This document shows, one piece after another, positions 1 through 64,000 of a stretch of 64,000 nucleotides of DNA. The stretch is taken from NCBI RefSeq assembly GCF_025499425.1, contig NZ_JAIMCB010000017.1, forward strand, positions 1 through 64,000. The letters are read 5' to 3'. The stretch is from Acidiferrimicrobium sp. IK. GTDB lineage: Bacteria > Actinomycetota > Acidimicrobiia > Acidimicrobiales > Palsa-688. A model generated the notes under the pieces. That model saw only the letters and a program-made list of their open reading frames with translations, ran no database searches and was not told where the DNA came from. Each line of letters starts with the position of its first letter. Within the stretch, counting starts at the first letter, position 1. A program made the translations under genes and the position numbers.

Positions 1-266
1 CACAGCGCCGCCGCGTCGAGCAACTCACGGTTGGATTCGCTCCGTCCTTGCACCCGACAATTCTCGACGGTCTGGGCCCAAATCGCGAGCACCGAAGCGA
101 GAATTGTTCAACAGTGTCCTAGTCGGCCTCCGGGCGCCGGCCGACAGCCCCGTCGGGGTGGTCGAGTCGTTCTGCGCCCGGTATGCCAGCGGGCGAACCC
201 GAACCGCTCTGCGGCGACGGTCATTGGAGTGGTGTATCTCCGCACGGGCGAGAGAACTGCGTAGGG
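1..266. other. No gene recognised
   Basis: Both strands hold only short open frames rich in Arg, Pro and Ser without family motifs, which is what random GC-rich DNA gives. I see no RNA gene or convincing promoter. This stretch lies downstream of the minus-strand antitoxin-toxin fusion. Confidence 0.5.
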
Positions 267-788
267 TCACACCCGGCTGACGGTCACTTCGTGCTTGGCG
301 TGGCGGGCCAAGGCGCTGAGGTCACCTGGATCGCCGGTGAGGATGGTGGCCCCACCGGCGCCGTCGGCTACCGCAACGACGATGGCATCCACACCCGAAG
401 GGATCCGTCGGCCGGTGACTTGCGACCGCAGGACGGCTGCGGCTCTGGCCACAAGCTCGTCCACGGGCCGCACGTCGCACGCTCGAAGAAGCCGGTTCTC
501 GGGGTAGTCGCGCCGGTGGTCGCCGGTCAGCGCTCCGGTGAGGACGACGCAGGGCAGGCCAAGGGCTTGATCGGCCCAAGTCCGAGCTTCGGCTCGGTCC
601 TCCTCGGTGACCGGGCCGAGTTCGGCGTCGAGCTCGGCGAGGTAGGTGTCGAGCTCGGCGATCTTGCTCAGACGGTCCAGCTCGGCCGCCACGGCGCGTT
701 GAGCAACCTGTGACAGGTTCAACCGGGCGTTGCGGGCTTGGATGACGAGTTCGTCGGGCATCGTGATGTTGACCCTCGCCATGCGCAT
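267..788 (-). CDS. Antitoxin fused to a truncated PIN (VapC-like) toxin; likely relic
   Basis: The first about 75 residues look like a ribbon-helix-helix antitoxin of the CcdA/VapB type: a short beta strand (ARVNITMPDELV) followed by two helices and an acidic tail. The remainder matches only the second half of a PIN ribonuclease domain: the VDA segment and the TGDPGDL segment carry the two C-terminal metal-binding Asp residues. The N-terminal Asp and the middle Glu of the PIN active site are absent, although a short VVLTGAL stretch may be the remnant of the usual VLDTGAL start. The result is one reading frame in which a vapB gene and a vapC gene with internal deletion have been joined. The toxin half should be inactive (inference). 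Start: Met at 788 or 782 fits the antitoxin family; an in-frame ATG at 839 would add an unrelated leader. No clear Shine-Dalgarno sequence precedes any of them. Confidence 0.6.
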   Translation of the reverse strand: MRMARVNITMPDELVIQARNARLNLSQVAQRAVAAELDRLSKIAELDTYLAELDAELGPVTEEDRAEARTWADQALGLPCVVLTGALTGDHRRDYPENRLLRACDVRPVDELVARAAAVLRSQVTGRRIPSGVDAIVVAVADGAGGATILTGDPGDLSALARHAKHEVTVSRV

Positions 789-935
789 GGTATACGCATT
801 GGCGGCGGCGGGGGACTGTCGCTTCGTCGAGTCCGCCATCGGCGACGCGCCGTGAAATGTTCACTGCTCGGGCCTCTGGCCGCGCTGGTAGCGTGCGAGC
901 GCCTGGCCGACGACGGTAGGTCTCGTACGGGCAGA

Positions 936-955
936 CGGGCGCCGGGGGGCGCCCG
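936..955. promoter_or_regulatory. GC-rich inverted repeat upstream of small secreted ORF
   Basis: An 8-bp perfect stem (CGGGCGCC and GGCGCCCG) around a GGGG loop, 24 nt before the ATG at 980. It could be a hairpin in the 5' leader or a terminator of upstream transcription; there is no T-run. Confidence 0.35.
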
Positions 956-979
956 CATCGATAAGGGGGTCAGCCGACC

Positions 980-1214
980 ATGAAGCCGTCATCCAGGCGC
1001 GGCGTCGCGGTCATGTCCGCAGCGGCGCTGGCCGGCACGATGGCCTATACGGGAGCGACCGGTGTTGCAACTGCGTCCGCACAGACTGTGAGTTGCCCGG
1101 CCTCGACCGTCAGCAGCATCGCCGGCGGAGGCCGAGGCCGAGGCCGAGGCAGGGGCTAACTTCGTAGTCCTGGCCGGCCCGGCTGCTTCTCCCGGTGGCG
1201 ATGTCGTGCACTAG
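980..1214 (+). pseudogene. Small secreted protein, frameshifted in a GGCCGA repeat tract
   Basis: From the ATG at 980, preceded by a good ribosome site (AAGGGGG), a 59-codon frame ends at 1159. Residues 1-34 form a classical signal peptide: a positively charged start (MKPSSRRG), a hydrophobic core and a TASA-QT cleavage site. After about 15 residues of mature protein the frame enters a run of GGCCGA hexanucleotides read as repeated Gly-Arg and then stops. Read one base over, the same tract gives Ala-Glu repeats followed by a plausible continuation (GANFVVLAGPAASPGGDVVH) to a stop at 1212-1214. A single-base slip in the repeat would explain the break; the intact protein would have about 75 residues. 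The function is unknown. The frameshift could be real, phase-variable or a sequencing error. Confidence 0.55.
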
Positions 1215-1224
1215 AAGGAAGCCT

Positions 1225-1644
1225 ATGACGCGCCTTCTGGCGCTGGTAGCACTCGTGGCAACCGCTACGGCATGCGGGGGATCCAGGTCACCCGCGACAT
1301 CGCCAGCGGGATCGACCGCCGGTGCGTTGCGGTGTCAGACGAGGGCTTTTCAGCCGGGCGATCAGGATGTCATCCAGCCCTCGCTGGGGACGGGCTCTTC
1401 TGAACCGACGGGCGCAGTAAAATCGGAGCCAGGACGTCCCCTGGTCATCGTGGTTTCAAGCGGGGGTTGCCTCGGCCGGGACACGGTGACAGCGTTACGC
1501 GTGTTGAGCCCCGGCCATCTGCAGATCAGGTTCAAGGCGCCGGCCCGCAACGAGGTATGTAGCATGTCTGCGTTCTTCTTCGAGGTGGTGTCCGACTGGG
1601 TCACGCCCAATCCGGCGCCCGCGGTAGACATCGCCGTAGGTTGA
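1225..1644 (+). CDS. Putative secreted lipoprotein, unknown function
   Basis: The start at 1225 is preceded by AAGGAAG at good spacing; an in-frame ATG at 1195 lies upstream without a ribosome site. The protein has 139 residues. It begins with a lipoprotein signal (MTRLLALVALVATATAC) whose lipobox Ala-Thr-Ala-Cys sets the lipidated Cys at residue 17. A Ser/Thr/Ala/Pro-rich linker follows, then a roughly 100-residue domain with three more cysteines, which suggests an extracytoplasmic domain with disulfides. I recognise no family. It follows the frameshifted secreted peptide on the same strand and may share its transcript. Confidence 0.7.
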   Translation: MTRLLALVALVATATACGGSRSPATSPAGSTAGALRCQTRAFQPGDQDVIQPSLGTGSSEPTGAVKSEPGRPLVIVVSSGGCLGRDTVTALRVLSPGHLQIRFKAPARNEVCSMSAFFFEVVSDWVTPNPAPAVDIAVG

Positions 1645-1782
1645 AGCTCTGCCGCTCGCGTGGCATGGCCAACTACTCGGTGGCCGCTCGTCGCGAGACC
1701 GTGCGGTTTCATCCCCGCCTGCCTGAGCGCTCCCCTCGGTCGCGTGGTGGGAGCCGGCCCTGCCGGCCCGTAGGCTCACCGG

Positions 1783-2481
1783 GTGCCCCCCAGCTCCGAC
1801 GGTGTCCGCCAGCAGCGCTTCCGCCCTCCTCCTGGGGCCACCGAGATCCTCTTGGTCCGTCACGGCGAGTCCGCTCCCGCGGAGCGCGGCGCCCCGTTTC
1901 CCCTCGTCGACGGGCACGGGGACCCGCCCCTGCACCCAGACGGGCGGCAACAGGCCCGTCTGGTCGCTGACCGCCTGGCCGGCGAGGACCTCGCCGCCTT
2001 GTACGTGACGAACCTTCGCCGCACGGCCGAGACCGCTGGTCCCCTAGCCGAGCGGCTCGGGCTGCGCCCGCTCGTTGAGCCAGACTTACGGGAGGTGTTC
2101 CTCGGAGAGTGGGAGGGCGGCCTGTTGCGTCACAAGGTCGCCGAGGGCGATCCGATCGCCGCCCGGATGATCGAGGAAGAGCGATGGGACGCCATCCCGG
2201 GGGCGGAGCCCGCCGCCGACTTCGCGGCCCGGGTGCGCGCCGGGCTGTTGCGGGTGGCCGACGCCCACCCCGACCGGATCGTCGCAGTGTTCACCCACGG
2301 CGGGGTCATCGGCGAGCTCCTGCGCCAGGCCACGCAGTCCCGCCCGTTCGCGTTCACCGGGGCGGACAACGCGTCGATCTCCCACCTGGTCGTCGCCGGT
2401 TCACGGTGGATCCTGAGGTGCTACAACGACACCACCCACCTCGGCCCGCGCTTCGCCGCGGCCCCCCAGCCGCCGACCTAA
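1783..2481 (+). CDS. Histidine phosphatase family protein (phosphoglycerate mutase-like)
   Basis: 232 residues from a GTG. The branch-1 histidine phosphatase signature RHGES occurs at residues 26-30 (catalytic His27), a second Arg lies in NLRRTAET, the acid/base Glu in REVFLGEWEGG, and the second catalytic His in VFTHGG. All core residues of a phosphoesterase are present. Members range from true phosphoglycerate mutases to sugar-phosphate phosphatases, so the substrate cannot be read from sequence. An actinobacterial relative, GpgP, removes phosphate from glucosyl-3-phosphoglycerate, and this window carries gpgS about 22 kb away but no obvious gpgP beside it; a GpgP role here is only a possibility. 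Confidence 0.85.
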   Translation: MPPSSDGVRQQRFRPPPGATEILLVRHGESAPAERGAPFPLVDGHGDPPLHPDGRQQARLVADRLAGEDLAALYVTNLRRTAETAGPLAERLGLRPLVEPDLREVFLGEWEGGLLRHKVAEGDPIAARMIEEERWDAIPGAEPAADFAARVRAGLLRVADAHPDRIVAVFTHGGVIGELLRQATQSRPFAFTGADNASISHLVVAGSRWILRCYNDTTHLGPRFAAAPQPPT

Positions 2482-2517
2482 ACCCGACCGGCTGACCCGC
2501 GGCGATGGCCGACCCGG

Positions 2518-3132
2518 TCAGTGGGGGCCGAACCCGAACGGGCGCCCGCGGTCCGGCGGCGTCCCCCGCCCGGCCCCGAGGATGTCGTGGACCAGGCCGT
2601 AGGCGAGCGCCTGCTCTGCGTCGAGCCAACGGCCGGCCGAGATGTCCGCCTCGACGTGCTCGAGGGGTCGGCCGGTGGCAGTAGAGAGGACACCGGCCAG
2701 GCGATCGAGCTCGATCTGACGCTGGCGGGACCACGCCGAGAGCTCGCCGGCCGTCCCCGACGCCGACGACGACGGCTCGCTCAGGTGGAAGCTGGCGTGG
2801 CGTGATGCGCTCCGGTGCTCTGCGGCGGCGAGCACCGCAACGGCGGAGCCCTCGACCCGCCCGACGCAGGCGGCCCGCACCGGCACTCCCATCAACCCGA
2901 TCGTGTCGACCAGGGTCAAGGCGGCGCGCAGCGGCCCTCCCGGGCTGTCGATCTGCATCTGCACGGCGCTGTCGCCGGTGGCGTCAAGCAGCATCAGCTC
3001 AGCGGCCACCCGGCTGGCGGCCTCGTCGTCGAGCGGTCCCCGCAGGACCACCTGGCGCTGGTTGAGCAGCTGGCCGCGTAGCCACGCCTCCATCCCGTCC
3101 CCCACATCGCGGTCGTCGCCAGGAACGGTCAT
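2518..3132 (-). CDS. ClpP-like protease homologue lacking the catalytic Asp
   Basis: 204 residues with the ClpP/crotonase fold: the IDSPGG motif at residues 61-66, a nucleophile-position Ser96 in GRVEGSAVAV, and His116 in ASFHLSEP. Aligned with the genuine ClpP encoded at 3549-4199, its catalytic Asp (in the DRDYF segment there) falls on Gly167 (SAGRW), so the triad is incomplete and the activity is doubtful. The C-terminal tail (residues 188-204) is short and Gly/Pro-rich. Start: the ATG at 3132 lies 40 nt after the stop of the upstream regulator gene. It is probably co-transcribed with that XRE gene. It may be a ClpR-like inactive subunit that modifies ClpP assembly, or a stand-alone relative; both are inference. 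Confidence 0.75.
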   Translation of the reverse strand: MTVPGDDRDVGDGMEAWLRGQLLNQRQVVLRGPLDDEAASRVAAELMLLDATGDSAVQMQIDSPGGPLRAALTLVDTIGLMGVPVRAACVGRVEGSAVAVLAAAEHRSASRHASFHLSEPSSSASGTAGELSAWSRQRQIELDRLAGVLSTATGRPLEHVEADISAGRWLDAEQALAYGLVHDILGAGRGTPPDRGRPFGFGPH

Positions 3133-3172
3133 CGTGCCGGCCTCCCGCGCCCCACGTTCACCCGTCGACTGC

Positions 3173-3460
3173 TCAGCTGTCGTGCAGCCGCCAGTCCAGG
3201 CGCTGACCGAGCGCCGCGGCGTAGCGCTCGAGGGTGGAGAGCCGCACATCGGCGTCGCCCGACTCGAGACGGGCTACCGCCGACTGAGAGGTGCCCATCC
3301 TGGCCGCCACCTGGGTCTGCGACAGGCCCAACGCAGTGCGCTGCGCGACCAGCAGCTCGGTGAGGACGTGACGGCGCTCGGCCATCTCCCGGAACCCCGG
3401 GAAGACCGTCTCGTGGCGTCGCTCGTTGACCTGCGCTTCGTTCGGTTCCGACTCCTGCAT
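3173..3460 (-). CDS. XRE-family transcriptional regulator
   Basis: 95 residues. The C-terminal two thirds are a helix-turn-helix of the Cro/C1 type: LGLSQTQVAARMGTSQSAVA holds the recognition helix, followed by LESGDADVRLSTLERYAAALG. The short N-terminal arm (EFRE/ERRH region) is typical of small stand-alone XRE proteins and of HigA-like antitoxins. No toxin gene lies beside it; the downstream partner is the ClpP-like gene. Divergent clpP starts 88 bp away, and a perfect palindrome sits between them, so this protein probably controls both directions (inference). Confidence 0.8.
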   Translation of the reverse strand: MQESEPNEAQVNERRHETVFPGFREMAERRHVLTELLVAQRTALGLSQTQVAARMGTSQSAVARLESGDADVRLSTLERYAAALGQRLDWRLHDS

Positions 3461-3506
3461 TCCTCGCTCGACCCGTTCCCTTCACCGCTCGAACCCTACC
3501 CGGCCA

Positions 3507-3522
3507 ATAGCGTTGGCGCTAT
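3507..3522. promoter_or_regulatory. Palindromic operator candidate between XRE gene and clpP
   Basis: ATAGCG-TTGG-CGCTAT is a perfect 6-bp inverted repeat with 4-bp spacer in the 88-bp divergent intergenic region, 27 bp before the clpP start. The size and symmetry suit a dimeric XRE repressor. A second AT-rich dyad (CGATATC) follows at about 3532-3539. Confidence 0.5.
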
Positions 3523-3548
3523 CTCAAACTCGCGATATCATTCCAGCT

Positions 3549-4199
3549 ATGTCAGTTATCCCGACCGTTGTCGACCAGTCCGCCCGCGGCGACCGCGCCT
3601 TTGACATCTACTCCCTGCTCCTGAAGGAGCGCATCGTGTTCCTCGGGCAGGAGGTGGACGACCAGATCGCCAACCTGCTCGTCGCCGAGATTCTCTATCT
3701 CGACGCCCACGACCCCGACCGGGAGATCTTCCTATACATCAACTCGCCGGGGGGCCAGGCCTACGCCGGCATGGCCATATACGACGTCATGCAGCATGTC
3801 CGGGCCCCGGTCTCCACCGTCTGCATCGGCATGGGCATGTCGGCGGCCGCGATGATCCTCTGCGGCGGAGCCAGCGGTCGGCGGCTGGCCACGCCCAACG
3901 CCAGGGTAATGATCCACCAAGGCTCAGCGGGGACCCGAGGGGCCCCGCGCGACATGGAGATCCACCTGCGGGAGGTACTGGCCACCACCAAGCGCATGGC
4001 CCAGATCATCTCCTTCCACACCGGGCGTCCACTGGAGCAGGTCGAGCGCGACATCGACCGGGACTACTTCATGACCGCGGATGAGGCCAAGGAGTACGGG
4101 ATGATCGACGAGGTCCTCACCCCGCATCGCGGCATCTCGGCCGAGCTGCTGGCGTTGGCCGACGCGGCGGCGGCTGCGGAGGTCGCCGCGACCGCCTGA
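3549..4199 (+). CDS. clpP: ATP-dependent Clp protease proteolytic subunit
   Basis: 216 residues, the usual ClpP length with an extended Ala-rich C-terminus. It carries INSPGG (64-69), the nucleophile Ser98 in GMGMSAAAMIL, His123 in ARVMIHQG and Asp172 in DIDRDYF, so the serine protease triad is complete. ClpP forms a tetradecameric chamber that degrades substrates delivered by ClpX/ClpC ATPases. No clpX or second canonical clpP adjoins it; actinobacteria usually need two ClpP paralogues, so another copy is expected elsewhere. The start at 3549 matches the normal mature N-terminus; longer in-frame starts would run into the regulator's promoter region. Confidence 0.93.
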   Translation: MSVIPTVVDQSARGDRAFDIYSLLLKERIVFLGQEVDDQIANLLVAEILYLDAHDPDREIFLYINSPGGQAYAGMAIYDVMQHVRAPVSTVCIGMGMSAAAMILCGGASGRRLATPNARVMIHQGSAGTRGAPRDMEIHLREVLATTKRMAQIISFHTGRPLEQVERDIDRDYFMTADEAKEYGMIDEVLTPHRGISAELLALADAAAAAEVAATA

Positions 4200-4207
4200 C
4201 CCGCCGC

Positions 4208-4393
4208 TCACTCGTCCTCCGCGTCCTCCCGGTCCCACTCCTTGTTGCGGGCCTCGGTGGTCGCTTTCCAGTTGGCGGCGGCTTCGCGGGTCGGGTAGGG
4301 GCCGAGGCGCTCCGCGTTGGCGCAGCCGTCCTCGGGCTCGACCCGCTCGTGGCGCAGGCACCAATACCAAGGGCCGCTCGATGCTTCGGGCAT
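4208..4393 (-). CDS. Small conserved actinobacterial protein (WYWCLRH type)
   Basis: 61 residues. The N-terminal WYWCLRHERVEPEDGC with two cysteines about 14 residues apart, then LGPYPTREAAANW, matches a widespread small hypothetical protein of actinobacteria whose members share the pattern Tyr-x-Cys-Leu-x-His-x-x-Val-Glu and a GPY-TREEA segment. The C-terminus is acidic. It ends 9 nt from the convergent clpP stop. The function is unknown; the Cys/His residues might bind a metal. Confidence 0.75.
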   Translation of the reverse strand: MPEASSGPWYWCLRHERVEPEDGCANAERLGPYPTREAAANWKATTEARNKEWDREDAEDE

Positions 4394-4437
4394 GTGGTCT
4401 CCTCATCTCTAGGGGGTCTCTACCCGGGCGAGCCGGC

Positions 4438-4773
4438 TCAGACCCGTTCGGAGAGGAGCCGGGCCAGGCGGGCTGCGTCGCTGGCTCCCAGGCCTCGCAG
4501 CATCAGCCCGTGCGCCCATCGCTCTCCGCGCGCCTCGGTCCAAACCAGGAGGGCCTTGGCCACTATCGGCTCGCCGGGAGCGTCCAGCATCACCGTCTGG
4601 TCGACTCCGCGCACCAGGTCCTGTTCGGTGACCAACCGCATCCCCAACGCTGAGACGTCGACGGTGTGGCCACGGACTCCGGGCCCCGCAAGACCGCTGG
4701 CGAACACGGTGACCGCCAGTCGCACCGGGTAGCGCCGGGCCCGGCGCCGCTCCTCGAACGACTCCTCGGCCAT
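4438..4773 (-). CDS. PilZ domain protein (c-di-GMP receptor)
   Basis: 111 residues consisting of one PilZ domain. Both c-di-GMP binding motifs are present: RxxxR at residues 10-14 (RRARR) and D/NxSxxG as Asp39-Val-Ser41-Ala-Leu-Gly44. The start at 4773 follows a strong AGGAGGGAGGG ribosome site, which decides against the ATG at 4791. Stand-alone PilZ proteins act as effectors that change motility, envelope synthesis or transcription when c-di-GMP binds. It lies downstream of the uronate operon on the same strand, 89 nt after it, and may be read through. The chemoreceptor at 18725 and the WhiG/FliA-type sigma factor near 60 kb hint at a motile or developmentally regulated host. Confidence 0.85.
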   Translation of the reverse strand: MAEESFEERRRARRYPVRLAVTVFASGLAGPGVRGHTVDVSALGMRLVTEQDLVRGVDQTVMLDAPGEPIVAKALLVWTEARGERWAHGLMLRGLGASDAARLARLLSERV

Positions 4774-4862
4774 GCCCTCCCTCCTGAACATGCGAGCGAC
4801 TATCGGGGACAGTAGCGGCCGCTGGTCGCCGCGGGCGGCGGTCCCGCGCACCGCGGTACGGG

Positions 4863-6350
4863 TCAGCGGGTCGCGGCCCGGACCGTCTCGGCGGCGCCGT
4901 GGCGCGTCACATCGGCCAGCGCCTCGGTCACAAGCGACCGGAAGGCGGGATCTCGTCCGAGATCCGGGCCGAATACTTCCTCCACGCCAAGGAGGGCGTC
5001 GGCGACCGCCCGGGCCGAGCCGGCTTCCCCGACCCGGTCCCGCAGGAGCTGCGCCAGCGGGTCGTCGAGGGGCAACGGCCGCCCGTCGTCTGATCGCCCG
5101 GCGGCGACGAATCGCATCCAGCCGGCCACCGCCAGGCAGGCCAGGCGAGGTTCGTCTCCGGCGGCCAGCCGCTGGCGGATCACCGGGAGCAGCCGCTGAG
5201 GCAGCTTCTGGGTGCCGTCCATGGCCACTTGAACGGTGCTGTGGCGCAGAGCCTGGTTGGCGAAACGCGTTCGCAGGTCCGTCTTGTAGGCGTCGAGGTC
5301 GAAGCCGAACGGCACCTGGAGGGTCGGCGTGACGTCTTTGTCCATGAGGGCGTGTACGTAGGCCTCGTACCCCTCGGCTCGGATGGCGTCGGAGATGAAC
5401 TCGTGCCCGGCCAGGGAGCCGAGGTAGGCGAGCGCAGAATGACTTCCGTTGAGCAGCCGGAGCTTCATCGCCTCGTACGGCTCCACGTCGCCGGTGAGGA
5501 CCGCCCCGCCCTCCTCCCAGGCGGGACGAGCCGCCGGGAACCGGTCTTCGATTACCCACTGGCTGAACGGTTCGGCCACCACCACCGCGTGGTCGTCCAA
5601 GCCGAGCATCCCGGCCGCGTCGGCCCGGTCCTGATCGGTGGACGCCGGCACGATGCGATCCACCATGGTGCAGGGGAAGGTCACGTTGCCCGCCACCCAC
5701 TCCGCCAGCCCTCGGGTGTCCTCGGCGGGCAGCATGGTCAGGAAATCCTCGACCAGGCGGCCTAGCAGGCGGCCGTTGCCCGGCAGGTTGTCGCATGACA
5801 CCACCGCCAGCGGGGCGCCGCCGGTCCGGTAGCGACGCTGCAGGCCCCGGCCCAGCTGCCCCACGACGGTGGCGGGGACCCGGCCGGCGGCGTCCGCGGC
5901 CACCTCCGGGTCGTCCCGGCGCAGTCGGCCGGTGGCGGGGTCGTGGCGGTACCCCTTCTCCGTCACGGTGAGCGTCACGACCCGGGTGGTCGGCTGGGAC
6001 AGCCGGACGAGGAGTTCGTCGCTGTCCTCCCGGGCGAAGAGCACCTGACGCACCGCGCCGACCACCGACACCCTCGACGATCCGTCCTGGCGTTCGAGAA
6101 CGCTGTAGAGGCAGTCCTGTGGGGCCAGCGCGTCGACCACCGACCGGCTGCGCTGGGTCACCCCGCAGATGCCCCATCCGGTGTCGCCAGTGTTGGCCAT
6201 GGCCGCCTCGGTGTAGACGGCCTGGTGAGCCCGGTGGAAGGCCCCCAGGCCGAGGTGTACCACCCCCACCGACACCGACCGGGGGTCGATCGACGGTCGC
6301 ATCGAGGGGTCGAGTCGGGCGAGGGAGGCAAGGGTGAGGCGCTCGGTCAC
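4863..6350 (-). CDS. uxuB: Mannitol dehydrogenase-family oxidoreductase (fructuronate/tagaturonate reductase)
   Basis: 495 residues, the full length of the family. An N-terminal NAD-binding domain opens with VGVVHLGLGAFHRAHQA. The C-terminal domain holds the catalytic block KLRLLNGSHSALAYLG with the conserved Lys, Asn and His. UxuB/UxaB enzymes reduce fructuronate to mannonate or tagaturonate to altronate with NADH in the cytoplasm; mannitol dehydrogenases share the fold. The operon context (mannonate dehydratase, altronate-type dehydratase, KDG kinase, KDPG aldolase) favours a hexuronate role. GTG start at 6350 overlaps the upstream stop by 4 nt (GTGA). Which of the two keto-uronates it prefers cannot be read from sequence; presence of both dehydratase types suggests it may serve both. 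Confidence 0.88.
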   Translation of the reverse strand: MTERLTLASLARLDPSMRPSIDPRSVSVGVVHLGLGAFHRAHQAVYTEAAMANTGDTGWGICGVTQRSRSVVDALAPQDCLYSVLERQDGSSRVSVVGAVRQVLFAREDSDELLVRLSQPTTRVVTLTVTEKGYRHDPATGRLRRDDPEVAADAAGRVPATVVGQLGRGLQRRYRTGGAPLAVVSCDNLPGNGRLLGRLVEDFLTMLPAEDTRGLAEWVAGNVTFPCTMVDRIVPASTDQDRADAAGMLGLDDHAVVVAEPFSQWVIEDRFPAARPAWEEGGAVLTGDVEPYEAMKLRLLNGSHSALAYLGSLAGHEFISDAIRAEGYEAYVHALMDKDVTPTLQVPFGFDLDAYKTDLRTRFANQALRHSTVQVAMDGTQKLPQRLLPVIRQRLAAGDEPRLACLAVAGWMRFVAAGRSDDGRPLPLDDPLAQLLRDRVGEAGSARAVADALLGVEEVFGPDLGRDPAFRSLVTEALADVTRHGAAETVRAATR

Positions 6351-7942
6351 AGCACCGCTCCGAGCTGCCACGGGACGAACTCGTTGTCGCCTACCCCCAG
6401 CTCCTCGCTCAGCGTGCGCCGCCCCGACGCCACCGCGACGACGGCGTCGAAGATCCGCCGGCCGGCTTGTTCCACCGTCTCGTCGCCGTCGAGGATGCTC
6501 CCGCAGTTGATGTCCATGTCGTCGGGCATCCGCCGGTACACCTCGCTGTTGGTGGCCAGCTTCAGGCTGGGCGCCGGTTTGCAGCCGAACACCGAACCCC
6601 GCCCGGTGGTGAAGCAGACCACGTTGGCTCCGCCGGCCACGATTCCCGTGACCGACACCGGGTCGTACCCGGGGGTGTCCATGAACACCAGACCCCGCCT
6701 GGTCGGCCGCTCGGCGTAGCCGACCACCTGCTGCAGTCGGCTGGTCCCGGCCTTGGCCACCGCCCCCAGCGATTTCTCCAGGATGGTGGTCAGCCCCCCA
6801 GCCTTGTTGCCCGGCGACGGGTTGTTGTCGAGACTGCCTCCGGACGCTTCCACGTAGGACTCCCACCACCGGACGCGCTCGAGCAGCGCCTCGGCGACGG
6901 CCGGGTCGGCCCGACCGGTGAGGAGGTGCTCCGCCCCGTGGATCTCCGGTGTCTCACCGAGCACCGCGGTGCCGCCCTGCGCGATGAGCAGGTCGGCTGC
7001 GACACCCAGAGCCGGGTTGGCCGTGATCCCCGAGTAGGCGTCCGAGCCCCCGCAGTTCAGCCCGAGCACCAGCTCCGACACCGGCACCGGGCGTCGCCTC
7101 ACCTCGGCGGCCGCGCCCACCATCTCCCGTATCCGGGCCACGCCCTCGTCCACCGTCGCTCGTGTACCGCCGAGGGCTTGGATGGTCATCGTGTGCACCG
7201 GTGTCGACGGAGGCAGATCGAAGCCTTCCGCCAGGCTGTCGACCTGGTTCACCTCGCATCCCAGCCCGAGGACTAGCAGCCCAGCGAAGTTGGGGTGGCG
7301 GGCGTAGCCGGTGATGGTGCGGCGCAGGAGGGACAAGCCATCACCGGACACGGCCATCCCGCACCCCGATCCGTGGGTCAGGGCCACCACCCCGTCCACG
7401 TCCGGGTGCTGCGCGAGGAGGTCGGACCCCGGTCGGAACCGGTCGGCGATCAGGCGGGCGGCTGTCGCCGAGCAGTTGACGGAGGTGAGGATGCCGATGT
7501 AGTTGCGGGTGGCGATCCTGCCGTCGGGTCGGACGATCCCGGCGAAGGTGGTCGCCGGCGGCGACGTCCCGCTGGAGGTAGCCGCCCGCGAGGCAGTACC
7601 GACCGGGGCCGGGCCGTCAGCCGATGGCACGCCGGTCTCGCCGGCCGGTCCGGTGGTGTGCGCAGCGGGCGGTCCCACCGCGAGGTTGTGGGTGTGGACG
7701 TGGTCGCCGGCTGCGATCGGCGAGGTGGCCACCCCGATCCGCTGCCCGTACTTGCGGACCGGTCCGCCGGCGGCCACAGCCCTAACCGCGATCTTGTGGC
7801 CTGCGGGCACGTCGGACCCGGCGGCGAAGGTCCGGGACCCGTCGTCTATCTCAGTGCCCGCCAGGACCTCCGATCGGGCGACCGCGACGTCGTCGTCGGG
7901 GTGCAGGCGGATGGCGACCCGGTCCAGCGGGGTGGCGGTCAC
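6347..7942 (-). CDS. uxaA: UxaA-family altronate/galactarate-type dehydratase
   Basis: 531 residues. Residues 1-90 form an SAF domain (VAIRLHPDDDVAVARSEVL), followed by an Ala/Thr/Pro/Gly-rich linker of about 50 residues and then the large dehydratase domain that begins FAGIVRPDGRIATRNYIGI. The C-terminal domain has conserved Cys residues in NCSAT, GLGCEVNQ and LGLNCGGSD, as in iron-dependent D-altronate and galactarate dehydratases. The reaction would be altronate to 2-keto-3-deoxygluconate plus water. GTG at 7942 overlaps the preceding kinase stop by 4 nt, and its own stop overlaps the next start in the same way. The fused SAF and catalytic domains are the UxaA arrangement rather than the split form. 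Galactarate dehydratase is the main alternative. Confidence 0.87.
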   Translation of the reverse strand: MTATPLDRVAIRLHPDDDVAVARSEVLAGTEIDDGSRTFAAGSDVPAGHKIAVRAVAAGGPVRKYGQRIGVATSPIAAGDHVHTHNLAVGPPAAHTTGPAGETGVPSADGPAPVGTASRAATSSGTSPPATTFAGIVRPDGRIATRNYIGILTSVNCSATAARLIADRFRPGSDLLAQHPDVDGVVALTHGSGCGMAVSGDGLSLLRRTITGYARHPNFAGLLVLGLGCEVNQVDSLAEGFDLPPSTPVHTMTIQALGGTRATVDEGVARIREMVGAAAEVRRRPVPVSELVLGLNCGGSDAYSGITANPALGVAADLLIAQGGTAVLGETPEIHGAEHLLTGRADPAVAEALLERVRWWESYVEASGGSLDNNPSPGNKAGGLTTILEKSLGAVAKAGTSRLQQVVGYAERPTRRGLVFMDTPGYDPVSVTGIVAGGANVVCFTTGRGSVFGCKPAPSLKLATNSEVYRRMPDDMDINCGSILDGDETVEQAGRRIFDAVVAVASGRRTLSEELGVGDNEFVPWQLGAVL

Positions 7943-8886
7943 GACGTGGCCTCCGCCCATCCGGCCAGATGGGAACGAGTCGAGCGAAGCGTGGGGATGT
8001 GGCCGGTGCCCCCCCGCCCCTGAAGGGACAGCGAGGCCGCCGCGCCGCCCAGGCGGGCGGCGGTGAGCAGGTCGTCGCCGCAGGCCAGGCGGCCGGCCAC
8101 GGTGCCGATGAACACGTCGCCGGCCCCGGTCTGGTCCACCAGGGCGGGCGGCGGAACGGCCGGCAGACGCTGCGTCCCCCTCGCGTCGGCGATGACCACC
8201 CCGTTCGCACCGCAAGTGACGGCCGCGGCCCGCGCTCCCAGCGCCAGGCAGGCGGCGGCGGCCTCCGCCGGGTCGGAAAGCCCGAGGAGCTGAGAGGTCT
8301 CACCCGGGCAGGCCGGGGACACCACGGCCGCGGACCGCGCCAGCCGCGACAGGTGGGCGCCGGCCGCTTCCGGGGTGGTCAGCCGCGGGCGGTAGTTCGG
8401 GTCGTAGACGAAGCGGCCACCGCGCCGGTTGACCGCCTCGGCCAGGTGCGCGACCGCCTCCGCCGATGACGCGGACAGGCTGCAGGTGATCCCGCTGGCT
8501 ACGACCACCGCGGCGTCCGCCACGCCGGTGCGGTCCACGTCAGCCGGGCTCAGGGTCGAGCCCGCGCTGCAGGCCCGGGCGTAGCAGAACTGACGGTCGC
8601 CGCTCGGGTCGGCGGACACGAAGTAGACGCCGTGCTGACCCTTCACCCGGCGGATCAACGAAGCGTCGATCCCGAGCTCGGCGACCCGGCGGACCAGCCC
8701 GTCGCCGAGCTCGTCGTCGGGCACCAGCGCCAGTAGCGCGGTGCGAGCCCCGGCGGCTGCGGCCGCAGCCGCGGCGTTGAGGGCGTCGCCAGAGAATCCC
8801 ACCCGCGCCGGGCCGGGTCTGTCGAGTGCTTCGTCGCTCGACACCTCTACCAGGACCTCTCCCATGACCAACACGTCGGGGGTCAC
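7939..8886 (-). CDS. kdgK: PfkB-family sugar kinase, probable 2-keto-3-deoxygluconate kinase
   Basis: 315 residues with ribokinase-fold features: an N-terminal beta strand and [10 protein letters not shown], substrate-binding region [18 protein letters not shown], and the C-terminal PfkB signature [17 protein letters not shown] with catalytic Asp. In the operon it sits between two dehydratases that yield 2-keto-3-deoxygluconate and upstream of nothing else that could phosphorylate it, so KDG to KDPG is the natural role. The GTG start (8886) and the stop are both in 4-nt overlaps with neighbours. PfkB kinases are hard to assign on sequence alone; context carries the call. Confidence 0.85.
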
Positions 8887-10091
8887 CAGCTGTGCACCGT
8901 TCCGTCTCGGAGCCGGTTGACCGGAAGGTAAGCGGCCCGGTAGGGATACCGGGCCGCGGCCTCCTCGTCGATGTCAACCCCCAGCCCCGGCTCCTCGCCG
9001 GCCAGCAACGCGCCGTCCTCGAAGCGGTACGAGTGGGGGAACACCTCGTCGGTCTCGGCGCTGTGGGCCATGTACTCCTGCAAACCGAAGTTCGGTATGG
9101 ACACGTCCACGTGGAGGGCCGCAGCCAGGCAGACCGGCGACAGGTCGGTCGCGCCGTGGAATCCGGAACGGACGTGGTACAGCTCCGCTAGCCCCAGGAT
9201 CCGCCGCAGGTGGGTGATGCCCCCGCCGTGGGACACCGGCGTGCGCACGAAGTCGATGAGCTGCTCGCTGATCAGCTGCCGGCAGTCCCACACTGCGTTG
9301 AACACCTCGCCCACCGCGATCGGCGTGGTGGTGTGGCCGCGGATCAGCCGGAAGCCTTCCTGCAGCTCGGCGGGGACCGGATCCTCCATCCAAAACAGCC
9401 GGTACGGTTCCAGGTCCCGGCCGAGCCGGGCCGCCTCGATCGGCGTCAGCCGGTGATGCACGTCGTGAAGGAGATGGAAGTCGAACCCGTACTTGTCGCG
9501 TACCGCGGCGAACAGGTCCGGGATGTGGCGGAGGTAGGCGGCGGTGTCCCAGACCGTCTCGGGCGGCAAACCGGCGACCGCCGGCTCGTAGGGCTGGCCG
9601 TGCCCGCCCACACCGTAGATGCCGGCCACTCCGGGCACCCCAGCTTGGACCCGCACCGCTCGGTACCCGGCCCTCAGGTAGGCGCCCACCTGTTCGACCG
9701 CCTCGTCGACGGTCTCGCCGTTGGCGTGACCGTACACGGTGGCTGCGTCCCGGCATCGGCCGCCCAGCAGCTGGTAGACCGGCAGTGCGGCCGCCTTGCC
9801 CTTGAGGTCCCAAAGGGCCACGTCGACCGCGGCGATGGAGGTCATCGTCACCGGCCCCCGTCGCCAGTAGGCGCCCTTGTAGAGGTAGTTCCAAGTGTCC
9901 TCGATGCGGCCGGCATCGCGCCCGATCAGCAACGGGCAGACATGGTCGGTGAGGTAGGACGCCACCGCCAGCTCCCGCCCGTTCAACGTGGCGTCACCGA
10001 GTCCGACGAGCCCCTCGTCGGTGGTGAGCTTCAGGGTGACGAAATTGCGGCCCGGGCTGGTGACTATGACCCGAGCTTCGATGATCTTCAC
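8883..10091 (-). CDS. manD: D-mannonate dehydratase, enolase superfamily (ManD/RspA)
   Basis: 402 residues, typical of ManD. The residues known as catalytic in characterised ManD enzymes fall at exactly the same numbers here: Arg147 ([10 protein letters not shown]), Tyr159 (GIYGVGG), Asp210 and His212 (LLHDVHHRL). Further metal ligands lie in [10 protein letters not shown] and AVGEVFN. The enzyme removes water from D-mannonate (some members also D-gluconate) to give 2-keto-3-deoxygluconate in the cytoplasm. Start GTG at 10091 overlaps the upstream aldolase stop (GTGA). Together with the UxuB-like reductase it makes the glucuronate branch; UxaA makes the galacturonate branch. High confidence in family, good confidence in substrate because of the retained Arg147-Tyr159 pair. 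Confidence 0.92.
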
Positions 10092-10690
10092 CGTCGGATC
10101 CCCGCGGCGTCAACAACCCCCCGCACCCGGCTCTCGATGTCACCGGCGGAGGTCAGGTCCGAGCCGACCCCTACTGCGAACGCACCGGCCTGCAGCCACA
10201 GCGGCACGTCCTCGAGGCGGATACCGCCGGTCGGAATGATCTTGGCCCCGGGAAGGACCGCCAGCAGCGACCGCAGCATGGCCGGGCCGCCCACATGGGC
10301 GGGGAACAACTTGGCCGCCCCGCGCCCGGCGGCGTCGGCGACCTCCGCAGGGGTGAAGCCCCCCTCGATGAACGGCACCCCGGTTCGGGCTGCCACCGCC
10401 CGGACCGTCGGGGCCGGATAGGGGCTGACGAGGAATCGGGCCCCCGCGGACACGGCCGTCTCGGCGTCAGCAGCGGTCACCACCGTGCCGGCGCCCACCA
10501 CCATCGCCCGGTTGCTGGCGACCGCCGCCACGGCGTCGGGCCACCCGGCTGTGGTCGCGGTCAACTCGACCACGCCGATCCCGGCGTCCGACAGCCGCTC
10601 GGCGACCGCGACGGCCTGCGCGGCGGTGGCCTCCCGGATCACCGGCAGCAAGACGGCCGCCGCGATGGCCTCGAGGGCGTCGGAGGTCAC
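10088..10690 (-). CDS. eda: 2-keto-3-deoxy-6-phosphogluconate aldolase
   Basis: 200 residues forming a class I KDPG/KHG aldolase barrel: [13 protein letters not shown] holds the catalytic Glu, [20 protein letters not shown] and FLVSPYPAP follow, and the Schiff-base Lys is in [19 protein letters not shown] is the phosphate-binding loop. It cleaves KDPG to pyruvate and glyceraldehyde 3-phosphate, the last step of the operon's pathway. GTG start at 10690 overlaps the isomerase stop by 4 nt. The TLRT motif of typical Eda is TATTAGW here, so 6-phosphogalactonate analogues could also be substrates. Confidence 0.9.
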
Positions 10691-11445
10691 CGGCTCTGCT
10701 GAAGCCACGCGTGGTGAGGGTCGAAGTGGGGGATCATCTCCCGCCCGTCCCCCGCCATGACCCACAGGTAATAGAGCGAGTACCCCGGAGCGGCGACCAC
10801 CGGGTGGTAGCCGGACCGGATGGCGGCGGCGTCGTCGTTGCGCACGAAGAACGCCTCCTCGGTGCCGGCGTCGTCGTAGCGCAGCTGCACCCCGAACCCG
10901 CCGGCGGGGTCGACCTTGAACAGGTAGACCTCCTCGAGGCGGACCTCCTCGGGTGGGGCCTGCCGGTCGTGCTTGTGCGCCGGGTACGAGGACCAGTTCC
11001 CAGGCGGGTTGATGGTCTCGCCGAGCAGCAACCGGCCGGCGGAGTGCTCGGGCCCGAGGATGGTGCGTACCGACCGCGACCAGTTGGACTGGCCGACCTC
11101 CGCGATGCGCTGGTCTTCGGGGCCTATGACCCGAGCGGAACCGGCCGTCCCGTCACCCACCGCGGCGGACGCCACCGCGAGCTCCGCCGGACCCCGGGCG
11201 GTGAGCCGCAACGGGCATCCCGGAGGTGCGTACACGGTGTGGCCCGGCGCCTCAAACACGCTCTTGCGGCCCCCGGCCGGGACCGCATCCTTGCCTTCGA
11301 ACTCCACGTCGACCTCGCCGCTCAGGATGACCACGGCTGTCTCCTGCTCCGACGACTGCTCCCAGGATTGGCCGTCAGCCAGGTCGGCCAGGTCCAGCTG
11401 GATGATGTCGGTCTCCCGGCCTGGGGCCACCACTGTCTTCGTCAC
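10687..11445 (-). CDS. iolB: IolB-family isomerase (5-deoxyglucuronate isomerase-like)
   Basis: 252 residues, a bicupin of the IolB/KduI type. The family block INPPGNWSSYPAHKHD is intact, and the putative metal ligands are all present: His157, His159, Glu172 (EEVYLF) and His214 (SGYHPVVAAPGYSLYYLW). In inositol catabolism IolB turns 5-deoxyglucuronate into 5-dehydro-2-deoxygluconate, but no other iol gene is present here. The neighbours all act on hexuronates, and no UxaC uronate isomerase is encoded, so this protein may isomerise a hexuronate to its keto form, as has been proposed for the related KduI. That role is inference. It starts 52 nt after the permease gene and overlaps eda by 4 nt. 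Confidence 0.85.
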   Translation of the reverse strand: MTKTVVAPGRETDIIQLDLADLADGQSWEQSSEQETAVVILSGEVDVEFEGKDAVPAGGRKSVFEAPGHTVYAPPGCPLRLTARGPAELAVASAAVGDGTAGSARVIGPEDQRIAEVGQSNWSRSVRTILGPEHSAGRLLLGETINPPGNWSSYPAHKHDRQAPPEEVRLEEVYLFKVDPAGGFGVQLRYDDAGTEEAFFVRNDDAAAIRSGYHPVVAAPGYSLYYLWVMAGDGREMIPHFDPHHAWLQQSR

Positions 11446-11497
11446 GTAGGGTCCTTCCTTTCGGGGGGGATGGGGCGGGGGCGGGCCCCGCGTCCGG

Positions 11498-12376
11498 TCA
11501 TCCCGCGACCTCTTCTTTCATGCGGGTGACCAGCTGCGTCGGGTTCACGAAGCGCAGTGCGATGATCAGCAGCACCATCATCGACGCGGTGTAGATCACC
11601 GCCATGGAGTCGATGGACTGCTGCGCTCGAATGCCGGCCGAGAACACCGAGTAGTACAGCGCCACCACCAGCGTCTGGCTGCTCGGCCCGGCGGTCAGGA
11701 ACGTCAGGTCGAACATGCCGACGGTGCGCACCAGCACCAAGATCCCCGCCGCCAGCACGCCTGGTACGAGCAGAGGGGCCAGCACCCGAGTGAACACCGA
11801 TGTAGTGCGAGCCCCGCACATCCGGGCCGCGGCCTCGATCTTCGGGTCGACCTGCTCGATGAACGGCGTCATGGTGAGCACGACGAAGGGGACCGAGGGC
11901 ACCAGGTTGGCGAGGATGACACCTGACAGCCGGCCGGCCAGGTGAACCTTGTAGAGCAAGGTGGCCAGAGGGATGCCGTAGGTGATCGGCGGGATCAGCA
12001 CCGGAAGAAGGAACAGCAGCATGACCAGCTTCTTGCCGGGGAATTGCCTGCGGGCCAGCACGTACGAGGCCGGGACCCCGATGAGTACCGACACCACCAC
12101 CACGACCAGCGCCACCTCACCGGTCACCGTCATCAGCTGCGACAGGTTGAAGCTGCTCCAAGCGTCGGAGTACCAGTGGGTGGTGAGCCCCTGCGGCCAC
12201 CAACTCCCGAACCACCGGGTGGCGAACGAGTCGACCGCCACGGAGAAGATCACACCTGCCAGGCAGATGAAAAACAGCACGACCCCGCCCCACACCAACC
12301 AGGTCCCCGGCTTGGCGATGAGCCGGTGGCGGCTGCCGGTCTGGTCGTGGCCACCGGTCAGCGCGTCGGCGGCCAT
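11498..12376 (-). CDS. ABC transporter permease, PotC-like
   Basis: 292 residues with six predicted membrane segments: one near residues 27-51 and five more between about 85 and 285. The EAA-type loop is in EAAARMCGARTTSVFTRVLAPLLVPG (about 185-210), which docks on the ATPase. It is the second permease of a two-permease importer of the spermidine/putrescine-iron superfamily. Its ATG overlaps the TGA of the upstream permease by one base (TGATG), giving translational coupling. Substrate inferred from the operon: a sugar acid or uronide rather than a polyamine. Confidence 0.87.
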   Translation of the reverse strand: MAADALTGGHDQTGSRHRLIAKPGTWLVWGGVVLFFICLAGVIFSVAVDSFATRWFGSWWPQGLTTHWYSDAWSSFNLSQLMTVTGEVALVVVVVSVLIGVPASYVLARRQFPGKKLVMLLFLLPVLIPPITYGIPLATLLYKVHLAGRLSGVILANLVPSVPFVVLTMTPFIEQVDPKIEAAARMCGARTTSVFTRVLAPLLVPGVLAAGILVLVRTVGMFDLTFLTAGPSSQTLVVALYYSVFSAGIRAQQSIDSMAVIYTASMMVLLIIALRFVNPTQLVTRMKEEVAG

Positions 12377-13293
12377 CAGCCCTTACCTCCCGTGGAACCG
12401 CGGTACATCCGGCTGCGCCAGAACAGCACCACACCGATGATGACCAGCATGATGGCGGCCATGATCATGGATATCGCTGACCCCATCGAATAGTCGTACT
12501 GCTCGAAAGCGGCGTGGTATGCCGCGATCGAAATGACATGGGTGGCGCCCGAAGGGTCGCCGACCAGCTGAGCCGAAGGGAACACCGAGAAGGCCAGCAC
12601 GAACGACAGGCAGAACGTCATGGCCAGACCAGGTGACAGCAACGGCAGGGTGATGTGACGGAAGCGGTGCCACCAGCCTGCGCCGAGCGTGGCGGCGGCC
12701 CGCTCCAAGCTGGGGTCTATCCCCGAAAGGTAGGAGCTGATCAGGAGGAATGCGAACGGAAACCCGGTGATCACCAGCGAGAAAAACACACCCCAGTAGT
12801 TGTGGACCAGCCGCACCGGCTGGCTGACCAGGTGCAAGTCGACGAGGATCTTGTTCAGCCAACCAGCCTGTCCCAGGAACTCGAGTAGCCCCTCCGCGGT
12901 CAGGACCGTGCCGAGGGTGATGGGCACCACCAGCAGCGTCGTGAGCAGCCGCTTCCCCCTGAAACGGCCCCGCATCTTGTAGGCGATGGGCACCGACACG
13001 ACCACGTTGAACAGCGCGGCGGGGATCCCCAACCACAAGGTGATGCCGATGCTGCCGCGCAGGTACGGGTCCGAGAAGAACGTTCGGTAGTTCGCCAGCG
13101 CCCCTCCTCCGTGCTGGGGGCTGAACGAGAGCTGCAGCCCGTACAGGAAGGGGTAGAGGAAAAGCAGCAGCATGAACAGCACGCCCGGAGCGAGCAAGGC
13201 CAAGCTTCGATCGATACCCCGCTCGGCCAGCCGGTGCCGCAAAGAGGCCTTCCCCCGGCCCGGCAGGACGGTCACGCTCGGGGCGGTGGTCAC
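12376..13293 (-). CDS. ABC transporter permease, PotB-like
   Basis: 305 residues. A cytoplasmic N-terminal arm is followed by a first membrane segment at about residues 31-53 (LALLAPGVLFMLLLFLYPFL), an extracytoplasmic loop and five further segments. The EAA loop reads ERAAATLGAGWWHRFRHITLPLL at about 213-235. GTG start at 13293 overlaps the ATPase stop by 4 nt. It forms the membrane pore with the permease downstream. Confidence 0.87.
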   Translation of the reverse strand: MTTAPSVTVLPGRGKASLRHRLAERGIDRSLALLAPGVLFMLLLFLYPFLYGLQLSFSPQHGGGALANYRTFFSDPYLRGSIGITLWLGIPAALFNVVVSVPIAYKMRGRFRGKRLLTTLLVVPITLGTVLTAEGLLEFLGQAGWLNKILVDLHLVSQPVRLVHNYWGVFFSLVITGFPFAFLLISSYLSGIDPSLERAAATLGAGWWHRFRHITLPLLSPGLAMTFCLSFVLAFSVFPSAQLVGDPSGATHVISIAAYHAAFEQYDYSMGSAISMIMAAIMLVIIGVVLFWRSRMYRGSTGGKG

Positions 13294-14381
13294 GCCGCCG
13301 CCTCGGCGAGGGCGCCGGCTCCGTCGGCCGGGTAGATGAGCACCCGGCCGGCCGCGACAGCCAGCGGTGCCCGGTCGCCGGGGGCGAGGCGGGCCTCGGT
13401 CCGGAAGTAGACCGGCTCGCCGCTCGGGAGCCGACCCTGGACGCTCTGCTCCCGGCCGTGGTACTCCACCACCTCCACGACGACATCGAAGCGGTTCTCG
13501 CCGGTCTCCGACACCACCAGGTCCTCCGGCCTGATGGCCGCCACCGCCCGGCCGGAGGGCAAATCGTCTCGGGCTGTGCCCTCCAGCTGAATGCTGCCTC
13601 CGCCCACGGTGACCCTCTCACCGTCGCGGCGGCTCACCGGCAGCTCTATCAGGTTGCGGTACCCCATGAACCCGGCGACGTATCGGTTGGCAGGCTGGCA
13701 GTACACATCCTCCGGGGTGCCGACCTGCTGGACCCGGCCATCCCGGAGCACCACCAGCCGGTCGGCCAGCGACAGAGCCTCCTCTTGGTCGTGGGTGACA
13801 TACACCGTGGTGAGGCCAAGAGCCTGATGGAGTCGCCGGATCTCCATGCGCATCTCCAACCGGAGCTTGGCGTCGAGGTTGGACAGCGGCTCGTCCATGA
13901 CCACGACCGGCGGACGGATGACGATGGCCCGGGCGATAGCAACTCGCTGCTGCTGGCCGCCCGACAGCTGGGCGGGGAACTTGGCGACGTGCTCTTCCAG
14001 CTGGACCAGTCGGATGGCCTCGTCCACCCGGTGGGCCGCCTCCTTCTTGGGGACCTTGCGCATCTGCAGCCCGAAGCCGACATTGCGTCGCACCGACATG
14101 TGGGGAAACAGGGCGTAGTTCTGGAAAACCATCCCGATGTCCCGCCGTTCCGGGGGGAGCCCGTCGATGCGGCGTTCGTCTAGCCAGATGCTCCCGCCAC
14201 TGAGAGGAAGCAACCCGGCGAGGCAGTTGAGCGCGGTGGACTTGCCGCAACCCGACGCGCCGAGGAGTGCGATGAACTCACCGGCGTGGATGCTCAGATC
14301 CAGGTCAGCCAGAGCCGTCTGCCCCCCGAAGCGGCGGGTGACCCCTTCGAAGCGCAGCGTAGAAAAGCGCGGGTCCGACAT
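13290..14381 (-). CDS. ABC transporter ATP-binding protein (PotA/UgpC type)
   Basis: 363 residues. Walker A GASGCGKST at 41-49, Q-loop in MVFQNYALFPHMSV, signature LSGGQQQR, Walker B VVVMDEPLSNLDAK, and switch His in VTHDQEEA. A C-terminal TOBE domain from about residue 285 to the end (AIRPEDLVV onward) is the regulatory domain seen in carbohydrate and polyamine importers. It energises the adjacent permease pair and lies 3 nt downstream of the binding-protein gene, so all are co-transcribed. Confidence 0.9.
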   Translation of the reverse strand: MSDPRFSTLRFEGVTRRFGGQTALADLDLSIHAGEFIALLGASGCGKSTALNCLAGLLPLSGGSIWLDERRIDGLPPERRDIGMVFQNYALFPHMSVRRNVGFGLQMRKVPKKEAAHRVDEAIRLVQLEEHVAKFPAQLSGGQQQRVAIARAIVIRPPVVVMDEPLSNLDAKLRLEMRMEIRRLHQALGLTTVYVTHDQEEALSLADRLVVLRDGRVQQVGTPEDVYCQPANRYVAGFMGYRNLIELPVSRRDGERVTVGGGSIQLEGTARDDLPSGRAVAAIRPEDLVVSETGENRFDVVVEVVEYHGREQSVQGRLPSGEPVYFRTEARLAPGDRAPLAVAAGRVLIYPADGAGALAEAAA

Positions 14382-14384
14382 GGA

Positions 14385-15611
14385 TCAGGCCTTCGACTTC
14401 CCGCTGCCGACGCTGCGGTCCCAGATGTCGAACGCCTTGACCTGCTCGGGGGCCGGCAGGGACGTCTCCTTCGGGTACTGGGAGATCCACGACGAGTACT
14501 CCGGTCGCCCGTACTGGGCGATCACCTGCTGGCTGTGCTGGGGGGCCATGGACAGCGACACGCCGCTCACCGCGGGACCCGGATAGAAATACCCGTCGTC
14601 ATAGGCGATGGCCTGCTGCGAGGGCTGCAGCATCCACTGGATCAGGTCCAAGTCGGCCGAAAGTACGTCGGAGGAGACGCCCTTGGGGACCACCGCGTAC
14701 TGGGCGTCGGTCACCCAGTGCATCGGCTGCATCAGGGAAACCTTCACGTTGTTGGGCACGGTGCCGAGCACCCGCGGGTTGATGTCCCAGCCGGTGGTGG
14801 TGGCAATCATGTCTACACTGCCCGACGCCAGGTTCCTCATGGTCTCGGTAGTCCCCGACGGGTAATAGGAGATGTACTTGCCCAACTGCTGCAGGTACGA
14901 CCACGTCTTGGTCCAACCGTTGGTGGGGTCCTTCGGGTTGCTGTCTCCGAGGAGGTAGGGCAGCCCCATCAGCAGGGTCCGGCCCGGGCCCGAGTTGGTC
15001 GGGTCGGCGTACTGGAACTTGCCCGGGTGGGCCTGCGCCCACGACAGCAGCTCCTGAGGGGTCGAAGGCGGGTTCGGGACCTTCTGGGGGTTGTACTCGA
15101 GCAGCGGTCCCGACGGGTAGTACACCAGTTCGATGCCATAGCCTTGTGCCAATTGCTCCATGGCGGCTGCCGGCGCCAAGTAGTTCGCCATGAGGTTCGG
15201 GAATCGGGCGCTGTAGGTCGGCAGCAGGCTGGTCAAGAGATTGTTAGCGATCCCGGCCGACAGCCCGTCAGTGCCGGTGAGCACCAGATCGGTCTGCACC
15301 TGGCCGGCCTGCTGCTGGGCCTGCAGCTTGCCGGCCATGGACGGCGCCGGCGCCGACGTGTAGGTCACGTTGTTGACGATGTCGGGATGGGCCTTGATGA
15401 AGTTCTGGATCATCCCCTTCGTCAGCTGCAGGTTTCCGGCGATGTCCAGGATGTTCAGGGTCACCGGATGGGCTGGCTTGGCCGGGACCGACGCCGGGGA
15501 CTTGGCCGAGGTGGCCGTGCTGGACGGCGCCCCGGGCCCCCCACAGGCCGCTGCCACCATGCTCACGCCGGCGATCGATACGACGATCCTCGTATGCCTC
15601 ATTCTCCTCAT
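14385..15611 (-). CDS. ABC transporter substrate-binding lipoprotein
   Basis: 408 residues. A lipoprotein signal ends in VAAAC-GGPG, so the protein is anchored outside the membrane. The body is an extracellular binding protein of the polyamine/iron/sugar cluster, with repeated Trp/Tyr residues in WSYLQQLGKYISYYPSG and MQPMHWV that could stack on a ligand ring. The ATG at 15611 is chosen because it overlaps the TGA of the regulator gene (ATGA) and follows AAAGGAAG; a second ATG at 15602 with GAGGAGA before it is also possible. Context predicts a uronate, aldonate or small uronide ligand. Confidence 0.87.
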   Translation of the reverse strand: MRRMRHTRIVVSIAGVSMVAAACGGPGAPSSTATSAKSPASVPAKPAHPVTLNILDIAGNLQLTKGMIQNFIKAHPDIVNNVTYTSAPAPSMAGKLQAQQQAGQVQTDLVLTGTDGLSAGIANNLLTSLLPTYSARFPNLMANYLAPAAAMEQLAQGYGIELVYYPSGPLLEYNPQKVPNPPSTPQELLSWAQAHPGKFQYADPTNSGPGRTLLMGLPYLLGDSNPKDPTNGWTKTWSYLQQLGKYISYYPSGTTETMRNLASGSVDMIATTTGWDINPRVLGTVPNNVKVSLMQPMHWVTDAQYAVVPKGVSSDVLSADLDLIQWMLQPSQQAIAYDDGYFYPGPAVSGVSLSMAPQHSQQVIAQYGRPEYSSWISQYPKETSLPAPEQVKAFDIWDRSVGSGKSKA

Positions 15612-16657
15612 CTTCCTTTCCGGGACAACGGCTTTCGGCCGTCCCATTGGTTGCTCACCGGATGACCCGGAGGAGCGGTTGATGCTCGAACGATCAGCTG
15701 TGTTGGCACCGAGCGTTGGTGTTGGCCTCCGTCGGCGTCGCCGCGGCCGGCCAGCTGGTCCACCAACGACTCGACCGCGGCCCGGCCGCTCGCCTCGGTG
15801 GGCATGGCCACGGTCGTGAGGGACGGGGTGATCATGGAAGCCATCGCGATGTCGTCGAAGCCCACGACGCTGACGTCGTCGGGCACGCTCAGACCCCGCT
15901 GGTTGAGCCGGGACAACACCCCCAGGGCCATGAGGTCGTTGAAAGCCACGATGGCTCCCACCTCGGCAGCGATGGCGATGTCGGCCGCTTGCAGGCCGGC
16001 GTCGAAGTTCGGGGCGAACGGCCCAAGCTCAACGACCTCGACCCCAAAAGCCCGCGCCGCCAGTCGCAACCCTCGTCGTCGCTCCTTGTTGGACCACGAC
16101 GTGGGAGGCCCCGACAAGAACGCGCATCGGGTGTGGCCCAAGGCGGCCAGGTGTTGGACCGCTTGGCGGCTCCCATCAGCAGTGTCCATGAGGACCGCCG
16201 GCAAGTTGGCGTACCGTCGGTTCAATAGCACCAGTGGGGTGCTCTCGGAGACCCTCTTCAAGTCCGCATCACCCATCCTGGCCGAGCACACAATGACCCC
16301 ATCAACCTGCTTGGCCATGGCGTAAATCAACTCGGCCTCGAGGCGAGGGTCCTCTTCGCTGTCGGCGAGAAAGATGGCGTAGTCACTCTCCCGGGCCCGG
16401 GCTTGGATGCCTTTGACCACGGAAGGGAAAAAGGGGTTGGCCAGGTCGGGCACGACCACGCCGATGTTGGCCGTCCGGCCGGTAATGAGGCTGCGGGCCG
16501 CACGGTTGGGTCGGTAGCCCAGCGCGCGCGCCGCCTCCAGTACCCGCTCCCGGGTAGATGCCTGGACCAATTCGGGCATGGTGAACGACCTCGATACCGT
16601 CGATACCGACACCTCGGCTCGACGGGCCACGTCATGGACCGTGACTGCCAATTTCAC
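15608..16657 (-). CDS. LacI-family transcriptional repressor of the uronate operon
   Basis: 349 residues from the GTG at 16657. The N-terminal DNA-binding domain reads VTVHDVARRAEVSVSTVSRS with the hinge helix NRAARSLITGRT, then a periplasmic-binding-protein-like effector domain (IGVVVPDLANPFF onward). The GTG start has AAGGGGGGAG just before it; two ATG codons at 16681 and 16678 would add eight residues but have no ribosome site. As first gene of the operon it probably regulates itself and everything downstream through the palindrome at 16687-16696. The effector is expected to be a pathway intermediate such as KDG or KDPG (inference). Confidence 0.9.
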   Translation of the reverse strand: MKLAVTVHDVARRAEVSVSTVSRSFTMPELVQASTRERVLEAARALGYRPNRAARSLITGRTANIGVVVPDLANPFFPSVVKGIQARARESDYAIFLADSEEDPRLEAELIYAMAKQVDGVIVCSARMGDADLKRVSESTPLVLLNRRYANLPAVLMDTADGSRQAVQHLAALGHTRCAFLSGPPTSWSNKERRRGLRLAARAFGVEVVELGPFAPNFDAGLQAADIAIAAEVGAIVAFNDLMALGVLSRLNQRGLSVPDDVSVVGFDDIAMASMITPSLTTVAMPTEASGRAAVESLVDQLAGRGDADGGQHQRSVPTQLIVRASTAPPGHPVSNQWDGRKPLSRKGR

Positions 16658-16684
16658 CCTCCCCCCTTGCTCGGACATCATTCT

Positions 16685-16698
16685 TACAAACGTTTGCA
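16685..16698. promoter_or_regulatory. LacI-type operator upstream of the uronate operon
   Basis: The 10-bp perfect palindrome CAAACGTTTG (16687-16696) sits in the near-palindrome TACAAACGTTTGCA. A central CG with flanking AAA/TTT is the classical LacI/GalR-family operator. It lies 30-39 bp upstream of the preferred GTG start, where binding would block transcription start or early elongation of the entire operon. Confidence 0.75.
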
Positions 16699-16797
16699 GA
16701 AACTGTCAACTGCTTGTCGGAGCAGCGTGCAGCATGAAGCTCCGAGACAAGCCGGCGAGCGCCGACCGGGCAGTGGGCGGAGACCATCCCGTTGTAG

Positions 16798-16908
16798 GGT
16801 TCGACCGGCAACGTCGCTTTCAGCCAGCCGATCGTCGGCATGGCCGCCACCCCCGACGGGGGTGGCTACTACCTCACCGCGTCCGACGGTGGCATCTTCA
16901 ACTTCTAG
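16798..16908 (+). pseudogene. Remnant of a [11 protein letters not shown]-type repeat protein
   Basis: Reading from 16798 (just after an in-frame TAG) gives about 36 residues including [20 protein letters not shown] and [16 protein letters not shown] before a TAG at 16906. Secreted proteins of Acidimicrobiia and relatives contain many repeats of the form YGSTG...[28 protein letters not shown]; this is one and a half units of that kind. No start codon, signal peptide or further repeats remain, so it is a gene fragment. It lies next to a tRNA gene. Confidence 0.6.
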
Positions 16909-17020
16909 GCCACCGCGGCTCGCCGGGGAAGGTGAAACGTAAGCCGCCGGCGCAGGTGATGCGATGCAACCCCGGGATGGCCGCAACGTCGGTCAGCGGC
17001 CCGCAACCCTGGGTCAAGCG

Positions 17021-17094
17021 AGCCCGAGGTCGGATTCGAACCGACGACCTGACGCTTACAAGGCGCCTGCTCTGGCCAACTGAGCTACTCGGGC
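17021..17094 (-). tRNA. tRNA-Thr (anticodon UGU)
   Basis: The complement folds as a cloverleaf: acceptor stem GCCCGAG/CTCGGGC, D arm around GCTCAGTTGGCCAGAGC, anticodon loop CTTGTAA with anticodon TGT, T arm GTCGG-TTCGAAT-CCGAC, and discriminator base T. CCA is not encoded. The 74-nt length is normal. It is flanked by the repeat-protein remnant. Confidence 0.95.
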
Positions 17095-17219
17095 GAGGGA
17101 ACCCTTCAACGTCAAGGGCTTAGGAGGTCCCCAGTCGGCGGGTCGCAATGGGCGCCGGCGGGGGACCGTCCCGTTCTAGCAGGACCCGACCGGGCGCAGC
17201 GGCGTAGCTCCGAGCGACT

Positions 17220-17233
17220 CCGGCTCGAGCCGG
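17220..17233. promoter_or_regulatory. Perfect palindrome upstream of uspA-like gene
   Basis: CCGGCTCGAGCCGG is a 14-bp perfect dyad 47 bp before the universal stress protein start. It could be an operator. A GGGAC-C-GTCCC dyad also lies further upstream, near 17166, but its spacing does not fit a DosR box. Confidence 0.3.
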
Positions 17234-17280
17234 TACGTTGTCGACGGCACGCAGGCCCGAGCACATCCTCCCGGAGGCAG

Positions 17281-17760
17281 ATGATCACCATGTCAACGTC
17301 CGACACTCCTAGCCGCGGCAAGTCAGGGATCGTCGTCGTCGGCGTCGACGGGTCCGAGCCCTCCAAGGAGGCGCTGAGGTGGGCCGCCGAGCAGGCCCGC
17401 CTGGTGGGCGCCCGGCTGCGGGTGGTGCTCTCCTGGGAGCTCCCCAGCGTCGCGTACATGGCGCCCTTGCCAGCCGGCCTGGACTTCGACAAGGACGCCC
17501 ACCGGGTCCTCGACGAGGAGATCGCCGGGGTGCTGGGCCAGCCCGATGTCGACATCGAGAAGGTGGTCGCCGAGGGCCACCCCGCTCCGGTCCTCCTCGA
17601 GCTGTCCAAAGACGCCGACCTGCTCGTCGTCGGCAGCCGAGGCCACGGCGAGTTCGCCGGCATGCTCCTCGGTTCGGTCAGCGAGCACTGCGTCTCTCAT
17701 GCCACCTGCCCGGTGGTGGTCGTCCACCGCCGCGAGGCCGCTGGGTCCCAGCCGGCGTAG
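17281..17760 (+). CDS. Universal stress protein (UspA family), ATP-binding type
   Basis: 159 residues, a single Usp domain after a short polar arm. The start of the fold is IVVVGVDGSEPSKEALRWA; the ATP-binding pattern G-2x-G-9x-G-S is complete at Gly118, Gly121, Gly131 and Ser132. Such proteins bind ATP and help cells persist under stress, hypoxia or energy limitation. The ATG at 17281 follows CCCGGAGG closely; the ATG at 17290 is an alternative. It is convergent with the diiron-protein gene, whose stop is 15 nt away. Confidence 0.9.
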   Translation: MITMSTSDTPSRGKSGIVVVGVDGSEPSKEALRWAAEQARLVGARLRVVLSWELPSVAYMAPLPAGLDFDKDAHRVLDEEIAGVLGQPDVDIEKVVAEGHPAPVLLELSKDADLLVVGSRGHGEFAGMLLGSVSEHCVSHATCPVVVVHRREAAGSQPA

Positions 17761-17775
17761 TCGGTCAGGCGCCGG

Positions 17776-18501
17776 TCACGAGAACCGGGGCGCGGCCATG
17801 GCCGCCAGGCTCTCGTTTTTGTGGACCCGCTCGTCGTAGCTGATCATCCGGAACAGATCGGCGACGCTGTCCACCTCCGCGTAGTCGGCGGCGAACACCG
17901 ACTCGAACGGCTGCTCCTCCCACTCCGGGTGCTCGGCGACCAAGTAGGCGTACTCGTGTTCGGCGTGGTCCTCGAAGTCGGCGTTGAGCCGGTAGCTCCA
18001 TGCCGGGCGGATCACGTAGAGCAGCCACGACAGCTGGTAGTAGACGAACGCCAGCAGCTGCGGGAACAGGGTGAAGCGGATCCATCCCTCGCGGCTGTCG
18101 GAGCGGGCGATCATCTCCTCGAGGATCAACAGGTGCCACTGCTCGTTGTCCTCCTGCCCTCGACTCTCGGTGACCCGGTCGAAGACCCTCCGGGCCAGGT
18201 CCGGCCGCTGGTGGGTGTGGGTAATGGCGATGTAGGCCACCTGCTCCCAGCTCTGGTAGGGGACGCGAGCCACCAGTTCGAGGACCTTGAACTTGGAGAG
18301 CGTCCGCGGCTTTCCGTACACCGCATCGAGCAGAGCGAACAGCGCCTTCGCGCCCGGCCCGTACCGCCTCCTCGGTGCCTCCAGCGTCTCGCGCTGGGTC
18401 GTGGCCAGCTGCTCATGACTCAGCTGTGCCATCGCCCCCTGCGGTCTCGAGCCGGTCAGCCCCGCGGGTCGCACCTCCGCATCGCGCTTCGCTTCGCTCA
18501 T
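17776..18501 (-). CDS. Alternative oxidase-like diiron protein
   Basis: 241 residues. The core matches the membrane-bound diiron quinol oxidase family (AOX/PTOX): a candidate Glu in KVLELVARVPYQSWE (75 or 86), ExxH at Glu120-His123 (NEQWHLL), a Glu/His cluster in FEDHAEHEYAYL (177-184), and a second ExxH at Glu224-His227 (YDERVHKNES). The stretch LFPQLLAFVYYQLSWLLYVI (145-164) is hydrophobic and would lie in the membrane face. AOX enzymes oxidise quinol and reduce oxygen to water without proton pumping. The start at 18501 has AAGGAG 9 nt before it. The family is rare in actinomycetes, and a menaquinol substrate would be needed, so the reaction is inferred. Confidence 0.72.
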   Translation of the reverse strand: MSEAKRDAEVRPAGLTGSRPQGAMAQLSHEQLATTQRETLEAPRRRYGPGAKALFALLDAVYGKPRTLSKFKVLELVARVPYQSWEQVAYIAITHTHQRPDLARRVFDRVTESRGQEDNEQWHLLILEEMIARSDSREGWIRFTLFPQLLAFVYYQLSWLLYVIRPAWSYRLNADFEDHAEHEYAYLVAEHPEWEEQPFESVFAADYAEVDSVADLFRMISYDERVHKNESLAAMAAPRFS

Positions 18502-18724
18502 CGTCCAACACTCCTTCGACGCCGCCTGCCGTGGGACGGTCCTACCCCCGGGCGGTGCGCTTCCCACGGTGTGACCTTCGTCGCCGGCGTTCTCGCCCAG
18601 GCGCATCTCGGACCTATCGCGCCCGAGGGGGCACATTTCTCCTCTGCCTGCTCAAGAGCGGCCTGCGGGTGCCGACAAAGGTTCCGACAACGGCGACCCG
18701 AGCTCACGGACAGGACCTGGTGGT

Positions 18725-20320
18725 ATGGCAAAGATCAAGCTGAACAACCTCACGATCGTGGCGAGGCTCGTCTTCGGGCTCGGCGCGATCGTGGTCCTGC
18801 TGCTGGTCATGAGCGCGGTGGCCTGGACGTCCGCCAGTTCGGATCGATCGCATGCGAAAACCGAGAGCGTCCAGGTCGGCCAGACCCTGAACGGGACGCA
18901 GTTGAAAACCGACGCCGCCCTGCTCGCGCTCGACGAGAACTCCGTCGCTGGCGACTACGCCCTCCACGTGTCCCCGGCCGGCGACCTGGCGTCGTTCCAG
19001 GCTGACAGCTCGACGACGGCGTCCGACCTCGCGGTGGTGCCGGCAAGCCAGCTCTCGTCCGATGAGGCGGCCCTGATGAACGGGTACAAGCAGGCCTACC
19101 AGACGTACCTGTCGCTCTCCGGCCAGGCCAACGCCGCGCTGGCGACCGACACGCCGGCGTCTCGCGCTCACGCCGCCGACCTGATCGGCCAGCTGTCCGT
19201 CGGGTCCATGCTCACCCCGGCCAACAAGCTGGCGGCCATCCGCACGGCCAAGATGTCCAGTGACAGCGCGGGGGCGATCTCGTCTGCCAACAACTCCCAG
19301 ACCCTGGTGCTGGTGCTGGGAGCGCTGGCCCTCGTGCTCGCGGTCTTCGCCTCGATCATGCTGATCCGCTCGGTGACCAGGCCGCTGCGCAAGACCGTCG
19401 ATGTCCTGGAGACCCTTGCTGAGGGCGATCTCACTCGTACCGTCGAAGGCGTCTCCACCGACGACGCGATCGGCAAGATGGCGACCGCGCTCAACAAGGC
19501 GCTGGGCCGTCTGAGGGAGGCGATGGCCGCGATCGGCGAGCACTCCCGCTCCCTCGCCAGTGCCTCCGACGAGCTGTCCTCGATATCCGAGCAGATGACC
19601 GGGAACGCGGACGACACCTCGGCCCAGGCCAATTCGGCGTCGGCCGTCGCCGAGCAGGTGTCGCACAACGTGCAGACCGTGGCTGTCGGCACCGAGGAGA
19701 TGGCCGCCTCCATCAGGGAGATCGCCCGATCGGCCAGCGAGGCGGCCCACGTGGCCAGCCAGGGGGTGACCGTCGCCGGAGCGGCGAACGAGACGGTCAC
19801 CAACCTGGCCCGCAGCACCACCGAGATCGGCGAAGTGGTCAAGGTGATCACGGCCATCGCTGGCCAGACCAACCTCCTCGCGCTAAACGCCACGATCGAG
19901 GCGGCGCGCGCCGGCGAGGCCGGCAAGGGATTCGCGGTCGTCGCCAACGAGGTCAAGGAGCTGGCCCAAGCCACCGCCAAAGCCACCGAGGACGTGACCG
20001 CACGAACCAGGGCCATCCAGGCCGACTCCGAGCAGACCATCTTCGCCATCGGAGAGATCGTCCAGATCATGGAGCAGATCCACTCCGCCCAGGCGACCAT
20101 TGCGTCGGCGGTCGAGGAGCAGAGCGCGACCACCAACGAGATCGGTCGGAACGTAACCGAAGCCGCCAGCGGCTCCAGCGAGATCGCCCGCAACATCGCC
20201 ACCGTCGCAGGGACGGCGTTGGAGACCACGTCGGGCGCGTTGAGCACCCGACAGGCCGCCGACGAGCTGGCTCGGATGGCCAGCGAGCTCGAAGTGCTCA
20301 TCGCCCGTTTCAGCTACTGA
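18725..20320 (+). CDS. Methyl-accepting chemotaxis protein
   Basis: 531 residues. Membrane segments at about 12-34 and 192-214 enclose an extracytoplasmic four-helix-bundle-like sensor domain (35-190); a HAMP domain follows (215-268) and then the long signalling coiled coil. The conserved hairpin tip that contacts CheA/CheW is present at about 375-412 ([20 protein letters not shown]). Ala/Thr/Glu/Gln-rich methylation helices flank it. No che, flagellar or pilus gene is in the window, so its array partners must be elsewhere. The ATG follows a purine-rich AGGACCTGGTGG. Confidence 0.93.
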
Positions 20321-20401
20321 CGGGAGCGGGAGGCGGCTCGCGTCCGGCGTCGCGAGCGGGGATGCTTGAACCGCAAGGGGCGGAGTGGCAGGCTCCACGG
20401 A

Positions 20402-20662
20402 ATGGCACTCTCAGATCGCGACCGGGCGATCCTCGATTTCGAGCGCACCTGGTGGGCTCAGACCGGTCCCAAGGAGGATGCCATCCGCAGCCAGTTCGGC
20501 CTGTCCTCCACCCGCTACTACCAGCTGTTGGGCGTGCTCATGGACGCCCCGGAGGCCGAGGCGTATGATCCGCTGGTCGTGCGCCGGCTACGCCGGGGTC
20601 GCAATCTCCGCCGGCGGGCTCGCTTCGAGGGCCGCTCTGCCGGCGGCCGGCCGGCCCGTTGA
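20402..20662 (+). CDS. DUF3263 family protein
   Basis: 86 residues. The sequence LSDRDRAILDFERTWWAQ, KEDAIRSQFGLSSTRYYQLL and DPLVVRRLRR is the hallmark of DUF3263, a small actinobacterial family with a predicted helix-turn-helix (FGLSSTRYYQLL). The C-terminus is an Arg-rich tail that could contact nucleic acid. It overlaps the following LytR_C gene (TTGA). Its role is unknown; the conserved link with an envelope protein suggests regulation of surface functions. Confidence 0.88.
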   Translation: MALSDRDRAILDFERTWWAQTGPKEDAIRSQFGLSSTRYYQLLGVLMDAPEAEAYDPLVVRRLRRGRNLRRRARFEGRSAGGRPAR

Positions 20663-21213
20663 GCCGCCGGCCCCCGATGCCGCCCCGCAGGGAAGGCGGC
20701 ATCCAGACCGGCCGGGCCGTGGTCTTGCTGGTGGTCGCGGTGCTGGTAGCGGTGGTCCTCCTCAACAAGCTCGGCACCGGCAAATCCACGACGTCGACCG
20801 CCGCCGGGACGGCCACGACCACGCCTACCACCGTCAAAGGCGGTGGCGCCACGACCACCACCTCAACGACTGTTGCGCCGATCCCGCCTGGCCAGGTGAA
20901 GCTCCTGGTCCTGAACGGGACCCTCTCGGGCAACCTGGCCGGCACGGCGTCGAAGAAGCTGGCGGCCAGCCCCGGTTTCACCACCCTGGCCCCTGACAAC
21001 ACGACGTCCAAGGTCCTCACGTCGAGCGTCTACGCCGCGTCGCCGCAGTATCTGCCGTCGGCCCAGGCCGTCGCGGCCGTGTACGGCATCCCCGCCAGCG
21101 CCGTGACCACCCCGATCCCGTCGTCCGCGCCGATCGCCGCGTCGGAGAAGGCCCTGGCCAACGTGGTCCTCATCATCGGGCCAGACATCGCGGGCAAGGT
21201 GGCGGCGGGCTGA
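20659..21213 (+). CDS. LytR C-terminal domain protein, membrane anchored
   Basis: 184 residues from a TTG that overlaps the DUF3263 stop (TTGA). A cytoplasmic RRPPMPPRR arm precedes one membrane segment (about 19-36), a Thr/Ser/Ala-rich extracytoplasmic linker (40-75) and a LytR_C domain (VKLLVLNGTLSGNLAGTASKKL to the end). The domain occurs alone or fused to LytR-CpsA-Psr ligases and is thought to help cell-wall glycopolymer attachment. No LCP catalytic domain is present. It is followed directly by otsB. Confidence 0.85.
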   Translation: MSRRPPMPPRREGGIQTGRAVVLLVVAVLVAVVLLNKLGTGKSTTSTAAGTATTTPTTVKGGGATTTTSTTVAPIPPGQVKLLVLNGTLSGNLAGTASKKLAASPGFTTLAPDNTTSKVLTSSVYAASPQYLPSAQAVAAVYGIPASAVTTPIPSSAPIAASEKALANVVLIIGPDIAGKVAAG

Positions 21214-21983
21214 GCGCGTCGGCCGCCGAGCTGGCCCGCCGGCTCGCCCCGTGGCGTGGCGAGGGGTCGGGCATCCTCACCGACTTCGACGGGACGTTGG
21301 CGCCGATCGTCGACGATCCCGACGCGGCCGAGGCCCTTCCCGGCAGCGCCGAGGTGCTGAGCGCCCTCGCCGCCCGCCTCGCGCTCGTGGCGGTCGTCTC
21401 CGGCCGCCCGGCGTCGTACCTGACCCGCCATCTGCCCGACGCCCGCGGGGTGGTCCTCGCCGGCCTCTACGGTCTGGAACGGGTCGTCGACGGTCGCGTC
21501 GTCGAGAGCGACGAGGCCCGCCGGTGGCGTCCCGTCGTAGCCGAGGTCGCCGACCGGGCCGAGCGCGAAGCGCCTGCAGGGGTGACCGTCGAGCGGAAAG
21601 GGTCCTCGGTGGCGCTCCACGTGCGCACCGCGCCCCAGCACGCCGGGTGGATCGAGCGCTTTGCCGAGCACGCCGCCGGCGGCAGCGGGCTGGTCGCCCA
21701 TCCGGGGCGCATGTCCGTCGAGCTGCGGCCTCCGACCGGGGGCGACAAGGGGAGCGTCGTCGAGGAGCTCGGAGCCTCCCTGAGCCGGGTGGCGTTCCTC
21801 GGTGACGACCGCGGAGACCTCCCGGCGTTCGCGGCGTTGGAGCGCCTGCGCGCCGGTGGCGTCACGACGTTGGCGGTCGCAGTGGACAGCACCGAGGCGC
21901 CTGCCGAGCTGCTCGCCGCGGCCGACGTCGTCGCGGCCGGTCCCGCCGCGGTCCTCGAGGCGCTGCGCACACTGCTGGGCTGA
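21210..21983 (+). CDS. otsB: Trehalose-6-phosphate phosphatase with apparent CTG start
   Basis: 257 residues if begun at the CTG at 21210. HAD-family motifs: TDFDGTLAP (nucleophile Asp25, acid/base Asp27), VVSGRP with the motif II Ser, the Lys in PTGGDKGSVVEEL and the metal site LGDDRGD. It dephosphorylates trehalose 6-phosphate made by OtsA. In this frame there is no ATG, GTG or TTG between the upstream gene and the DFDGT motif; the first TTG (21297) lies inside the catalytic motif and would destroy it. The CTG at 21210 overlaps the upstream TGA (CTGA) and has AAGGTGG 7 nt before it, so it is the best start. It converges on otsA. Confidence 0.85.
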   Translation: MSASAAELARRLAPWRGEGSGILTDFDGTLAPIVDDPDAAEALPGSAEVLSALAARLALVAVVSGRPASYLTRHLPDARGVVLAGLYGLERVVDGRVVESDEARRWRPVVAEVADRAEREAPAGVTVERKGSSVALHVRTAPQHAGWIERFAEHAAGGSGLVAHPGRMSVELRPPTGGDKGSVVEELGASLSRVAFLGDDRGDLPAFAALERLRAGGVTTLAVAVDSTEAPAELLAAADVVAAGPAAVLEALRTLLG

Positions 21984-21987
21984 GCCG

Positions 21988-22030
21988 CGTCACTACAGGC
22001 CAGCGTCGCTACAGGCGAGCGTCGCTGGCG
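21988..22030. repeat. 16-bp imperfect tandem repeat over the otsA stop
   Basis: Copies at 21988-22003 and 22004-22019 (CGTCACTACAGGCCAG and CGTCGCTACAGGCGAG) are followed by a partial third copy inside the otsA 3' end. The otsA stop codon lies in the second copy. This is a short local duplication between the convergent otsB and otsA genes. Confidence 0.6.
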
Positions 22031-23421
22031 GTTGTGAGTGCTGCCGCGTCGACCAGCGCGTCCCACCAACCCAGCGGGGAGTGGGCGCCGACCGCCGTCG
22101 CCAGCCGCTCGGCTGCGGCCGTCCTGGCGTCGGGCCGGCGGTCCAGCGCCTCGGCGATGGCCTCTGCGGTGGCGGTGACGTCGAAGGGGTTGATGCCGAG
22201 GGAGTGCTCGCCCAGGGAGTCCCACACGCCGGCCTGACGGCTGAGGACCACCGTGCCGGAGCGGTCGTTCACCAGCGGGCCCTCCTGGGCCACCAGGTTG
22301 AGGCCGTCGCGGATCGGGTTGACGAGCAGGACGTCATAGCGGCGCAGCGCGGCGACCGACCGGTGGTAGTTGTCCGTTGGGTCGAGGACGATCGGCGTCC
22401 ATTCGTCGTCGCCCCACTTGGCGTTGAGCAGCTCGACTACCGTCCGCACCTCTTGGCCGTACGCCAAGTAGTCGGGGAGGCCCTGGCGCGACGGGTACAC
22501 GAACGCCCCGAACACCACCCGACCCCGCAGGTCGGCTCGGGTCTCGAGCAGCTCGTCGAACGCCCAGAAACCCCGCAGGATGTTCTTGGACAGCTCGATC
22601 CGGTCGACCCTGACGATGAGCTGGCGGTCCCCGACGAGGCGGTCCAGGGCGGCCAGCTCGGAGCGGCACTCCTGCGACGCGGCGACGGCTCGAAGGTCGT
22701 CGGCGTCGGTGGCCGCCGGCGCGACGAAGGTGGCCGGGGACGCCCCGAGGACCGTCCGGCAGCACTCCGCAAATGCGTCCGCCCACCGAGGCGAGTGGAA
22801 CCCGACCGCACCCGCCCCAGTCATGCCCGCAAGGAGCTCAGCCACCGAGTCGTCCGGGAGCACCGCCATCTCGCCGGGGCTGCACCACGGGGTGTGCACG
22901 AAAAGCGACGTGCGCAGATCAGGGCGCCGGTCCCGCAGCATGGCGCCGACCAGGCCCAGGTGGTAGTCCTGAAGCAGCACGGTGGAGCCGGCCTCGGCCG
23001 TCGCCGCGACCGCGTCGGCGAACGCGGAATTGACCGCCCGGTACGACGCCCACGCGTCGCGCCAGTGACGATCGAAACGAGGCCGGCGGGGCAGGTCCCA
23101 CAGCCCATGGGTGCAATACCAGAGGGCGCCGTTGGCGACCACGTCGTAGTACGCCTGGTACTGGACCGGGTCCACCACCACCGGCTTCCACCGGAACCCG
23201 TCGTCGGCGTGCACGATCCCGTCGGGGGCGCCGGCGCCCGCCGCGGCCTCCCGGTCGGCGTCGCCGAGGGCCGCAGACACCCACAGCGCACCGGCGCGCT
23301 GCGCGCCCGGTCCGAGCGTCACGACCAGGCCGCCGGCGCCCCGCCGAGGGACGAGCGAACCGTCGGCACCCCTCGAAAAGGCCAACGGCCCACGGTTGGA
23401 GACCACGACGGGTGAGGGCAT
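22009..23421 (-). CDS. otsA: Alpha,alpha-trehalose-phosphate synthase (GT20)
   Basis: 470 residues of GT20 architecture. The N-terminal VVSNRGPLAF, the DYHLGLVGAML segment with its substrate-binding Asp/His, the RVDRIELSKNILRGF block with Arg and Lys that bind the donor phosphate, and NPIRDGLNLVAQE at the C-terminal domain are all present. It joins NDP-glucose and glucose 6-phosphate to trehalose 6-phosphate in the cytoplasm. The upstream VLLQDYH region is intact, so the enzyme should be active. Start: ATG at 23421 has AGGG 9 nt upstream; an in-frame ATG at 23439 is the alternative. Convergent with otsB and divergent from glycerate kinase, all within one compatible-solute group. Confidence 0.92.
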   Translation of the reverse strand: MPSPVVVSNRGPLAFSRGADGSLVPRRGAGGLVVTLGPGAQRAGALWVSAALGDADREAAAGAGAPDGIVHADDGFRWKPVVVDPVQYQAYYDVVANGALWYCTHGLWDLPRRPRFDRHWRDAWASYRAVNSAFADAVAATAEAGSTVLLQDYHLGLVGAMLRDRRPDLRTSLFVHTPWCSPGEMAVLPDDSVAELLAGMTGAGAVGFHSPRWADAFAECCRTVLGASPATFVAPAATDADDLRAVAASQECRSELAALDRLVGDRQLIVRVDRIELSKNILRGFWAFDELLETRADLRGRVVFGAFVYPSRQGLPDYLAYGQEVRTVVELLNAKWGDDEWTPIVLDPTDNYHRSVAALRRYDVLLVNPIRDGLNLVAQEGPLVNDRSGTVVLSRQAGVWDSLGEHSLGINPFDVTATAEAIAEALDRRPDARTAAAERLATAVGAHSPLGWWDALVDAAALTTASDARL

Positions 23422-23503
23422 CGGCTGGACCCTACTCATCTCCGAAGCCGCCCGATCCTCGCCACATGAGCGGGAAACGCCGGGGACCCGGCACCATGGG
23501 CGG

Positions 23504-24490
23504 ATGCACCTCGTTGCCGCGCCCGACAAGTTCCGGGGCAGCGCGACCGCCGGCCAGGTCGCGGCGGCGATCGCCGGCGCTGCCCGTCAGGCCGGGTGGA
23601 GCTGCGACCCGGTGCCGGTCTCCGACGGCGGAGAGGGCTTCTTGGACGTGTTCTCCGGCCGGCTACGCACCGCGGTCGTGCGGGGTCCGCTCGGCCAGCC
23701 GGTGGAGGCCAGGTGGCGGATGCTCGACGACGACCGGACCGCAGTGGTCGAGACCGCGCTGGCGTCGGGCCTGCTGCTCGTCGGCGGCGCGGAGGGCAAC
23801 GACCCGGTCGCCGCTGACACGACCGGCACCGGGCAGCTCATCGCCGAGGCGGTCAAGGCGGGCGCCCGGCGGGTCCTGGTCGGTGTCGGCGGCTCGGCGA
23901 CGACCGACGGCGGCCTGGGGGCGCTAGCGGCGCTCGAGCCGCACAGCCGCCTGCGCGGCATCGAGGTGGTGGTCGCCTGCGACGTCGAGACCCGCTTCGT
24001 GGACGCGGCGCCGGTGTTCGCTCCCCAGAAGGGGGCTTCCCCGGCCCAGGTCGAGCTGTTGACCCGCCGCCTGCAGCGCCTGGCCGGCATCTACGGGCCG
24101 GTGATCGCGGGGCAGCCTGGCTCCGGGGCGGCGGGCGGCCTGGCCGGGGGACTGGCAACGGTTGGCGCGACCCTGGTGTCGGGTTTTGAGGTGGTGGCTG
24201 ACGTGCTGGACCTCGCGGCGCGCATCGAGGAAGCCGACTTGGTGGTGACCGGGGAGGGTTATCTAGACGAGCAGTCCTTCGCCGGCAAGGCCGTCGGGGG
24301 CGTCGCGGCGCTGGCCGCCGAGGCGGGCGTGCCGCTGGTCGTGGTCGCGGGCGACGGGGAGGACCCCCAGCCGGTCCGGTGGCGCAGCCTGGTGGCCCGC
24401 GCCGGCGCCGAGCGGGCGTGGTCCGAGCCGCTCGAGGTGATCGCCGAGATCATCGCCGACGAGCTGGCGGAGGTGGGGAAAGGGGCGTGA
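23504..24490 (+). CDS. Glycerate kinase (GarK/GlxK family)
   Basis: 328 residues. Family blocks: APDKFRGSATAGQVAAAIA, PVSDGGEGFLDVF, GVGGSATTDGGLGALAAL, GSGAAGGLAGGL and VVTGEGYLDEQSFAGKAVGG. The enzyme phosphorylates D-glycerate, usually to 2-phosphoglycerate for this type. It faces gpgS, with the two stops 20 nt apart, beside the trehalose genes. A plausible job is to recycle glycerate released when glucosylglycerate is degraded; this is inferred from position only. Confidence 0.88.
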   Translation: MHLVAAPDKFRGSATAGQVAAAIAGAARQAGWSCDPVPVSDGGEGFLDVFSGRLRTAVVRGPLGQPVEARWRMLDDDRTAVVETALASGLLLVGGAEGNDPVAADTTGTGQLIAEAVKAGARRVLVGVGGSATTDGGLGALAALEPHSRLRGIEVVVACDVETRFVDAAPVFAPQKGASPAQVELLTRRLQRLAGIYGPVIAGQPGSGAAGGLAGGLATVGATLVSGFEVVADVLDLAARIEEADLVVTGEGYLDEQSFAGKAVGGVAALAAEAGVPLVVVAGDGEDPQPVRWRSLVARAGAERAWSEPLEVIAEIIADELAEVGKGA

Positions 24491-24510
24491 CGCCGGCGAA
24501 CCCGGCGGGG

Positions 24511-25398
24511 TCAGGCCGTCTTGCGATGTGCCGGGATCTCCGCCAGCGGCGGGCGCTGCGAGAAGCGGAGCGTGAGCGGCTCGGCGGAAGGCCGCTCGAG
24601 GGTCGCCGGGCGGCGCTCGGTGGCCAGGCCGGCACGTTCCAGACCCAGCTGCCAGATGGCCAGCGACTGGGCCGACAGCTGGTGGAGGGGACGGTTGCGG
24701 TGGACCCGCCGGCCGAGATCGGACTGGACGATGCAATCGGGACCGAATCGGGCGGTGACGTCGATCAGCAGCCCGAGGTCCACGCCGTAGCCGCCGACGA
24801 AGGGCACCGCTTCGAGCACCTCGCGCCGTCCTGCGCACTCGCCGGCGAGGGGCTGCACCATCGACGCCAGGTGAGGGAAGAGAAGGGCGATGAGCGGCCG
24901 GGCCGACAGCTCGGTGACCCGTCCCCCTTCTCCGTCGCGCCCGTCTAGCGGACGGGTGTAGAAACCCTTGGCAAAAGCGGCGTCGTCGCTGGCGAGCAGC
25001 GGCCCCACCACCCCGAGCACGAACTCCGGCCCGAAGGCACGGATGTCCGCGTCGCAGTAGGCGACGATGTCGCCGGAGCTGACGTGCAGGCCCCGCCACA
25101 TGGCCTGCCCCTTGCCGTGCTCGGTGCCGTACTCCGGCAGGACCGACGCGGCCGCGACCACCGTCGCCCCGGCCGCCTCGGCCACCTCGGCGGTGGCGTC
25201 ACTGGACCCGTCGTCGACCACGATCAGCTCGTCGACGACGCGGTGGCGCTCCATCAGCTCGCCTCGGATGGTCGCGACGACCGCGCCGACGGTGGCCTCC
25301 TCGTCGCGGGCGGGAACGATCACCGACACCCGCCGCCCTCGGCGGTCAGCGTGGACGCGCTCGGGCGGGAACTCGGAGGCGTCGACGATCCCAGACAC
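24511..25398 (-). CDS. gpgS: Glucosyl-3-phosphoglycerate synthase (GT81)
   Basis: 295 residues. The GT-A fold opens with VSVIVPARDEEATVGAVV; DELIVVDDGSSDATAEV follows and the metal-binding DxD is in VAYCDADIRAF. HGKGQAMWRGL, FYTRPLDG and ECAGRREVLEAVPFVGGYGVD match GpgS enzymes of actinobacteria, which move glucose from NDP-glucose to 3-phosphoglycerate. The product feeds glucosylglycerate, an osmolyte and nitrogen-limitation solute, or methylglucose lipopolysaccharides in mycobacteria. The GTG at 25398 has AGGA 8 nt before it; longer frames would enter the riboswitch region. No gpgP is adjacent. Confidence 0.88.
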   Translation of the reverse strand: MSGIVDASEFPPERVHADRRGRRVSVIVPARDEEATVGAVVATIRGELMERHRVVDELIVVDDGSSDATAEVAEAAGATVVAAASVLPEYGTEHGKGQAMWRGLHVSSGDIVAYCDADIRAFGPEFVLGVVGPLLASDDAAFAKGFYTRPLDGRDGEGGRVTELSARPLIALLFPHLASMVQPLAGECAGRREVLEAVPFVGGYGVDLGLLIDVTARFGPDCIVQSDLGRRVHRNRPLHQLSAQSLAIWQLGLERAGLATERRPATLERPSAEPLTLRFSQRPPLAEIPAHRKTA

Positions 25399-25485
25399 CC
25401 CGGCATCCTGCCACGCGCTTCTCGTCCTACGGGACGGCCGTCGCCGCGTGTCGCAGCCCGCAGGCGGCCGGTGTAACATTGAACG

Positions 25486-25592
25486 GTCATCATCAAGAGC
25501 GGCTGAGGGACGGGCCCAGCGACGCCGCGGCAACCAGACCAGATCGCCACCTCGGCGGCTGGGCACGGTGCCAATGCCCGGTTCGATGAGGA
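25486..25592 (+). promoter_or_regulatory. SAM riboswitch (S-box, SAM-I-like)
   Basis: The leader of the threonine-synthase-like gene contains the S-box landmarks in order: ATCAAGAG at 25492-25499, GAGGGAC, CGGCAACC, and GGTGCCAA followed by CGATGAGG. The spacing of about 100 nt is normal. The last helix strand (GATGAGG) runs straight into the ribosome site GAGGAGG at 25588-25594, four nt before the TTG start, so ligand binding would mask the ribosome site rather than drive a terminator. The exact class (SAM-I against SAM-IV, which shares the core) needs a covariance search. A TAACAT box at 25474-25479 is a possible -10. Confidence 0.85.
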
Positions 25593-25598
25593 GGAAAC

Positions 25599-26840
25599 TT
25601 GCCGTTCGTAGAAGGTCTCCGGTGCCGCGAGTGCGCGCGCCCCTATCCGGCCGAAGCACTGCACGTGTGCGAGTGGTGCTTCGGCCCCCTCGAGGTGGTC
25701 TACGACTACGAGGCCATCGCCGCCTCGGTGAGCCGGGAGCGCATCGCCGCCGGACCGCTCACCATCTGGCGCTACGCGGATCTCCTTCCTGCCCGCCCCG
25801 ACGGGGCGGTGGACCTCGGCGCCGGGTTCACGCCTCTCGTGCGCGCCGACCGCCTGGCGGCCGAGCTCGGCCTCGGTGAGCTGTGGCTGAAAAACGACAC
25901 GCTCAACCCGACCGGCTCGTTCAAGGACCGGGTCGTCTCCGTGGCGCTGACCAAGGCCCGGGAGCTGGGCTTCAAGGTGGCGGCGTGCGCCTCGACGGGC
26001 AACCTGGCCAACTCGGTGGCGGCCCACGCGGCGCGGGCCGGGATGGCGTCGGTCGTGTGCATTCCCTCCGACCTGGAGCCGGGCAAGGTCATCACCACCG
26101 CCATCTTCGGCGGCCAGCTGATCGCCATCGACGGGACCTACGACGACGTCAACCGCCTTTGCGCGGAGCTGGCCGGCGAGCACACCGACTGGGCGTTCGT
26201 GAACGTCAACGTGCGGACCTACTACGCCGAGGGGTCCAAGACCCTGGCGTTCGAGGTCGCCGAACAGCTGGGATGGGAGGTCCCCGACCACGTCGTGGTG
26301 CCCGTCGCGTCCGGCAGCCAGCTCACCAAGATCGCCAAAGGCTTCGCCGAGCTGGCCACCGTCGGCCTGATCGAGCCCGGCCCGACCGTGCGGGTGTCGG
26401 GTGCGCAGGCCGCCGGCTGCTCGCCGGTGGCCACCGCGTTCGAGGCCGGCGCCGACTTCGTGACCCCGGTGCGCCCAGACACCATCGCCAAGTCGCTGGC
26501 CATCGGCAACCCGGCCGACGGCGTGTACGCCCTCGACGTGGTCCGCTCATCGGGAGGCGCCCTGGCGTCGGTGACCGACGACGAGATCGTGGAGGGCATC
26601 TCGCTGTTGGCCCGCACCGAAGGGATCTTCGCCGAGACCGCCGGCGGGGTCACCGTCGCCACGCTCGCCAAGCTGGCCGCTCAGGGAGTGGTCCGCTCCG
26701 ACGAGCGGGTCGTCGCCTACATCACCGGCAACGGGCTGAAGACCATCGACGCGGTCGCCCACCGAGCCAAGCCCACCGCCACCATCGCCCCCACCCTGGC
26801 CGCATTCGATGCCGCCGTCGACCTCGCAGGAGTCCGCTGA
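25599..26840 (+). CDS. Threonine synthase-like PLP enzyme, candidate MetM homocysteine synthase
   Basis: 413 residues. An N-terminal four-Cys element (LRCRECARPY and HVCEWCFGPL) precedes the fold-type II PLP domain; the PLP Lys is in NPTGSFKDRVV, and the phosphate loop and ASTGNLANSVAAHAA follow. By homology it is threonine synthase, acting on O-phosphohomoserine. Two features point to methionine synthesis instead: a SAM riboswitch in its leader and a sulfur-carrier gene 2 nt downstream. In Streptomyces a threonine synthase homologue, MetM, uses O-phosphohomoserine and the thiocarboxylated carrier MetO to make homocysteine. Start is TTG at 25599 with GAGGAGG. An ordinary ThrC role remains possible. 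Confidence 0.85.
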   Translation: MPFVEGLRCRECARPYPAEALHVCEWCFGPLEVVYDYEAIAASVSRERIAAGPLTIWRYADLLPARPDGAVDLGAGFTPLVRADRLAAELGLGELWLKNDTLNPTGSFKDRVVSVALTKARELGFKVAACASTGNLANSVAAHAARAGMASVVCIPSDLEPGKVITTAIFGGQLIAIDGTYDDVNRLCAELAGEHTDWAFVNVNVRTYYAEGSKTLAFEVAEQLGWEVPDHVVVPVASGSQLTKIAKGFAELATVGLIEPGPTVRVSGAQAAGCSPVATAFEAGADFVTPVRPDTIAKSLAIGNPADGVYALDVVRSSGGALASVTDDEIVEGISLLARTEGIFAETAGGVTVATLAKLAAQGVVRSDERVVAYITGNGLKTIDAVAHRAKPTATIAPTLAAFDAAVDLAGVR

Positions 26841-26842
26841 CC

Positions 26843-27118
26843 ATGGCCGTCACCGTCCGTATCCCCACCCAGCTTCGCCCCCTGGCCGGCGGCAACAGCG
26901 AGGTCAGCGTCGAGGCGTCGACGGTGGCCGAGGCGCTGAAGGCGCTCGACGTCGCCCACCCGGGCTTCCACGACCGCCTCTACGACGACAATGGCACCCT
27001 CCGCCGTTTCGTCAACGTGTTCGTGGCCGACGAGGACATCCGGTTCCTCTCCGGCGTCGACTCGCCCGTCGCTCCCGGCACGACCATCTCCATCGTTCCG
27101 GCGGTGGCCGGCGGCTGA
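26843..27118 (+). CDS. MoaD/ThiS-type sulfur carrier protein, candidate MetO
   Basis: 91 residues with the beta-grasp pattern of ubiquitin-like sulfur carriers: VTVRIPTQLRPLAGG, VAEALKAL, FVNVFVADEDIRF and TISIVPAVAGG. The C-terminal Gly-Gly is free, as needed for adenylation and thiocarboxylation by an E1-like enzyme (not in this window). It begins 2 nt after the PLP-enzyme stop, with GCAGGAG as ribosome site, so both share one SAM-controlled message. CysO, the cysteine-pathway carrier, is the nearest alternative, but no cysM or mec gene is here. Confidence 0.88.
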   Translation: MAVTVRIPTQLRPLAGGNSEVSVEASTVAEALKALDVAHPGFHDRLYDDNGTLRRFVNVFVADEDIRFLSGVDSPVAPGTTISIVPAVAGG

Positions 27119-27142
27119 TCCCGGGCCGCGCCCGACAGCCGG

Positions 27143-27172
27143 TTGACGGTAGGGCCACACAGGCGGTTAACT
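27143..27172 (+). promoter_or_regulatory. Candidate promoter of groEL
   Basis: TTGACG at 27143-27148 and GTTAAC (or TTAACT one base on) at 27166 are separated by 17-18 bp. The position just before CIRCE is the usual arrangement for HrcA repression. Confidence 0.55.
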
Positions 27173-27173
27173 G

Positions 27174-27200
27174 TTAGCACTCGACCCATGAGAGTGCTAA
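27174..27200. promoter_or_regulatory. CIRCE element (HrcA operator)
   Basis: TTAGCACTC, 9-nt spacer, GAGTGCTAA: a perfect match to the CIRCE consensus, 19 bp before groEL. It implies HrcA repression lifted by heat shock. Confidence 0.97.
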
Positions 27201-27216
27201 CAGAGGGAAGAACTGA

Positions 27217-28870
<1,654 letters not shown>

Positions 28871-28914
28871 TCCGAGCGGAGACCCCAAGTCTCTGATCGC
28901 TGAAATAGCTGTTC

Positions 28915-28940
28915 GATGGCGGCCCTCCGGGGCCGCCATC
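28915..28940 (+). terminator. Terminator-like hairpin after groEL
   Basis: An 11-bp perfect stem, GATGGCGGCCC and GGGCCGCCATC, with TCCG loop, 73 bp after groEL. No T-run follows, which is common for actinobacterial terminators. Confidence 0.7.
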
Positions 28941-28969
28941 GGCGCGCCTGGAGGTCTAGCGTGGTTGTC

Positions 28970-29761
28970 ATGGCCGCCACCGACGACACCAGGGTGCTCC
29001 CGATGACAGGAGCACTGGCCCCGCCAACGTTCTCCAGCGTCGAGGAGGAGCGGTTGCACCGCAAGCAGAAGCTGGCGGGCGCCCTGCGCATCTTCGGCCG
29101 GTTCGGCTTCTCGGAGGGGGTGGCCGGTCACATCACCGCCCGAGACCCCGAGCTGCCCGACCACTTCTGGGTCAACCCGTTCGGGCTCAGCTTCCGCCAC
29201 ATGCGGGTGTCGGACCTGATCCTGGTCAACCACCAGGGGGAGGTCGTGGAGGGTTCCAGGCCGGTCAACCCGGCCGCGTTCGCCATCCACTCGGCGATCC
29301 ACGCGGCCCGCCCCGACGTCGTCGCCGCCGCGCACAGCCACTCGGTGTACGGCAAGGCGTGGGCGTCGCTCGGCCGTCCCCTGGACCCGATCACGCAGGA
29401 CGCCTGCATGTTCTACAACGACCACGTGGTCATCACCGACGGCGCCGGGGTGGTGGCCTTCGACCCCGAAGCCGGGAAGGACATCGCCGCCGGCCTGGGA
29501 TCCAACAAGGCCGCCATCCACCAGAACCACGGGCTGTTCACCGTCGGCCAGAGCGTCGACGAGGCCGCCTGGTGGTTCGTGACCATGGAGCGCTCGTGCC
29601 AGGCCCAGCTGCTGGCGGAGGCCGCCGGCACCCCGAAGCTGATCGCTCCCGAAGCGGCCCAGTACACCCGGGAGCAGACCGGCTTCCCTCACGCTGGCTG
29701 GTTCTCGTTCCAGCCGCTTTGGGATGAGATCGTGCGCAGCGACCCGGAACTGTTCGAGTGA
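28970..29761 (+). CDS. Class II aldolase/adducin family protein
   Basis: 263 residues. The fold is recognised by EGVAGHITARDPE, FWVNPFGLSF, AIHSAIHAARPDVVAAAHSHS and the later His in AIHQNHGLFTVG; these give the three zinc-binding His residues of fuculose-phosphate-type aldolases. Members cleave phosphorylated sugars or act as decarboxylases, dehydratases or epimerases, and this subgroup (class II aldolase with a C-terminal GWFSFQPLWDEI tail) has no settled substrate. It stands alone between groEL and chdC. The ATG at 28970 is the first after the terminator hairpin. Confidence 0.85.
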   Translation: MAATDDTRVLPMTGALAPPTFSSVEEERLHRKQKLAGALRIFGRFGFSEGVAGHITARDPELPDHFWVNPFGLSFRHMRVSDLILVNHQGEVVEGSRPVNPAAFAIHSAIHAARPDVVAAAHSHSVYGKAWASLGRPLDPITQDACMFYNDHVVITDGAGVVAFDPEAGKDIAAGLGSNKAAIHQNHGLFTVGQSVDEAAWWFVTMERSCQAQLLAEAAGTPKLIAPEAAQYTREQTGFPHAGWFSFQPLWDEIVRSDPELFE

Positions 29762-29781
29762 GCCGGCCGTAGACTCCTCGC

Positions 29782-30465
29782 GTGAGCGAAGCGTTGACCC
29801 CATCGGTGGGGTGGGGGGTCCTCCACCTGTTCTGCAAGCTGCGGCCCGACACCGACGGCGAAGCGGTGGTGTCGGCGTTGAAGGCCGCCGCCTCTGACGC
29901 CCAGCAAGTGGTGCCGTTCTCGGTGTTCGGGCACAAGGCCGATCTCGGGATCATGGCGTTGGGTGAGGACCTGGTCCGCCTCCGGGCGTTGCAGTCCGCA
30001 CTCCAGGCCGCCCGTCTCGAGGTCGCCGACTCTTACCTGTCGCTCACCGAGGTGTCGGAGTACGCCAAGGGCATGCCCCCCGAGCATCTCGAGGCTCGCC
30101 TCCACCCGGTCCTGCCCCCCGCCGGCAAGCGGGCGATCTGCTTCTACCCGATGTCCAAGCGGCGGGGCGACCAGGACAACTGGTACACACTCGACTTCGA
30201 GTCCCGCAAGGCTTTGATGATGGACCACGGCAAGTCCGGGCGAACCTTCTCCGGCCGGATCGTCCAGTTGATCACCGGTTCCACCGGTCTCGACGACTAC
30301 GAGTGGGGGGTCACCCTCTTCGGCCAGCGGCCCGACGACTTGAAGGACTGCGTGTACACGATGCGCTTCGACGAGGCGTCCGCCAAGTACGCGGAGTTCG
30401 GGCGCTTCTACACCGGGGTGATCGGCGACATCGACGAGGTGGCCGCTTTGGTCGGTCTGGTCTGA
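29782..30465 (+). CDS. chdC: Coproheme decarboxylase, actinobacterial type (HemQ)
   Basis: 227 residues of the chlorite dismutase superfamily. The catalytic Tyr122 in FYPMSKRR, the proximal heme ligand His149 in MMDHGKSGR and the following LITGSTGLDDYEWGVTLFG region identify the heme-forming enzyme. It converts iron-coproporphyrin III to heme b with hydrogen peroxide, the last step of the coproporphyrin-dependent pathway. The matching earlier steps hemE and hemG/cgoX are at 52-54 kb. GTG start at 29782. Confidence 0.93.
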   Translation: MSEALTPSVGWGVLHLFCKLRPDTDGEAVVSALKAAASDAQQVVPFSVFGHKADLGIMALGEDLVRLRALQSALQAARLEVADSYLSLTEVSEYAKGMPPEHLEARLHPVLPPAGKRAICFYPMSKRRGDQDNWYTLDFESRKALMMDHGKSGRTFSGRIVQLITGSTGLDDYEWGVTLFGQRPDDLKDCVYTMRFDEASAKYAEFGRFYTGVIGDIDEVAALVGLV

Positions 30466-30478
30466 CCGGACACCGGCG

Positions 30479-31195
30479 GTGAGCACGGAACTGCTGTACC
30501 TGCGAGACGCGTATCTCCGCGACGTCGAGGCGACGGTGGTCGGGCTGGACCACGAAAGGCGCCGGGTAGCCCTCGACCGGACGGTCTTCTACCCGACCGG
30601 CGGCGGGCAGGCCCACGACACCGGCACCTTGGCCGGGATGCCGGTCATCGACGTGCGCAAGGAAGCCGACCAGGTGTGGCACACCCTCGGCGGCGGGGAC
30701 TCCCTACCAGCCGCCGGGACGGCCGTGCGCGGAGAGATCGACTGGGAGCGGCGCCACCAGCTCATGCGCACCCACACCGCCCTCCACGTGTTGTGCGGGG
30801 TGATCTGGAACGAGTGGGGTACCCCGGTGACCGGCGGCAACATGGAGCCGCTGTCCGCCCGGATGGACTTCGAGTTCGACCCGCTCCCCGAAGGCTTCGG
30901 TCCCCGGGTTGAGGCGCTGGTCAACGCCGAGCTGGAGGCCGACCGGCCGATCGAGGTGAGCTTCTTGCCTCGCGCTGCCGCCGTCGCCGACCAGGACCTG
31001 ATCCGCACCAAGGTCAGCTTGATCCCGGCGACTGTCCCCGAGATCCGGGTGGTCGACATCGTCGGCCTGGACAAGCAGGCAGACGGCGGCACCCACGTGC
31101 GCAGCACCGGCGAGGTGGGGCGGGTCGTGGTGGTCAAGACCGAGTCGAAGGGCAAGGGCAACAAGCGCATCCGGCTGCAGGTCGTAGACCGCTAG
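30479..31195 (+). CDS. Alanyl-tRNA editing protein AlaX
   Basis: 238 residues. The trans-editing domain related to the AlaRS editing core has the zinc motif HxxxH at His99 and His103 (RTHTALHVL) and the second motif as ADGGTHV (202-207). The usual Cys of CGGTH is Asp202 here, leaving His206 as the clear third ligand. N-terminal TVFYPTGGGQAHDTG is also conserved. It hydrolyses Ser or Gly mischarged on tRNA-Ala. GTG start at 30479, 13 nt after chdC; the two may be co-transcribed. Confidence 0.88.
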   Translation: MSTELLYLRDAYLRDVEATVVGLDHERRRVALDRTVFYPTGGGQAHDTGTLAGMPVIDVRKEADQVWHTLGGGDSLPAAGTAVRGEIDWERRHQLMRTHTALHVLCGVIWNEWGTPVTGGNMEPLSARMDFEFDPLPEGFGPRVEALVNAELEADRPIEVSFLPRAAAVADQDLIRTKVSLIPATVPEIRVVDIVGLDKQADGGTHVRSTGEVGRVVVVKTESKGKGNKRIRLQVVDR

Positions 31196-31281
31196 CCGCC
31201 CCGGGCCGGGACGCACGCAGCGGCCGCGGTGGCAGGAAGGGCGCTCGCCGTCGCCGCCGGCGTGCGCCTAGCCTGCATCCG

Positions 31282-32115
31282 GTGAAGACCGATCTGCCGC
31301 CTTTGCCCGCGGCGAGCGACTCCCTCGACGCGCTGCGCGCTGGTCTGGGGGGTCTGGGACGGGTGGTCGTGGCGTTCTCGGGTGGCGTCGACTCGGCGCT
31401 GCTCGCCCGCGTCGCTCACGACACGCTCGGCGCCGACGCCGTTTTGGCGGTTACGGCGGTGTCCCCGTCGCTGGCGCCGTCGGAGCTGGCGGACTGCCGG
31501 CGGCTGGCCGCCGAGTGGGGTTTGCGGTGGGTAGCGGTCGACACCGACGAGGCGTCGCGCCCCGGGTATGTCGCCAACGGCGCGGATCGCTGCTACCACT
31601 GCAAGTCTGAGCTGATGGCGGCTCTGGTCCCGCTGGCCGCCGCCGAGGGCGCGACGGTGGTGCTCGGCGTGAACCTCGACGACTTGGGTGACCACCGCCC
31701 CGGGCAGCGGGCCGCGGCCGAGGCCGGCGCCCGGTTCCCGTACGTCGAGGCCGGGCTGTCCAAGGCCGACGTCAGGGAAGCCGCCCGCCGGCTGGGGCTC
31801 GACGTGTGGGACAAGCCGGCGGCCGCCTGCCTGGCGTCGCGGGTGCCCTACGGCACGCCGGTGACGCTCGGCACCCTCGGGCGCGTCGCCCAGGCCGAGG
31901 AGCGCCTGCACGGGCTGGGATTCCGGCAGGTCAGGGTCCGTCACTACGGCGACCTGGCCCGCCTGGAGGTGGAAGTGGCCGACCTCGAGCGGGCCGTGGC
32001 CGCGCGGAGAGCGATCGTCGACGCGGTGCGGTCGGCCGGGTACTCCTATGTCACCCTCGACCTCGAGGGGTTCCGCTCCGGCAACCTCAACCAGTCCCTG
32101 ACACCCGGTTCCTAG
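31282..32115 (+). CDS. larE: ATP-dependent sacrificial sulfur transferase LarE
   Basis: 277 residues. The PP-loop FSGGVDS is at 32-38; NGADRCYHCKSEL and KPAAACLASRVPYGT are LarE hallmarks, and Cys183 aligns with the sacrificial Cys of the characterised enzyme. LarE donates sulfur to the nicotinate-derived precursor of the nickel-pincer cofactor of lactate racemase and relatives. LarB, LarC and LarA are not in the window. GTG at 31282. Its stop is immediately followed by the LmeA-like gene in the same frame. Confidence 0.87.
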   Translation: MKTDLPPLPAASDSLDALRAGLGGLGRVVVAFSGGVDSALLARVAHDTLGADAVLAVTAVSPSLAPSELADCRRLAAEWGLRWVAVDTDEASRPGYVANGADRCYHCKSELMAALVPLAAAEGATVVLGVNLDDLGDHRPGQRAAAEAGARFPYVEAGLSKADVREAARRLGLDVWDKPAAACLASRVPYGTPVTLGTLGRVAQAEERLHGLGFRQVRVRHYGDLARLEVEVADLERAVAARRAIVDAVRSAGYSYVTLDLEGFRSGNLNQSLTPGS

Positions 32116-32124
32116 GCGCCTGCC

Positions 32125-32751
32125 CTGCGCAAGCTCCTGGCTCTGGGGATCGTCGCCGCGCTCGTCGTGGTCCTGGGCGTGGCCGATGTCGTCGTCCGCC
32201 ACACCGTCGAGGCCGACATCGCCAAGCACATCGAGGCGCAGGTTCCGGGCACCAGCGCCTCGGTGCGCATCTCGTCGTGGCCGTTCGTCGGGCGGCTGGC
32301 CGCGTCCGGCACCGTCCCTGACCTCCGGGCCCAGGTCAGCGGGGTCAAGATCGGGCCTTTCGCGGTGGACTCGGTGGACATCGTGGTACAAGACATCAAG
32401 GTGTCACGCTCCGATCTCGCTCGCGGCAAGGTGGTCTTGAAGTCGATCCGGACCGCGGCCATCGAGGCCGTCATTTCCCAACAGTCCCTCGACAGCGGCC
32501 TCGGGCTGCCCGTCACGCTCGGCGCCGGGACCGTCGGTCTGGCCGGCGTGCAAGCCGCGGCTCGGGTGGCCGTGTCCTCCGACCGGCTCACCATCAGCGT
32601 GCCGCCGCTGCCGGCCATCACCCTGCCGCTCCTGCCCACCGCGCTGCTTCCTTGCAGCGCCAACGCGGTCATCAGCGTCGGGCAGATCACGCTGTCGTGC
32701 ACCACCTCCTCGATCCCGCCGGCGCTGCTCGCCGCGGCCGCCGCCGGGTAG
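32125..32751 (+). CDS. LmeA-like (DUF2993) lipid-binding protein with apparent CTG start
   Basis: 208 residues if begun at the CTG at 32125, which gives RKLLALGIVAALVVVLGVAD as a normal signal anchor. The first canonical start, GTG at 32167, would lie inside this hydrophobic stretch and cut it in half. The mature part (DIAKHIEAQVPGTSASVRIS, FVGRLAASGTVPDLRAQVSG) matches DUF2993/LmeA, extracytoplasmic proteins that bind phosphatidylinositol lipids and assist mannan elongation in mycobacteria. Nine nt separate it from the larE stop. There is only a weak AGG ribosome site. Confidence 0.75.
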   Translation: MRKLLALGIVAALVVVLGVADVVVRHTVEADIAKHIEAQVPGTSASVRISSWPFVGRLAASGTVPDLRAQVSGVKIGPFAVDSVDIVVQDIKVSRSDLARGKVVLKSIRTAAIEAVISQQSLDSGLGLPVTLGAGTVGLAGVQAAARVAVSSDRLTISVPPLPAITLPLLPTALLPCSANAVISVGQITLSCTTSSIPPALLAAAAAG

Positions 32752-32756
32752 CAACC

Positions 32757-33236
32757 GTGGAGGACTACACCCAGGCGCTGACCGACTACGGCGAGGCGTT
32801 GGCCGACGGCGTGGAGGAGGCGATGCCCGCGTGGGTGCGGACCTCGGTGACCCGGATCGTGGCGGCGTGGGCCGGTGGCTCGTGGGCCGGGGCCCTCGAC
32901 CGGGAGACGGCCGCGGCCACCGACGCGGCCGGTGAGGCCGCCGCCGCAGAGGTCGGAGCCGCGCTGCGGGCGCTGGTGCGCGCCGACGTCGACGCTCAGC
33001 GCAGCACGCCGCTCACGATCGTCCGGGGCGCGGTGCGCTGGCCGACGGGCGTGCTGCGAGCCGTCGGCGTGCCGCCCGTCGAGCGCGGCGAGTTCGAGGC
33101 GTCGGTGTTCCCCGACGACGACTACGGCTTGACCCCGGCGTCGCTGGCCGACCTCGACCCCCGACTCGGCGAACTGGCCATCGCGTGGGGCGCAGCCAAG
33201 GCCTGGGTGCACAAGCGGCGCCACTCCGGCGCTTGA
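32757..33236 (+). CDS. Conserved hypothetical protein
   Basis: 159 residues from a GTG 5 nt after the LmeA-like stop. Predicted mostly helical and Ala-rich, with an acidic front (VEDYTQALTDYGEALADGVEEAMPAWV) and a conserved-looking FPDDDYGLTPASLADL and WGAAKAWVHKRR end. No membrane segment or catalytic motif is visible. Close spacing links it to the upstream gene. I do not recognise the family. Confidence 0.65.
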   Translation: MEDYTQALTDYGEALADGVEEAMPAWVRTSVTRIVAAWAGGSWAGALDRETAAATDAAGEAAAAEVGAALRALVRADVDAQRSTPLTIVRGAVRWPTGVLRAVGVPPVERGEFEASVFPDDDYGLTPASLADLDPRLGELAIAWGAAKAWVHKRRHSGA

Positions 33237-33266
33237 GCCGCCGCCGTCAGCGAACACCCCGGCGAG

Positions 33267-33533
33267 TCACCGGCGTTTGCGGGGCTTCTTGCGCTTCGCC
33301 GGCGGCAGGTCGATGAGACCGTCGGCGGTGTTGCTCATCGGCTGGGCCGGCGCCTGGGCCCAGCCGGCGGCAGAAAGAGAGCGACCTTCGAAGAACAGGC
33401 AGCCGTCGGGGCACGCGAAAGGGTCCTGCGAGTTGGCTCCGACCCGGCAACGCTGCACCACCTCCCCCGACGGGGTGCTCCGCGCCAGGTAGTGCCGGCA
33501 GTCCTGGCGGACAGCGGGGGGATCGGTCGCCAT
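33267..33533 (-). CDS. Small four-cysteine protein, unknown function
   Basis: 88 residues. Four Cys are spaced as DC-RHYL...VQRC-RVG...FACPDGC-LFFEGRS, a pattern suited to a zinc or iron-sulfur site. The C-terminal half is Ala/Pro-rich and ends in a Lys/Arg tail (AKRKKPRKRR). The ATG at 33533 begins the conserved part; longer frames overlap the divergent oxidoreductase. Similar short proteins occur in actinomycetes without known role. Confidence 0.68.
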   Translation of the reverse strand: MATDPPAVRQDCRHYLARSTPSGEVVQRCRVGANSQDPFACPDGCLFFEGRSLSAAGWAQAPAQPMSNTADGLIDLPPAKRKKPRKRR

Positions 33534-33615
33534 GGCCACATGATCCCACGCCGTGCCCGCCCTCCCCGCGCGCCGGTGCACCTCGAGCCCCGGCGCTGGG
33601 CCGTAGGCTTCGCGG

Positions 33616-34956
33616 ATGGGAACACGCCTGCTCGTCATCGGCGGGGACGCAGCCGGTATGGCAGCGGCCTCCGTTGCTCGCCGCCGCCGGCCCGACATGG
33701 AGATCGTCGCGGTCGAGCGGGGAGGGTGGACCAGCTACTCCGCCTGCGGTATCCCGTACCTGGTCGGCGGGTCGGTCGATTCGGTTGACGCCTTGGTGGC
33801 GCGCCGACCCGACCAGTTCCGGGCTATGCGCATCGACATGCGCGTCGAGCACGAGGTGAAATCGATCGACCTCGACGCTCGCACCGCGGAAGTCCACAAC
33901 CTGGCGCATGGGCGGACCTACTCGCTCGGGTTCGACCTCCTGCACCTAGCCACCGGGTCCTCCCCGATGCGCCCCGCGGTGCCGGGCATCGACGCCCCCC
34001 ACGTCCACGGCGTGCAAACCCTGAACGACGCGCAGCGTCTCCTCGACGACATCAAGTCCCGCCGGCCCGAGCACGTCGTGGTCGTCGGCGGCGGCTACAT
34101 CGGCCTCGAGCTGGCGGAGGCGTTCGTGTCGAGGGGCGCCAGCGTCACGATCATCGACGCCGCCCCCGAGGTGATGCACACGCTGGACCCGGACATGGGC
34201 GCCCTCGTCGGGCGTGCCCTGCGAGCCACGGGCGTAACCCTCCGCCTCGGCGAGGCGCTGCTCGGCGTGGAGGACGGGGAGGTGGTCACCTCGCAGGGGA
34301 CCATCCCCGCCGACCTGGTCGTTCTCGGCACCGGCGTCCGACCCAACAGCGACTTGGCCCAGGCCGCCGGGGTGGCCCTTGGCGTCAACGACGCGGTCGT
34401 CGTCGACCGCCAGCAGCGCACCTCGGTGGAGGGAGTGTGGGCGGCGGGGGACTGCTGCCAGTCGATCCACCGGATCTCCGGCCGGCCAGTCCACCAGGCC
34501 CTCGGCACGGTCGCCAACAAGCAGGGCAGGGTCGCCGGTCTCACCATCTCGGGAAGCTACGCCACCTTCCCCGGGGTCGTCGGCACCGCGGTGACCCGCC
34601 TGTGCGACATCGAGATCGGCCGCACCGGGCTCAGTGTCACAGAGGCGACCGTCGCCGGGTTCGACGTGGTCAGCGCCAAGATCGAGACCACCACCAACAG
34701 CAGCTATCTGCCGTCGGCTCGGCCGGTCACGGTCAAGATGGTCGCCGAGGCCCGGACCGGGCGGCTGCTCGGCGTTCAGATCGTCGGTGGTCCCGGCGCG
34801 GCCAAGCGAGTCGACGTGGTGGCGGTCGCGGCCGGCGAGGGGATGGACGCCGAGGACCTGCTGATGGCCGATCTCGGTTACGCCCCGCCGTTCTCCTCGG
34901 TGTGGGACCCCCTGCAGGTCGCGGCGCGCCAGATCGTGGCGCAGCTCTCCGCCTGA
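33616..34956 (+). CDS. FAD-dependent pyridine nucleotide-disulfide oxidoreductase (CoA-disulfide reductase-like)
   Basis: 446 residues. FAD-binding RLLVIGGDAAGMAAASVA at the start, a single redox Cys in SYSACGIPYLVGG (as in CoA-disulfide reductase, NADH oxidase and NADH peroxidase), the NAD(P) motif VVVVGGGYIGLELAEAF, and the second FAD motif GVWAAGDCCQ. The C-terminal dimerisation domain is complete. The single-Cys class keeps a CoA persulfide or a sulfenic acid. The substrate (CoA disulfide, O2, polysulfide) cannot be fixed from sequence. Confidence 0.87.
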   Translation: MGTRLLVIGGDAAGMAAASVARRRRPDMEIVAVERGGWTSYSACGIPYLVGGSVDSVDALVARRPDQFRAMRIDMRVEHEVKSIDLDARTAEVHNLAHGRTYSLGFDLLHLATGSSPMRPAVPGIDAPHVHGVQTLNDAQRLLDDIKSRRPEHVVVVGGGYIGLELAEAFVSRGASVTIIDAAPEVMHTLDPDMGALVGRALRATGVTLRLGEALLGVEDGEVVTSQGTIPADLVVLGTGVRPNSDLAQAAGVALGVNDAVVVDRQQRTSVEGVWAAGDCCQSIHRISGRPVHQALGTVANKQGRVAGLTISGSYATFPGVVGTAVTRLCDIEIGRTGLSVTEATVAGFDVVSAKIETTTNSSYLPSARPVTVKMVAEARTGRLLGVQIVGGPGAAKRVDVVAVAAGEGMDAEDLLMADLGYAPPFSSVWDPLQVAARQIVAQLSA

Positions 34957-35039
34957 TCCCGGCCCGGCCTGCGCGCCGGCGCCGCGGTGGCGCGGCGCCG
35001 GGTGTCAGTGCTCGCTGCCCGACGGATAGCCTCAGATCG

Positions 35040-35729
35040 ATGGCAGATTCCCACGCGACCGAAGCGGACCTGGTCCGCTGGAGCGAGGCGCTGGCTGCGA
35101 TCGCCCGCACCGGGCTCGGGTTCACGCAGAGCCTCTACGAGCAGGAGCGCTTCGAAGAGGTTCTCAACGTGGCCGCCGAGATCAGGATGGCCGCCGGCCG
35201 GGACGACCATCGCAACGGCCCGGCCGACCTCGTCGAGGGGTGGCTCGACAGCGTCGGCCACGGCGTGGCCGGCTACGTCACCCCGAAGGTCGCGGTGGGC
35301 GCCGTGGTCGGCAACGACCGCGGCGAGATCCTGCTGATCAAGCGGGGTGACTCGGGCGTGTGGCTCTACCCGACGGGATGGGCCGACGTCGGCTACTCCG
35401 CATCCGAGGTGGTCGTCAAGGAGGTCCTCGAGGAGACCGGCATCGAGGCCGAGCCGGTCCGGGTGATCGCCATACTCGACGGGTTGCGGCTCGGGGCGAG
35501 GGGACTGCCGTTCTACTCCCTCGTGTTCCACTGCCGGGCCGTCGGCGGTCGGATCAACCCCCACCCCCTCGAGGTGCAAGACGTCGGCTGGTTCGCCGAG
35601 GACGACCTGCCCGAACCCCTCGCCGGCGCCGACCGCTGGAAGGACCAGGCATTCGCCGCCATCCGCGGCGAACCGGTGGAGGTCCTCTACGACGCGCCGC
35701 GCCGGCCGGCCTGGCGCGGCGACGAGTAG
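35040..35729 (+). CDS. Nudix hydrolase with N-terminal helical domain
   Basis: 229 residues. An N-terminal domain of about 75 residues (DLVRWSEALAAIARTGLGFT onward) is the kind attached to a subset of Nudix enzymes. The Nudix box spans GWADVGYSASEVVVKEVLEETGI in shape; the first Glu of the canonical box is Tyr and the Arg is Lys, whereas the metal-binding Glu pair EVLEE is kept. The family cleaves nucleoside diphosphates linked to other groups; which one is unknown. ATG at 35040. Confidence 0.85.
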   Translation: MADSHATEADLVRWSEALAAIARTGLGFTQSLYEQERFEEVLNVAAEIRMAAGRDDHRNGPADLVEGWLDSVGHGVAGYVTPKVAVGAVVGNDRGEILLIKRGDSGVWLYPTGWADVGYSASEVVVKEVLEETGIEAEPVRVIAILDGLRLGARGLPFYSLVFHCRAVGGRINPHPLEVQDVGWFAEDDLPEPLAGADRWKDQAFAAIRGEPVEVLYDAPRRPAWRGDE

Positions 35730-35751
35730 CACCCTGCGACTGGTATCCCAG

Positions 35752-36282
35752 ATGCGCCTGCCCATCAAGCGCCGGCAGCCGCCAGCGCCCGCGGAGGACC
35801 CGGTCCGGGGTCAGGCGCTCGACGCCGCCGCCGAGAGGGTGCTCGCGGGGCTGTCGTCGCTCAGCGACCTGACCGCGCCGTTGGCCATCTCCTACCTGGA
35901 CCGGGTCGGCAAGCCCACACCGTGGATGACCCCGGCCGCCGGCGTGCGGATCACCTCCGCCGGCTACGCAGCCCACATGGCCGTCGAGGCCGACGGGGCC
36001 GCGTTCGGCGTCGAGAGCGTGCCGGTGCTCGGCACGCTTCCTGACCTGCGCCGGGGGCGACCGCCCCAGGACCTTCTCCTGCGGGTCGTCAAGGCCACCA
36101 GGAAGACGTTCCCGGTGATACGGGCCGTCGACGACCTGACGTGGGAAGGGTTCGTGAGCCGGCGCATGGCCCGCGTCGACGACGAACTCAACCGCCCCCT
36201 CGTCGACGGGCTACTGCGCTTCGGCTGGGTGCTGCGCCAGGTCGACCTCAGGTACGGCTTGGAGCCGGAAAAGGTCGGCTGA
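35752..36282 (+). CDS. Conserved hypothetical protein
   Basis: 176 residues, no signal peptide or membrane segment. Features are a basic start (MRLPIKRRQPP), a helical middle (ALDAAAERVLAGLSSLSDL), and a C-terminal part with LLRVVKATRKTFPVI and FVSRRMARVDDELNRPLVDGL. It starts 22 nt after the Nudix gene and is convergent with the next gene, whose stop abuts its own. I recognise no family. Confidence 0.65.
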   Translation: MRLPIKRRQPPAPAEDPVRGQALDAAAERVLAGLSSLSDLTAPLAISYLDRVGKPTPWMTPAAGVRITSAGYAAHMAVEADGAAFGVESVPVLGTLPDLRRGRPPQDLLLRVVKATRKTFPVIRAVDDLTWEGFVSRRMARVDDELNRPLVDGLLRFGWVLRQVDLRYGLEPEKVG

Positions 36283-36753
36283 TCAGGCCTGGAGCTGGGC
36301 GAGAAGGCCGGCGATGACCGACACCTTCCCGCCGGTGCGCTCCCACTCGTCGCCGAGGGGCCCGTGGTCCACCAGCCCAGAAGCGTCCGGCGCGATCCCG
36401 AGCGCCGCCGCGGCAGCCGCCGCGAGGGGGGCCGGCTCGACGGCCGGCGCCTGATCGCCGTAGGCCACGAACACCTCCAGCCCGTCCCACAGCTGGTCTA
36501 GCGGCGCCGGCGGCTCCGCTCCGGTGGCCAGAGCCAGGGAGGTGGCCGAGAACACCTCGTAGGTCCCGACCTTGGGCGGCCGGCGGTACCCGGCGACGGG
36601 GTGGAGCCGCCACTCGAGGGTGACCTCGCCGGGGCCGTCGTCGCGCAGCCACACCTGCGAGCCGTTGACGTACGCGTCGACAGGCTCGCCGAAGCGGTCG
36701 TCGAGAGCGACGATCAGCTCCGGGGTGGCCCGCCACACGCAGGTGGCAACCAA
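36283..36753 (-). CDS. Conserved hypothetical protein
   Basis: About 156 residues. The segment VDAYVNGSQVWLRDDGPGEV and LEWRLHPVAGYRRPPKVGTY looks like a beta-rich domain, followed by an Ala-rich helix and WERTGGKVSVIAGLLAQL. The start is uncertain: a TTG at 36753 lies 10 nt after the upstream stop, GTG at 36738 is the alternative, and an ATG at 36825 would overlap the PAC2 gene by over 60 nt. It is probably co-transcribed with the PAC2 gene. Function unknown. Confidence 0.6.
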   Translation of the reverse strand: MVATCVWRATPELIVALDDRFGEPVDAYVNGSQVWLRDDGPGEVTLEWRLHPVAGYRRPPKVGTYEVFSATSLALATGAEPPAPLDQLWDGLEVFVAYGDQAPAVEPAPLAAAAAAALGIAPDASGLVDHGPLGDEWERTGGKVSVIAGLLAQLQA

Positions 36754-36763
36754 AGAGCCGGCG

Positions 36764-37636
36764 CTAGCTGACGTCGCCCTGCTCCCGCAGGAACCGCTCG
36801 ACCTCGTCCGCGAGGCGGCCGGCATCGACGGGCAGGGCAGCGTTGGCCTCGTCGCGGCGTTCGTCGTCGTCGGCTTCCTCGAGCTGGGCGACGTAGGCGG
36901 CCGCGTCCTCGTCGTCGGCGACCCGCTCGGAGACCTGGCGCTCGTACTCCTCCGCCGCGACGCGCAGCTCGAGAGGGTTGACCCGGGCGCCGACCAGGCT
37001 GGCGGAACGCTCGACCAGGGCCAGCGCCGCCTTGGGGGAGGGGACCTGGTGCACGTAGTGGGGCACCGCGGCCCAGAAGCTGGCGGTGCGCATCCCCGCC
37101 TTGTCGAACGCGTCGTGCAGCACGCCCACGATTCCCGTCGGGCCCTCGTAGGTGGAGGCGGACAGCCCGAGCCGGCCGGCCAGCTCGGCGTCGTCGGTGG
37201 TGCCGGTGACCTTGACCGGCCGGGTGTGGGGGACGTCGGCGAGGAGCGCCCCGAGGGTGGCGGCCATCTCGACCCCGAGGGACGTGGCCACCTCGACGAT
37301 GGCCGAGCAGAACGTCCGCCACTTGAGCTGGGGCTCCACGCCTCGCACGAGCACCACGTCGCGCCCGGTGCCGGGGACCTCGGCGTGAAGGAACTCGGTC
37401 ACCGGCCACTCCACGGCGCGGGTGGCGCCGTCGACGATCTTCACCTGAGGACGGGTCTCGGTGAAGTCGAAAAACTCCTCGGGGTCCAGCTCCGCGAACG
37501 GCACCGCGCCCCAGGCCTGGGCCAGGTACGACACCGCGAGCGAGGCGGCGTCACCGGCGTCGTTCCAGCCCTCGAACGCCACGACGAGCAGGGGGCGGCG
37601 CAACTGCGGATGGTGGTCCCAACGGACGGGCTCCAT
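36764..37636 (-). CDS. PAC2 family protein (proteasome assembly chaperone-like)
   Basis: 290 residues. LLVVAFEGWNDAGDAASLAV at the N-terminus and GTTDDAELAGRLGLSASTYEGPTGIVGVLHDAF in the middle are typical of actinobacterial PAC2/DUF75 proteins; the C-terminal 60 residues are a charged helix (YERQVSERVADDED...). The fold is related to eukaryotic proteasome assembly chaperone 2, but a proteasome role in bacteria is not established. No proteasome gene is in the window. Confidence 0.87.
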   Translation of the reverse strand: MEPVRWDHHPQLRRPLLVVAFEGWNDAGDAASLAVSYLAQAWGAVPFAELDPEEFFDFTETRPQVKIVDGATRAVEWPVTEFLHAEVPGTGRDVVLVRGVEPQLKWRTFCSAIVEVATSLGVEMAATLGALLADVPHTRPVKVTGTTDDAELAGRLGLSASTYEGPTGIVGVLHDAFDKAGMRTASFWAAVPHYVHQVPSPKAALALVERSASLVGARVNPLELRVAAEEYERQVSERVADDEDAAAYVAQLEEADDDERRDEANAALPVDAGRLADEVERFLREQGDVS

Positions 37637-37686
37637 CCATCGAAGGTACCGCTCGCGTCACCGGTTGGTGCGGGCATTGCCGGCCC

Positions 37687-37755
37687 GGCGCGAGGAGAGG
37701 CGACCTGGGTGGGAGGGGGCCGGCGGACAGGGGGGGAGACCGCCGGCCTCGCGCC
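37687..37755. promoter_or_regulatory. Nested inverted repeats in the PAC2-lhr divergent region
   Basis: An inner 9-bp stem (GGCCGGCGG at 37718-37726 with CCGCCGGCC at 37740-37748) lies within an outer 9-bp pair (GGCGCGAGG at 37687-37695 with CCTCGCGCC at 37747-37755; two bases are shared). It could be a structured leader or operator for lhr. No LexA box is seen. Confidence 0.35.
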
Positions 37756-37842
37756 TCCCACTGCCCCGATGGTACCCAGCACAGGTGTGTGTTGGATCAC
37801 GGCAGCATGAACGCGACATGTCCACCGTACGCTTCTGGGACG

Positions 37843-40800
37843 ATGAAGTTCTCGTCGCCGACGTCCGCCTGGTTCGCGGCCACCTTCGAGGCCCCGACTG
37901 CCGCGCAGGAGCAGGGCTGGGCGGCCATCGGCCGGGGCGAGCACACCCTCATCCTGGCCCCGACCGGCTCCGGCAAGACGCTGGCCGCGTTCTTGTGGGC
38001 CATCGACCGTCTCCTCACCTCCCCGCCGGTCGACGCCGCTGAACGCTGCCGGGTCCTCTACGTCAGCCCGCTCAAGGCGCTCACCTACGACGTCGAACGA
38101 AACCTCCGGGCCCCCCTGACCGGGATCGCCCGGGAGGCGGGGAGACTCGGCATCGAGCTGCCCGAGGTGCGGGTCGGGACCCGGACCGGGGACACCCCGG
38201 CGGAGGACCGCCGGGCCATGGCCAAACGGCCGCCGGACATCTTGATCACCACCCCCGAATCCCTCTACCTCCTCCTTACCTCCAACGCCGCGTCGGTCCT
38301 GCGAGGGGTTCGCCACGTCATCGTCGACGAGATCCACGCGATGGCCGGCACTAAGCGCGGCGCCCACCTGGCCCTGTCCCTTGAGCGGCTGGAGGAGCTG
38401 ACCGAGCGGCCTCCCCAGCGCATCGGCCTGTCCGCCACCCAGCGCCCCCTCGACGAGCTGGCCCGCTTCCTCGGAGGACGGGGACCGGGCGGGGGCGACC
38501 GGCCCGTGACCATTGTCGACGCCGGGGTGCGCAAGACCCTCGAGCTGTCGATCGTCGTGCCCGTGGAGGACATGGGGGAGCTGGGACGGCCTCTTTCCCC
38601 GCCCTCCGACGACGACGGCGCCGACCTGGTCATGCGGGGTCCGGCCGCCGGCACCCCCGAGGTGCGCTCGTCGATCTGGCCTGCGGTCTATCCCCGCATC
38701 CTGGAGCTGATCCGGGCCCACCGCTCGACGCTGATCTTCGTCAACTCCCGCCGGCTGGCCGAGCGCCTGGCCGCCCGGCTGAACGAGCTGGCCGCCGGCG
38801 AGGAGGACGGGGCCGGCGACCAGTTCGGCTACACCCAGTCGGGCAGCGGCTTCCACGCCGCCGGCGCGCCACCCGAGCTGGTCCGGGCCCACCACGGTTC
38901 GATCGCCCGGGAACAGCGCCTGGAGATCGAGGACGCCCTCAAGGCCGGCCGGCTCCCGGCGCTGGTCGCCACCTCCAGCCTGGAGCTCGGTATCGACATG
39001 GGGGCCATCGACCTGGTGATCCAGGTGGAGGCGCCCACGTCGGTGGCCTCCGGCCTGCAGCGAATCGGTCGGGCCGGCCACCACGTCGGCGAGCCGTCAA
39101 AGGGGCGGATCTTCCCGAAGTTCCGCCACGACCTGCTCGTGGCGGCCGTCGTGGCGCAGCGCATGCACGCCGGCCTGGTGGAGGAGACGAGGGTCCCCCG
39201 CAACCCCCTCGACGTCCTCGCGCAGCAGATCGTGGCCATGGTGGCGGCATCCGCCGGGCCGGTCCCCGTCGACCAGGTGGCCGCCGTCGTGCGCCGGGCC
39301 TACCCCTTCGCCGACCTGGGCGGCGAAGCCTTCGACGGGGTGCTGGACATGCTCGCCGGCCGGTACCCGAGCGACGAGTTCGCGGAGCTGCGACCCCGGC
39401 TCCTTTGGGACCGGGTGGCGGGCACGCTGACGGCGCGGCCGGGAGCCAAGATGCTCGCCGTCACGAGCGGAGGGACCATCCCCGACCGCGGGCTGTTCGG
39501 GGTGTTCACACCCAACGGAGGCCGGGTCGGGGAGCTCGACGAGGAGATGGTCTACGAGAGCAGGGTCGGGGAGACGTTCCTTCTCGGAGCGACCACCTGG
39601 CGGATCGAGGACATCACCCGGGACCGGGTGGTCGTGACTCCCGCCCCGGGCGTGCCGGGGAAGATGCCGTTTTGGCACGGCGACGTCCTCGGCCGTCCAT
39701 ACGAGCTCGGGGTCGCGGTCGGGGCGTTCACCCGGCGGCTGGCCCGCATGGACGACGCCGCCTTGCGCGCGGACCACGACCTCGACGACCTGGCGGTGCG
39801 CAACCTGCGGGCTTACGTCGCCGAGGAAATGGAGGCGACCGGCGGGCTGCTGCCCACCGACCGCCAGATCGTGGTGGAGCGCTTCCGCGACGAGCTGGGT
39901 GACTGGAGGGTGGCGGTCCTGTCGCCGTTCGGGGCCCGGGTCCACGCCCCCTGGGCGATGGCCATCGAGGCCAAGCTGCGCCACACCCAGGGGGTGGACG
40001 TACAGGCGGTGTGGAGCGACGACGGCATCATCGTTCGCCTGCCGGAGGCCGAGGACGCCCCGCCTACCGACGCGGTCATGATCGACCCGGACGAGATCGA
40101 GGAGCTGGTGGTGGGCGCCATCGGCGACTCCGCCCTGTTCGCGGCCAGGTTCAGGGAGAACGCCGCCCGCAGCCTGCTCCTGCCCCGCCGCCGGCCCGGG
40201 GCCCGCACCCCGCTGTGGCAGCTGCGCCAGAGGGCCGCCGACCTGCTCGCGGTGGCTTCCAAGTACGGGCAGTTCCCGATCCTCCTCGAGACCTACCGGG
40301 AGTGCCTGCGCGACGCGTTCGACCTGCCGGCGCTGACGACGCTGCTGCGGGACGTGGCGGCGCGCAAGGTCCGGGTGGCGACCGTCGAGCTGCCAAGCCC
40401 GTCTCCGTTCGCCAGCGGCCTGGCGTTCGCGTACGTGGCGCAGTTCATGTACGAGGGCGACGCCCCGCTCGCCGAGCGGCGGGCCCAAGCGCTGACCCTC
40501 GACCGGCGCATGCTGGCCGAACTGCTCGGCACCGACGAACTGCGCGACCTGCTCGACGCGTCGGTCCTGACTGCGCTGGAAGCCGAGTTGCAAGCGCTCG
40601 ACGAGCGGCGGTGGGCGTCGTCTGTCGACCAGGCCGCCGACCTGTTGCGCCGGCTGGGCGATCTCACCCCGGCCGAGCTGGTCGCCCGCTGCACCCCCGA
40701 GGTCGGGCCGGGGGTGGTCGACGCGCTGCTCGCCGAGCGGCGGGCCGCCCCGGTGCGGGTGGCGGGCGAGGAACGCCTCATCGCCGCCGAGGAAGCCGGC

Positions 40801-42603
40801 CGCTACCGAGACGGTCTCGGCGTGACCCCGCCGCCAGGCCTGGCCGACGCGTTCCTCGAGCCGGTGCCCGACGGGCTGGTCCAGATCCTGCGCCGCTGGG
40901 CCAGGGTTCACGGGCCGTTCGTTCCCGCCGAGCCGGCTGCCCGCTTCGGGCTGTCCGCCGAAGCGGTCGTGGCCGTCCTCGACCGCCTCGCCGGCGAAGG
41001 CCGCCTGGAACGGGGGGCGTTCCGGCCCGGGGGCAGCGGACGCGACGAGTGGTGCGACACCGACGTCCTTCGCATCCTGCGCCAGCGTTCGCTGGCCGCG
41101 CTTCGCAAGGAGGTCGCCCCCGCCGAGACCGCCGCCCTGGTCCGGTTCCTCCCCGCCTGGCACGGCGTGGCGGCGGTCGGCCGGCCTCCCGCGGCCGGCG
41201 GTCTCGATCGGCTCTTCGAGGTCGTCGGTCAGCTGCAGGGCTTCGCCATCCCCGCCAGCGTGCTGGAGACCGACGTCTTGCCGGCGCGGGTACGGGGCTA
41301 CCAGCCCCGGATGCTCGACGAGCTGATGGCGGCCGGGGAGGTGATGTGGGTCGGTGCCGGTTCGCTGGGGCGCTCAGACGGGCGGATCGTGCTCGGGCTG
41401 CGCCAGCAGGCGCCGCTGCTTTGGCGGCGGATGGGCTTCGCCGGCGGAGTCCTGGCCGGCATGCCCAGCCCGGCGGACCCCGCGCCCGTGGCCGGAGCCC
41501 CGCCCGCAGTCGACCCCGCGCTCGCGCCCGGCGCTCCGCCCGCCGCGGCCGGCGACGTGGACGGCGAGACGCACCGTCACCTGCGGAGGGTGCTGGCCGA
41601 GCGGGGTGCGTGTTTCTTCCGGGAGCTGGGTCTGCCCGGCGCCAGCGACCAGGAGATCGTCGAGGCGCTGTGGGACCTGGTCTGGGCCGGCGAGGTCACC
41701 GGTGACGCGTTCGCCGCGGTCCGGGCCACCGTCGCGGTTTCGGGATCGGGGCGGCGAGCCGCGGTCCGCCGCAGCACCGGCCGGCCCGGACTGGCCCGCC
41801 CCCGGCCCCGCTTGGGTGGCATCGGCGTCCTGGGACCGCCACGCGGGCAGGGACGGTGGTCCCTCGTCGAGCGCGAGCTTGGCCTCCGGTCGCCGACGCC
41901 GACCGAGGCCGGCGTCGCGGTGGCCGGCCAGCTGCTCGAACGTCACGGCGTGCTGACCCGCGACGCGGTGCGGGGCGAAGGGGTCCCTGGCGGTTTCGCC
42001 GGGATCTACCCGGTGCTGCGCACCATGGAGGAGTCGGGCCGGATCCGGCGGGGGTACTTCGTCGAGGGCATGGGCGGCGCCCAGTTCGCCCTGGCCGGAG
42101 CGGTCGACCGCCTCCGCTCCGTGCGGGTTCCCGACCAGCCGGCGGAGCCCGAACCGTCCGGTCCTGACGCCGACGGATACCGGGGCGGCGACGAGTGGGC
42201 CGTCCCCGACCGGGTCATCGTGTTGCCGGCCGCTCGAGGCGTGGACAGCGCGCCGGGGACCGACGGGTCGGTGCTGGTTCTGGCGGCCACCGACCCCGCC
42301 AACGCGTTCGGTCTCAGCGTCCCCTGGCCGGTGCGGGGCCCGACCCGGGTCCCTGGCGCCTACGTCGTGCTGGTCGACGGTGAGCTGAGCCTCTACGTCG
42401 AGCGGGGCGGCAAGGGGCTGGTCGCGGCCCGCGAGCTCGACGGCGCGTGGGAGGGGCGGGCCATCGGGGCCCTGTCGCATCTGGTCGCGTCCGGCCGCTG
42501 GGGCCGCCTCGCCCTGCAGCGCTGGCCCGAGGAGCTCGAGGCGTACCTCCGGGACGCGCAGTTCACGCCGACCCCCAAGGGTCTGGTCCGCTACGGGTCC
42601 TAG
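37843..42603 (+). CDS. lhr: ATP-dependent helicase Lhr
   Basis: 1,586 residues, the size of full-length Lhr. The superfamily 2 core is at the N-terminus: Walker A LAPTGSGKT (38-46), DEIHAM (motif II), LSATQRP (motif III), HHGSIAREQR and LQRIGRAGHHVG (motif VI). The winged-helix and Lhr-core domain follows to about residue 900, and the large C-terminal Lhr extension completes the protein. Lhr is a 3'-to-5' translocase that unwinds RNA:DNA duplexes and is induced by DNA damage in mycobacteria. The ATG at 37843 begins the conserved part. The nei-type glycosylase follows after 26 nt, as in Mycobacterium. Confidence 0.94.
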   Translation: MKFSSPTSAWFAATFEAPTAAQEQGWAAIGRGEHTLILAPTGSGKTLAAFLWAIDRLLTSPPVDAAERCRVLYVSPLKALTYDVERNLRAPLTGIAREAGRLGIELPEVRVGTRTGDTPAEDRRAMAKRPPDILITTPESLYLLLTSNAASVLRGVRHVIVDEIHAMAGTKRGAHLALSLERLEELTERPPQRIGLSATQRPLDELARFLGGRGPGGGDRPVTIVDAGVRKTLELSIVVPVEDMGELGRPLSPPSDDDGADLVMRGPAAGTPEVRSSIWPAVYPRILELIRAHRSTLIFVNSRRLAERLAARLNELAAGEEDGAGDQFGYTQSGSGFHAAGAPPELVRAHHGSIAREQRLEIEDALKAGRLPALVATSSLELGIDMGAIDLVIQVEAPTSVASGLQRIGRAGHHVGEPSKGRIFPKFRHDLLVAAVVAQRMHAGLVEETRVPRNPLDVLAQQIVAMVAASAGPVPVDQVAAVVRRAYPFADLGGEAFDGVLDMLAGRYPSDEFAELRPRLLWDRVAGTLTARPGAKMLAVTSGGTIPDRGLFGVFTPNGGRVGELDEEMVYESRVGETFLLGATTWRIEDITRDRVVVTPAPGVPGKMPFWHGDVLGRPYELGVAVGAFTRRLARMDDAALRADHDLDDLAVRNLRAYVAEEMEATGGLLPTDRQIVVERFRDELGDWRVAVLSPFGARVHAPWAMAIEAKLRHTQGVDVQAVWSDDGIIVRLPEAEDAPPTDAVMIDPDEIEELVVGAIGDSALFAARFRENAARSLLLPRRRPGARTPLWQLRQRAADLLAVASKYGQFPILLETYRECLRDAFDLPALTTLLRDVAARKVRVATVELPSPSPFASGLAFAYVAQFMYEGDAPLAERRAQALTLDRRMLAELLGTDELRDLLDASVLTALEAELQALDERRWASSVDQAADLLRRLGDLTPAELVARCTPEVGPGVVDALLAERRAAPVRVAGEERLIAAEEAGRYRDGLGVTPPPGLADAFLEPVPDGLVQILRRWARVHGPFVPAEPAARFGLSAEAVVAVLDRLAGEGRLERGAFRPGGSGRDEWCDTDVLRILRQRSLAALRKEVAPAETAALVRFLPAWHGVAAVGRPPAAGGLDRLFEVVGQLQGFAIPASVLETDVLPARVRGYQPRMLDELMAAGEVMWVGAGSLGRSDGRIVLGLRQQAPLLWRRMGFAGGVLAGMPSPADPAPVAGAPPAVDPALAPGAPPAAAGDVDGETHRHLRRVLAERGACFFRELGLPGASDQEIVEALWDLVWAGEVTGDAFAAVRATVAVSGSGRRAAVRRSTGRPGLARPRPRLGGIGVLGPPRGQGRWSLVERELGLRSPTPTEAGVAVAGQLLERHGVLTRDAVRGEGVPGGFAGIYPVLRTMEESGRIRRGYFVEGMGGAQFALAGAVDRLRSVRVPDQPAEPEPSGPDADGYRGGDEWAVPDRVIVLPAARGVDSAPGTDGSVLVLAATDPANAFGLSVPWPVRGPTRVPGAYVVLVDGELSLYVERGGKGLVAARELDGAWEGRAIGALSHLVASGRWGRLALQRWPEELEAYLRDAQFTPTPKGLVRYGS

Positions 42604-42629
42604 CCGCGCCGCGGTCCTAGGGTCGAGGG

Positions 42630-43466
42630 ATGCCGGAGGGCGACACCATCTTCCGCACCGCGGTGTCCCTGCGGCGGTGGCTGGTCGGCCGGACGGTCAC
42701 CGCCGCCCGCGCCGCGCCGCCCGCAGTGGCGGCGGGGAGGCTCGTCGGCTGCACCGTCGAGGGCGTCGAGGCCCACGGCAAGCACCTTTTGATCCGCTTT
42801 TCGGGCGATCTGGTGCTGCACACCCACATGCGGATGACCGGCTCCTGGCACGTCTACCCTGCCGGCGATAAGTGGCGTAAGCCGCCCGGCCAGGCCCGAC
42901 TGGTGCTCGAGGCGGGTGAACGGGTCGCGGTGTGCTTCAACGCGCCGGTGATCGAGCTGCTCGCGGCGCGGGAGCTGGCCGTCCACCCGTCCCTGCGCCG
43001 GCTGGGACCCGACGTCCTCGTGCCCGCCGCCCTCGATCCGGCCGCGGTGCGATCCCGGGCCCGGACCCGGGCCGCAGCGTCGCCGACCGCCGGCGAGCTG
43101 CTCCTCGACCAGCAGGTGGTCGCCGGCATCGGCAACATCTACCGCTGCGAGTCGCTGTTTGTCTGCCGGGTGTCGCCGTGGACTCCGTCGGAGGCTCTAG
43201 ACGACGAGTCCCTCGACGCGCTGGTCGCGACAGCGTCGCGGCTGATGGGCGCCAACGCCCAGTCCAAGTCGCCGGCGCGCTCCTTCGACGGGCCGGGGCA
43301 GCGGACCTGGGTGTACCGCCGAGGAGGCCGGCCGTGCCGGCGGTGCGGGACCACGATCCGCCGAGACGTGCTCGGCCGCCAGGCCCGCCCGGTGTACTGG
43401 TGTCCCGGCTGTCAGCCGTCGCCCGGCGCCGCCACGGCAACCCGGGCCGACCCCCAACCCCGCTGA
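42630..43466 (+). CDS. nei: Endonuclease VIII-like DNA glycosylase/AP lyase (Nei2/Fpg family)
   Basis: 278 residues. Catalytic N-terminus MPEGDT (Pro2 nucleophile, Glu3), Lys in AHGKHLLIRF, helix-two-turn-helix GELLLDQQVVAGIGNIYRCE, and a C-terminal zinc finger with CRRC and CPGC (about 240-265). It excises oxidised pyrimidines and nicks the strand. The pairing with lhr is conserved in actinobacteria and supports a shared repair role. Confidence 0.93.
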   Translation: MPEGDTIFRTAVSLRRWLVGRTVTAARAAPPAVAAGRLVGCTVEGVEAHGKHLLIRFSGDLVLHTHMRMTGSWHVYPAGDKWRKPPGQARLVLEAGERVAVCFNAPVIELLAARELAVHPSLRRLGPDVLVPAALDPAAVRSRARTRAAASPTAGELLLDQQVVAGIGNIYRCESLFVCRVSPWTPSEALDDESLDALVATASRLMGANAQSKSPARSFDGPGQRTWVYRRGGRPCRRCGTTIRRDVLGRQARPVYWCPGCQPSPGAATATRADPQPR

Positions 43467-43560
43467 GGCAACCTGAGAAGGGCGCGCCAGCAGCACCCGA
43501 ACGCTGCGGAAGGAACGTGGTGGCGCGACGCCCCCCGGTTAACTAGCTTCCCCCGGCATC

Positions 43561-43998
43561 GTGCTGTGCGTCTCGAAGGTCACCGAAGCCGACGACGAAC
43601 TGGTGTCAGCCGTCGTGCGGCTCCTGCCGCAGCTGTCGACCAGCGCACCGGCCCCGTCGGTGGCCGACTTGCAGGAGATCGTCGGTTCGCCGGCCACGGT
43701 GTTCTTCGTCTTGCGCGACGGGGAAGGCGGCCCGATCGTGGGCACCCTCACCCTGGCCATCTTCCGCATCCCCACCGGTGTGCGGGCGTGGATCGAAGAC
43801 GTGATCGTCGACGAGGCGGTCCGGGGTCAGGGAGGCGGCGAGATGCTGACCCGCGCCGCTCTCGACGCCGCCAAGCAGGCCGGGGCCAGGACCGTCGAGC
43901 TGACCTCCCGACCGTCCCGCCAGGCCGCCAACCGCCTCTACCAGCGGCTGGGGTTCGTCACCCGCCAGACCAACCTGTACCGCTACGACCTGATCTGA
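43561..43998 (+). CDS. GNAT family N-acetyltransferase
   Basis: 145 residues, one GNAT domain. The acetyl-CoA pyrophosphate loop is VRGQGGGEMLTRAAL, preceded by the beta strand AWIEDVIVDEAV and followed by RQAANRLYQRLGFVTRQTN. GTG start at 43561. A TTAACTAG box about 20 nt upstream may be a -10. The substrate is unknown. Confidence 0.85.
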   Translation: MLCVSKVTEADDELVSAVVRLLPQLSTSAPAPSVADLQEIVGSPATVFFVLRDGEGGPIVGTLTLAIFRIPTGVRAWIEDVIVDEAVRGQGGGEMLTRAALDAAKQAGARTVELTSRPSRQAANRLYQRLGFVTRQTNLYRYDLI

Positions 43999-44013
43999 CC
44001 ATCCCCGCTGCCA

Positions 44014-44325
44014 CTACACGATGTGGTCTGGACCGAGCTCCTCGGCTTCTAGCAGGGTGAACCCGTCGATGATCGTCCGCAGCACCTGCTGAGCGACGCG
44101 GGGGTCGACGCCGGAGGCCGTGGCCGTCTCGCCGATCCGGGTCAGCATCTCGTCCTCTCGGCCACGGTCGACGACGGGCATGTGGTGGGCCCGTTTGTAG
44201 TGAACGACCTGGCCCACCAGTTGTGCCCGCTCGGCGAGGAGCGCGATGAGGCGTCGGTCGACATCGTCGATGCCGTCCCGGATCGCTGAGAGGTCGAGGT
44301 CAGGGCTCGGGGCGGGATTGTCCAC
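44014..44325 (-). CDS. Chorismate mutase (AroQ class)
   Basis: 103 residues forming the three-helix AroQ fold: IRDGIDDVDRRLIALLAERA, QLVGQVVHYKRAHHMPVVDRGRED and the C-terminal helix. Arg and Lys residues expected in the active site (DDVDRR, HYKR, DRGRE) are present. The enzyme turns chorismate into prephenate for Phe and Tyr synthesis. GTG at 44325 fits the domain; the longer frame overlaps the promoter of citrate synthase. Confidence 0.87.
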   Translation of the reverse strand: MDNPAPSPDLDLSAIRDGIDDVDRRLIALLAERAQLVGQVVHYKRAHHMPVVDRGREDEMLTRIGETATASGVDPRVAQQVLRTIIDGFTLLEAEELGPDHIV

Positions 44326-44378
44326 CGCTCGATCATGCCCGACTGCTGTGCCCCCTGGCACGCCCGGTTTGCTGCCGT

Positions 44379-44406
44379 TTGGCGGGAGGCGGGGTGGCGG
44401 TACGAT
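44379..44406 (+). promoter_or_regulatory. Candidate promoter of gltA
   Basis: TTGGCG at 44379-44384 and TACGAT at 44401-44406 are 16 bp apart. Transcription would start about 35 nt before the GTG. Confidence 0.45.
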
Positions 44407-44447
44407 CATGAGCGAACGCAACGAATCCCATCCCGACAGGGGGAGTA

Positions 44448-45716
44448 GTGACCGAATCGATCACCGTCACCGACAACCGCAGCGGCGAGGTAGTCGAGAT
44501 CCCCATCGTCGATGGTGGGGTCTCGGCTGACGAGTTCCGCAAGCTGCTGCCGGGAGTCTGGTTCCATGACCCGGCGTTTCTGACGACGGCCGTAGCCTCG
44601 AGCGCCATCACCTATCTCGACGGTGACAACGGGGTCCTGCGCTACCGCGGGTATCCCATTGAGCAGCTGGCCGAGAAGTCGTCGTACCTGGAGGTGGCCT
44701 ACCTGCTCTTGAAGGGCGAGCTGCCCACCTCCGAGCAGCTGAGCACCTGGACCGACGACATCACCAACCACACCTACATCCACGAGAACTTCCGGAAGCG
44801 GTTCCTCGACGGGTTCCACTACGACGCCCACCCGATGGGGATGCTCGTATCGGGCCTGGCTGCGCTCTCGACGTTCTACCCCGAGGCCAAGCAGGTCACC
44901 GACCCCGAGGTCCGGCAGCGCCAGATCGTCCGGCTGATCGCCAAGGCCCCGACCCTGGCCGCGGCCGCCCACCGCTTCAGCCTGGGCATGCCGTTCGTCT
45001 ACCCCGACAACAGCCTCAGCTTCACCGAGAACTTCCTCTCAATGATGTGGAAGGTCGCCGAGCCGCGCTACGAGCCGGACCCGGCGCTGGCCCGAGCCCT
45101 CGACGTGCTGTTCATCCTCCACGCCGACCACGAGCAAAACTGCGGCACCCTCGCCATGCGCACCGTCGGCTCGTCCCACGCCGACCCGTACTCCGCCGCC
45201 GCGGCCGCCGCCGCCGCCCTCTACGGCCCCCGCCACGGCGGCGCCAACGAGGCGGTCCTGCGGATGCTGACCCAGATCGGGTCGATCGACAACGTCGACG
45301 CGTTCATCGCCGACGTCAAGGCCGGGAAGGGCAAGCTTCAAGGCTTCGGGCACCGGGTCTACAAGAACTACGACCCGCGGGCCAAGATCATCAAGAAGAC
45401 CGCTGACGAGGTGTTCGCCGTCACCGGCCCCAACCCGCTCCTCGACATCGCCCTCAAGCTCGAGGAGGTGGCGCTGTCGGACGAGTACTTCGTGTCCCGC
45501 AAGCTGTACCCGAACGTCGACTTCTACTCCGGCCTCATCTACCAGGCGATGGGCTTCCCGACCGGTATGTTCACGGTTCTCTTCGCCATCCCCCGCACCG
45601 CCGGCTGGCTGTCGCACTGGCAGGAGCTGCTGGAGCAGGACAGCAAGATCTACCGGCCCCGCCAGATCTGGACCGGTGCCGACGAACGCGACTACGTGGA
45701 GCTCAACAAGCGGTAG
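44448..45716 (+). CDS. gltA: Citrate synthase (type II)
   Basis: 422 residues, hexameric-type length. YRGYPIEQLAEKSSYLEVAYLL is the N-terminal signature, LHADHEQNCGTLAMR and GPRHGGANEAVLRML carry two catalytic His, and FGHRVYKNYDPRAKI precedes the catalytic Asp region. It condenses acetyl-CoA and oxaloacetate at the head of the TCA cycle. GTG start with CAGGGGGAG as ribosome site. Monocistronic, closed by strong hairpins. Confidence 0.96.
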   Translation: MTESITVTDNRSGEVVEIPIVDGGVSADEFRKLLPGVWFHDPAFLTTAVASSAITYLDGDNGVLRYRGYPIEQLAEKSSYLEVAYLLLKGELPTSEQLSTWTDDITNHTYIHENFRKRFLDGFHYDAHPMGMLVSGLAALSTFYPEAKQVTDPEVRQRQIVRLIAKAPTLAAAAHRFSLGMPFVYPDNSLSFTENFLSMMWKVAEPRYEPDPALARALDVLFILHADHEQNCGTLAMRTVGSSHADPYSAAAAAAAALYGPRHGGANEAVLRMLTQIGSIDNVDAFIADVKAGKGKLQGFGHRVYKNYDPRAKIIKKTADEVFAVTGPNPLLDIALKLEEVALSDEYFVSRKLYPNVDFYSGLIYQAMGFPTGMFTVLFAIPRTAGWLSHWQELLEQDSKIYRPRQIWTGADERDYVELNKR

Positions 45717-45721
45717 CCCCG

Positions 45722-45745
45722 CCGGCGGCGCCCAGGCGCCGCCGG
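45722..45745. terminator. GC hairpin after gltA
   Basis: CCGGCGGCGCC and GGCGCCGCCGG form an 11-bp perfect stem with a two-base centre, 5 nt after the gltA stop. Confidence 0.6.
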
Positions 45746-45762
45746 GCCGCGCCGCTCCCGAT

Positions 45763-45797
45763 CCAGGTCCCTCAGCGCTTGGCGCTGAGGGACCTGG
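45763..45797. terminator. Bidirectional hairpin between gltA and tesB
   Basis: A 16-bp perfect stem (CCAGGTCCCTCAGCGC with its exact complement) around a TTG loop. The 3' arm and part of the 5' arm are also the last nine codons of tesB on the opposite strand. It would stop transcripts from both convergent genes. Confidence 0.75.
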
Positions 45798-46668
45798 CCG
45801 CTTCGGACGCGGTGGTCGGCCGGTGGGTGCGCAGCAACCCCTCCTGGACGACGGTGACGGCGAGGTCGCCGTTGCGGGTGTAGATCGTGCCGACGGCCAA
45901 GCCCCGTCCGCCGGCGGCGATCGGGCTGCGTTGGGTGTAGAGCAGCCAGTCGTCGGCTCGAAGCGGCCGATGGAACCACATCGCGTGGTCCAGGCTGACC
46001 TGCTGCGCGTCAGGGTCGTCCCAGATGAGCCCGTGGGGAAGCATGATCGTGTCAAGCAAGGTCAGATCGCTGGCGTAGGCGACGATGCAGGCGTGCAGCA
46101 TCGGGTCGTCGTCGAGCTTCCCATCGGCCCGGAACCACATGGCGTGCTCGGGGGCTCGAGGCGGAGAGTCGGGGCCGTTGCGCACCGGGTCGCCGATGTA
46201 GCGGACGTCGACGGGCCGCGGTCGATCGTGCCAGCCCCCCAACCGCTCTCCGTGGCGTTCGCGCCAATCGGGGAGGGTCTCGGGGTCGGGTACCGGCGGC
46301 ATCGGGGTCTGATGGGCGACGCCTTCCTCGGGGACGTGGAAGGACGCCGAGAGGTGGAAAATTGCCTCGCCCCGCTGGATCGCCGCCACCCGGCGGGTCG
46401 TGAACGACCGGCCGTCGCGGATGCGGTCGACCTCGTAGAGGATGGGGATGGTCGGGTCACCCGGGCGCAAGAAGTACGCCTGGAGGGAGTGCACGGAGCG
46501 CAGATCGTCGCGGGTCACTGTCCGTCCCGCCGCCACCAGCGCCTGGGCCGCGACCTGACCGCCGAAGACACGCAGGCCCGGGCCTGCCGGGCTTGTCCCC
46601 CGGTATATGTCGACCTCCACCGCCTCGAGGTCGAGGGTGGCGACGAGGTCGTCGAGGGCGGCTGTCAC
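45772..46668 (-). CDS. tesB: Acyl-CoA thioesterase II (TesB)
   Basis: 298 residues, a double hotdog. FGGQVAAQALVAAGRTV with VHSLQAYFLRPGDP in the first half, and LDHAMWFHRPLRADDWLLY with GLAVGTIYTRNGDLAVTVVQEGL in the second, are TesB signatures including the Asp/Thr/Gln active-site region. It hydrolyses acyl-CoA to free fatty acid and CoA. GTG at 46668 with GGCGGG before it. The gene is divergent from the gtrA-like gene. Confidence 0.92.
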   Translation of the reverse strand: MTAALDDLVATLDLEAVEVDIYRGTSPAGPGLRVFGGQVAAQALVAAGRTVTRDDLRSVHSLQAYFLRPGDPTIPILYEVDRIRDGRSFTTRRVAAIQRGEAIFHLSASFHVPEEGVAHQTPMPPVPDPETLPDWRERHGERLGGWHDRPRPVDVRYIGDPVRNGPDSPPRAPEHAMWFRADGKLDDDPMLHACIVAYASDLTLLDTIMLPHGLIWDDPDAQQVSLDHAMWFHRPLRADDWLLYTQRSPIAAGGRGLAVGTIYTRNGDLAVTVVQEGLLRTHRPTTASEAARSLSAKR

Positions 46669-46766
46669 CCCGCCATTGTGGCCCACGCTCACGCCGGCGC
46701 GTCCCGCCGGCCCGTCCCACGACCCGCGCGGCCTGCCGATGGAGCGCTGGGGGTAGGGTGACGGGA

Positions 46767-47297
46767 ATGGCAAGGAGCGTGCACGGCGTGCGTGACCGTC
46801 TGCGCAGCCCAGAAGGCCAGAAGCTGCTCAAGTACTCGGCGGCGTCGGTGGTCTCGGTGGTCACCAGCGTGGTCTTCCTGGTCATCTTCGATGGTCTCAT
46901 CGGGTGGCCTGCGGTGGTGTCGAGCACCCTGGCGACGGCGATCGCCACCATCCCGTCCTATGAGCTCAACAGGAAGTGGGCGTGGGGCAAGTCGGGCCGG
47001 GGCCACCTGTGGAAAGAAGTGGTGCCGTTCTGGGCGCTGGCGTTTCTCGGCTGGGGGTTCTCCACGCTCTGCGTCGACGTCGCCGAGAGCTTCGCCCAGC
47101 ACCACCACTACGCCCACCTGCTCAAGACCGGGCTGGTGACGGTGGTCTACGTCGCCGCCTTCGGGGTTCTTTGGGTCGCGAAGTTCGTGATCTTCAACAA
47201 GTTGCTGTTCGTCCACGACCACCACCACGACACGATCAACACCACCAGCGCCCCGGTGTGGACCGCGGAGCCCGACCAGGCCGGAGCGTTCGACTGA
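46767..47297 (+). CDS. GtrA family membrane protein
   Basis: 176 residues. Four predicted membrane segments: about 22-43, 48-64, 85-104 and 120-142, with the family motif SYELNRKWAWG after the second. GtrA proteins are small flippase-like partners of glycosyltransferases that move lipid-linked sugars across the membrane. The His-rich C-terminus (HDHHHDTINTT) is unusual. First gene of the plus-strand envelope-type cluster; it overlaps the next gene. Confidence 0.85.
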   Translation: MARSVHGVRDRLRSPEGQKLLKYSAASVVSVVTSVVFLVIFDGLIGWPAVVSSTLATAIATIPSYELNRKWAWGKSGRGHLWKEVVPFWALAFLGWGFSTLCVDVAESFAQHHHYAHLLKTGLVTVVYVAAFGVLWVAKFVIFNKLLFVHDHHHDTINTTSAPVWTAEPDQAGAFD

Positions 47298-47923
47298 CCC
47301 CCTCGGTCCTCGAGGTGGCGCACGCGACCAAGGGGTTCATGCCAGACGACGAGGGGATGGCCCTCCACGAGGCGGGAAGACGGGCCGCTGCGGCCGGCGC
47401 CGGTCCCCTTCTCGAGATCGGCACCTACTGCGGCAAGTCCGCGCTGTACCTCGGCGACGCAGCCAGAAGCCACGGCCAGGTGCTCTTCAGCGTCGACCAC
47501 CACCGCGGCTCGGAGGAAAACCAGGCGGGATGGGACCACCACGACGCCGAGGTGGTGGACGCCTCGGGCCGGATGGACACGTTGCCCTTCGCTCGCCGGG
47601 CGGTGGCCGCCGCCGGGCTCGAAGCCCACGTGGTGCTGATCGTCGGCCCGTCGGTGACGGTGGCATCCGCGTGGAGCACGCCGCTGGCGTTGCTGTTCAT
47701 CGACGGCGGCCACGGCGAGGACGTGGCGTGGGCCGACTACCGGGCCTGGGCCCCCAAGGTCGCGGAGGGCGGCATGCTCGCCATCCACGACGTTTTCGAG
47801 GATCCCGCTGATGGCGGCCGCCCCCCCTACGACCTGTACCGCCACGCCATCGCGTCAGGGCGATTCGCGGAGCAGCCCGACGCCGGGTGCGGCAGCCTTC
47901 GGGTCCTGCGGCGGCTCGCGTAA
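47294..47923 (+). CDS. Class I SAM-dependent methyltransferase with possible CTG start
   Basis: 209 residues if begun at CTG 47294, which overlaps the GtrA stop (CTGA) and has GGAG 7 nt before it; the next canonical start, GTG 47315, would remove seven residues. The SAM site is LLEIGTYCGKSALYLGDAA; LLFIDGGHGEDVAWADYRAW and GGMLAIHDVFED place it in the Methyltransf_24 type. Coupling with GtrA suggests a lipid or sugar substrate. Confidence 0.8.
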   Translation: MTPSVLEVAHATKGFMPDDEGMALHEAGRRAAAAGAGPLLEIGTYCGKSALYLGDAARSHGQVLFSVDHHRGSEENQAGWDHHDAEVVDASGRMDTLPFARRAVAAAGLEAHVVLIVGPSVTVASAWSTPLALLFIDGGHGEDVAWADYRAWAPKVAEGGMLAIHDVFEDPADGGRPPYDLYRHAIASGRFAEQPDAGCGSLRVLRRLA

Positions 47924-47934
47924 CGGCTAGGCGG

Positions 47935-48003
47935 TAGCCGGCGGGCTATCGGGTAGCCGGCGGGCTATCGGGTCGCCGGTGGGCCTATCGGATAGCCGGT
48001 GGG
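47935..48003. repeat. Tandem 19-20-bp repeat at the convergent gene junction
   Basis: Two exact 19-bp copies (47935-47953 and 47954-47972) are followed by a 20-bp diverged copy (47973-47992) and a partial fourth. Each exact unit contains the dyad TAGCC-GGCG-GGCTA, so the array can form successive hairpins. The stop codon of the minus-strand glycosyltransferase lies in the third copy. It may serve as a terminator for both genes. Confidence 0.8.
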
Positions 48004-48692
48004 TGCAGGCCGGATCGCCACAGCGCGACCCGCAGCCGGAGCAGGCCCATGAGGGTGCGAGGGATCCGGCGGGCGATCGAGGTGCGCGGCGGGCGGCCGT
48101 CTGAGACAGTGACTGGCACCTCCGTGACGGTGAGCCCGGCCCGCTCCGCTCGCAGCACCACCTCCGTGTCGAAGATGTCCCCGCCGAAAAGGCAGGTGCG
48201 GACATGGGGGAGCAGCGCCTCGCGCTCCAGCAGCTTGAGGCCGTGCGTGTCGCTGACCTTCAGCCCGAACGCCACCTTGAGCAAGGTGGAGAAGACCGCG
48301 GTCACGATCCGCCTGGCGACGGGACGGCCGTCGTCGGCCCCAGGGCCGCGCTTGGAGCCGACGACGATCGCCGCGGCTTCCTGCTCGGCGGCTTTGCGGG
48401 CCGCGTCGACGAACTCCAGGTTCACGAGATCGACGTCGAAGTTGATGACCTGGCGCCCGGACGCCGCGACGAACCCGGCCCGCAGGGCCCGGCCGTAGTC
48501 GGCGTGGGGCAAGGAGAGGACCGACACCTCCTCCATCGCCGCTGCCATCCGGGCCGCCACCGCCGCGGTGTCGTCGGTGGAGCCGTTCTCCACGACCAGC
48601 ACCTCGAAGGCGTCCCCGCGTTCCCGCAACCCGGTGACGGCGCGGCGCAGAGCCTCCTCCAGGTAGGACGCTTCGTTGTGCGCCGGCATCAC
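47985..48692 (-). CDS. Glycosyltransferase family 2, start unclear
   Basis: 235 residues from the GTG at 48692. GT-A features: MPAHNEASYLEEALRRAV, VLVVENGSTDDTA, the metal site in VINFDVDLVNLEF and a C-terminal SIARRIPRTLMGLLRL tail. It resembles dolichol/polyprenyl-phosphate sugar transferases without membrane helices. The first beta strand (PSLSIV) lies just upstream in the same frame, yet no ATG, GTG or TTG occurs between an in-frame TAG and position 48692, so the gene may use an unusual start or have lost its own. It is convergent with the methyltransferase and divergent from the GT4 gene. Confidence 0.78.
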   Translation of the reverse strand: MMPAHNEASYLEEALRRAVTGLRERGDAFEVLVVENGSTDDTAAVAARMAAAMEEVSVLSLPHADYGRALRAGFVAASGRQVINFDVDLVNLEFVDAARKAAEQEAAAIVVGSKRGPGADDGRPVARRIVTAVFSTLLKVAFGLKVSDTHGLKLLEREALLPHVRTCLFGGDIFDTEVVLRAERAGLTVTEVPVTVSDGRPPRTSIARRIPRTLMGLLRLRVALWRSGLHPPAIR

Positions 48693-48948
48693 GATGGAGA
48701 GGGAGGGACCAGGCTGGCCGGATGCGGCTTCGATGCAGGAACGCTAGCGGCCTCCACGCACGAGCCGCGGCCGGTGCGTCTGTACAGTTGGGCATCGACC
48801 TCCTCGTTGTCTCCATGGCCAGCCGGCGCCCGACTCCGAACGTGCCCCGCGTCGCGGTGGCTGGCGCCCCGCTGGCTGCGCGGGCGTGACGGCATCTGGT
48901 TCGTCCCAGTTTGACCGCCCGTCGTCCACCGGTCAGAGTCTGAGGCTC

Positions 48949-50229
48949 ATGACCGACGAGTCCCTCCGGATAGCGCTGCTGGTGTACCGGGGGAACCCGC
49001 ACTCCGGCGGTCAGGGCGTCTACACGCGTTACTTGGCGCGAGAACTGACCGAGCTGGGGCACCGGGTGACGGTATTCGCCGGTCAACCCTGGCCGCTGCT
49101 CGACGACGGGGTCGGTTTCGTGCCGGTGCCCAGCCTGGACCTGTACCGCCAGCCCGACCCGTTCCGGGTGCCCAAGATGGGCGAGTTCCGCTCGGCGGTT
49201 GACGTCATGGAGTTCGCTCTCATGTGCACCGCCGGCTTCCCCGAGCCGCGAACGTTCAGCATCCGCGTCCGCAGGGCTCTGGCTGCCAGGCGCGGGCAGT
49301 TCGACGTGGTCCACGACAACCAGACCTTCGGTCGGGCGCTGCTCGGGATCATGAGCGATGGCTGGCCGGTACTCGGCACCTGCCACCACCCGATCACCGT
49401 CGACCGGGTCCTCGACCTGGCCCACGCCGACGGGTTCAAGAAGCGGCTCACCGTCCGCCGCTGGTACGGGTTCGTCGAGATGCAAAAGCGGGTCGCCCGC
49501 CGCTTCCCGCGGGTCGTGACCGTCTCCGAATCCTCCAAACGCGACATCGTCGAGCAGATGGGGTTGCAAGAGGAGCGAGTGCAGGTCGTGCCGATCGGAG
49601 CCGATCACACCCACTTCCGACCGCACCCCGAGATCGCCAAGGTGCCGGGGCGGATCATGACCACCGCCAGCGCCGACGCCCCGATGAAGGGCCTGATCCC
49701 GCTCCTCGAGGCCCTGGCCAAGCTGCGCGTCGAGCGGCCCGACGCCCACCTGCTGGTGGTGGGCCGGTTGAAGGAGCAGAGCCCAGTGGCGGCCGCCATC
49801 GCCCGTCTCGGGCTCAGCGAGCACGTCACCTTCGCCTCCGGGGTCAGCGACGACCGCCTCGTCGAGCTCTACGCCGAAGCCCAGGTGGCCGTGGTGCCGT
49901 CCCTCTACGAGGGGTTCTCGCTGCCGGCAGTGGAGGCCATGGCGTGCGGGGTGCCGCTCGTGACCACCACCGGTGGCGCGCTGCCGGAGGTGGTCGGCGC
50001 CGACGGGGTCACCGGCATGCTCGTCGCGCCGGGCGACCCGGGCCAGCTGACCCACGCCATCAGCCGCGTCCTCGAGGACGACGAGCTGTCCGCTCGGCTG
50101 TCGGTCGCCGGCCGGGCCCGGGTCCTGGAGCGCTTCACCTGGCAGGCGTGCGCGGCCGCGACCGCCGAGCACTACCGCTGGGTCCTCGACCGGGCACGAG
50201 CCGAGCAGAGCGCGGTGGGCTCATGCTGA
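48949..50229 (+). CDS. Glycosyltransferase family 4
   Basis: 426 residues of GT-B fold. HSGGQGVYTRYLARELTELGH at the N-terminus; C-terminal donor domain with VPIGADHTHFRP, ADAPMKGLIPLLEAL and the EX7E motif in SLYEGFSLPAVEAMACGVPLV. It should transfer a nucleotide-activated sugar to a lipid or sugar acceptor at the inner membrane. It overlaps the methyltransferase downstream by 7 nt, which in turn overlaps the next gene, so the three form one translational unit. Confidence 0.88.
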   Translation: MTDESLRIALLVYRGNPHSGGQGVYTRYLARELTELGHRVTVFAGQPWPLLDDGVGFVPVPSLDLYRQPDPFRVPKMGEFRSAVDVMEFALMCTAGFPEPRTFSIRVRRALAARRGQFDVVHDNQTFGRALLGIMSDGWPVLGTCHHPITVDRVLDLAHADGFKKRLTVRRWYGFVEMQKRVARRFPRVVTVSESSKRDIVEQMGLQEERVQVVPIGADHTHFRPHPEIAKVPGRIMTTASADAPMKGLIPLLEALAKLRVERPDAHLLVVGRLKEQSPVAAAIARLGLSEHVTFASGVSDDRLVELYAEAQVAVVPSLYEGFSLPAVEAMACGVPLVTTTGGALPEVVGADGVTGMLVAPGDPGQLTHAISRVLEDDELSARLSVAGRARVLERFTWQACAAATAEHYRWVLDRARAEQSAVGSC

Positions 50230-50942
50230 CCGTCCGCTACGACAGGCTCGGGGTCCAGCCGGGCGACCGGCTCATGGACATGGGCGCAGGCGGCGGCCGC
50301 CACGCCTTCGAGGCGATGCGCCGCGGCGCGGTGGTCATCGCCGTCGACGCCGATTCCGGGGAGGTGAAAAACGCCGCCGGGATGATGCAGGCCATGGTGA
50401 GCGAGGACCGCGCGACGCGCGCCAGCGGAGGCCGGGGAGCGGCCACGGTCGGCAACGCCCTGTCCCTCCCGTTCGCTGACGGCACCTTCGACCGGATCAT
50501 CGCCGCCGAAGTGCTCGAGCACATCCCCGACGACCGAGGCGCCATCGCCGAGCTGGCCCGGGTGCTCCGCCCCGGCGGGACGATCGCAGTCACCGTCCCA
50601 CGGTGGCTGCCGGAACTGGTCACATGGGCGATCTCCGACGACTACCACATGGTCCCGGGCGGCCACGTTCGCATCTACCGCCGGTCGGTGCTCACCCGCC
50701 GCCTCGAAGCCGCCGGGCTGTCCCCCTACGGCGGCCACCACGCCCACGCCCTTCACAGCCCGTACTGGTGGCTGAAAGCCGCGGTCGGGGTCGACAACGC
50801 CGAGCACCCGCTGGTGCGCGCCTACCACCGGATGCTGGTTTGGGACATCACCGCTCACACCCCGGTCACCAGGCTGCCCGAGAAGGTGTTGAACCCTGTG
50901 CTCGGCAAGAGCACGGTCATCTACCTGCGAAAGCCGGCATGA
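50223..50942 (+). CDS. Class I SAM-dependent methyltransferase
   Basis: 239 residues. Motif I is LMDMGAGGGRHAFEAM, the acidic loop VIAVDADSGEV, the post-I block GNALSLPFADGTFDRIIAAEVLEHIPD and LRPGGTIAVTVPRW, all typical of UbiE/Methyltransf_11 proteins. A C-terminal part with HHAHALHSPYWWLKAAVG is specific to this lineage. The gene is coupled to GT4 upstream and to the terpenoid-cyclase-like gene downstream (ATGA), so it likely methylates the same product. Confidence 0.87.
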   Translation: MLTVRYDRLGVQPGDRLMDMGAGGGRHAFEAMRRGAVVIAVDADSGEVKNAAGMMQAMVSEDRATRASGGRGAATVGNALSLPFADGTFDRIIAAEVLEHIPDDRGAIAELARVLRPGGTIAVTVPRWLPELVTWAISDDYHMVPGGHVRIYRRSVLTRRLEAAGLSPYGGHHAHALHSPYWWLKAAVGVDNAEHPLVRAYHRMLVWDITAHTPVTRLPEKVLNPVLGKSTVIYLRKPA

Positions 50943-51994
50943 CCTCAGACGCTGCTGTCCTCACCGCCGCCGAGGTGGCCCAGACCGCGGAGTGGATCGC
51001 CTCGGTGCAGCTGCCCTCAGGGCAGATCCCGTGGTACCCGGGAGGCCACGCCGACCCGTGGAACCACACGGAGGCCGCGATGGCGCTGGCCGTCGCCGGT
51101 CGAGTGGAGGAGGCCGAGGCCGCCTACGACTGGTTGCGTAGCACCCAGCTGCCGGACGGGTCTTGGTGCCTGTATTACCTGGCCGACGGCGTGGAGGAGC
51201 CCCGCCGCGACCCGAACGTGTGCGCCTACGTGGCCGCAGGCACCTGGTGGCACTTCTTGACCACCGGGGACCGGCCGTTCGTCGATCGCATGTGGCCGGT
51301 CGTCGAGCGGGCCGTCGAGTTCGTGTTGGGGCTGCAGCGCCCTTCGGGGGAGATCGTCTGGTCACGCGACGCCGACGGGGTCGCCGGCCGCTTCGCTCTG
51401 CTCACCGCCAACGCGTCGATCCACCACAGCCTCCGCTGCGCCGTCGCGCTCGCCGCGGCGGTCGGCGAGCAGCGCCCCGACTGGGAGCTGGCCGCGGCCC
51501 AGGTCGGCGCGGCGGTCGCTCACCGCCCCTCGGCGTTCCTGTCCAAGGACAGCTGGGCGATGGACTGGTACTACCCGGTCCTCGGCGGCGCCCTGACCGG
51601 TGAGCGGGCCGCGGAGCGCATCGACGGGTCTTGGAACGAGTTCGTGATGCCCGGCGTCGGAGTCCGCTGCGTCGTGACCAACCCTTGGGTGACCGCCGCG
51701 GAGACCGCCGAGTGCGTGATGGCCCTCGACGCCATCGGACGGCGCGACCAGGCCGCCGAGCTGCTGTCGTGGACCGGCCACCTCCGCGACCACGACGGGG
51801 CGTACTGGACCGGGTGCGTGCACCCGCAGTGCGTCCGGTACCCCGGCGGCGAGCGCTCGACCTACACCTCTGCCGCGGTCATCCTCGCCGACCACGTGCT
51901 GTCGTCGAGCGCTGCGACCGCGGGCCTGTTCCGAGGCGAGACGCTCGGCCCGGCGCTGGACCTCGGCGAGCTGGAGACCTCCACCGACCGCTGA
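50939..51994 (+). CDS. Prenyltransferase/terpenoid-cyclase-fold protein
   Basis: 351 residues. Repeating helical pairs with QLPSGQIPWYPGG, TQLPDGSWCLYY, LQRPSGEIVWSRD and GAYWTGCVHPQC resemble the QxxDG-W repeats of squalene-hopene cyclase and protein prenyltransferase beta subunits, an alpha/alpha barrel also used by some glycoside hydrolases. There is no DXDD acid motif, so cyclase activity is unlikely. ATG overlaps the methyltransferase stop (ATGA). The trio GT4-methyltransferase-barrel protein suggests modification or trimming of a glycolipid (inference). Confidence 0.75.
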   Translation: MTSDAAVLTAAEVAQTAEWIASVQLPSGQIPWYPGGHADPWNHTEAAMALAVAGRVEEAEAAYDWLRSTQLPDGSWCLYYLADGVEEPRRDPNVCAYVAAGTWWHFLTTGDRPFVDRMWPVVERAVEFVLGLQRPSGEIVWSRDADGVAGRFALLTANASIHHSLRCAVALAAAVGEQRPDWELAAAQVGAAVAHRPSAFLSKDSWAMDWYYPVLGGALTGERAAERIDGSWNEFVMPGVGVRCVVTNPWVTAAETAECVMALDAIGRRDQAAELLSWTGHLRDHDGAYWTGCVHPQCVRYPGGERSTYTSAAVILADHVLSSSAATAGLFRGETLGPALDLGELETSTDR

Positions 51995-52030
51995 TCCCGA
52001 CCGCTCCCCGGCTCGAGCCGTCCCGCCGGC

Positions 52031-53401
52031 TCAGGTGGCCGGTACCCCCGCCGCGATCACGGCCCGGGCCGCCCGCCGCCCGGACCCGATACAAGCCGGG
52101 ATCCCCGACCCGCGATACGACGAACCGGCTAGCGCGACCGCCGGGGACGCCGCGCGCAGCGAGGTCTCGATGCTCGCGACCCGCTCCAAGTGGCCCACCG
52201 TGTACTGGGGGAACGCCGCTGGCCACCGGGCGACCCGGGTGCTGGTCGGCTCCGGGAGGGACCGCCCGAGCGCCGCGCCCAGCTCGCCGGCCAGCCGATC
52301 TACCAGGGTCTCGTCGTCGAGATCGAGGGCTCGATGGTCACGGAACCGCCCGGCCGACAACCGCACCACGCTGGTCCCCGGTTCGCTCCAGTGCGGCCAT
52401 TTGTTGGACGCGAAGGAGCACGCCGTCATCAACCGGCCCGCGGAGCGCGGCACCAAGAACCCGTTGACGCCCTCTGGCGCCGGGACAGACGACGCAGCGA
52501 ACGACATCGTCACCAGCGCCACCGACGCGTAGTCGACCAGGCGCAGCCCGGCCGACGCGTCCGGGGCCATGCCCTCGACGATTCCCGCTGCCGCCGGCGC
52601 CGGCGCCGCTACCACGGCGCCGTCGTATCGCTCGCCGCCGTCGAGCGTCACCCCGCCGCCCGGCGCCGGCCGCACGTACCTCACGGCGACGTCGCGGAAC
52701 GCGACGCCCCGCTCCACGAGGCGCTCGACGAGAACGGCGACCATCCGGCCCAGGCCGTCGCGGGGCGTGAGGAAGATGGGACCGGTGGCGCCGCTCGGCG
52801 ACGTGCCCCGCAGCGCCAGCAGCAGGCTTCGGGACTTGCGGGCGGCCGCGAGGAGCTGGGGGACCGTCGCCGCGGCGCTCAGCTCGTCGGCCCGCCCGGC
52901 GTGGATGCCCCCGACCAGCGGGTCGACCAGGCGCAGCGCCACCTCCTTGCCGAACCGGCGAGCCACCAGGTCGTACACCGACACGTCCTCGGCGATGTCG
53001 GTGCGAGGCAGGACCAGGTCCAGTCCGGCGCGTGCGGCACCGAGCGGGGAGAGGATCCCGCTGCGGACGATCGCGGAGACCTTGCCCGGCACCCCGAGCA
53101 CCAGCCCGGCGGGCAGCGGTCGCAGCCGCTGCCCCCACCAGACCATGGACGATCCAGCGGCCGGCGCGAGCAGCTCGTCGGCCAAGCCCAGCTCGGCGCA
53201 CAACTGGACCGCCTCGGGCACCCGGGTGAGGAAGGCGTCAGGGCCGGCGTCCACCGGCCGCCCCTCGAAGTCGGGGGTGTGGATCTTCCCGCCGAGGCGT
53301 CCCGGCTCGTACACCACGACCTCTGCAGCAGGGTCCGACCCGGTCAGCTCCCACGCGGCGGCCAGCCCGGCGATCCCCCCGCCGGCGACGGCGTACCTCA
53401 C
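52031..53401 (-). CDS. hemG: Coproporphyrinogen III / protoporphyrinogen oxidase
   Basis: 456 residues. FAD-binding [18 protein letters not shown] at the N-terminus, [20 protein letters not shown], and a C-terminal FAD loop [20 protein letters not shown]. It belongs to the HemY-type flavoenzymes, which in actinobacteria oxidise coproporphyrinogen III to coproporphyrin III (CgoX). The presence of chdC in this window supports that route. GTG at 53401 overlaps the hemE stop (GTGA), giving coupled translation. Confidence 0.92.
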
Positions 53402-54450
53402 TGGGCGCCCGAACCGCTCGTCGCCGGCGTCGAGTGGACCAGGTCCACCAGCCGGGCCAGCACCGACGGGTCGGTCGATGGCAGCACGCCGTGCCCCAGA
53501 TTGAACACGTGCCCCGGCAGTCCGGCCGCCGTGGCCAGCACCTGACGGGCTTTGACCTCGGTCGCCTCCCACCCGGCGATGACCACCGCAGGGTCCAGGT
53601 TGCCTTGGAGGGCGACGGTGGCGCCTGTGCGCTCCGCGGCAGCGTCGAGAGGCACCCGCCAGTCCACGCCGACGACGTCGGCGCCCGCCTCGGCCAGGAG
53701 GCCGAGCAGCTCGCCGGTGGCCACACCGAAGTGGATGCGGGGCACGCCCAGGTCGGCCACGCCGGCGAACACCTTGGCGCTGGCCGGCAGCACGTAGCGG
53801 CGGTAGTCGTCGGGGGCCAGCGCTCCGGCCCAGCTGTCGAACACCTGCACCGCCGACGCGCCCGCCCCGACCTGCGCCCGGAGGGAGGCGATGGCGTAGT
53901 CAGCCAGGCGATCGAGCAGCGACGCCCACAGCTGCGGGTCGGTGTACATGAGGGTCTTGGTGCGCAGGTAATCCTTCGAGGGGCGACCTTCGATCAGGTA
54001 GCTGGCGACGGTGAACGGGGCGCCCGCGAACCCGATGAGCGGCACGTCGAGCTCCTTGGCGACGATGCGTACCGTCTCGACGACGTAGGGCGTGTGCTCC
54101 TCGGCGTTGAACGGCGGCAGCCGGTCAAGGTCGGCCGCGGACCGGAAAGGCTCGCTCGCCACCGGCCCGACGCCCGGGACGATGTCCACCCCGAAGCCGG
54201 CCCCGTGCACCGGCACGACGATGTCGGAGTACAAGATGGCGGCGTCCACCCCGTAGCGGCGAACCGGCTGAAGGGTGATCTCCGCGGCCAGCTCCGGCTT
54301 GGCGATGGCCTCGAAGAAGCTGCCGGTGCCCCGCACCGCCCGGTACTCGGGGAGGTGACGCCCGGCCTGACGCATGAACCACACCGGGGTGTGCGCCGCC
54401 GGCTGACGCCGGCACGCGGCGAGGAACGCGCTCGGGGCCCGCTCTGTCAC
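53398..54450 (-). CDS. hemE: Uroporphyrinogen decarboxylase
   Basis: 350 residues. [16 protein letters not shown] at the N-terminus holds the conserved Arg residues; ILYSDIVVP carries the catalytic Asp; [25 protein letters not shown] and [11 protein letters not shown] are further signatures. It makes coproporphyrinogen III, the substrate of the overlapping hemG product. Confidence 0.95.
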
Positions 54451-54509
54451 CGTTTTGCCCGGTAGGTGCGGTCGTGCGTCGCGTTCATCGCCTTGACGCT
54501 ACTGGCGGT

Positions 54510-55328
54510 TCACTGCTCTGGCCCCCGCAGGGCGCGACCCACGATCCCCGCGACTCGCCACGGGAACGTCGCGGCTCCCCGGAACAGTTCGATACCTAAA
54601 CGGACCGGGAAGAAGCCGCCGTGGCTGACCGCCGCGGGCGCCCCGCCGAGCGCCGCGGCCAGGGCCGGCGGATCGACGTGGCCGGCGATGAGGAACACGT
54701 CGGTGGCGGTGCCGTCGCCGGACGAGGCGTGGCACGCCTCGACGTTGCACCCGTGGCCTTCGAACCACGACGCGGCGGCGTGGAGCAACCCGATGCGGTC
54801 CGGGGCTCTCACCGTCACCAGCACCCGCCCCAGCTGCTGGGGTTGTGTCTCGACCACCACCGGCGGCTCGGGCGCCCACGCCACCGGCACCGACAGGCGC
54901 TCGCCGAGGACCGCCCTAAGGCGGTGACCCACCCGCTCCCACTCCGCGTCGTCGAAGGGCAGCGTCGGGGGGGCCAGCACCGCTACTCGTTGCAGGGCGA
55001 GGCGGCTGCGGGGCAGGACGGTAGTCGCGGCGTCGACGACCGACAGCCCTTCGCTGGCCAACGCGCCGGCGGTACCGGCCAGCAGCCCGGGCCGGTCCTC
55101 GGCCACCACCGTGAGGCGGAACACTCCGGGCTGGTCGGTCGGGTTGGCGACCGCCCGCACCTCGCCGGCGGCGAGCGGAGGATGGCACAGCACCGCCTCG
55201 CCGGCGACGACCTCGGCCGGGGCGCCCATCAGCCAGGGGGTCCCCACCTCGCCGAGGATCTCGTCGACCAGATCGGCAGGAAGGCTCGTCGCCTCCAGGA
55301 TCCGCCGGAGGTCTGCTGGACTGGCCAC
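54510..55328 (-). CDS. Double ACT domain protein
   Basis: 272 residues. Two ACT domains: about 68-115 (FRLTVVAEDRPGLLAGTAGAL) and 165-215 (RVLVTVRAPDRIGLLHAAASW), as in the C-terminus of GlnD. No nucleotidyltransferase or HD domain is present, so it is a stand-alone ligand sensor. The N-terminal 65 residues are not recognised. Start 55328; divergent from the HelD-like gene. Amino-acid binding is likely; the partner is unknown. Confidence 0.8.
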   Translation of the reverse strand: MASPADLRRILEATSLPADLVDEILGEVGTPWLMGAPAEVVAGEAVLCHPPLAAGEVRAVANPTDQPGVFRLTVVAEDRPGLLAGTAGALASEGLSVVDAATTVLPRSRLALQRVAVLAPPTLPFDDAEWERVGHRLRAVLGERLSVPVAWAPEPPVVVETQPQQLGRVLVTVRAPDRIGLLHAAASWFEGHGCNVEACHASSGDGTATDVFLIAGHVDPPALAAALGGAPAAVSHGGFFPVRLGIELFRGAATFPWRVAGIVGRALRGPEQ

Positions 55329-55414
55329 GGCAGATCGTAGCCTGGGGGCAGCCCGATCGGATCTGTGGCTTGCAATGGGACCCTCCGAGCAATAAGGCTT
55401 ACACCTTCCCCTCT

Positions 55415-58099
55415 ATGGCACACCCCGAGCTCCCGGCGGAGCAGGCCCACGTGGACCACGCCTACGCACGCCTGGAAGCGATGCGCGCCGCGGCGACCGG
55501 CATGCTCCAGGAGGCGTTCGGTGAGCGCGGCGGCACCTTCCAGTCCTTCACGGAGCGTGACATCAGGGTCCGGACCAGCCTCAGCCGCCTCGAGCAGCTC
55601 CAGATCGGCGACGAGGCCCTGGTTTTCGGTCGGATCGACCGGATCGGACCGTCCACCAACGGCGAGCCGGGGGCCGACGAGACGTTCCACATCGGCCGGC
55701 TGGCCATCTCCGACGCCGACCAGGAGCCGCTGGTGGTCGACTGGAGGGCTCCGGTGGTCGAACCCTTCTACCGGGCGACCGGCGCCCACCCGATGGGTCT
55801 CCGTCGCCGCCGGCACTTCCTCACCGAGGGACGCCGGCTGCTCGACCTCGAAGACGAGCTGTTCGACGAGGAGGGCACCGACGAGGGGGTCGGGCTGGGT
55901 CTGTCGGGCTCGCAGGTCCTCCTTGCCGCCCTCTCGCGGGCCAGGACCGGCCGGATGCGCGACATCGTGGCCACCGTCCAGCGGGAGCAGGACGAGATCA
56001 TCCGCGGACCGCTCGGTGGCATCCTCGTCGTCCAGGGCGGCCCCGGCACGGGCAAGACCGCGGTGGCGCTGCACCGGGCTGCCTACCTGCTCTACACCCA
56101 CCGGTTCCCCCTCGAGAGCCAGGGGGTGCTGGTAGTCGGGCCCAACCCGACCTTCCTCCGCTACATCGGCCACGTGCTGCCGTCCCTGGGCGAGAGCGGG
56201 GTGGAGCTGTCGACCATCGCCGGGCTCTACAGCCACGCGACCGGCCGGCGCTCCGAGGACATAGACGCCGCGCGGCTCAAGGGCGGGGCGCGGATGCGCA
56301 AGGTCATCGCCCGAGCCGTCGCCGACCGCCAGCGCCCGCTCCGGCGCACGGTGGAGATCCCCTATGGCCGGGCCGTCCTTCGCCTCACGCCGGAGGCCAG
56401 CGCCCAGATCGTCGCGGTCGCCAAGCGCCGGCCGGGAACCCACAACTCGCGGCGGCGGACCGTGGAGAACCTGCTGTGGCGCCACCTCCTCGAGGAGGTC
56501 CACCGGCGCATCCCCGCCGAGACGTCTACGCCCGCCGAGCTCCCAGAGGAGTACTTCCTCGACGATCCGCCGCTCGACGCGTCGCTCGGCGACGGGGTCG
56601 CGCCCGGCGCTGGCGCCGCTGGCGGGGAGCCGAGCAACGTGGTGCCTTTCGCCCGGCCGGATCCCTCTTCGCCGCCCCTTCCCGCCCCGCTCCCCTCGAC
56701 GCCCCCAGCCGACGAGGGGCTGACCGCCGCAGAGCTGGGATCCGAGCTGCGCCGGCAGCCCGACGTGGCAGCCGCGCTGGACCGGATGTGGCCGATCCTC
56801 ACCGCCGAGGAGCTGCTCCACGACCTCTTCGGCGCCCGCCCGCTCATCGATCTGGCGGCCCGTTCGGTTCTCTCCGACAGCGAGCGGGCCGCGCTGGTAC
56901 GGCCCCGGTCGGCGTCACTGGCCGAGGTGCCCTGGACCGCCGCCGACATCCCCCTCCTCGACGAGGCCCGTGCCCTGCTCGGGCCGCCGAAGCGGCGGGT
57001 CGCTCCCGACGAGCCCGAAGACATCCGCCGATTCGGGCACATCGTCGTCGACGAGACCCAGGACCTCTCCCCCATGCAGCTGCGGATGCTGGCCCGCCGG
57101 TCCCTCGGCGGTTCGATGACCGTGGTCGGTGACATCGCGCAAGCCACCGGGTCGTGGGCTCCGGAGAGTTGGTCGGAGGTCGTCGCCCACCTCCCCGGAG
57201 ACCGCGGGTGGCGCCAGGTCGACCTCACCGTCAACTACCGCACCCCGGCCGAGATCATGGATCTGGCCCGGCGGGTCCTGGCCGCCGCCGAGCCCGGGAT
57301 GACCGCTCCTGACGCGGTGCGCGAGAGCGGCGAGCCGGTGCGGTTCGTTCCCGTCGACGGACCCGCATCCGCCCCTGTCGCCGCCGCCGACGGCCGGCAT
57401 CAAGACGCCGCCGAGGTGCCGGTGTCCCCCGAGGCCGCGCCGGAGGCTGTCGCCTACGAGGGCGAGCCGGCGGAGGCTGTGCCCTACGGCGGCGAGCCGG
57501 TCCAGGCGTCGCTGTTCCCGCCGTCGGTCGGCGGCTACCCGTCACCGCCGGCCTACCAGCCGGAGTCGCCGGCGCGCCCGGTCTCGCCGCCGCGCCGGCC
57601 TGAGCCGCGCCGGATCGACCAGCGCCAGATCAACCCGGGGCAGTCCGAGGCGCGCCAGCCTGCGGTGGCGACGTCAGATGACCCCGGCCTGGTGTCCGCT
57701 GTGGTCTCGACGGCCGGGGCCGAGCTCGAGGCCCTCGCCGGGGGGGCCGGCGGCGACGGCCGCCTAGCGGTCATCGCCCCCCGGTCCCTGCTCGAGCAGC
57801 TCTCCGCCGGCCTTCGCTCCGCGGGCATCGAAGCCGGCGGCGGGTACGGCGCGGACCTCGACGCGCCCGCCGTGCTCTTGGCGGTGGAGGAGGCCAAGGG
57901 CCTCGAGTTCGACGGGGTGCTGGTGGTCGAGCCGTCCCGCATCGCCAGGGAGTCCGCCCAGGGGCTGCGCGCCGTCTACGTGGCGTTGACCCGCGCCACC
58001 CGCCGCCTGGCGGTGGTGCACGCGGAGGCCCTCCCCGAGGCGCTCCAGCCCGAAGGCGCCGGCGCTGCCGGGGGTCACGGCACCGACGTCGCTGGCTGA
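55415..58099 (+). CDS. HelD-like RNA polymerase-associated ATPase (UvrD/Rep superfamily)
   Basis: 894 residues. An N-terminal coiled-coil arm (EQAHVDHAYARLEAMR), FGRIDRIG and FHIGRLAISD, WRAPVVEPFYRAT, then Walker A GGPGTGKT (208-215), Walker B VVDETQDLSPMQ, motif IV VNYRTPAEI and motif VI ALTRATRRL. This order is that of HelD/HelR, which removes stalled or rifamycin-bound RNA polymerase. Between domain 2A and motif V is an extra Pro/Glu/Ala-rich segment of about 90 residues, with a duplicated EAVAYEGEP/EAVPYGGEP unit. A shorter low-complexity linker lies at about 405-440. ATG at 55415. Confidence 0.85.
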   Translation: MAHPELPAEQAHVDHAYARLEAMRAAATGMLQEAFGERGGTFQSFTERDIRVRTSLSRLEQLQIGDEALVFGRIDRIGPSTNGEPGADETFHIGRLAISDADQEPLVVDWRAPVVEPFYRATGAHPMGLRRRRHFLTEGRRLLDLEDELFDEEGTDEGVGLGLSGSQVLLAALSRARTGRMRDIVATVQREQDEIIRGPLGGILVVQGGPGTGKTAVALHRAAYLLYTHRFPLESQGVLVVGPNPTFLRYIGHVLPSLGESGVELSTIAGLYSHATGRRSEDIDAARLKGGARMRKVIARAVADRQRPLRRTVEIPYGRAVLRLTPEASAQIVAVAKRRPGTHNSRRRTVENLLWRHLLEEVHRRIPAETSTPAELPEEYFLDDPPLDASLGDGVAPGAGAAGGEPSNVVPFARPDPSSPPLPAPLPSTPPADEGLTAAELGSELRRQPDVAAALDRMWPILTAEELLHDLFGARPLIDLAARSVLSDSERAALVRPRSASLAEVPWTAADIPLLDEARALLGPPKRRVAPDEPEDIRRFGHIVVDETQDLSPMQLRMLARRSLGGSMTVVGDIAQATGSWAPESWSEVVAHLPGDRGWRQVDLTVNYRTPAEIMDLARRVLAAAEPGMTAPDAVRESGEPVRFVPVDGPASAPVAAADGRHQDAAEVPVSPEAAPEAVAYEGEPAEAVPYGGEPVQASLFPPSVGGYPSPPAYQPESPARPVSPPRRPEPRRIDQRQINPGQSEARQPAVATSDDPGLVSAVVSTAGAELEALAGGAGGDGRLAVIAPRSLLEQLSAGLRSAGIEAGGGYGADLDAPAVLLAVEEAKGLEFDGVLVVEPSRIARESAQGLRAVYVALTRATRRLAVVHAEALPEALQPEGAGAAGGHGTDVAG

Positions 58100-58119
58100 G
58101 GGTTCCGGTCCCGCCCCGG

Positions 58120-59271
58120 TCAGCGGCCGGTGAGTGAGCGGCCCCTCCACGCCAGCTCCCGGCCCAGGCCGATCTTGACCGCCGAGCGGGCGAAGCAGGC
58201 CAGGAACACCACCAGAGGCAGGGGGAACGCCGCCGCTGTCGGCGGCCCGAAGCGGCCGGCTCGGCGGAACAGCCACCCCATCTGTGCGGCCCACGCCACG
58301 TAGGTCACCGCCCCTTCTCCCGGCGACGACGGGCCGGCCCGCAGCAGGCCGCAGGCGACGCCGGCCGCCCTCGCCCCCGACACAGCGGCCAGGATCGCCC
58401 CCGTCACCCACCACGCGACCAGGCCCGCGGCCCACCGCGGCCCGCCGCCGGCCCCGGTGGCGAGCACCTTCGTCCACCCGTCGACCAGCTGGCGCAGGCC
58501 GCCGGGATACATGCGGAACGCGACCGCGTCGCCGCCGGCGAGGACCGCGACGGGCCGTCCCGCCTGGCGGGCGCGGCGGGCCATGGCCAGGTCCTCGGTG
58601 ATCTTGGAGCGGACGTCGGGGTGGGCGTGCCCCCCGATCAGGTCGTAGGTGGCCCGGTCGACCGCCAGGCACGGGCCGAACGCCATCGGCCGGTCCCGAG
58701 CCGACTTCGACCCGAGAGGACCGAACGCGCCGGTGCCCATGAGCGCGACGACGTTGGCCACCGCCGAGAGCTGCTCGTAGGGCCGGACGGTCCGGTGGTA
58801 CGGCTCCGCCGACACGATGCCGTTGCCCCCTTGACGGTCGTGCTCGGCCACGATCCGGGCCAGGCCGTCCGCGCTCAGTGTGACGTCGGCGTCGAGGAAG
58901 ACGAGCAGCTCCCCGGTCGCTGCCGCCTGGCCCTGGTGCAGCGCCCAGCACTTGCCGGACCACCCGGCGGGCGGTCCCGACGACTCCAAGACCCGCACTC
59001 CGGCTCGCCGGGCCAGCTGGCCGGTCCCATCCGTGGAGGCGTCATCGACGACCACCACCTCGTCGGGCGGCTCCACCTGCGCAGCCAGCGACGCCAGGAG
59101 ATGGGGGAGCGAGCTCGCCTCGTCTCGGGCCGGGATCAGCACCGACACCCGCCGGCGGGGGGCTCCGCCGGCCGCCGGCGGTCGAGGGCCTGGCGTCCGG
59201 ATGGCCGCGAGTAGCCAGGCGCCGGCGGCCCATTGGGTCGCGGAAACCGCGTGACGCCATGCGGGTCGCAT
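58120..59271 (-). CDS. Glycosyltransferase family 2, CrtQ-like, membrane-associated
   Basis: 383 residues. An N-terminal hydrophobic segment (WAAGAWLLAAI) precedes the GT-A domain RRVSVLIPARDEASSLPHLL, VVVVDDASTDGTG, DxD in LLVFLDADVTLS and the ED-QxxRW-like area TEDLAMARRAR. Three C-terminal membrane stretches follow. The closest recognised type is the carotenoid glycosyltransferase CrtQ and its relatives. No carotenoid gene is adjacent. The ATG at 59271 begins the conserved protein; the longer frame would read the heptamer repeats. Confidence 0.82.
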   Translation of the reverse strand: MRPAWRHAVSATQWAAGAWLLAAIRTPGPRPPAAGGAPRRRVSVLIPARDEASSLPHLLASLAAQVEPPDEVVVVDDASTDGTGQLARRAGVRVLESSGPPAGWSGKCWALHQGQAAATGELLVFLDADVTLSADGLARIVAEHDRQGGNGIVSAEPYHRTVRPYEQLSAVANVVALMGTGAFGPLGSKSARDRPMAFGPCLAVDRATYDLIGGHAHPDVRSKITEDLAMARRARQAGRPVAVLAGGDAVAFRMYPGGLRQLVDGWTKVLATGAGGGPRWAAGLVAWWVTGAILAAVSGARAAGVACGLLRAGPSSPGEGAVTYVAWAAQMGWLFRRAGRFGPPTAAAFPLPLVVFLACFARSAVKIGLGRELAWRGRSLTGR

Positions 59272-59350
59272 CCGGGGCAGTGTGGCACGCCCTCCCGGCT
59301 CGGCGTCCAGTTGAGCACCGAGCGCCGTGCACAACTGGACCTCGAACCGG

Positions 59351-59424
59351 GCGCCTGCGCCTGCGCCTGCCGCCTGCCGCCTGCCGCCTGCCGCCTGCCG
59401 CCTGCCGCCCGCCGCCTGCCGCCT
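59351..59424. repeat. Tandem 6-bp and 7-bp repeats between a glycosyltransferase gene and pyrE
   Basis: Three copies of GCGCCT followed by eight copies of GCCGCCT (one with a C for T change), in the 179-bp region between divergent genes, 26 bp before the pyrE start. The reverse strand reads AGGCGGC. Copy number may vary. Confidence 0.9.
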
Positions 59425-59450
59425 GCTGGCCCCGGTACGCTCCCGCCTCG

Positions 59451-60002
59451 ATGACCATCGATGCGACAACGCGGGCCAGCCTGGCCAGACTGGTGCGGGC
59501 CCGGGGGTACGAACACCGCGATCCCCCCTTCCAGCTGACTTCCGGTGGCTGGAGCCACGACTACGTCGACGGCAAGCACGCGGTGGCGTCGGGGGGCGAT
59601 TTGCGCACCGTGGCCGAGGCGGCACTCGAAGAGGTCGGTGGCGGTTTCGACGCCGTCGGCGGACCGACGATGGGCGCCGATGCGTTGGCTCACGCGATGG
59701 CTCTGCTCAGCGGGACCGGATGGTTCTCGATCCGCAAGGAGCCCAAGGGCCATGGCCGCAACGCCTGGGTGGAGGGGACCAGGCTTGAGGAGGGACAACG
59801 GGTGGTCGTCGTCGAGGACGTGGTGTCCACCGGTGGTTCGTTGCTTAAGGGAGTCGACAAGCTGAAAGAGCTGGGGGTCGAGGTGGTCGCAGCCACCGCG
59901 ATCTTGGACCGCAGCCCGACGGTGGCCCAACGGTTCGCTTCCGCAGGGCTGGTGTGGCGCCCGCTGCTGACCTGGGAGGACCTGGGGATCGAGCCGCTCT
60001 AA
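59451..60002 (+). CDS. pyrE: Orotate phosphoribosyltransferase
   Basis: 183 residues. The PRPP-binding motif is VVVVEDVVSTGGS, the flexible loop region FSIRKEPKGHGRNAW carries the catalytic Lys, and TSGGWSHDYVDGK binds orotate. It makes OMP from orotate and PRPP. The ATG at 59451 is just downstream of the heptamer tract; no clear ribosome site is seen. Confidence 0.93.
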   Translation: MTIDATTRASLARLVRARGYEHRDPPFQLTSGGWSHDYVDGKHAVASGGDLRTVAEAALEEVGGGFDAVGGPTMGADALAHAMALLSGTGWFSIRKEPKGHGRNAWVEGTRLEEGQRVVVVEDVVSTGGSLLKGVDKLKELGVEVVAATAILDRSPTVAQRFASAGLVWRPLLTWEDLGIEPL

Positions 60003-60014
60003 GGCGCCGCTCGG

Positions 60015-60878
60015 CTAGGCGACCGACAGCAGATGAGGGTGGGGGAGGGCCGACCGGCGCTCCCGCGCCGAGGTGTGCTCGGCGATGGCCTGGTAGTACG
60101 CCTGCTTGCGGCGGGCCACCCGTCCGGCCCGGTTCCGGTCCTCGACCAGCTCGGGATCGAGCTGGCTGTTGATGCCGTCTTTCAAGAGGGCCAGCGCCTC
60201 GGTGCGCATCTGGGAGATGCGAGAGTCGGTGACGCCGAGCTCTCGGGCCAACACCTGCATCGGGAGGTCCTCGAAGAAGCAGCCGATCACCACCCGGCGC
60301 AGGCGCTCGGGCAGCGCTTGCACCGCGGCCAGCATCGTGCGGCGCTGCTCCTCGGCCAGCACCGCGTCATCGGGCGTTCCCTCCGCCACCAGCAGGATCT
60401 GCTCGGCCCGACCTTCGAGGGGGAGGGCGTCGAGGTTGAGCACGACGGCGCGGTGGACGTCGCCGGCGATCGCCTCGACGGCGGCCACGGTCATGCCCAT
60501 CGCCTCCGCCAGCTCGTCGCTGGTCGGTGTCCGGCCCAGCTGCGCGGCGAGGCGCTCGGAAGCGGCGGCGACGGCGCGGGCCTTGGCCCGCACCGAGCGG
60601 CTGGCCCAGTCCCTCGAGCGCAGCTCGTCGAGGAGCGCTCCCCGGATGCGGGTACTGGCGAAGCGGCCGAAGGGGATGCCGCGGGCCGGATCGAAGCTGC
60701 GAGCGGCCTGCGCCAAGCCGATCATCCCGGCCGAGATCAAGTCGTCGCGCCCGACGTGGCGGGGGACCCGCCCGGCGACCTCTGCCACCGCGTAGTGCAC
60801 GAGCGGCATGTGCGCCCGGACCAGCTCCTCTTCGCTGCTGCGGCGGGGCTGCTCGGCGGTGGTGTGTGCATCAGGCAT
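60015..60878 (-). CDS. RNA polymerase sigma factor, WhiG/FliA-type
   Basis: 287 residues. Region 2 VHYAVAEVAGRVPRHVGRDD and GLAQAARSFDPARGIPFGRFASTRIRGALLDELR, region 3 SERLAAQLGRTPTSDELAEAMGM, and region 4 ALPERLRRVVIGCFFEDLPMQVLARELGVTDSRISQMRTEAL match the sigma-28 group (FliA in flagellated bacteria, WhiG in sporulating Streptomyces). No anti-sigma factor is beside it. Start choice is uncertain: ATG 60878 is preferred, ATG 60914 and TTG 60944 are in frame; none has a good ribosome site. Confidence 0.88.
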   Translation of the reverse strand: MPDAHTTAEQPRRSSEEELVRAHMPLVHYAVAEVAGRVPRHVGRDDLISAGMIGLAQAARSFDPARGIPFGRFASTRIRGALLDELRSRDWASRSVRAKARAVAAASERLAAQLGRTPTSDELAEAMGMTVAAVEAIAGDVHRAVVLNLDALPLEGRAEQILLVAEGTPDDAVLAEEQRRTMLAAVQALPERLRRVVIGCFFEDLPMQVLARELGVTDSRISQMRTEALALLKDGINSQLDPELVEDRNRAGRVARRKQAYYQAIAEHTSARERRSALPHPHLLSVA

Positions 60879-61099
60879 ATGCAAGCTGTCGGACCGTCCG
60901 CCGGGCGGCTGCATCGGCCGGGAGGATGAGATCCTGAGCGCCAATGCCCCGATCGGGGCATTGAATCTGACCCTTTCGGACTAGTCACCTCGGCGTAAGC
61001 TGCGACCGCGGTCCAGCTGCGACTGTTTTGGTCCGCTTTATCCGAAGATCCGGCGTCGAGGTGGCCCTTCGGGCCCGGGTGCGCCATCCTTTCCTCGTC
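60879..61099. other. Divergent regulatory region between sigma factor and LuxR genes
   Basis: About 220 bp with no gene. It must hold both promoters. I find no perfect dyad of useful size; GGACTAGTCACC and GCGTAAGC are possible promoter pieces only. Confidence 0.4.
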
Positions 61100-61870
61100 G
61101 TGACACTGCTCCGCCCACCACCGTCCCGGTTCGCGCCGGCCATCGCAGCGGCCACCACCGCGGCTGTGGTGGCCGACCGTTGGCCGCTCATGCGGGTAGG
61201 GCTGGCCAAAGCGGTGAGCCTGGCCGGGCTGCGGGTCGCCGGCGAGGTGCGAGACCTGGCGGAGGCCGCCGGCGTGGCCCGCCAGCAGGAGGCGGGCCTG
61301 GTCGTCGTCGGCGACACCGACGAGACCACGTCGGCGACCCTCCGCCGGCTGCCCGCCGGCTTGATGGTGGTGGCGCTGGTGCGTCAGGCCACCCGCGACG
61401 AGCTGGCCTCGCTGCTGGCCGCCGGGGTTGCGGGGGTGTCGCTGCGTTCGTCGACCCCCGAGGAGCTCTGCGACATCCTGCGCCGGGCCCTGGATGGGGA
61501 GCGGGCGGTGGCCCAGGCCCTCGTCCCGGCGTTGGCCGGATGGTCGGAGGCCGGTGCCGGGGGAAGGAGCAAGGCCAGCGCCAGCCGCGGGTCGGAGGCC
61601 CGCAGCGCCGGCGCCGCAGCGGGTGCCGCCGCGGAGGGGGCGGGCACGAACGCCGCCGCACCGTCGGATCCCCAGGTCTCGCTGACGTCGAAGGAGCGCG
61701 AGGTCCTCATCGCGTTGGCCGCCGGCGCCACCAACCAGCAGATCGCGGCGCAGCTTTTCGTCAGCCCGGCGACGGTGAAGACCCACCTGGCCCACATCTA
61801 CGTGAAGCTCGACGTTGGCGGCCGTCACGAGGCGCTGTCGCGAGCAGTCGCCCTCGGCATCGTCCACTGA
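61100..61870 (+). CDS. LuxR-family regulator with atypical receiver domain
   Basis: 256 residues from GTG 61100 (start uncertain; a longer frame begins at 61028). The N-terminal 120 residues have receiver-domain shape (AVVADRWPLMRVGLAKAVS, GLVVVGDTDE, VAGVSLRSSTPEELCDILRRAL) but the conserved Lys after beta 5 is Arg and the N-terminal acidic pair is reduced to one Asp, so normal phosphorylation is doubtful. A Gly/Ala/Ser linker (150-185) leads to the DNA-binding domain SLTSKEREVLIALAAGATNQ and SPATVKTHLAHIYVKL. Divergent from the WhiG/FliA-type sigma gene, which it may regulate. Confidence 0.83.
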   Translation: MTLLRPPPSRFAPAIAAATTAAVVADRWPLMRVGLAKAVSLAGLRVAGEVRDLAEAAGVARQQEAGLVVVGDTDETTSATLRRLPAGLMVVALVRQATRDELASLLAAGVAGVSLRSSTPEELCDILRRALDGERAVAQALVPALAGWSEAGAGGRSKASASRGSEARSAGAAAGAAAEGAGTNAAAPSDPQVSLTSKEREVLIALAAGATNQQIAAQLFVSPATVKTHLAHIYVKLDVGGRHEALSRAVALGIVH

Positions 61871-61969
61871 CGGCTGGCTCGCCAGCCGGCGGGCACCGGC
61901 GGCGGGTCGAGGGGCGCAAGGACGTTCGGCTCTACTCGTTGCCCAGGTCCCGCCGGTAGCGTCCGGTCG

Positions 61970-62578
61970 GTGGCAGAACGCACCCTTTCCGAGGCCGACC
62001 TCCCTGCCGACCCGATCGACTTTTTCTCCACCTGGTTCGCCGACGCGGTGGCTGCGGGCGAGGCCGAGCCCGAAGCCATGGCGCTGGCCACCGCGGACGG
62101 GGCCGGGCGCCCGGCGGTGCGGTTCGTGCTGCTCAAGTCCTGGGACCGGCGGGGGTTCGTGTTCTACACCAACGCGCAGAGCCGCAAGGGGAGCGAGCTG
62201 CGGGCCAACCCGCGTGCCGCTCTCGCCCTGCGCTGGGGGAGGCTGGACCGCCAGGTGCGCGTCGAGGGGTCGGTGCATCCCCTCGACCCGGCCGACTCCG
62301 ACGCCTACTTCGCCACCCGGGCCCGCCGCTCGCAGGTCGGAGCGTGGGCGTCGGCGCAGAGCTGGCCCCTCGACGGTCGTGACGCCCTCGACCGCCGCGT
62401 CGCTGAGGTCGACGCCCGCTACGCCGGCGTTGCGGTGCCCCGCCCCGACTACTGGTACGGGTGGGGGGTGCAGGCCGAGGCCATCGAGTTCTGGCAGGGC
62501 CGGGAGAACCGGCTGCACGACCGGTTCGTGTACCGCCGGGACGGTGACGGCTGGAGCACGACCCGGCTGTCGCCTTGA
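61970..62578 (+). CDS. pdxH: Pyridoxamine 5'-phosphate oxidase
   Basis: 202 residues. FMN-binding blocks RPAVRFVLLKSWDRRGFVFYTN and SRKGSELRANPRAALALRW, then QVRVEGSVHPL and the C-terminal EFWQGRENRLHDRFVYRR with the active-site Arg/His. It oxidises pyridoxamine or pyridoxine phosphate to PLP, needed by the threonine-synthase-like enzyme and others. GTG at 61970. Confidence 0.93.
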   Translation: MAERTLSEADLPADPIDFFSTWFADAVAAGEAEPEAMALATADGAGRPAVRFVLLKSWDRRGFVFYTNAQSRKGSELRANPRAALALRWGRLDRQVRVEGSVHPLDPADSDAYFATRARRSQVGAWASAQSWPLDGRDALDRRVAEVDARYAGVAVPRPDYWYGWGVQAEAIEFWQGRENRLHDRFVYRRDGDGWSTTRLSP

Positions 62579-62644
62579 GGGGCGGGCGGGTGATTGGGGG
62601 CGATAGGTGGAGAAAGGGGGCCGGGAGCGGCCCACAATGGAGCC

Positions 62645-62977
62645 ATGTCTGACCGTCGCCCGCTCGAAGTCGACCTCGTCACGTTCGCTGACGCCCATGG
62701 AAACGGGGCCAGCGTGCTCGACGTGCGCAACCCCGACGAGTACGTCGCGGGCCACGTCCCCGGCGCGGTGTTGATCCCCCTCGGCGAGCTGGCCGCCCGG
62801 CAGGCCGAGATCCCCGACGGTGACCCGCTCTACGTCATCTGCGCGGTCGGCGGCCGCAGCCTCACCGCCGCCAAGGCGCTGGTCGACGCCGGCTATTCGG
62901 CGGTGTCGGTCGTCGGGGGGACCAACGGGTGGATCGAGCAGGGCCGTCCGGTGATCGGCGGCCTCTCCCCGGCGTGA
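62645..62977 (+). CDS. Single-domain rhodanese (sulfurtransferase)
   Basis: 110 residues. VLDVRNPDEYVAGHVPGAVLIPLGEL is the family start, and the active-site loop is CAVGGRS, with the persulfide Cys in YVICAVGG. It could move sulfur to acceptors such as the carrier encoded at 26843, though nothing links them directly. ATG 62645. Confidence 0.9.
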   Translation: MSDRRPLEVDLVTFADAHGNGASVLDVRNPDEYVAGHVPGAVLIPLGELAARQAEIPDGDPLYVICAVGGRSLTAAKALVDAGYSAVSVVGGTNGWIEQGRPVIGGLSPA

Positions 62978-63015
62978 CTCGACGCCGCGACGGGTGCCTT
63001 TACCCTCCAGGCCCC

Positions 63016-63044
63016 TTCACGAACCGGTGAACCTCCGGTATCAT
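63016..63044 (+). promoter_or_regulatory. Candidate promoter of the primary-type sigma gene
   Basis: TTCACG at 63016-63021 and TATCAT at 63039-63044 with 17-bp spacing, 103 nt before the GTG. This is the best vegetative-type promoter match in the window. Confidence 0.6.
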
Positions 63045-63146
63045 CGAACACGCTGACTTGTACCGACCTGGCGCCCCCGGTGCCGTGGCGGACGGTCGGT
63101 CTGAGGATCCGGGAGTCCCGGGTCTCGGCGCAGCGAGAGGACCCTA

Positions 63147-64000
63147 GTGCCCAACAATCACGCCGCTCAGCCGGAGGAGGACCTCGTCCGCCTCTATCTG
63201 AACGACATCGGGAAGCACGCGCTCCTGACCAAGGACGACGAGGCCCGCCTAGCGCAGGCCATCGAAGCCGGGCGGGAGGCGCGCACCGAGTTGGCTTCGG
63301 GCGCGACGATCACCGCGGCCCGCAAGCGGGAGCTGCGGCGCCTGGTGCGAGGCGGCGACGAGGCAGCCGAGACGTTCGTCAAGGCCAACCTGCGCCTGGT
63401 GGTCTCGATCGCCAAGAAGTACCAGGCGGCCGAGCTCCCGCTGCTGGACCTGGTCCAGGAGGGCAACCTGGGCCTGATGCACGCGGTCGAGAAGTTCGAC
63501 TGGCGTAAGGGATTCAAGTTTTCCACCTACGCCACGTGGTGGATCCGCCAGGCCATCACCCGCGGCATCGCCAACACCGGCCGTACGGTCCGCCTGCCGG
63601 TCCACGCCGGGGACCTCCTCACCCGGGTGACCAAGGCCCGCGGCCGCCTCGAGGGGCAGCTGGGGCGCCGGCCCACCGTCGCCGAGCTGGCCGCCGACTT
63701 GGAGCTGGAGGAGGAGAAGGTCACCGAGATCCTCCGCCATGCCGCGGAGCCCCTCTCGCTGTCGGAGCCGCTGCGAGAGGACGGCGACGCCGAGCTGGGC
63801 GACGTCGTCGAGGACCGTTCTGCGGTGTCGCCGTTCGACGCCGCCGCTGCTTCCCTCCTCTCCGGCGAGGTCAACAAGATGCTGATCGCGCTCGACGAGC
63901 GCGAGCGGGAGATCCTCCGGTTGCGCTTCGGGTTGGACCGGGGCGAGCCCCGCACCCTCGACGAGGTCGGAGAGCACTTCAGCCTCACCCGCGAGCGGAT
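63147..64000 (+). CDS. RNA polymerase sigma factor, SigA/RpoD family (partial)
   Basis: The first 284 residues; the gene runs off the window. GTG at 63147 follows GAGAGG. Region 1.2 is DLVRLYLNDIGKHALLTKDD, region 2 ANLRLVVSIAKKYQ and LLDLVQEGNLGLMHAVEKFD with FSTYATWWIRQAITRGIAN, region 3 GRLEGQLGRRPTVAELAADL, and region 4 begins LDEREREILRLRFGLD. There is no long acidic region 1.1, so it may be a short primary sigma or a group 2 (HrdB/SigB-like) paralogue. Confidence 0.93.
   Translation, partial: MPNNHAAQPEEDLVRLYLNDIGKHALLTKDDEARLAQAIEAGREARTELASGATITAARKRELRRLVRGGDEAAETFVKANLRLVVSIAKKYQAAELPLLDLVQEGNLGLMHAVEKFDWRKGFKFSTYATWWIRQAITRGIANTGRTVRLPVHAGDLLTRVTKARGRLEGQLGRRPTVAELAADLELEEEKVTEILRHAAEPLSLSEPLREDGDAELGDVVEDRSAVSPFDAAAASLLSGEVNKMLIALDEREREILRLRFGLDRGEPRTLDEVGEHFSLTRER

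Follow-up and report, generated by a model that had tools for sequence, protein, structure and literature searches.

ClpR, a subunit of the ClpP fold that lacks the catalytic triad and occurs together with active ClpP, is known from cyanobacteria, plastids and apicoplasts, and in cyanobacteria and plastids it forms mixed cores with ClpP (PMC7966870, PMC6508832). Among actinobacteria, Streptomyces has an accessory ClpP pair, clpP3-clpP4, with a local regulator, PopR, beside housekeeping ClpP1P2; PopR is described as an activator and a paralogue of ClgR, and ClpP3P4 as a working back-up core (PMC9765437, PMC12607617). Listeria monocytogenes ClpP1, one subunit of a mixed core, carries a non-canonical triad with Asn at position 172 (PMC9765437). 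On the regulatory side, HigBA systems with a Gp49-type HigB toxin have a related XRE protein and, at some loci, the same operator sequence as described below.

The locus reported here, known from sequences alone, pairs a ClpP-fold subunit without the triad with an active ClpP, as in ClpR systems, but it belongs to an actinobacterial lineage and has a divergent gene, a dedicated XRE repressor and an extra clpP. Compared with Streptomyces clpP3P4/PopR, where both ClpP paralogues are catalytically competent (PMC9765437), one subunit is without the triad and the regulator is HigA-like. While Listeria ClpP1 differs at a single residue and is active within its mixed core, all three catalytic residues are gone here. 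Unlike HigBA, the module has no toxin gene, and its XRE protein is flanked by the clpP-like gene and clpP and paired with a ClpP-fold protein. We found no report of a triad-less ClpP in actinobacteria in the open-access papers covered. Triad-less ClpP as such is known as ClpR; the apparent novelty lies in its occurrence in an actinobacterial lineage, with a dedicated active partner and a cassette under a HigA-type repressor.

The module lies within a 64,000-nucleotide stretch of Acidiferrimicrobium sp. IK, which we call the window (Table 1). The first-pass annotation had described a ClpP homologue, an XRE gene 40 nt away and a clpP facing them, and all three are where it placed them; the 40-nt gap separates the upstream xre from the clpP-like gene. 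Two neighbouring features were observed in passing. A histidine phosphatase family gene (PF00300; 1783-2481, + strand) is convergent with the clpP-like gene, with 37 nt between their ends. Further off, the frame at 267-839 (- strand) begins like a CcdA-like antitoxin (PF07362, barely above cut-off) and its tail resembles, by eye, the end of a PIN-domain toxin, so that from its sequence it is perhaps a collapsed toxin-antitoxin pair.

Table 1. Features of the clpP / xre / clpP-like module, in positions of the window
Feature	Position	Strand	Basis or remark
ClpP-fold protein without catalytic residues, 204 aa; Gly95/Ser118/Gly167 at the Ser-His-Asp positions	2518-3132	-	Alignment, Pfam, AlphaFold2 model
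XRE (HTH_3) regulator, 95 aa, HigA-like lineage	3173-3460	-	Pfam; same-layout relatives 67-78% identical
Perfect dyad ATAGCG-N4-CGCTAT	3507-3522	.	Overlaps operator by 3 bases; unconserved
Promoter-like site of clpP, TTGGCG-17-TATCAT	3513-3541	+	Consensus match only
Conserved operator TATCTC-N6-GAGATA; window copy TATCTCAAACTCGCGATA, 1 mismatch	3520-3537	.	Conservation across loci
Active ClpP paralogue, dedicated, Ser98-His123-Asp172	3549-4199	+ (divergent)	Alignment, Pfam; separate clade, support 100

The ClpP-like protein belongs to the ClpP fold family (PF00574, 101.5 bits against a Pfam cut-off of 20.2) and is devoid of the whole catalytic triad. In the register of E. coli ClpP and of solved ClpP structures, Gly95 occupies the nucleophile position and Ser118 that of the His, and Gly167 aligns with Asp172 of the divergent clpP product. 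The first reading of the sequence, that the Asp is lost with Ser and His retained, thus holds for Gly167 and fails for the other two residues. Ser96 and His116 are nearby but out of register, at +1 and -2 of the catalytic positions. Searches at the levels of class, order and phylum yielded 33 alignable relatives (alignment A1), all with Gly at the nucleophile position and none with His at the second, where Arg (15), Ser (8), Cys (4) and other residues occur; the Asp position holds Gly in 30, Arg in two and Ala in one. The invariant Gly, together with the free variation of the Ser96 and His116 positions, confirms the register, and we rejected these two residues as a catalytic pair. None of the 33, nor either of two further relatives without a linked XRE gene (L011 and L101), has the Ser-His-Asp triad of an active peptidase. 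The window protein, like ClpR, is a ClpP homologue without catalytic triad; we refer to it and its relatives as dead subunits.

A second, different ClpP pair was seen at four loci (L024, L037, L038 and L039), in the order of the module and in named Acidimicrobiales. One member of this pair retains Ser, and His in three of the four, with Ala at the catalytic Asp, and at L038 and L039 there is also an XRE of weak similarity in the vicinity. These proteins come nearer than the window protein to the case of only Asp being lost.

An AlphaFold2 monomer model of the dead subunit, built from alignment A1 (mean pLDDT 91.9), has the fold of a ClpP monomer, superposing on M. tuberculosis ClpP1 with a Z score of 27.6 and 1.7 Å over 175 residues, and on ClpP structures generally with Z scores of 26-27. 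The N-terminal gating segment that is conserved in the partner ClpPs is unrecognisable in the dead subunit. Among the ATPase docking positions, as generally assigned in E. coli ClpP, several are polar in the dead subunit, and position 60 is hydrophobic in none; position 62 is Tyr in 27/27 active partners, compared with 5/29 dead subunits, which mostly have Arg, His or Gln. Two ring-contact residues of active ClpPs, Asp/Glu169 and the sensor Arg170, are also lost, a change that could weaken normal ring pairing and counts against the mixed core considered below.

The triad of the divergent partner is complete, and Ser-His-Asp is kept in every linked clpP that reaches these positions. Although the earlier description of a gene facing 'true' clpP is correct as to the divergence, this gene is an extra paralogue: in a quick tree the linked clpP genes form a single clade, with support of 100, apart from the housekeeping ClpPs, and two further ClpP genes, both with full triad, lie on another contig of the same genome. 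A scan of a set of genome contigs returned ordinary ClpPs only. The dead subunits of the order likewise form one clade; four from another family, also adjacent to an XRE gene, group with the unlinked L011 and L101, in a part of the tree with long branches. Irrespective of this tree, which contains no cyanobacterial or plastid ClpR sequence, the dead subunit appears to be a counterpart of ClpR that may have arisen separately.

The gene set is conserved. Within the order, the XRE gene occurs in 37/397 genomes and the linked clpP clade in 31/397, and every one of the latter has the XRE, 30 being listed directly and the 31st (G662) showing the tail of an XRE gene at a contig end (hypergeometric P of 3e-37 for 30/31). 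The contiguous clpP / xre / clpP-like layout is found in 30 genomes, which represent some 12 families within the order. Distances between dead and active subunits are correlated (r of 0.70; partial r of 0.54 given XRE), these correlations, like that of co-occurrence, including shared ancestry. The proposal that the module is self-contained and includes a pseudoprotease subunit is borne out, and more strongly than it was first put, by this layout, by the absence of the entire triad and by the fixation of its loss in the 33 relatives. Comparison of 11 loci with the window revealed no further gene conserved around the module, save one cluster in three. Carriage on a mobile element was considered and discarded, as plasmid and phage records give no relative closer than ordinary ClpP.

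The regulator has an XRE domain of the HigA kind (HTH_3, 51 bits), and its best PDB match, weak and partial, is HigA3 (E of 2e-7). Its closest relatives outside the module adjoin Gp49/HigB-type toxin genes (PF05973); these are L042, L047, L048, L049, L148, L149 and L151, with Pfam confirmation of the toxin gene limited to L042 and L048. Four of them (L042, L148, L149 and L151) have TATCTC-N6-GAGATA at 0-1 mismatches. As the nearest outside relatives adjoin HigB toxins, some with the same operator, a HigBA-like antitoxin is the probable source of the XRE.

This operator is present at up to 2 mismatches in 25/30 loci, where shuffles average 4.1-5.1 mismatches; the motif was derived from the same loci, so that the counts are descriptive, and it is loci added afterwards that lend independent support. 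In G655 the split clpP retains a copy at 1 mismatch. No site in the genome matches better than the window copy, and one other equals it at 1 mismatch; because sites with no more than 2 mismatches number 22, much as in a reversed control (18), we claim no wider regulon. The perfect dyad which had been noticed between the genes does exist, with a chance expectation of 0.01 per window, but we rejected it as the operator: it is free of mismatches only in the window, has one in a single relative and 2-5 in the other 28 loci, and shares three bases with the conserved motif. The promoter-like match is the sole one in the region (0.1 expected in shuffles). The operator sits in the spacer between its -35 and -10 elements, a geometry that suggests repression by XRE, and the start codon of clpP lies 8 nt past the -10, for which reason the clpP mRNA may be leaderless.

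We consider it about an even chance that the locus encodes an accessory Clp core, made of one active and one dead, ClpR-like subunit, under a local repressor and distinct from the two housekeeping ClpPs. This reading is favoured by the strict tie of the dead subunit to a dedicated active paralogue, by their correlated divergence and by the precedent of ClpR. The dead subunit would most likely co-assemble with the active one and set the number of active sites. Unfoldases dock in hydrophobic clefts of the apical ClpP face (PMC9035409), and alternatively the dead subunit may close one face, so that an unfoldase would dock only on the active ring. A role in tuning ClpP would be plausible. We infer that XRE, as a HigA-type repressor, binds between the -35 and -10 of clpP and near its own start, and that neither arm would then be expressed before its removal, for which proteolysis is one possible route.

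A serious rival arises from xre/clpP-like pairs that have no linked clpP nearby, in G718, in G792 and in four genomes from a different family; given these pairs, the dead subunit may act with a partner other than clpP, possibly with XRE itself. The dead ClpP would then be mainly a partner or sensor of XRE that binds either the repressor or some peptide ligand, thereby switching DNA binding, with clpP as the output. The 4-nt start/stop overlap of xre with the clpP-like gene in 20/32 loci suggests coupled translation, and linked clpP is never found without XRE. However, in a natural split of the module in G728 (L102 and L143), xre is on one contig while clpP and the dead subunit are still divergent on another, separated by a perfect operator, the distant xre having a perfect copy of its own. 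In addition, distances of the dead subunit correlate better with those of clpP than with those of xre, and L011 and L101 are triad-less with no XRE nearby. We regard a function mainly with XRE as possible, if on the unlikely side. Its specific form, in which the dead ClpP senses by binding XRE or a Clp-made peptide and so switches expression of the accessory ClpP, is put forward tentatively and appears rather unlikely; if true, a protease fold would have come to act as the transcriptional switch of its own paralogue.

The retained ClpP fold, and the absence of a linked clpP beside the dead subunit in some genomes, would also fit a role as inhibitor or decoy, the dead subunit poisoning mixed rings of housekeeping ClpP1/P2 upon induction of the module. 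This we consider improbable, since a dedicated active paralogue, which accompanies the dead subunit in most genomes, would be superfluous for inhibiting the housekeeping enzyme. That the ClpP-like protein has replaced a HigB toxin in a toxin-antitoxin-like unit is very improbable in spite of the HigA3 match, the toxin-linked relatives of the XRE and the operator shared with some of them, as the partner has a ClpP fold with nothing toxin-like about it, and an antitoxin origin does not imply a present-day toxin. Finally, the loss of all catalytic residues and a faster evolution than that of the active partner (mean identity of 0.40 for the dead subunit vs 0.74) might be taken for a clpP duplicate in decay. 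This is hardly credible given the open frame in 33 relatives, with Gly at the nucleophile position throughout, and dN/dS values of 0.08-0.39 among closely related pairs, which indicate that the dead subunit is maintained and is no decaying pseudogene.

Descriptions of dead ClpP subunits concern the lineage of cyanobacteria and plastids. The actinobacterial case adds to them a cassette of 1.7 kb, a small testable system for the role of non-catalytic subunits in Clp cores.

Follow-up and report, generated by a model that had tools for sequence, protein, structure and literature searches.

A predicted diiron protein of the AOX/PTOX superfamily from Acidiferrimicrobium and its relatives, likely a third bacterial branch

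PTOX is a quinol oxidase, and COQ7, the demethoxyubiquinone hydroxylase, is a diiron four-helix protein acting on quinones. In its account of distribution, a 2025 survey of oxygen reductases assigned alternative oxidase (AOX) only to Pseudomonadota, with one cyanobacterial match set aside, and PTOX only to Cyanobacteriota, and this distribution was used there for dating the origins of both (PMC7618691). The extent of AOX in prokaryotes has been called still relatively uncertain in another article (PMC9246349). No AOX is reported for the acidobacterial genomes of PMC5900883, and the mycobacterial 'alternative oxidases' of PMC7719681 are so named in the general sense of the term. A literature search by title and abstract opening brought up no description of an actinobacterial AOX/PTOX branch; an earlier mention is possible, with most subscription journals lying outside the search.

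Here we describe a gene from the actinomycete Acidiferrimicrobium sp. IK. A preliminary description of the same DNA had pointed out its likeness to AOX; what is added here is the position of the protein apart from both described bacterial groups, its relatives in several phyla and a set of conserved differences in the quinol pocket.

The gene and its predicted fold

The window, i.e. the whole stretch of 64,000 nucleotides that was analyzed, carries on its minus strand an intact gene (17776..18501) for a protein of 241 amino acids, which is assigned to the AOX/PTOX superfamily on the basis of the ORF list, Pfam, the predicted fold and the residue alignment. It extends from an ATG at 18501 to a stop codon that ends at 17776. 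The motif AAGGAG, which resembles a ribosome-binding site (18511..18516, minus strand), ends 9 nt 5' of this ATG; a longer start at 18636, yielding 286 amino acids, is also open. The gene stands alone. On one side, a plus-strand gene for a HAMP/MCP-signal receptor (18725-20320) reads away from it. The plus-strand gene on the other side encodes a universal stress protein (17281-17760; PF00582, 109.6 bits); it reads toward the AOX-like gene and, lying tail to tail with it, does not form one operon with it. Elsewhere in the window (21297-23529), genes for a trehalose-phosphatase and a glycosyltransferase-20 protein of the trehalose-phosphate synthase type are arranged tail to tail. When 23 upstream regions were scored against shuffles with a consensus for a hypoxia/NO (DosR-like) box, none was prominent; the lowest p was 0.17 (L018) and that of the window 0.42.

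A gene for tRNA-Thr(tgt) is located about 0.7 kb from the AOX-like gene (17020-17094, minus strand). A recent island at this tRNA was considered and rejected: the tRNA 3' end has no second copy in the window, and the GC3 of the AOX-like gene (0.909) is close to that of its neighbours. The base composition of the gene shows no sign of recent arrival.

The assignment to an AOX/PTOX-like family, as originally put forward, is borne out by both profile search and structure prediction, and neither of the two refuting outcomes named in the preliminary description arose. The sole Pfam match of the protein up to E 1 is AOX itself (PF01786; E 2e-8, 34.6 bits, cut-off 22.7), and neither COQ7 nor any ferritin-like family is matched within this range. 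A scan against NCBIfam returned one irrelevant match below its cut-off. Sequence searching of the PDB gave a single chance-level match and no AOX, which was found by fold comparison only. The AlphaFold2 model, based on 30 clade sequences (pLDDT 90.4, pTM 0.86), is almost all helix and is not confident for residues 1-19. With this model, Foldseek produced 14 matches at E <=0.001, all of them trypanosome AOX, and comparison with 3w54_A, a trypanosome AOX, by VIA-align 2 gave a Z of 21.0 with an rmsd of 2.6 over 205 residues. Hydrophobic helices are formed by residues 49-62 (GRAVY 1.06) and 140-164 (GRAVY 1.20). They coincide in position with helices 1 and 4 of AOX, and in the trypanosome enzyme these two helices belong to a hydrophobic region that probably binds the membrane (PMC9243770).

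The fold comparison also bears on the reading that the protein is soluble and of the ferritin- or rubrerythrin-like diiron kind, scavenging peroxide or oxygen and resembling AOX by chance. The family that follows AOX in VIA-align 2 is nigerythrin (Z 12.8 over 155 residues), and nigerythrin, Dps-like proteins and bacterioferritins all reach Z 11 to 13 with the model. Values of this size are, however, common between four-helix bundles and contrast with a Z of 21.0 over 205 residues for AOX. As Pfam yields no ferritin-like family up to E 1 and helices 1 and 4 are hydrophobic, we regard this explanation as highly improbable.

Related loci and their surroundings

One scan of genome contigs uncovered 37 related loci, of which 30 constitute group A and seven group B. 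Group A stems mostly from Actinomycetota, with three loci from Myxococcota and one from Omnitrophota, and shares 56-75% identity with the window protein for the 22 aligned loci and down to 51% for further members. These 22 of the 30 loci were included in alignments A1 and A2, which omit L005, L027, L028, L034 and L036 (broken or partial) as well as L015, L020 and L021. Alignment A1 includes four PTOX rows; of its 34 members, scanned singly, 32 reach Pfam AOX at E 0.01 and three give a weak match to COQ7 as well (best E 0.0029). Group B consists of seven MAGs labelled Fermentibacteria, Phycisphaerae, Bacteroidales, Acidobacteria, Aminicenantes (two) and Chrysiogenales, with identities of 34-39%. 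As three group A loci are from records of named strains (Pseudonocardia asaccharolytica DSM 44247, Granulicoccus phenolivorans DSM 17626 and Mycolicibacter sp. MYC098), the family cannot be put down to faulty assembly. In the MAG loci L005, L027 and L034 the match is split across two frames, by frameshift or sequencing error.

In annotated collections, cyanophage plastoquinol terminal oxidases are nearest (28 records; 31.3-35.7% identity over 54-57% of the query among the 20 matches listed), and five records are cyanobacterial plasmid genes, four of them annotated as 'alternative oxidase'. Within the phylum, the own genome included, four of 396 genomes match the Pfam AOX model and five the clade alignment. 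Within the order, again with the own genome, 32 of 397 match the clade alignment, one (G495) only with internal stop codons, and the 17 listed genomes of the same genus or family all lack an AOX-like gene. The G495 match (contig C3, 9210-9773) has five such stop codons and is probably a decayed copy; that of G523 from the same genus is intact.

The genes around the related loci are mostly not common among them. An acetate kinase gene is situated directly upstream of the AOX-like gene and on the same strand in L003 and L034, where a phosphoketolase gene beyond the acetate kinase and a peroxidase-family gene downstream are both encoded on the opposite strand. In L002, an acetate kinase gene and an ORF of the phosphoketolase cluster follow downstream on the opposite strand. 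Judged by its length, the peroxidase-family protein of L003 (466-8572) and L034 (1152-9194) resembles KatG; HSP20 and a MerR-family regulator also occur, these two having been scanned in L003 only. The adjoining universal stress protein remarked on in the preliminary description is a real neighbour, but the linkage is not conserved: proteins like that of the window or that of a Nostoc plasmid occur in one of the 37 loci (L013), a lower bound with several loci having short flanks. On this Nostoc plasmid, pn2, an 'alternative oxidase' (L044, 1965-3648) comes after two other genes, one for a universal stress protein, the other for a hexameric tyrosine-coordinated heme protein. An AOX gene on a plasmid of Azospirillum brasilense (L047, 963-4174) has a nitrogen-oxide setting: it is flanked by a gene for an Rrf2-family regulator and by one for a group III truncated hemoglobin, after which nirK comes. 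Patchy presence together with little synteny suggests transfer and loss.

Diiron site, quinol pocket and phylogeny

The alignment used to compare residues has 40 rows from group A (the window protein included), seven from group B, four from PTOX and two from AOX; it omits L005, L027, L028, L034, L036, L038, L039, L050 and L067 as well as six twins of kept rows (L048, L049, L051, L052, L053 and L055). The two ExxH motifs and the central Glu/His cluster noticed earlier are present as E120-QW-H123, E224-RV-H227 and E177-DHAEHE-Y184. The predicted four-Glu/two-His diiron set is made up of E75 in AOX helix 2 (codon 18277..18279), E120 and H123 in helix 3 (18133..18144 for E120-x-x-H123), E177 in helix 5 (17950..17973 for the codons from E177 to Y184, including H179 at the Glu215 position and E183 at the Thr219 position) and E224 and H227 in helix 6 (17821..17832 for E224-x-x-H227), all encoded on the minus strand. 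Their spacing agrees with that of the ligand set given for Arabidopsis AOX in PMC9243770. All six residues as well as Y184, the Tyr220 equivalent, are invariant in 47 of 47 clade, four of four PTOX and two of two AOX rows, i.e. in all 53. This invariance, the Pfam AOX E-value of 2e-8 and the existence of 37 related loci put the resemblance to AOX beyond chance, and the conclusion that the gene encodes a predicted diiron enzyme of the AOX/PTOX superfamily is supported by sequence and model alike.

Pocket positions were assigned by sequence alignment and by spacing from the ligands, of which Glu123 is one in trypanosome AOX. The quinol-site positions named in a study on this enzyme are Glu215, Arg96, Arg93, Asp100, Arg118 and Thr219, and the pair Glu215/Arg96 is described there as conserved across AOX (PMC11492382). 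At the Glu215 position, His (His179) is found in 47 of 47 clade rows and all four PTOX rows. The Arg96 position is occupied by Phe (Phe55) throughout the clade (47/47), by Val in PTOX and by Lys or Arg in AOX, and the Arg118 position by Lys in all 47 clade rows and by Arg in all six references. Thr219 is replaced by Glu in 39 of 40 group A rows and by Val, Ser or Ala in group B. Asp is retained at the Asp100 position in 46 of 47 clade rows, and Lys or Arg appears at the Arg93 position in 45 of 47, in none of four PTOX and in one of two AOX rows. The Leu212 position holds Phe in 47 of 47 clade rows and both AOX rows, and Val or Ile in PTOX. The metal side is thus complete, while the quinol side is a mix of PTOX-like, AOX-like and clade-specific features.

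An altered quinol pocket could mean another substrate. The exchanges of Glu215 for His, Arg96 for Phe, Arg118 for Lys and Thr219 for Glu would fit a diiron oxygenase that has kept the AOX fold and metal site and acts in a COQ7-like manner on a different membrane substrate, such as a quinone precursor, a lipid or a carotenoid. The weak COQ7 matches of three of the 34 A1 members point in the same direction, as does a lower-ranking fold match to COQ7 (Z 11.9 over 133 residues). However, His at 215 and the lack of Arg at 96 are common to the four PTOX rows, the Tyr220 equivalent never varies, COQ7 is not matched by the window protein up to E 1, and conserved biosynthetic neighbours are absent around the related loci. 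An oxygenase of this kind is therefore rather unlikely.

In a tree of 58 rows, 52 clade rows are separated from the four PTOX and two AOX rows with a support of 100/99, the references being few and long branches being flagged; among these six references the clade is neither nested within the PTOX rows nor grouped with the AOX rows. Group B forms one clade (100/99), whereas group A as a single clade is without support (31/0). The tree omits L005, L027, L028, L034, L036 and L039 (broken or partial), L021 and the second copies L038, L050 and L067; L068-L070 were added later and are absent from tree and residue table.

A divergent PTOX that spread from cyanobacteria, with no separate branch at all, would agree with the higher identity of the window protein to the four PTOX rows (26.1-28.7%) than to the two AOX rows (17.7-20.5%), with the pocket residues His179 and Phe71, which are as in PTOX, and with cyanophage and cyanobacterial PTOX being the nearest annotated records among the matches listed. 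It is nevertheless unlikely, because the clade lies outside the PTOX rows in the tree (with only four PTOX and two AOX references) and differs from them by Lys at 118 (47/47, against Arg in 4/4), Phe at 212 (47/47, against Val or Ile) and a basic residue at 93 (45/47, against 0/4). Moreover, L029 from group B is about equally far from both families and no closer to PTOX (15.7-21.6%) than to AOX (18.7-21.4%). That the clade represents a third bacterial branch beside AOX and PTOX is thus likely rather than settled, since long branches meet in the tree and six references are few.

Host quinones, proposed function and comparison with known systems

The genomes surveyed for host traits number 34, i.e. 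27 of group A, with the own genome, and seven of group B; they represent 33 of the 37 loci (without L005, L027, L028 and L036) plus the own genome. The latter encodes MenA (245.7 bits, cut-off 102.15) and has no COQ7 match, which makes menaquinol the likely quinol and plausibly the electron donor of the window protein. MenA exceeded the cut-off in 24 of 27 group A and one of seven group B hosts, the futalosine-pathway family PF02621 in one group A genome (Omnitrophota, without MenA) and two of seven group B genomes, and any menaquinone-pathway marker in 25 of 27 and three of seven, respectively. The proteobacterial UbiA model was over its cut-off in none of the 34 hosts and in three of 14 control genomes; UbiA-like prenyltransferases scoring below the cut-off were present in 32 of 34 hosts. 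The own genome, to which the cytochrome bd search was confined, has four COX1 genes and one full cytochrome bd subunit I, plus a short match that barely exceeds the cut-off. COX1, a Pfam family that also includes NO reductases, was over the cut-off in 26 of 27 group A and none of seven group B hosts, many of the hosts being incomplete MAGs.

In our view the protein is probably a membrane-surface diiron quinol oxidase on a branch of its own that serves as a non-pumping menaquinol:O2 overflow valve. From homology, predicted fold, residue conservation and the quinone and oxidase genes of the hosts, all of which were observed, we infer iron binding, membrane association, quinol oxidation and the valve role. 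E75, E120, H123, E177, E224 and H227 would hold two irons within a four-helix bundle, at which O2 would be bound and split with Tyr184 as a radical relay, and the electrons would be derived from menaquinol, the quinol that the host is equipped to make. Since menaquinol oxidation by the AOX-like enzyme would not pump protons, it could relieve an over-reduced menaquinol pool whenever the pumping oxidases are blocked or cannot keep pace, and the valve would work beside heme-copper and bd oxidases. Acetate kinase beside the AOX-like gene, as at two loci, would fit non-respiratory ATP formation combined with redox relief.

Several findings were counted against this assignment. The pocket, with His/Phe for Glu215/Arg96 in 47 of 47 rows and Glu for Thr219 in 39 of 40 rows of group A, could point to another substrate, and around the related loci there is no conserved partner gene to speak for a respiratory role. 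Also weighed against it were the Pfam results for A1 (32/34 for AOX at E 0.01, 3/34 weakly for COQ7), quinone markers over the cut-off in only three of seven group B hosts and the occurrence, in 32 of 34 hosts, of UbiA-like prenyltransferases that score below the cut-off. More tentatively, the third branch may well operate on menaquinol with a rewired proton-loading site (His/Phe, Lys and, in group A, Glu), and in the group B genomes, none of which has a heme-copper oxidase over the cut-off, it may be a main O2 consumer of otherwise anaerobic cells.

Such a branch, catalytically complete, present in Actinomycetota, Myxococcota and Omnitrophota and with distant relatives in the group B MAGs, would alter the surveyed distribution of AOX and PTOX. 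It would serve as a natural experiment on the way in which the quinol pocket of AOX is adapted to different quinones, and it may also provide a cyanide-insensitive bypass in actinobacterial respiration. With three members in named strains the branch is testable in culture, and the pocket differences fall at testable positions.

Among the known systems, COQ7 is matched by the model in fold (Z 11.9), far more weakly than AOX, and differs in that its Pfam model is not matched by the window protein. With the AOX of mitochondria and Pseudomonadota the clade shares the fold (Z 21.0 for trypanosome AOX), the six ligands, Tyr220 and the Phe at Leu212 seen in both proteobacterial rows; in contrast, Glu215, Arg96 and Arg118 are replaced, and the window protein is 17.7-20.5% identical to these two rows. 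With PTOX of cyanobacteria and cyanophages it has in common the superfamily, the six ligands, the tyrosine, His at Glu215, the lack of Arg at Arg96 and an identity of 26.1-28.7%. It departs from PTOX by Lys for Arg118, by Phe where PTOX has Val (Arg96 position) or Val/Ile (Leu212 position) and, in group A, by Glu at Thr219, by about five extra residues after the start of helix 2, by the absence of the 18-column C-terminal insert of the cyanobacterial rows, and by hosts that carry menaquinone markers.
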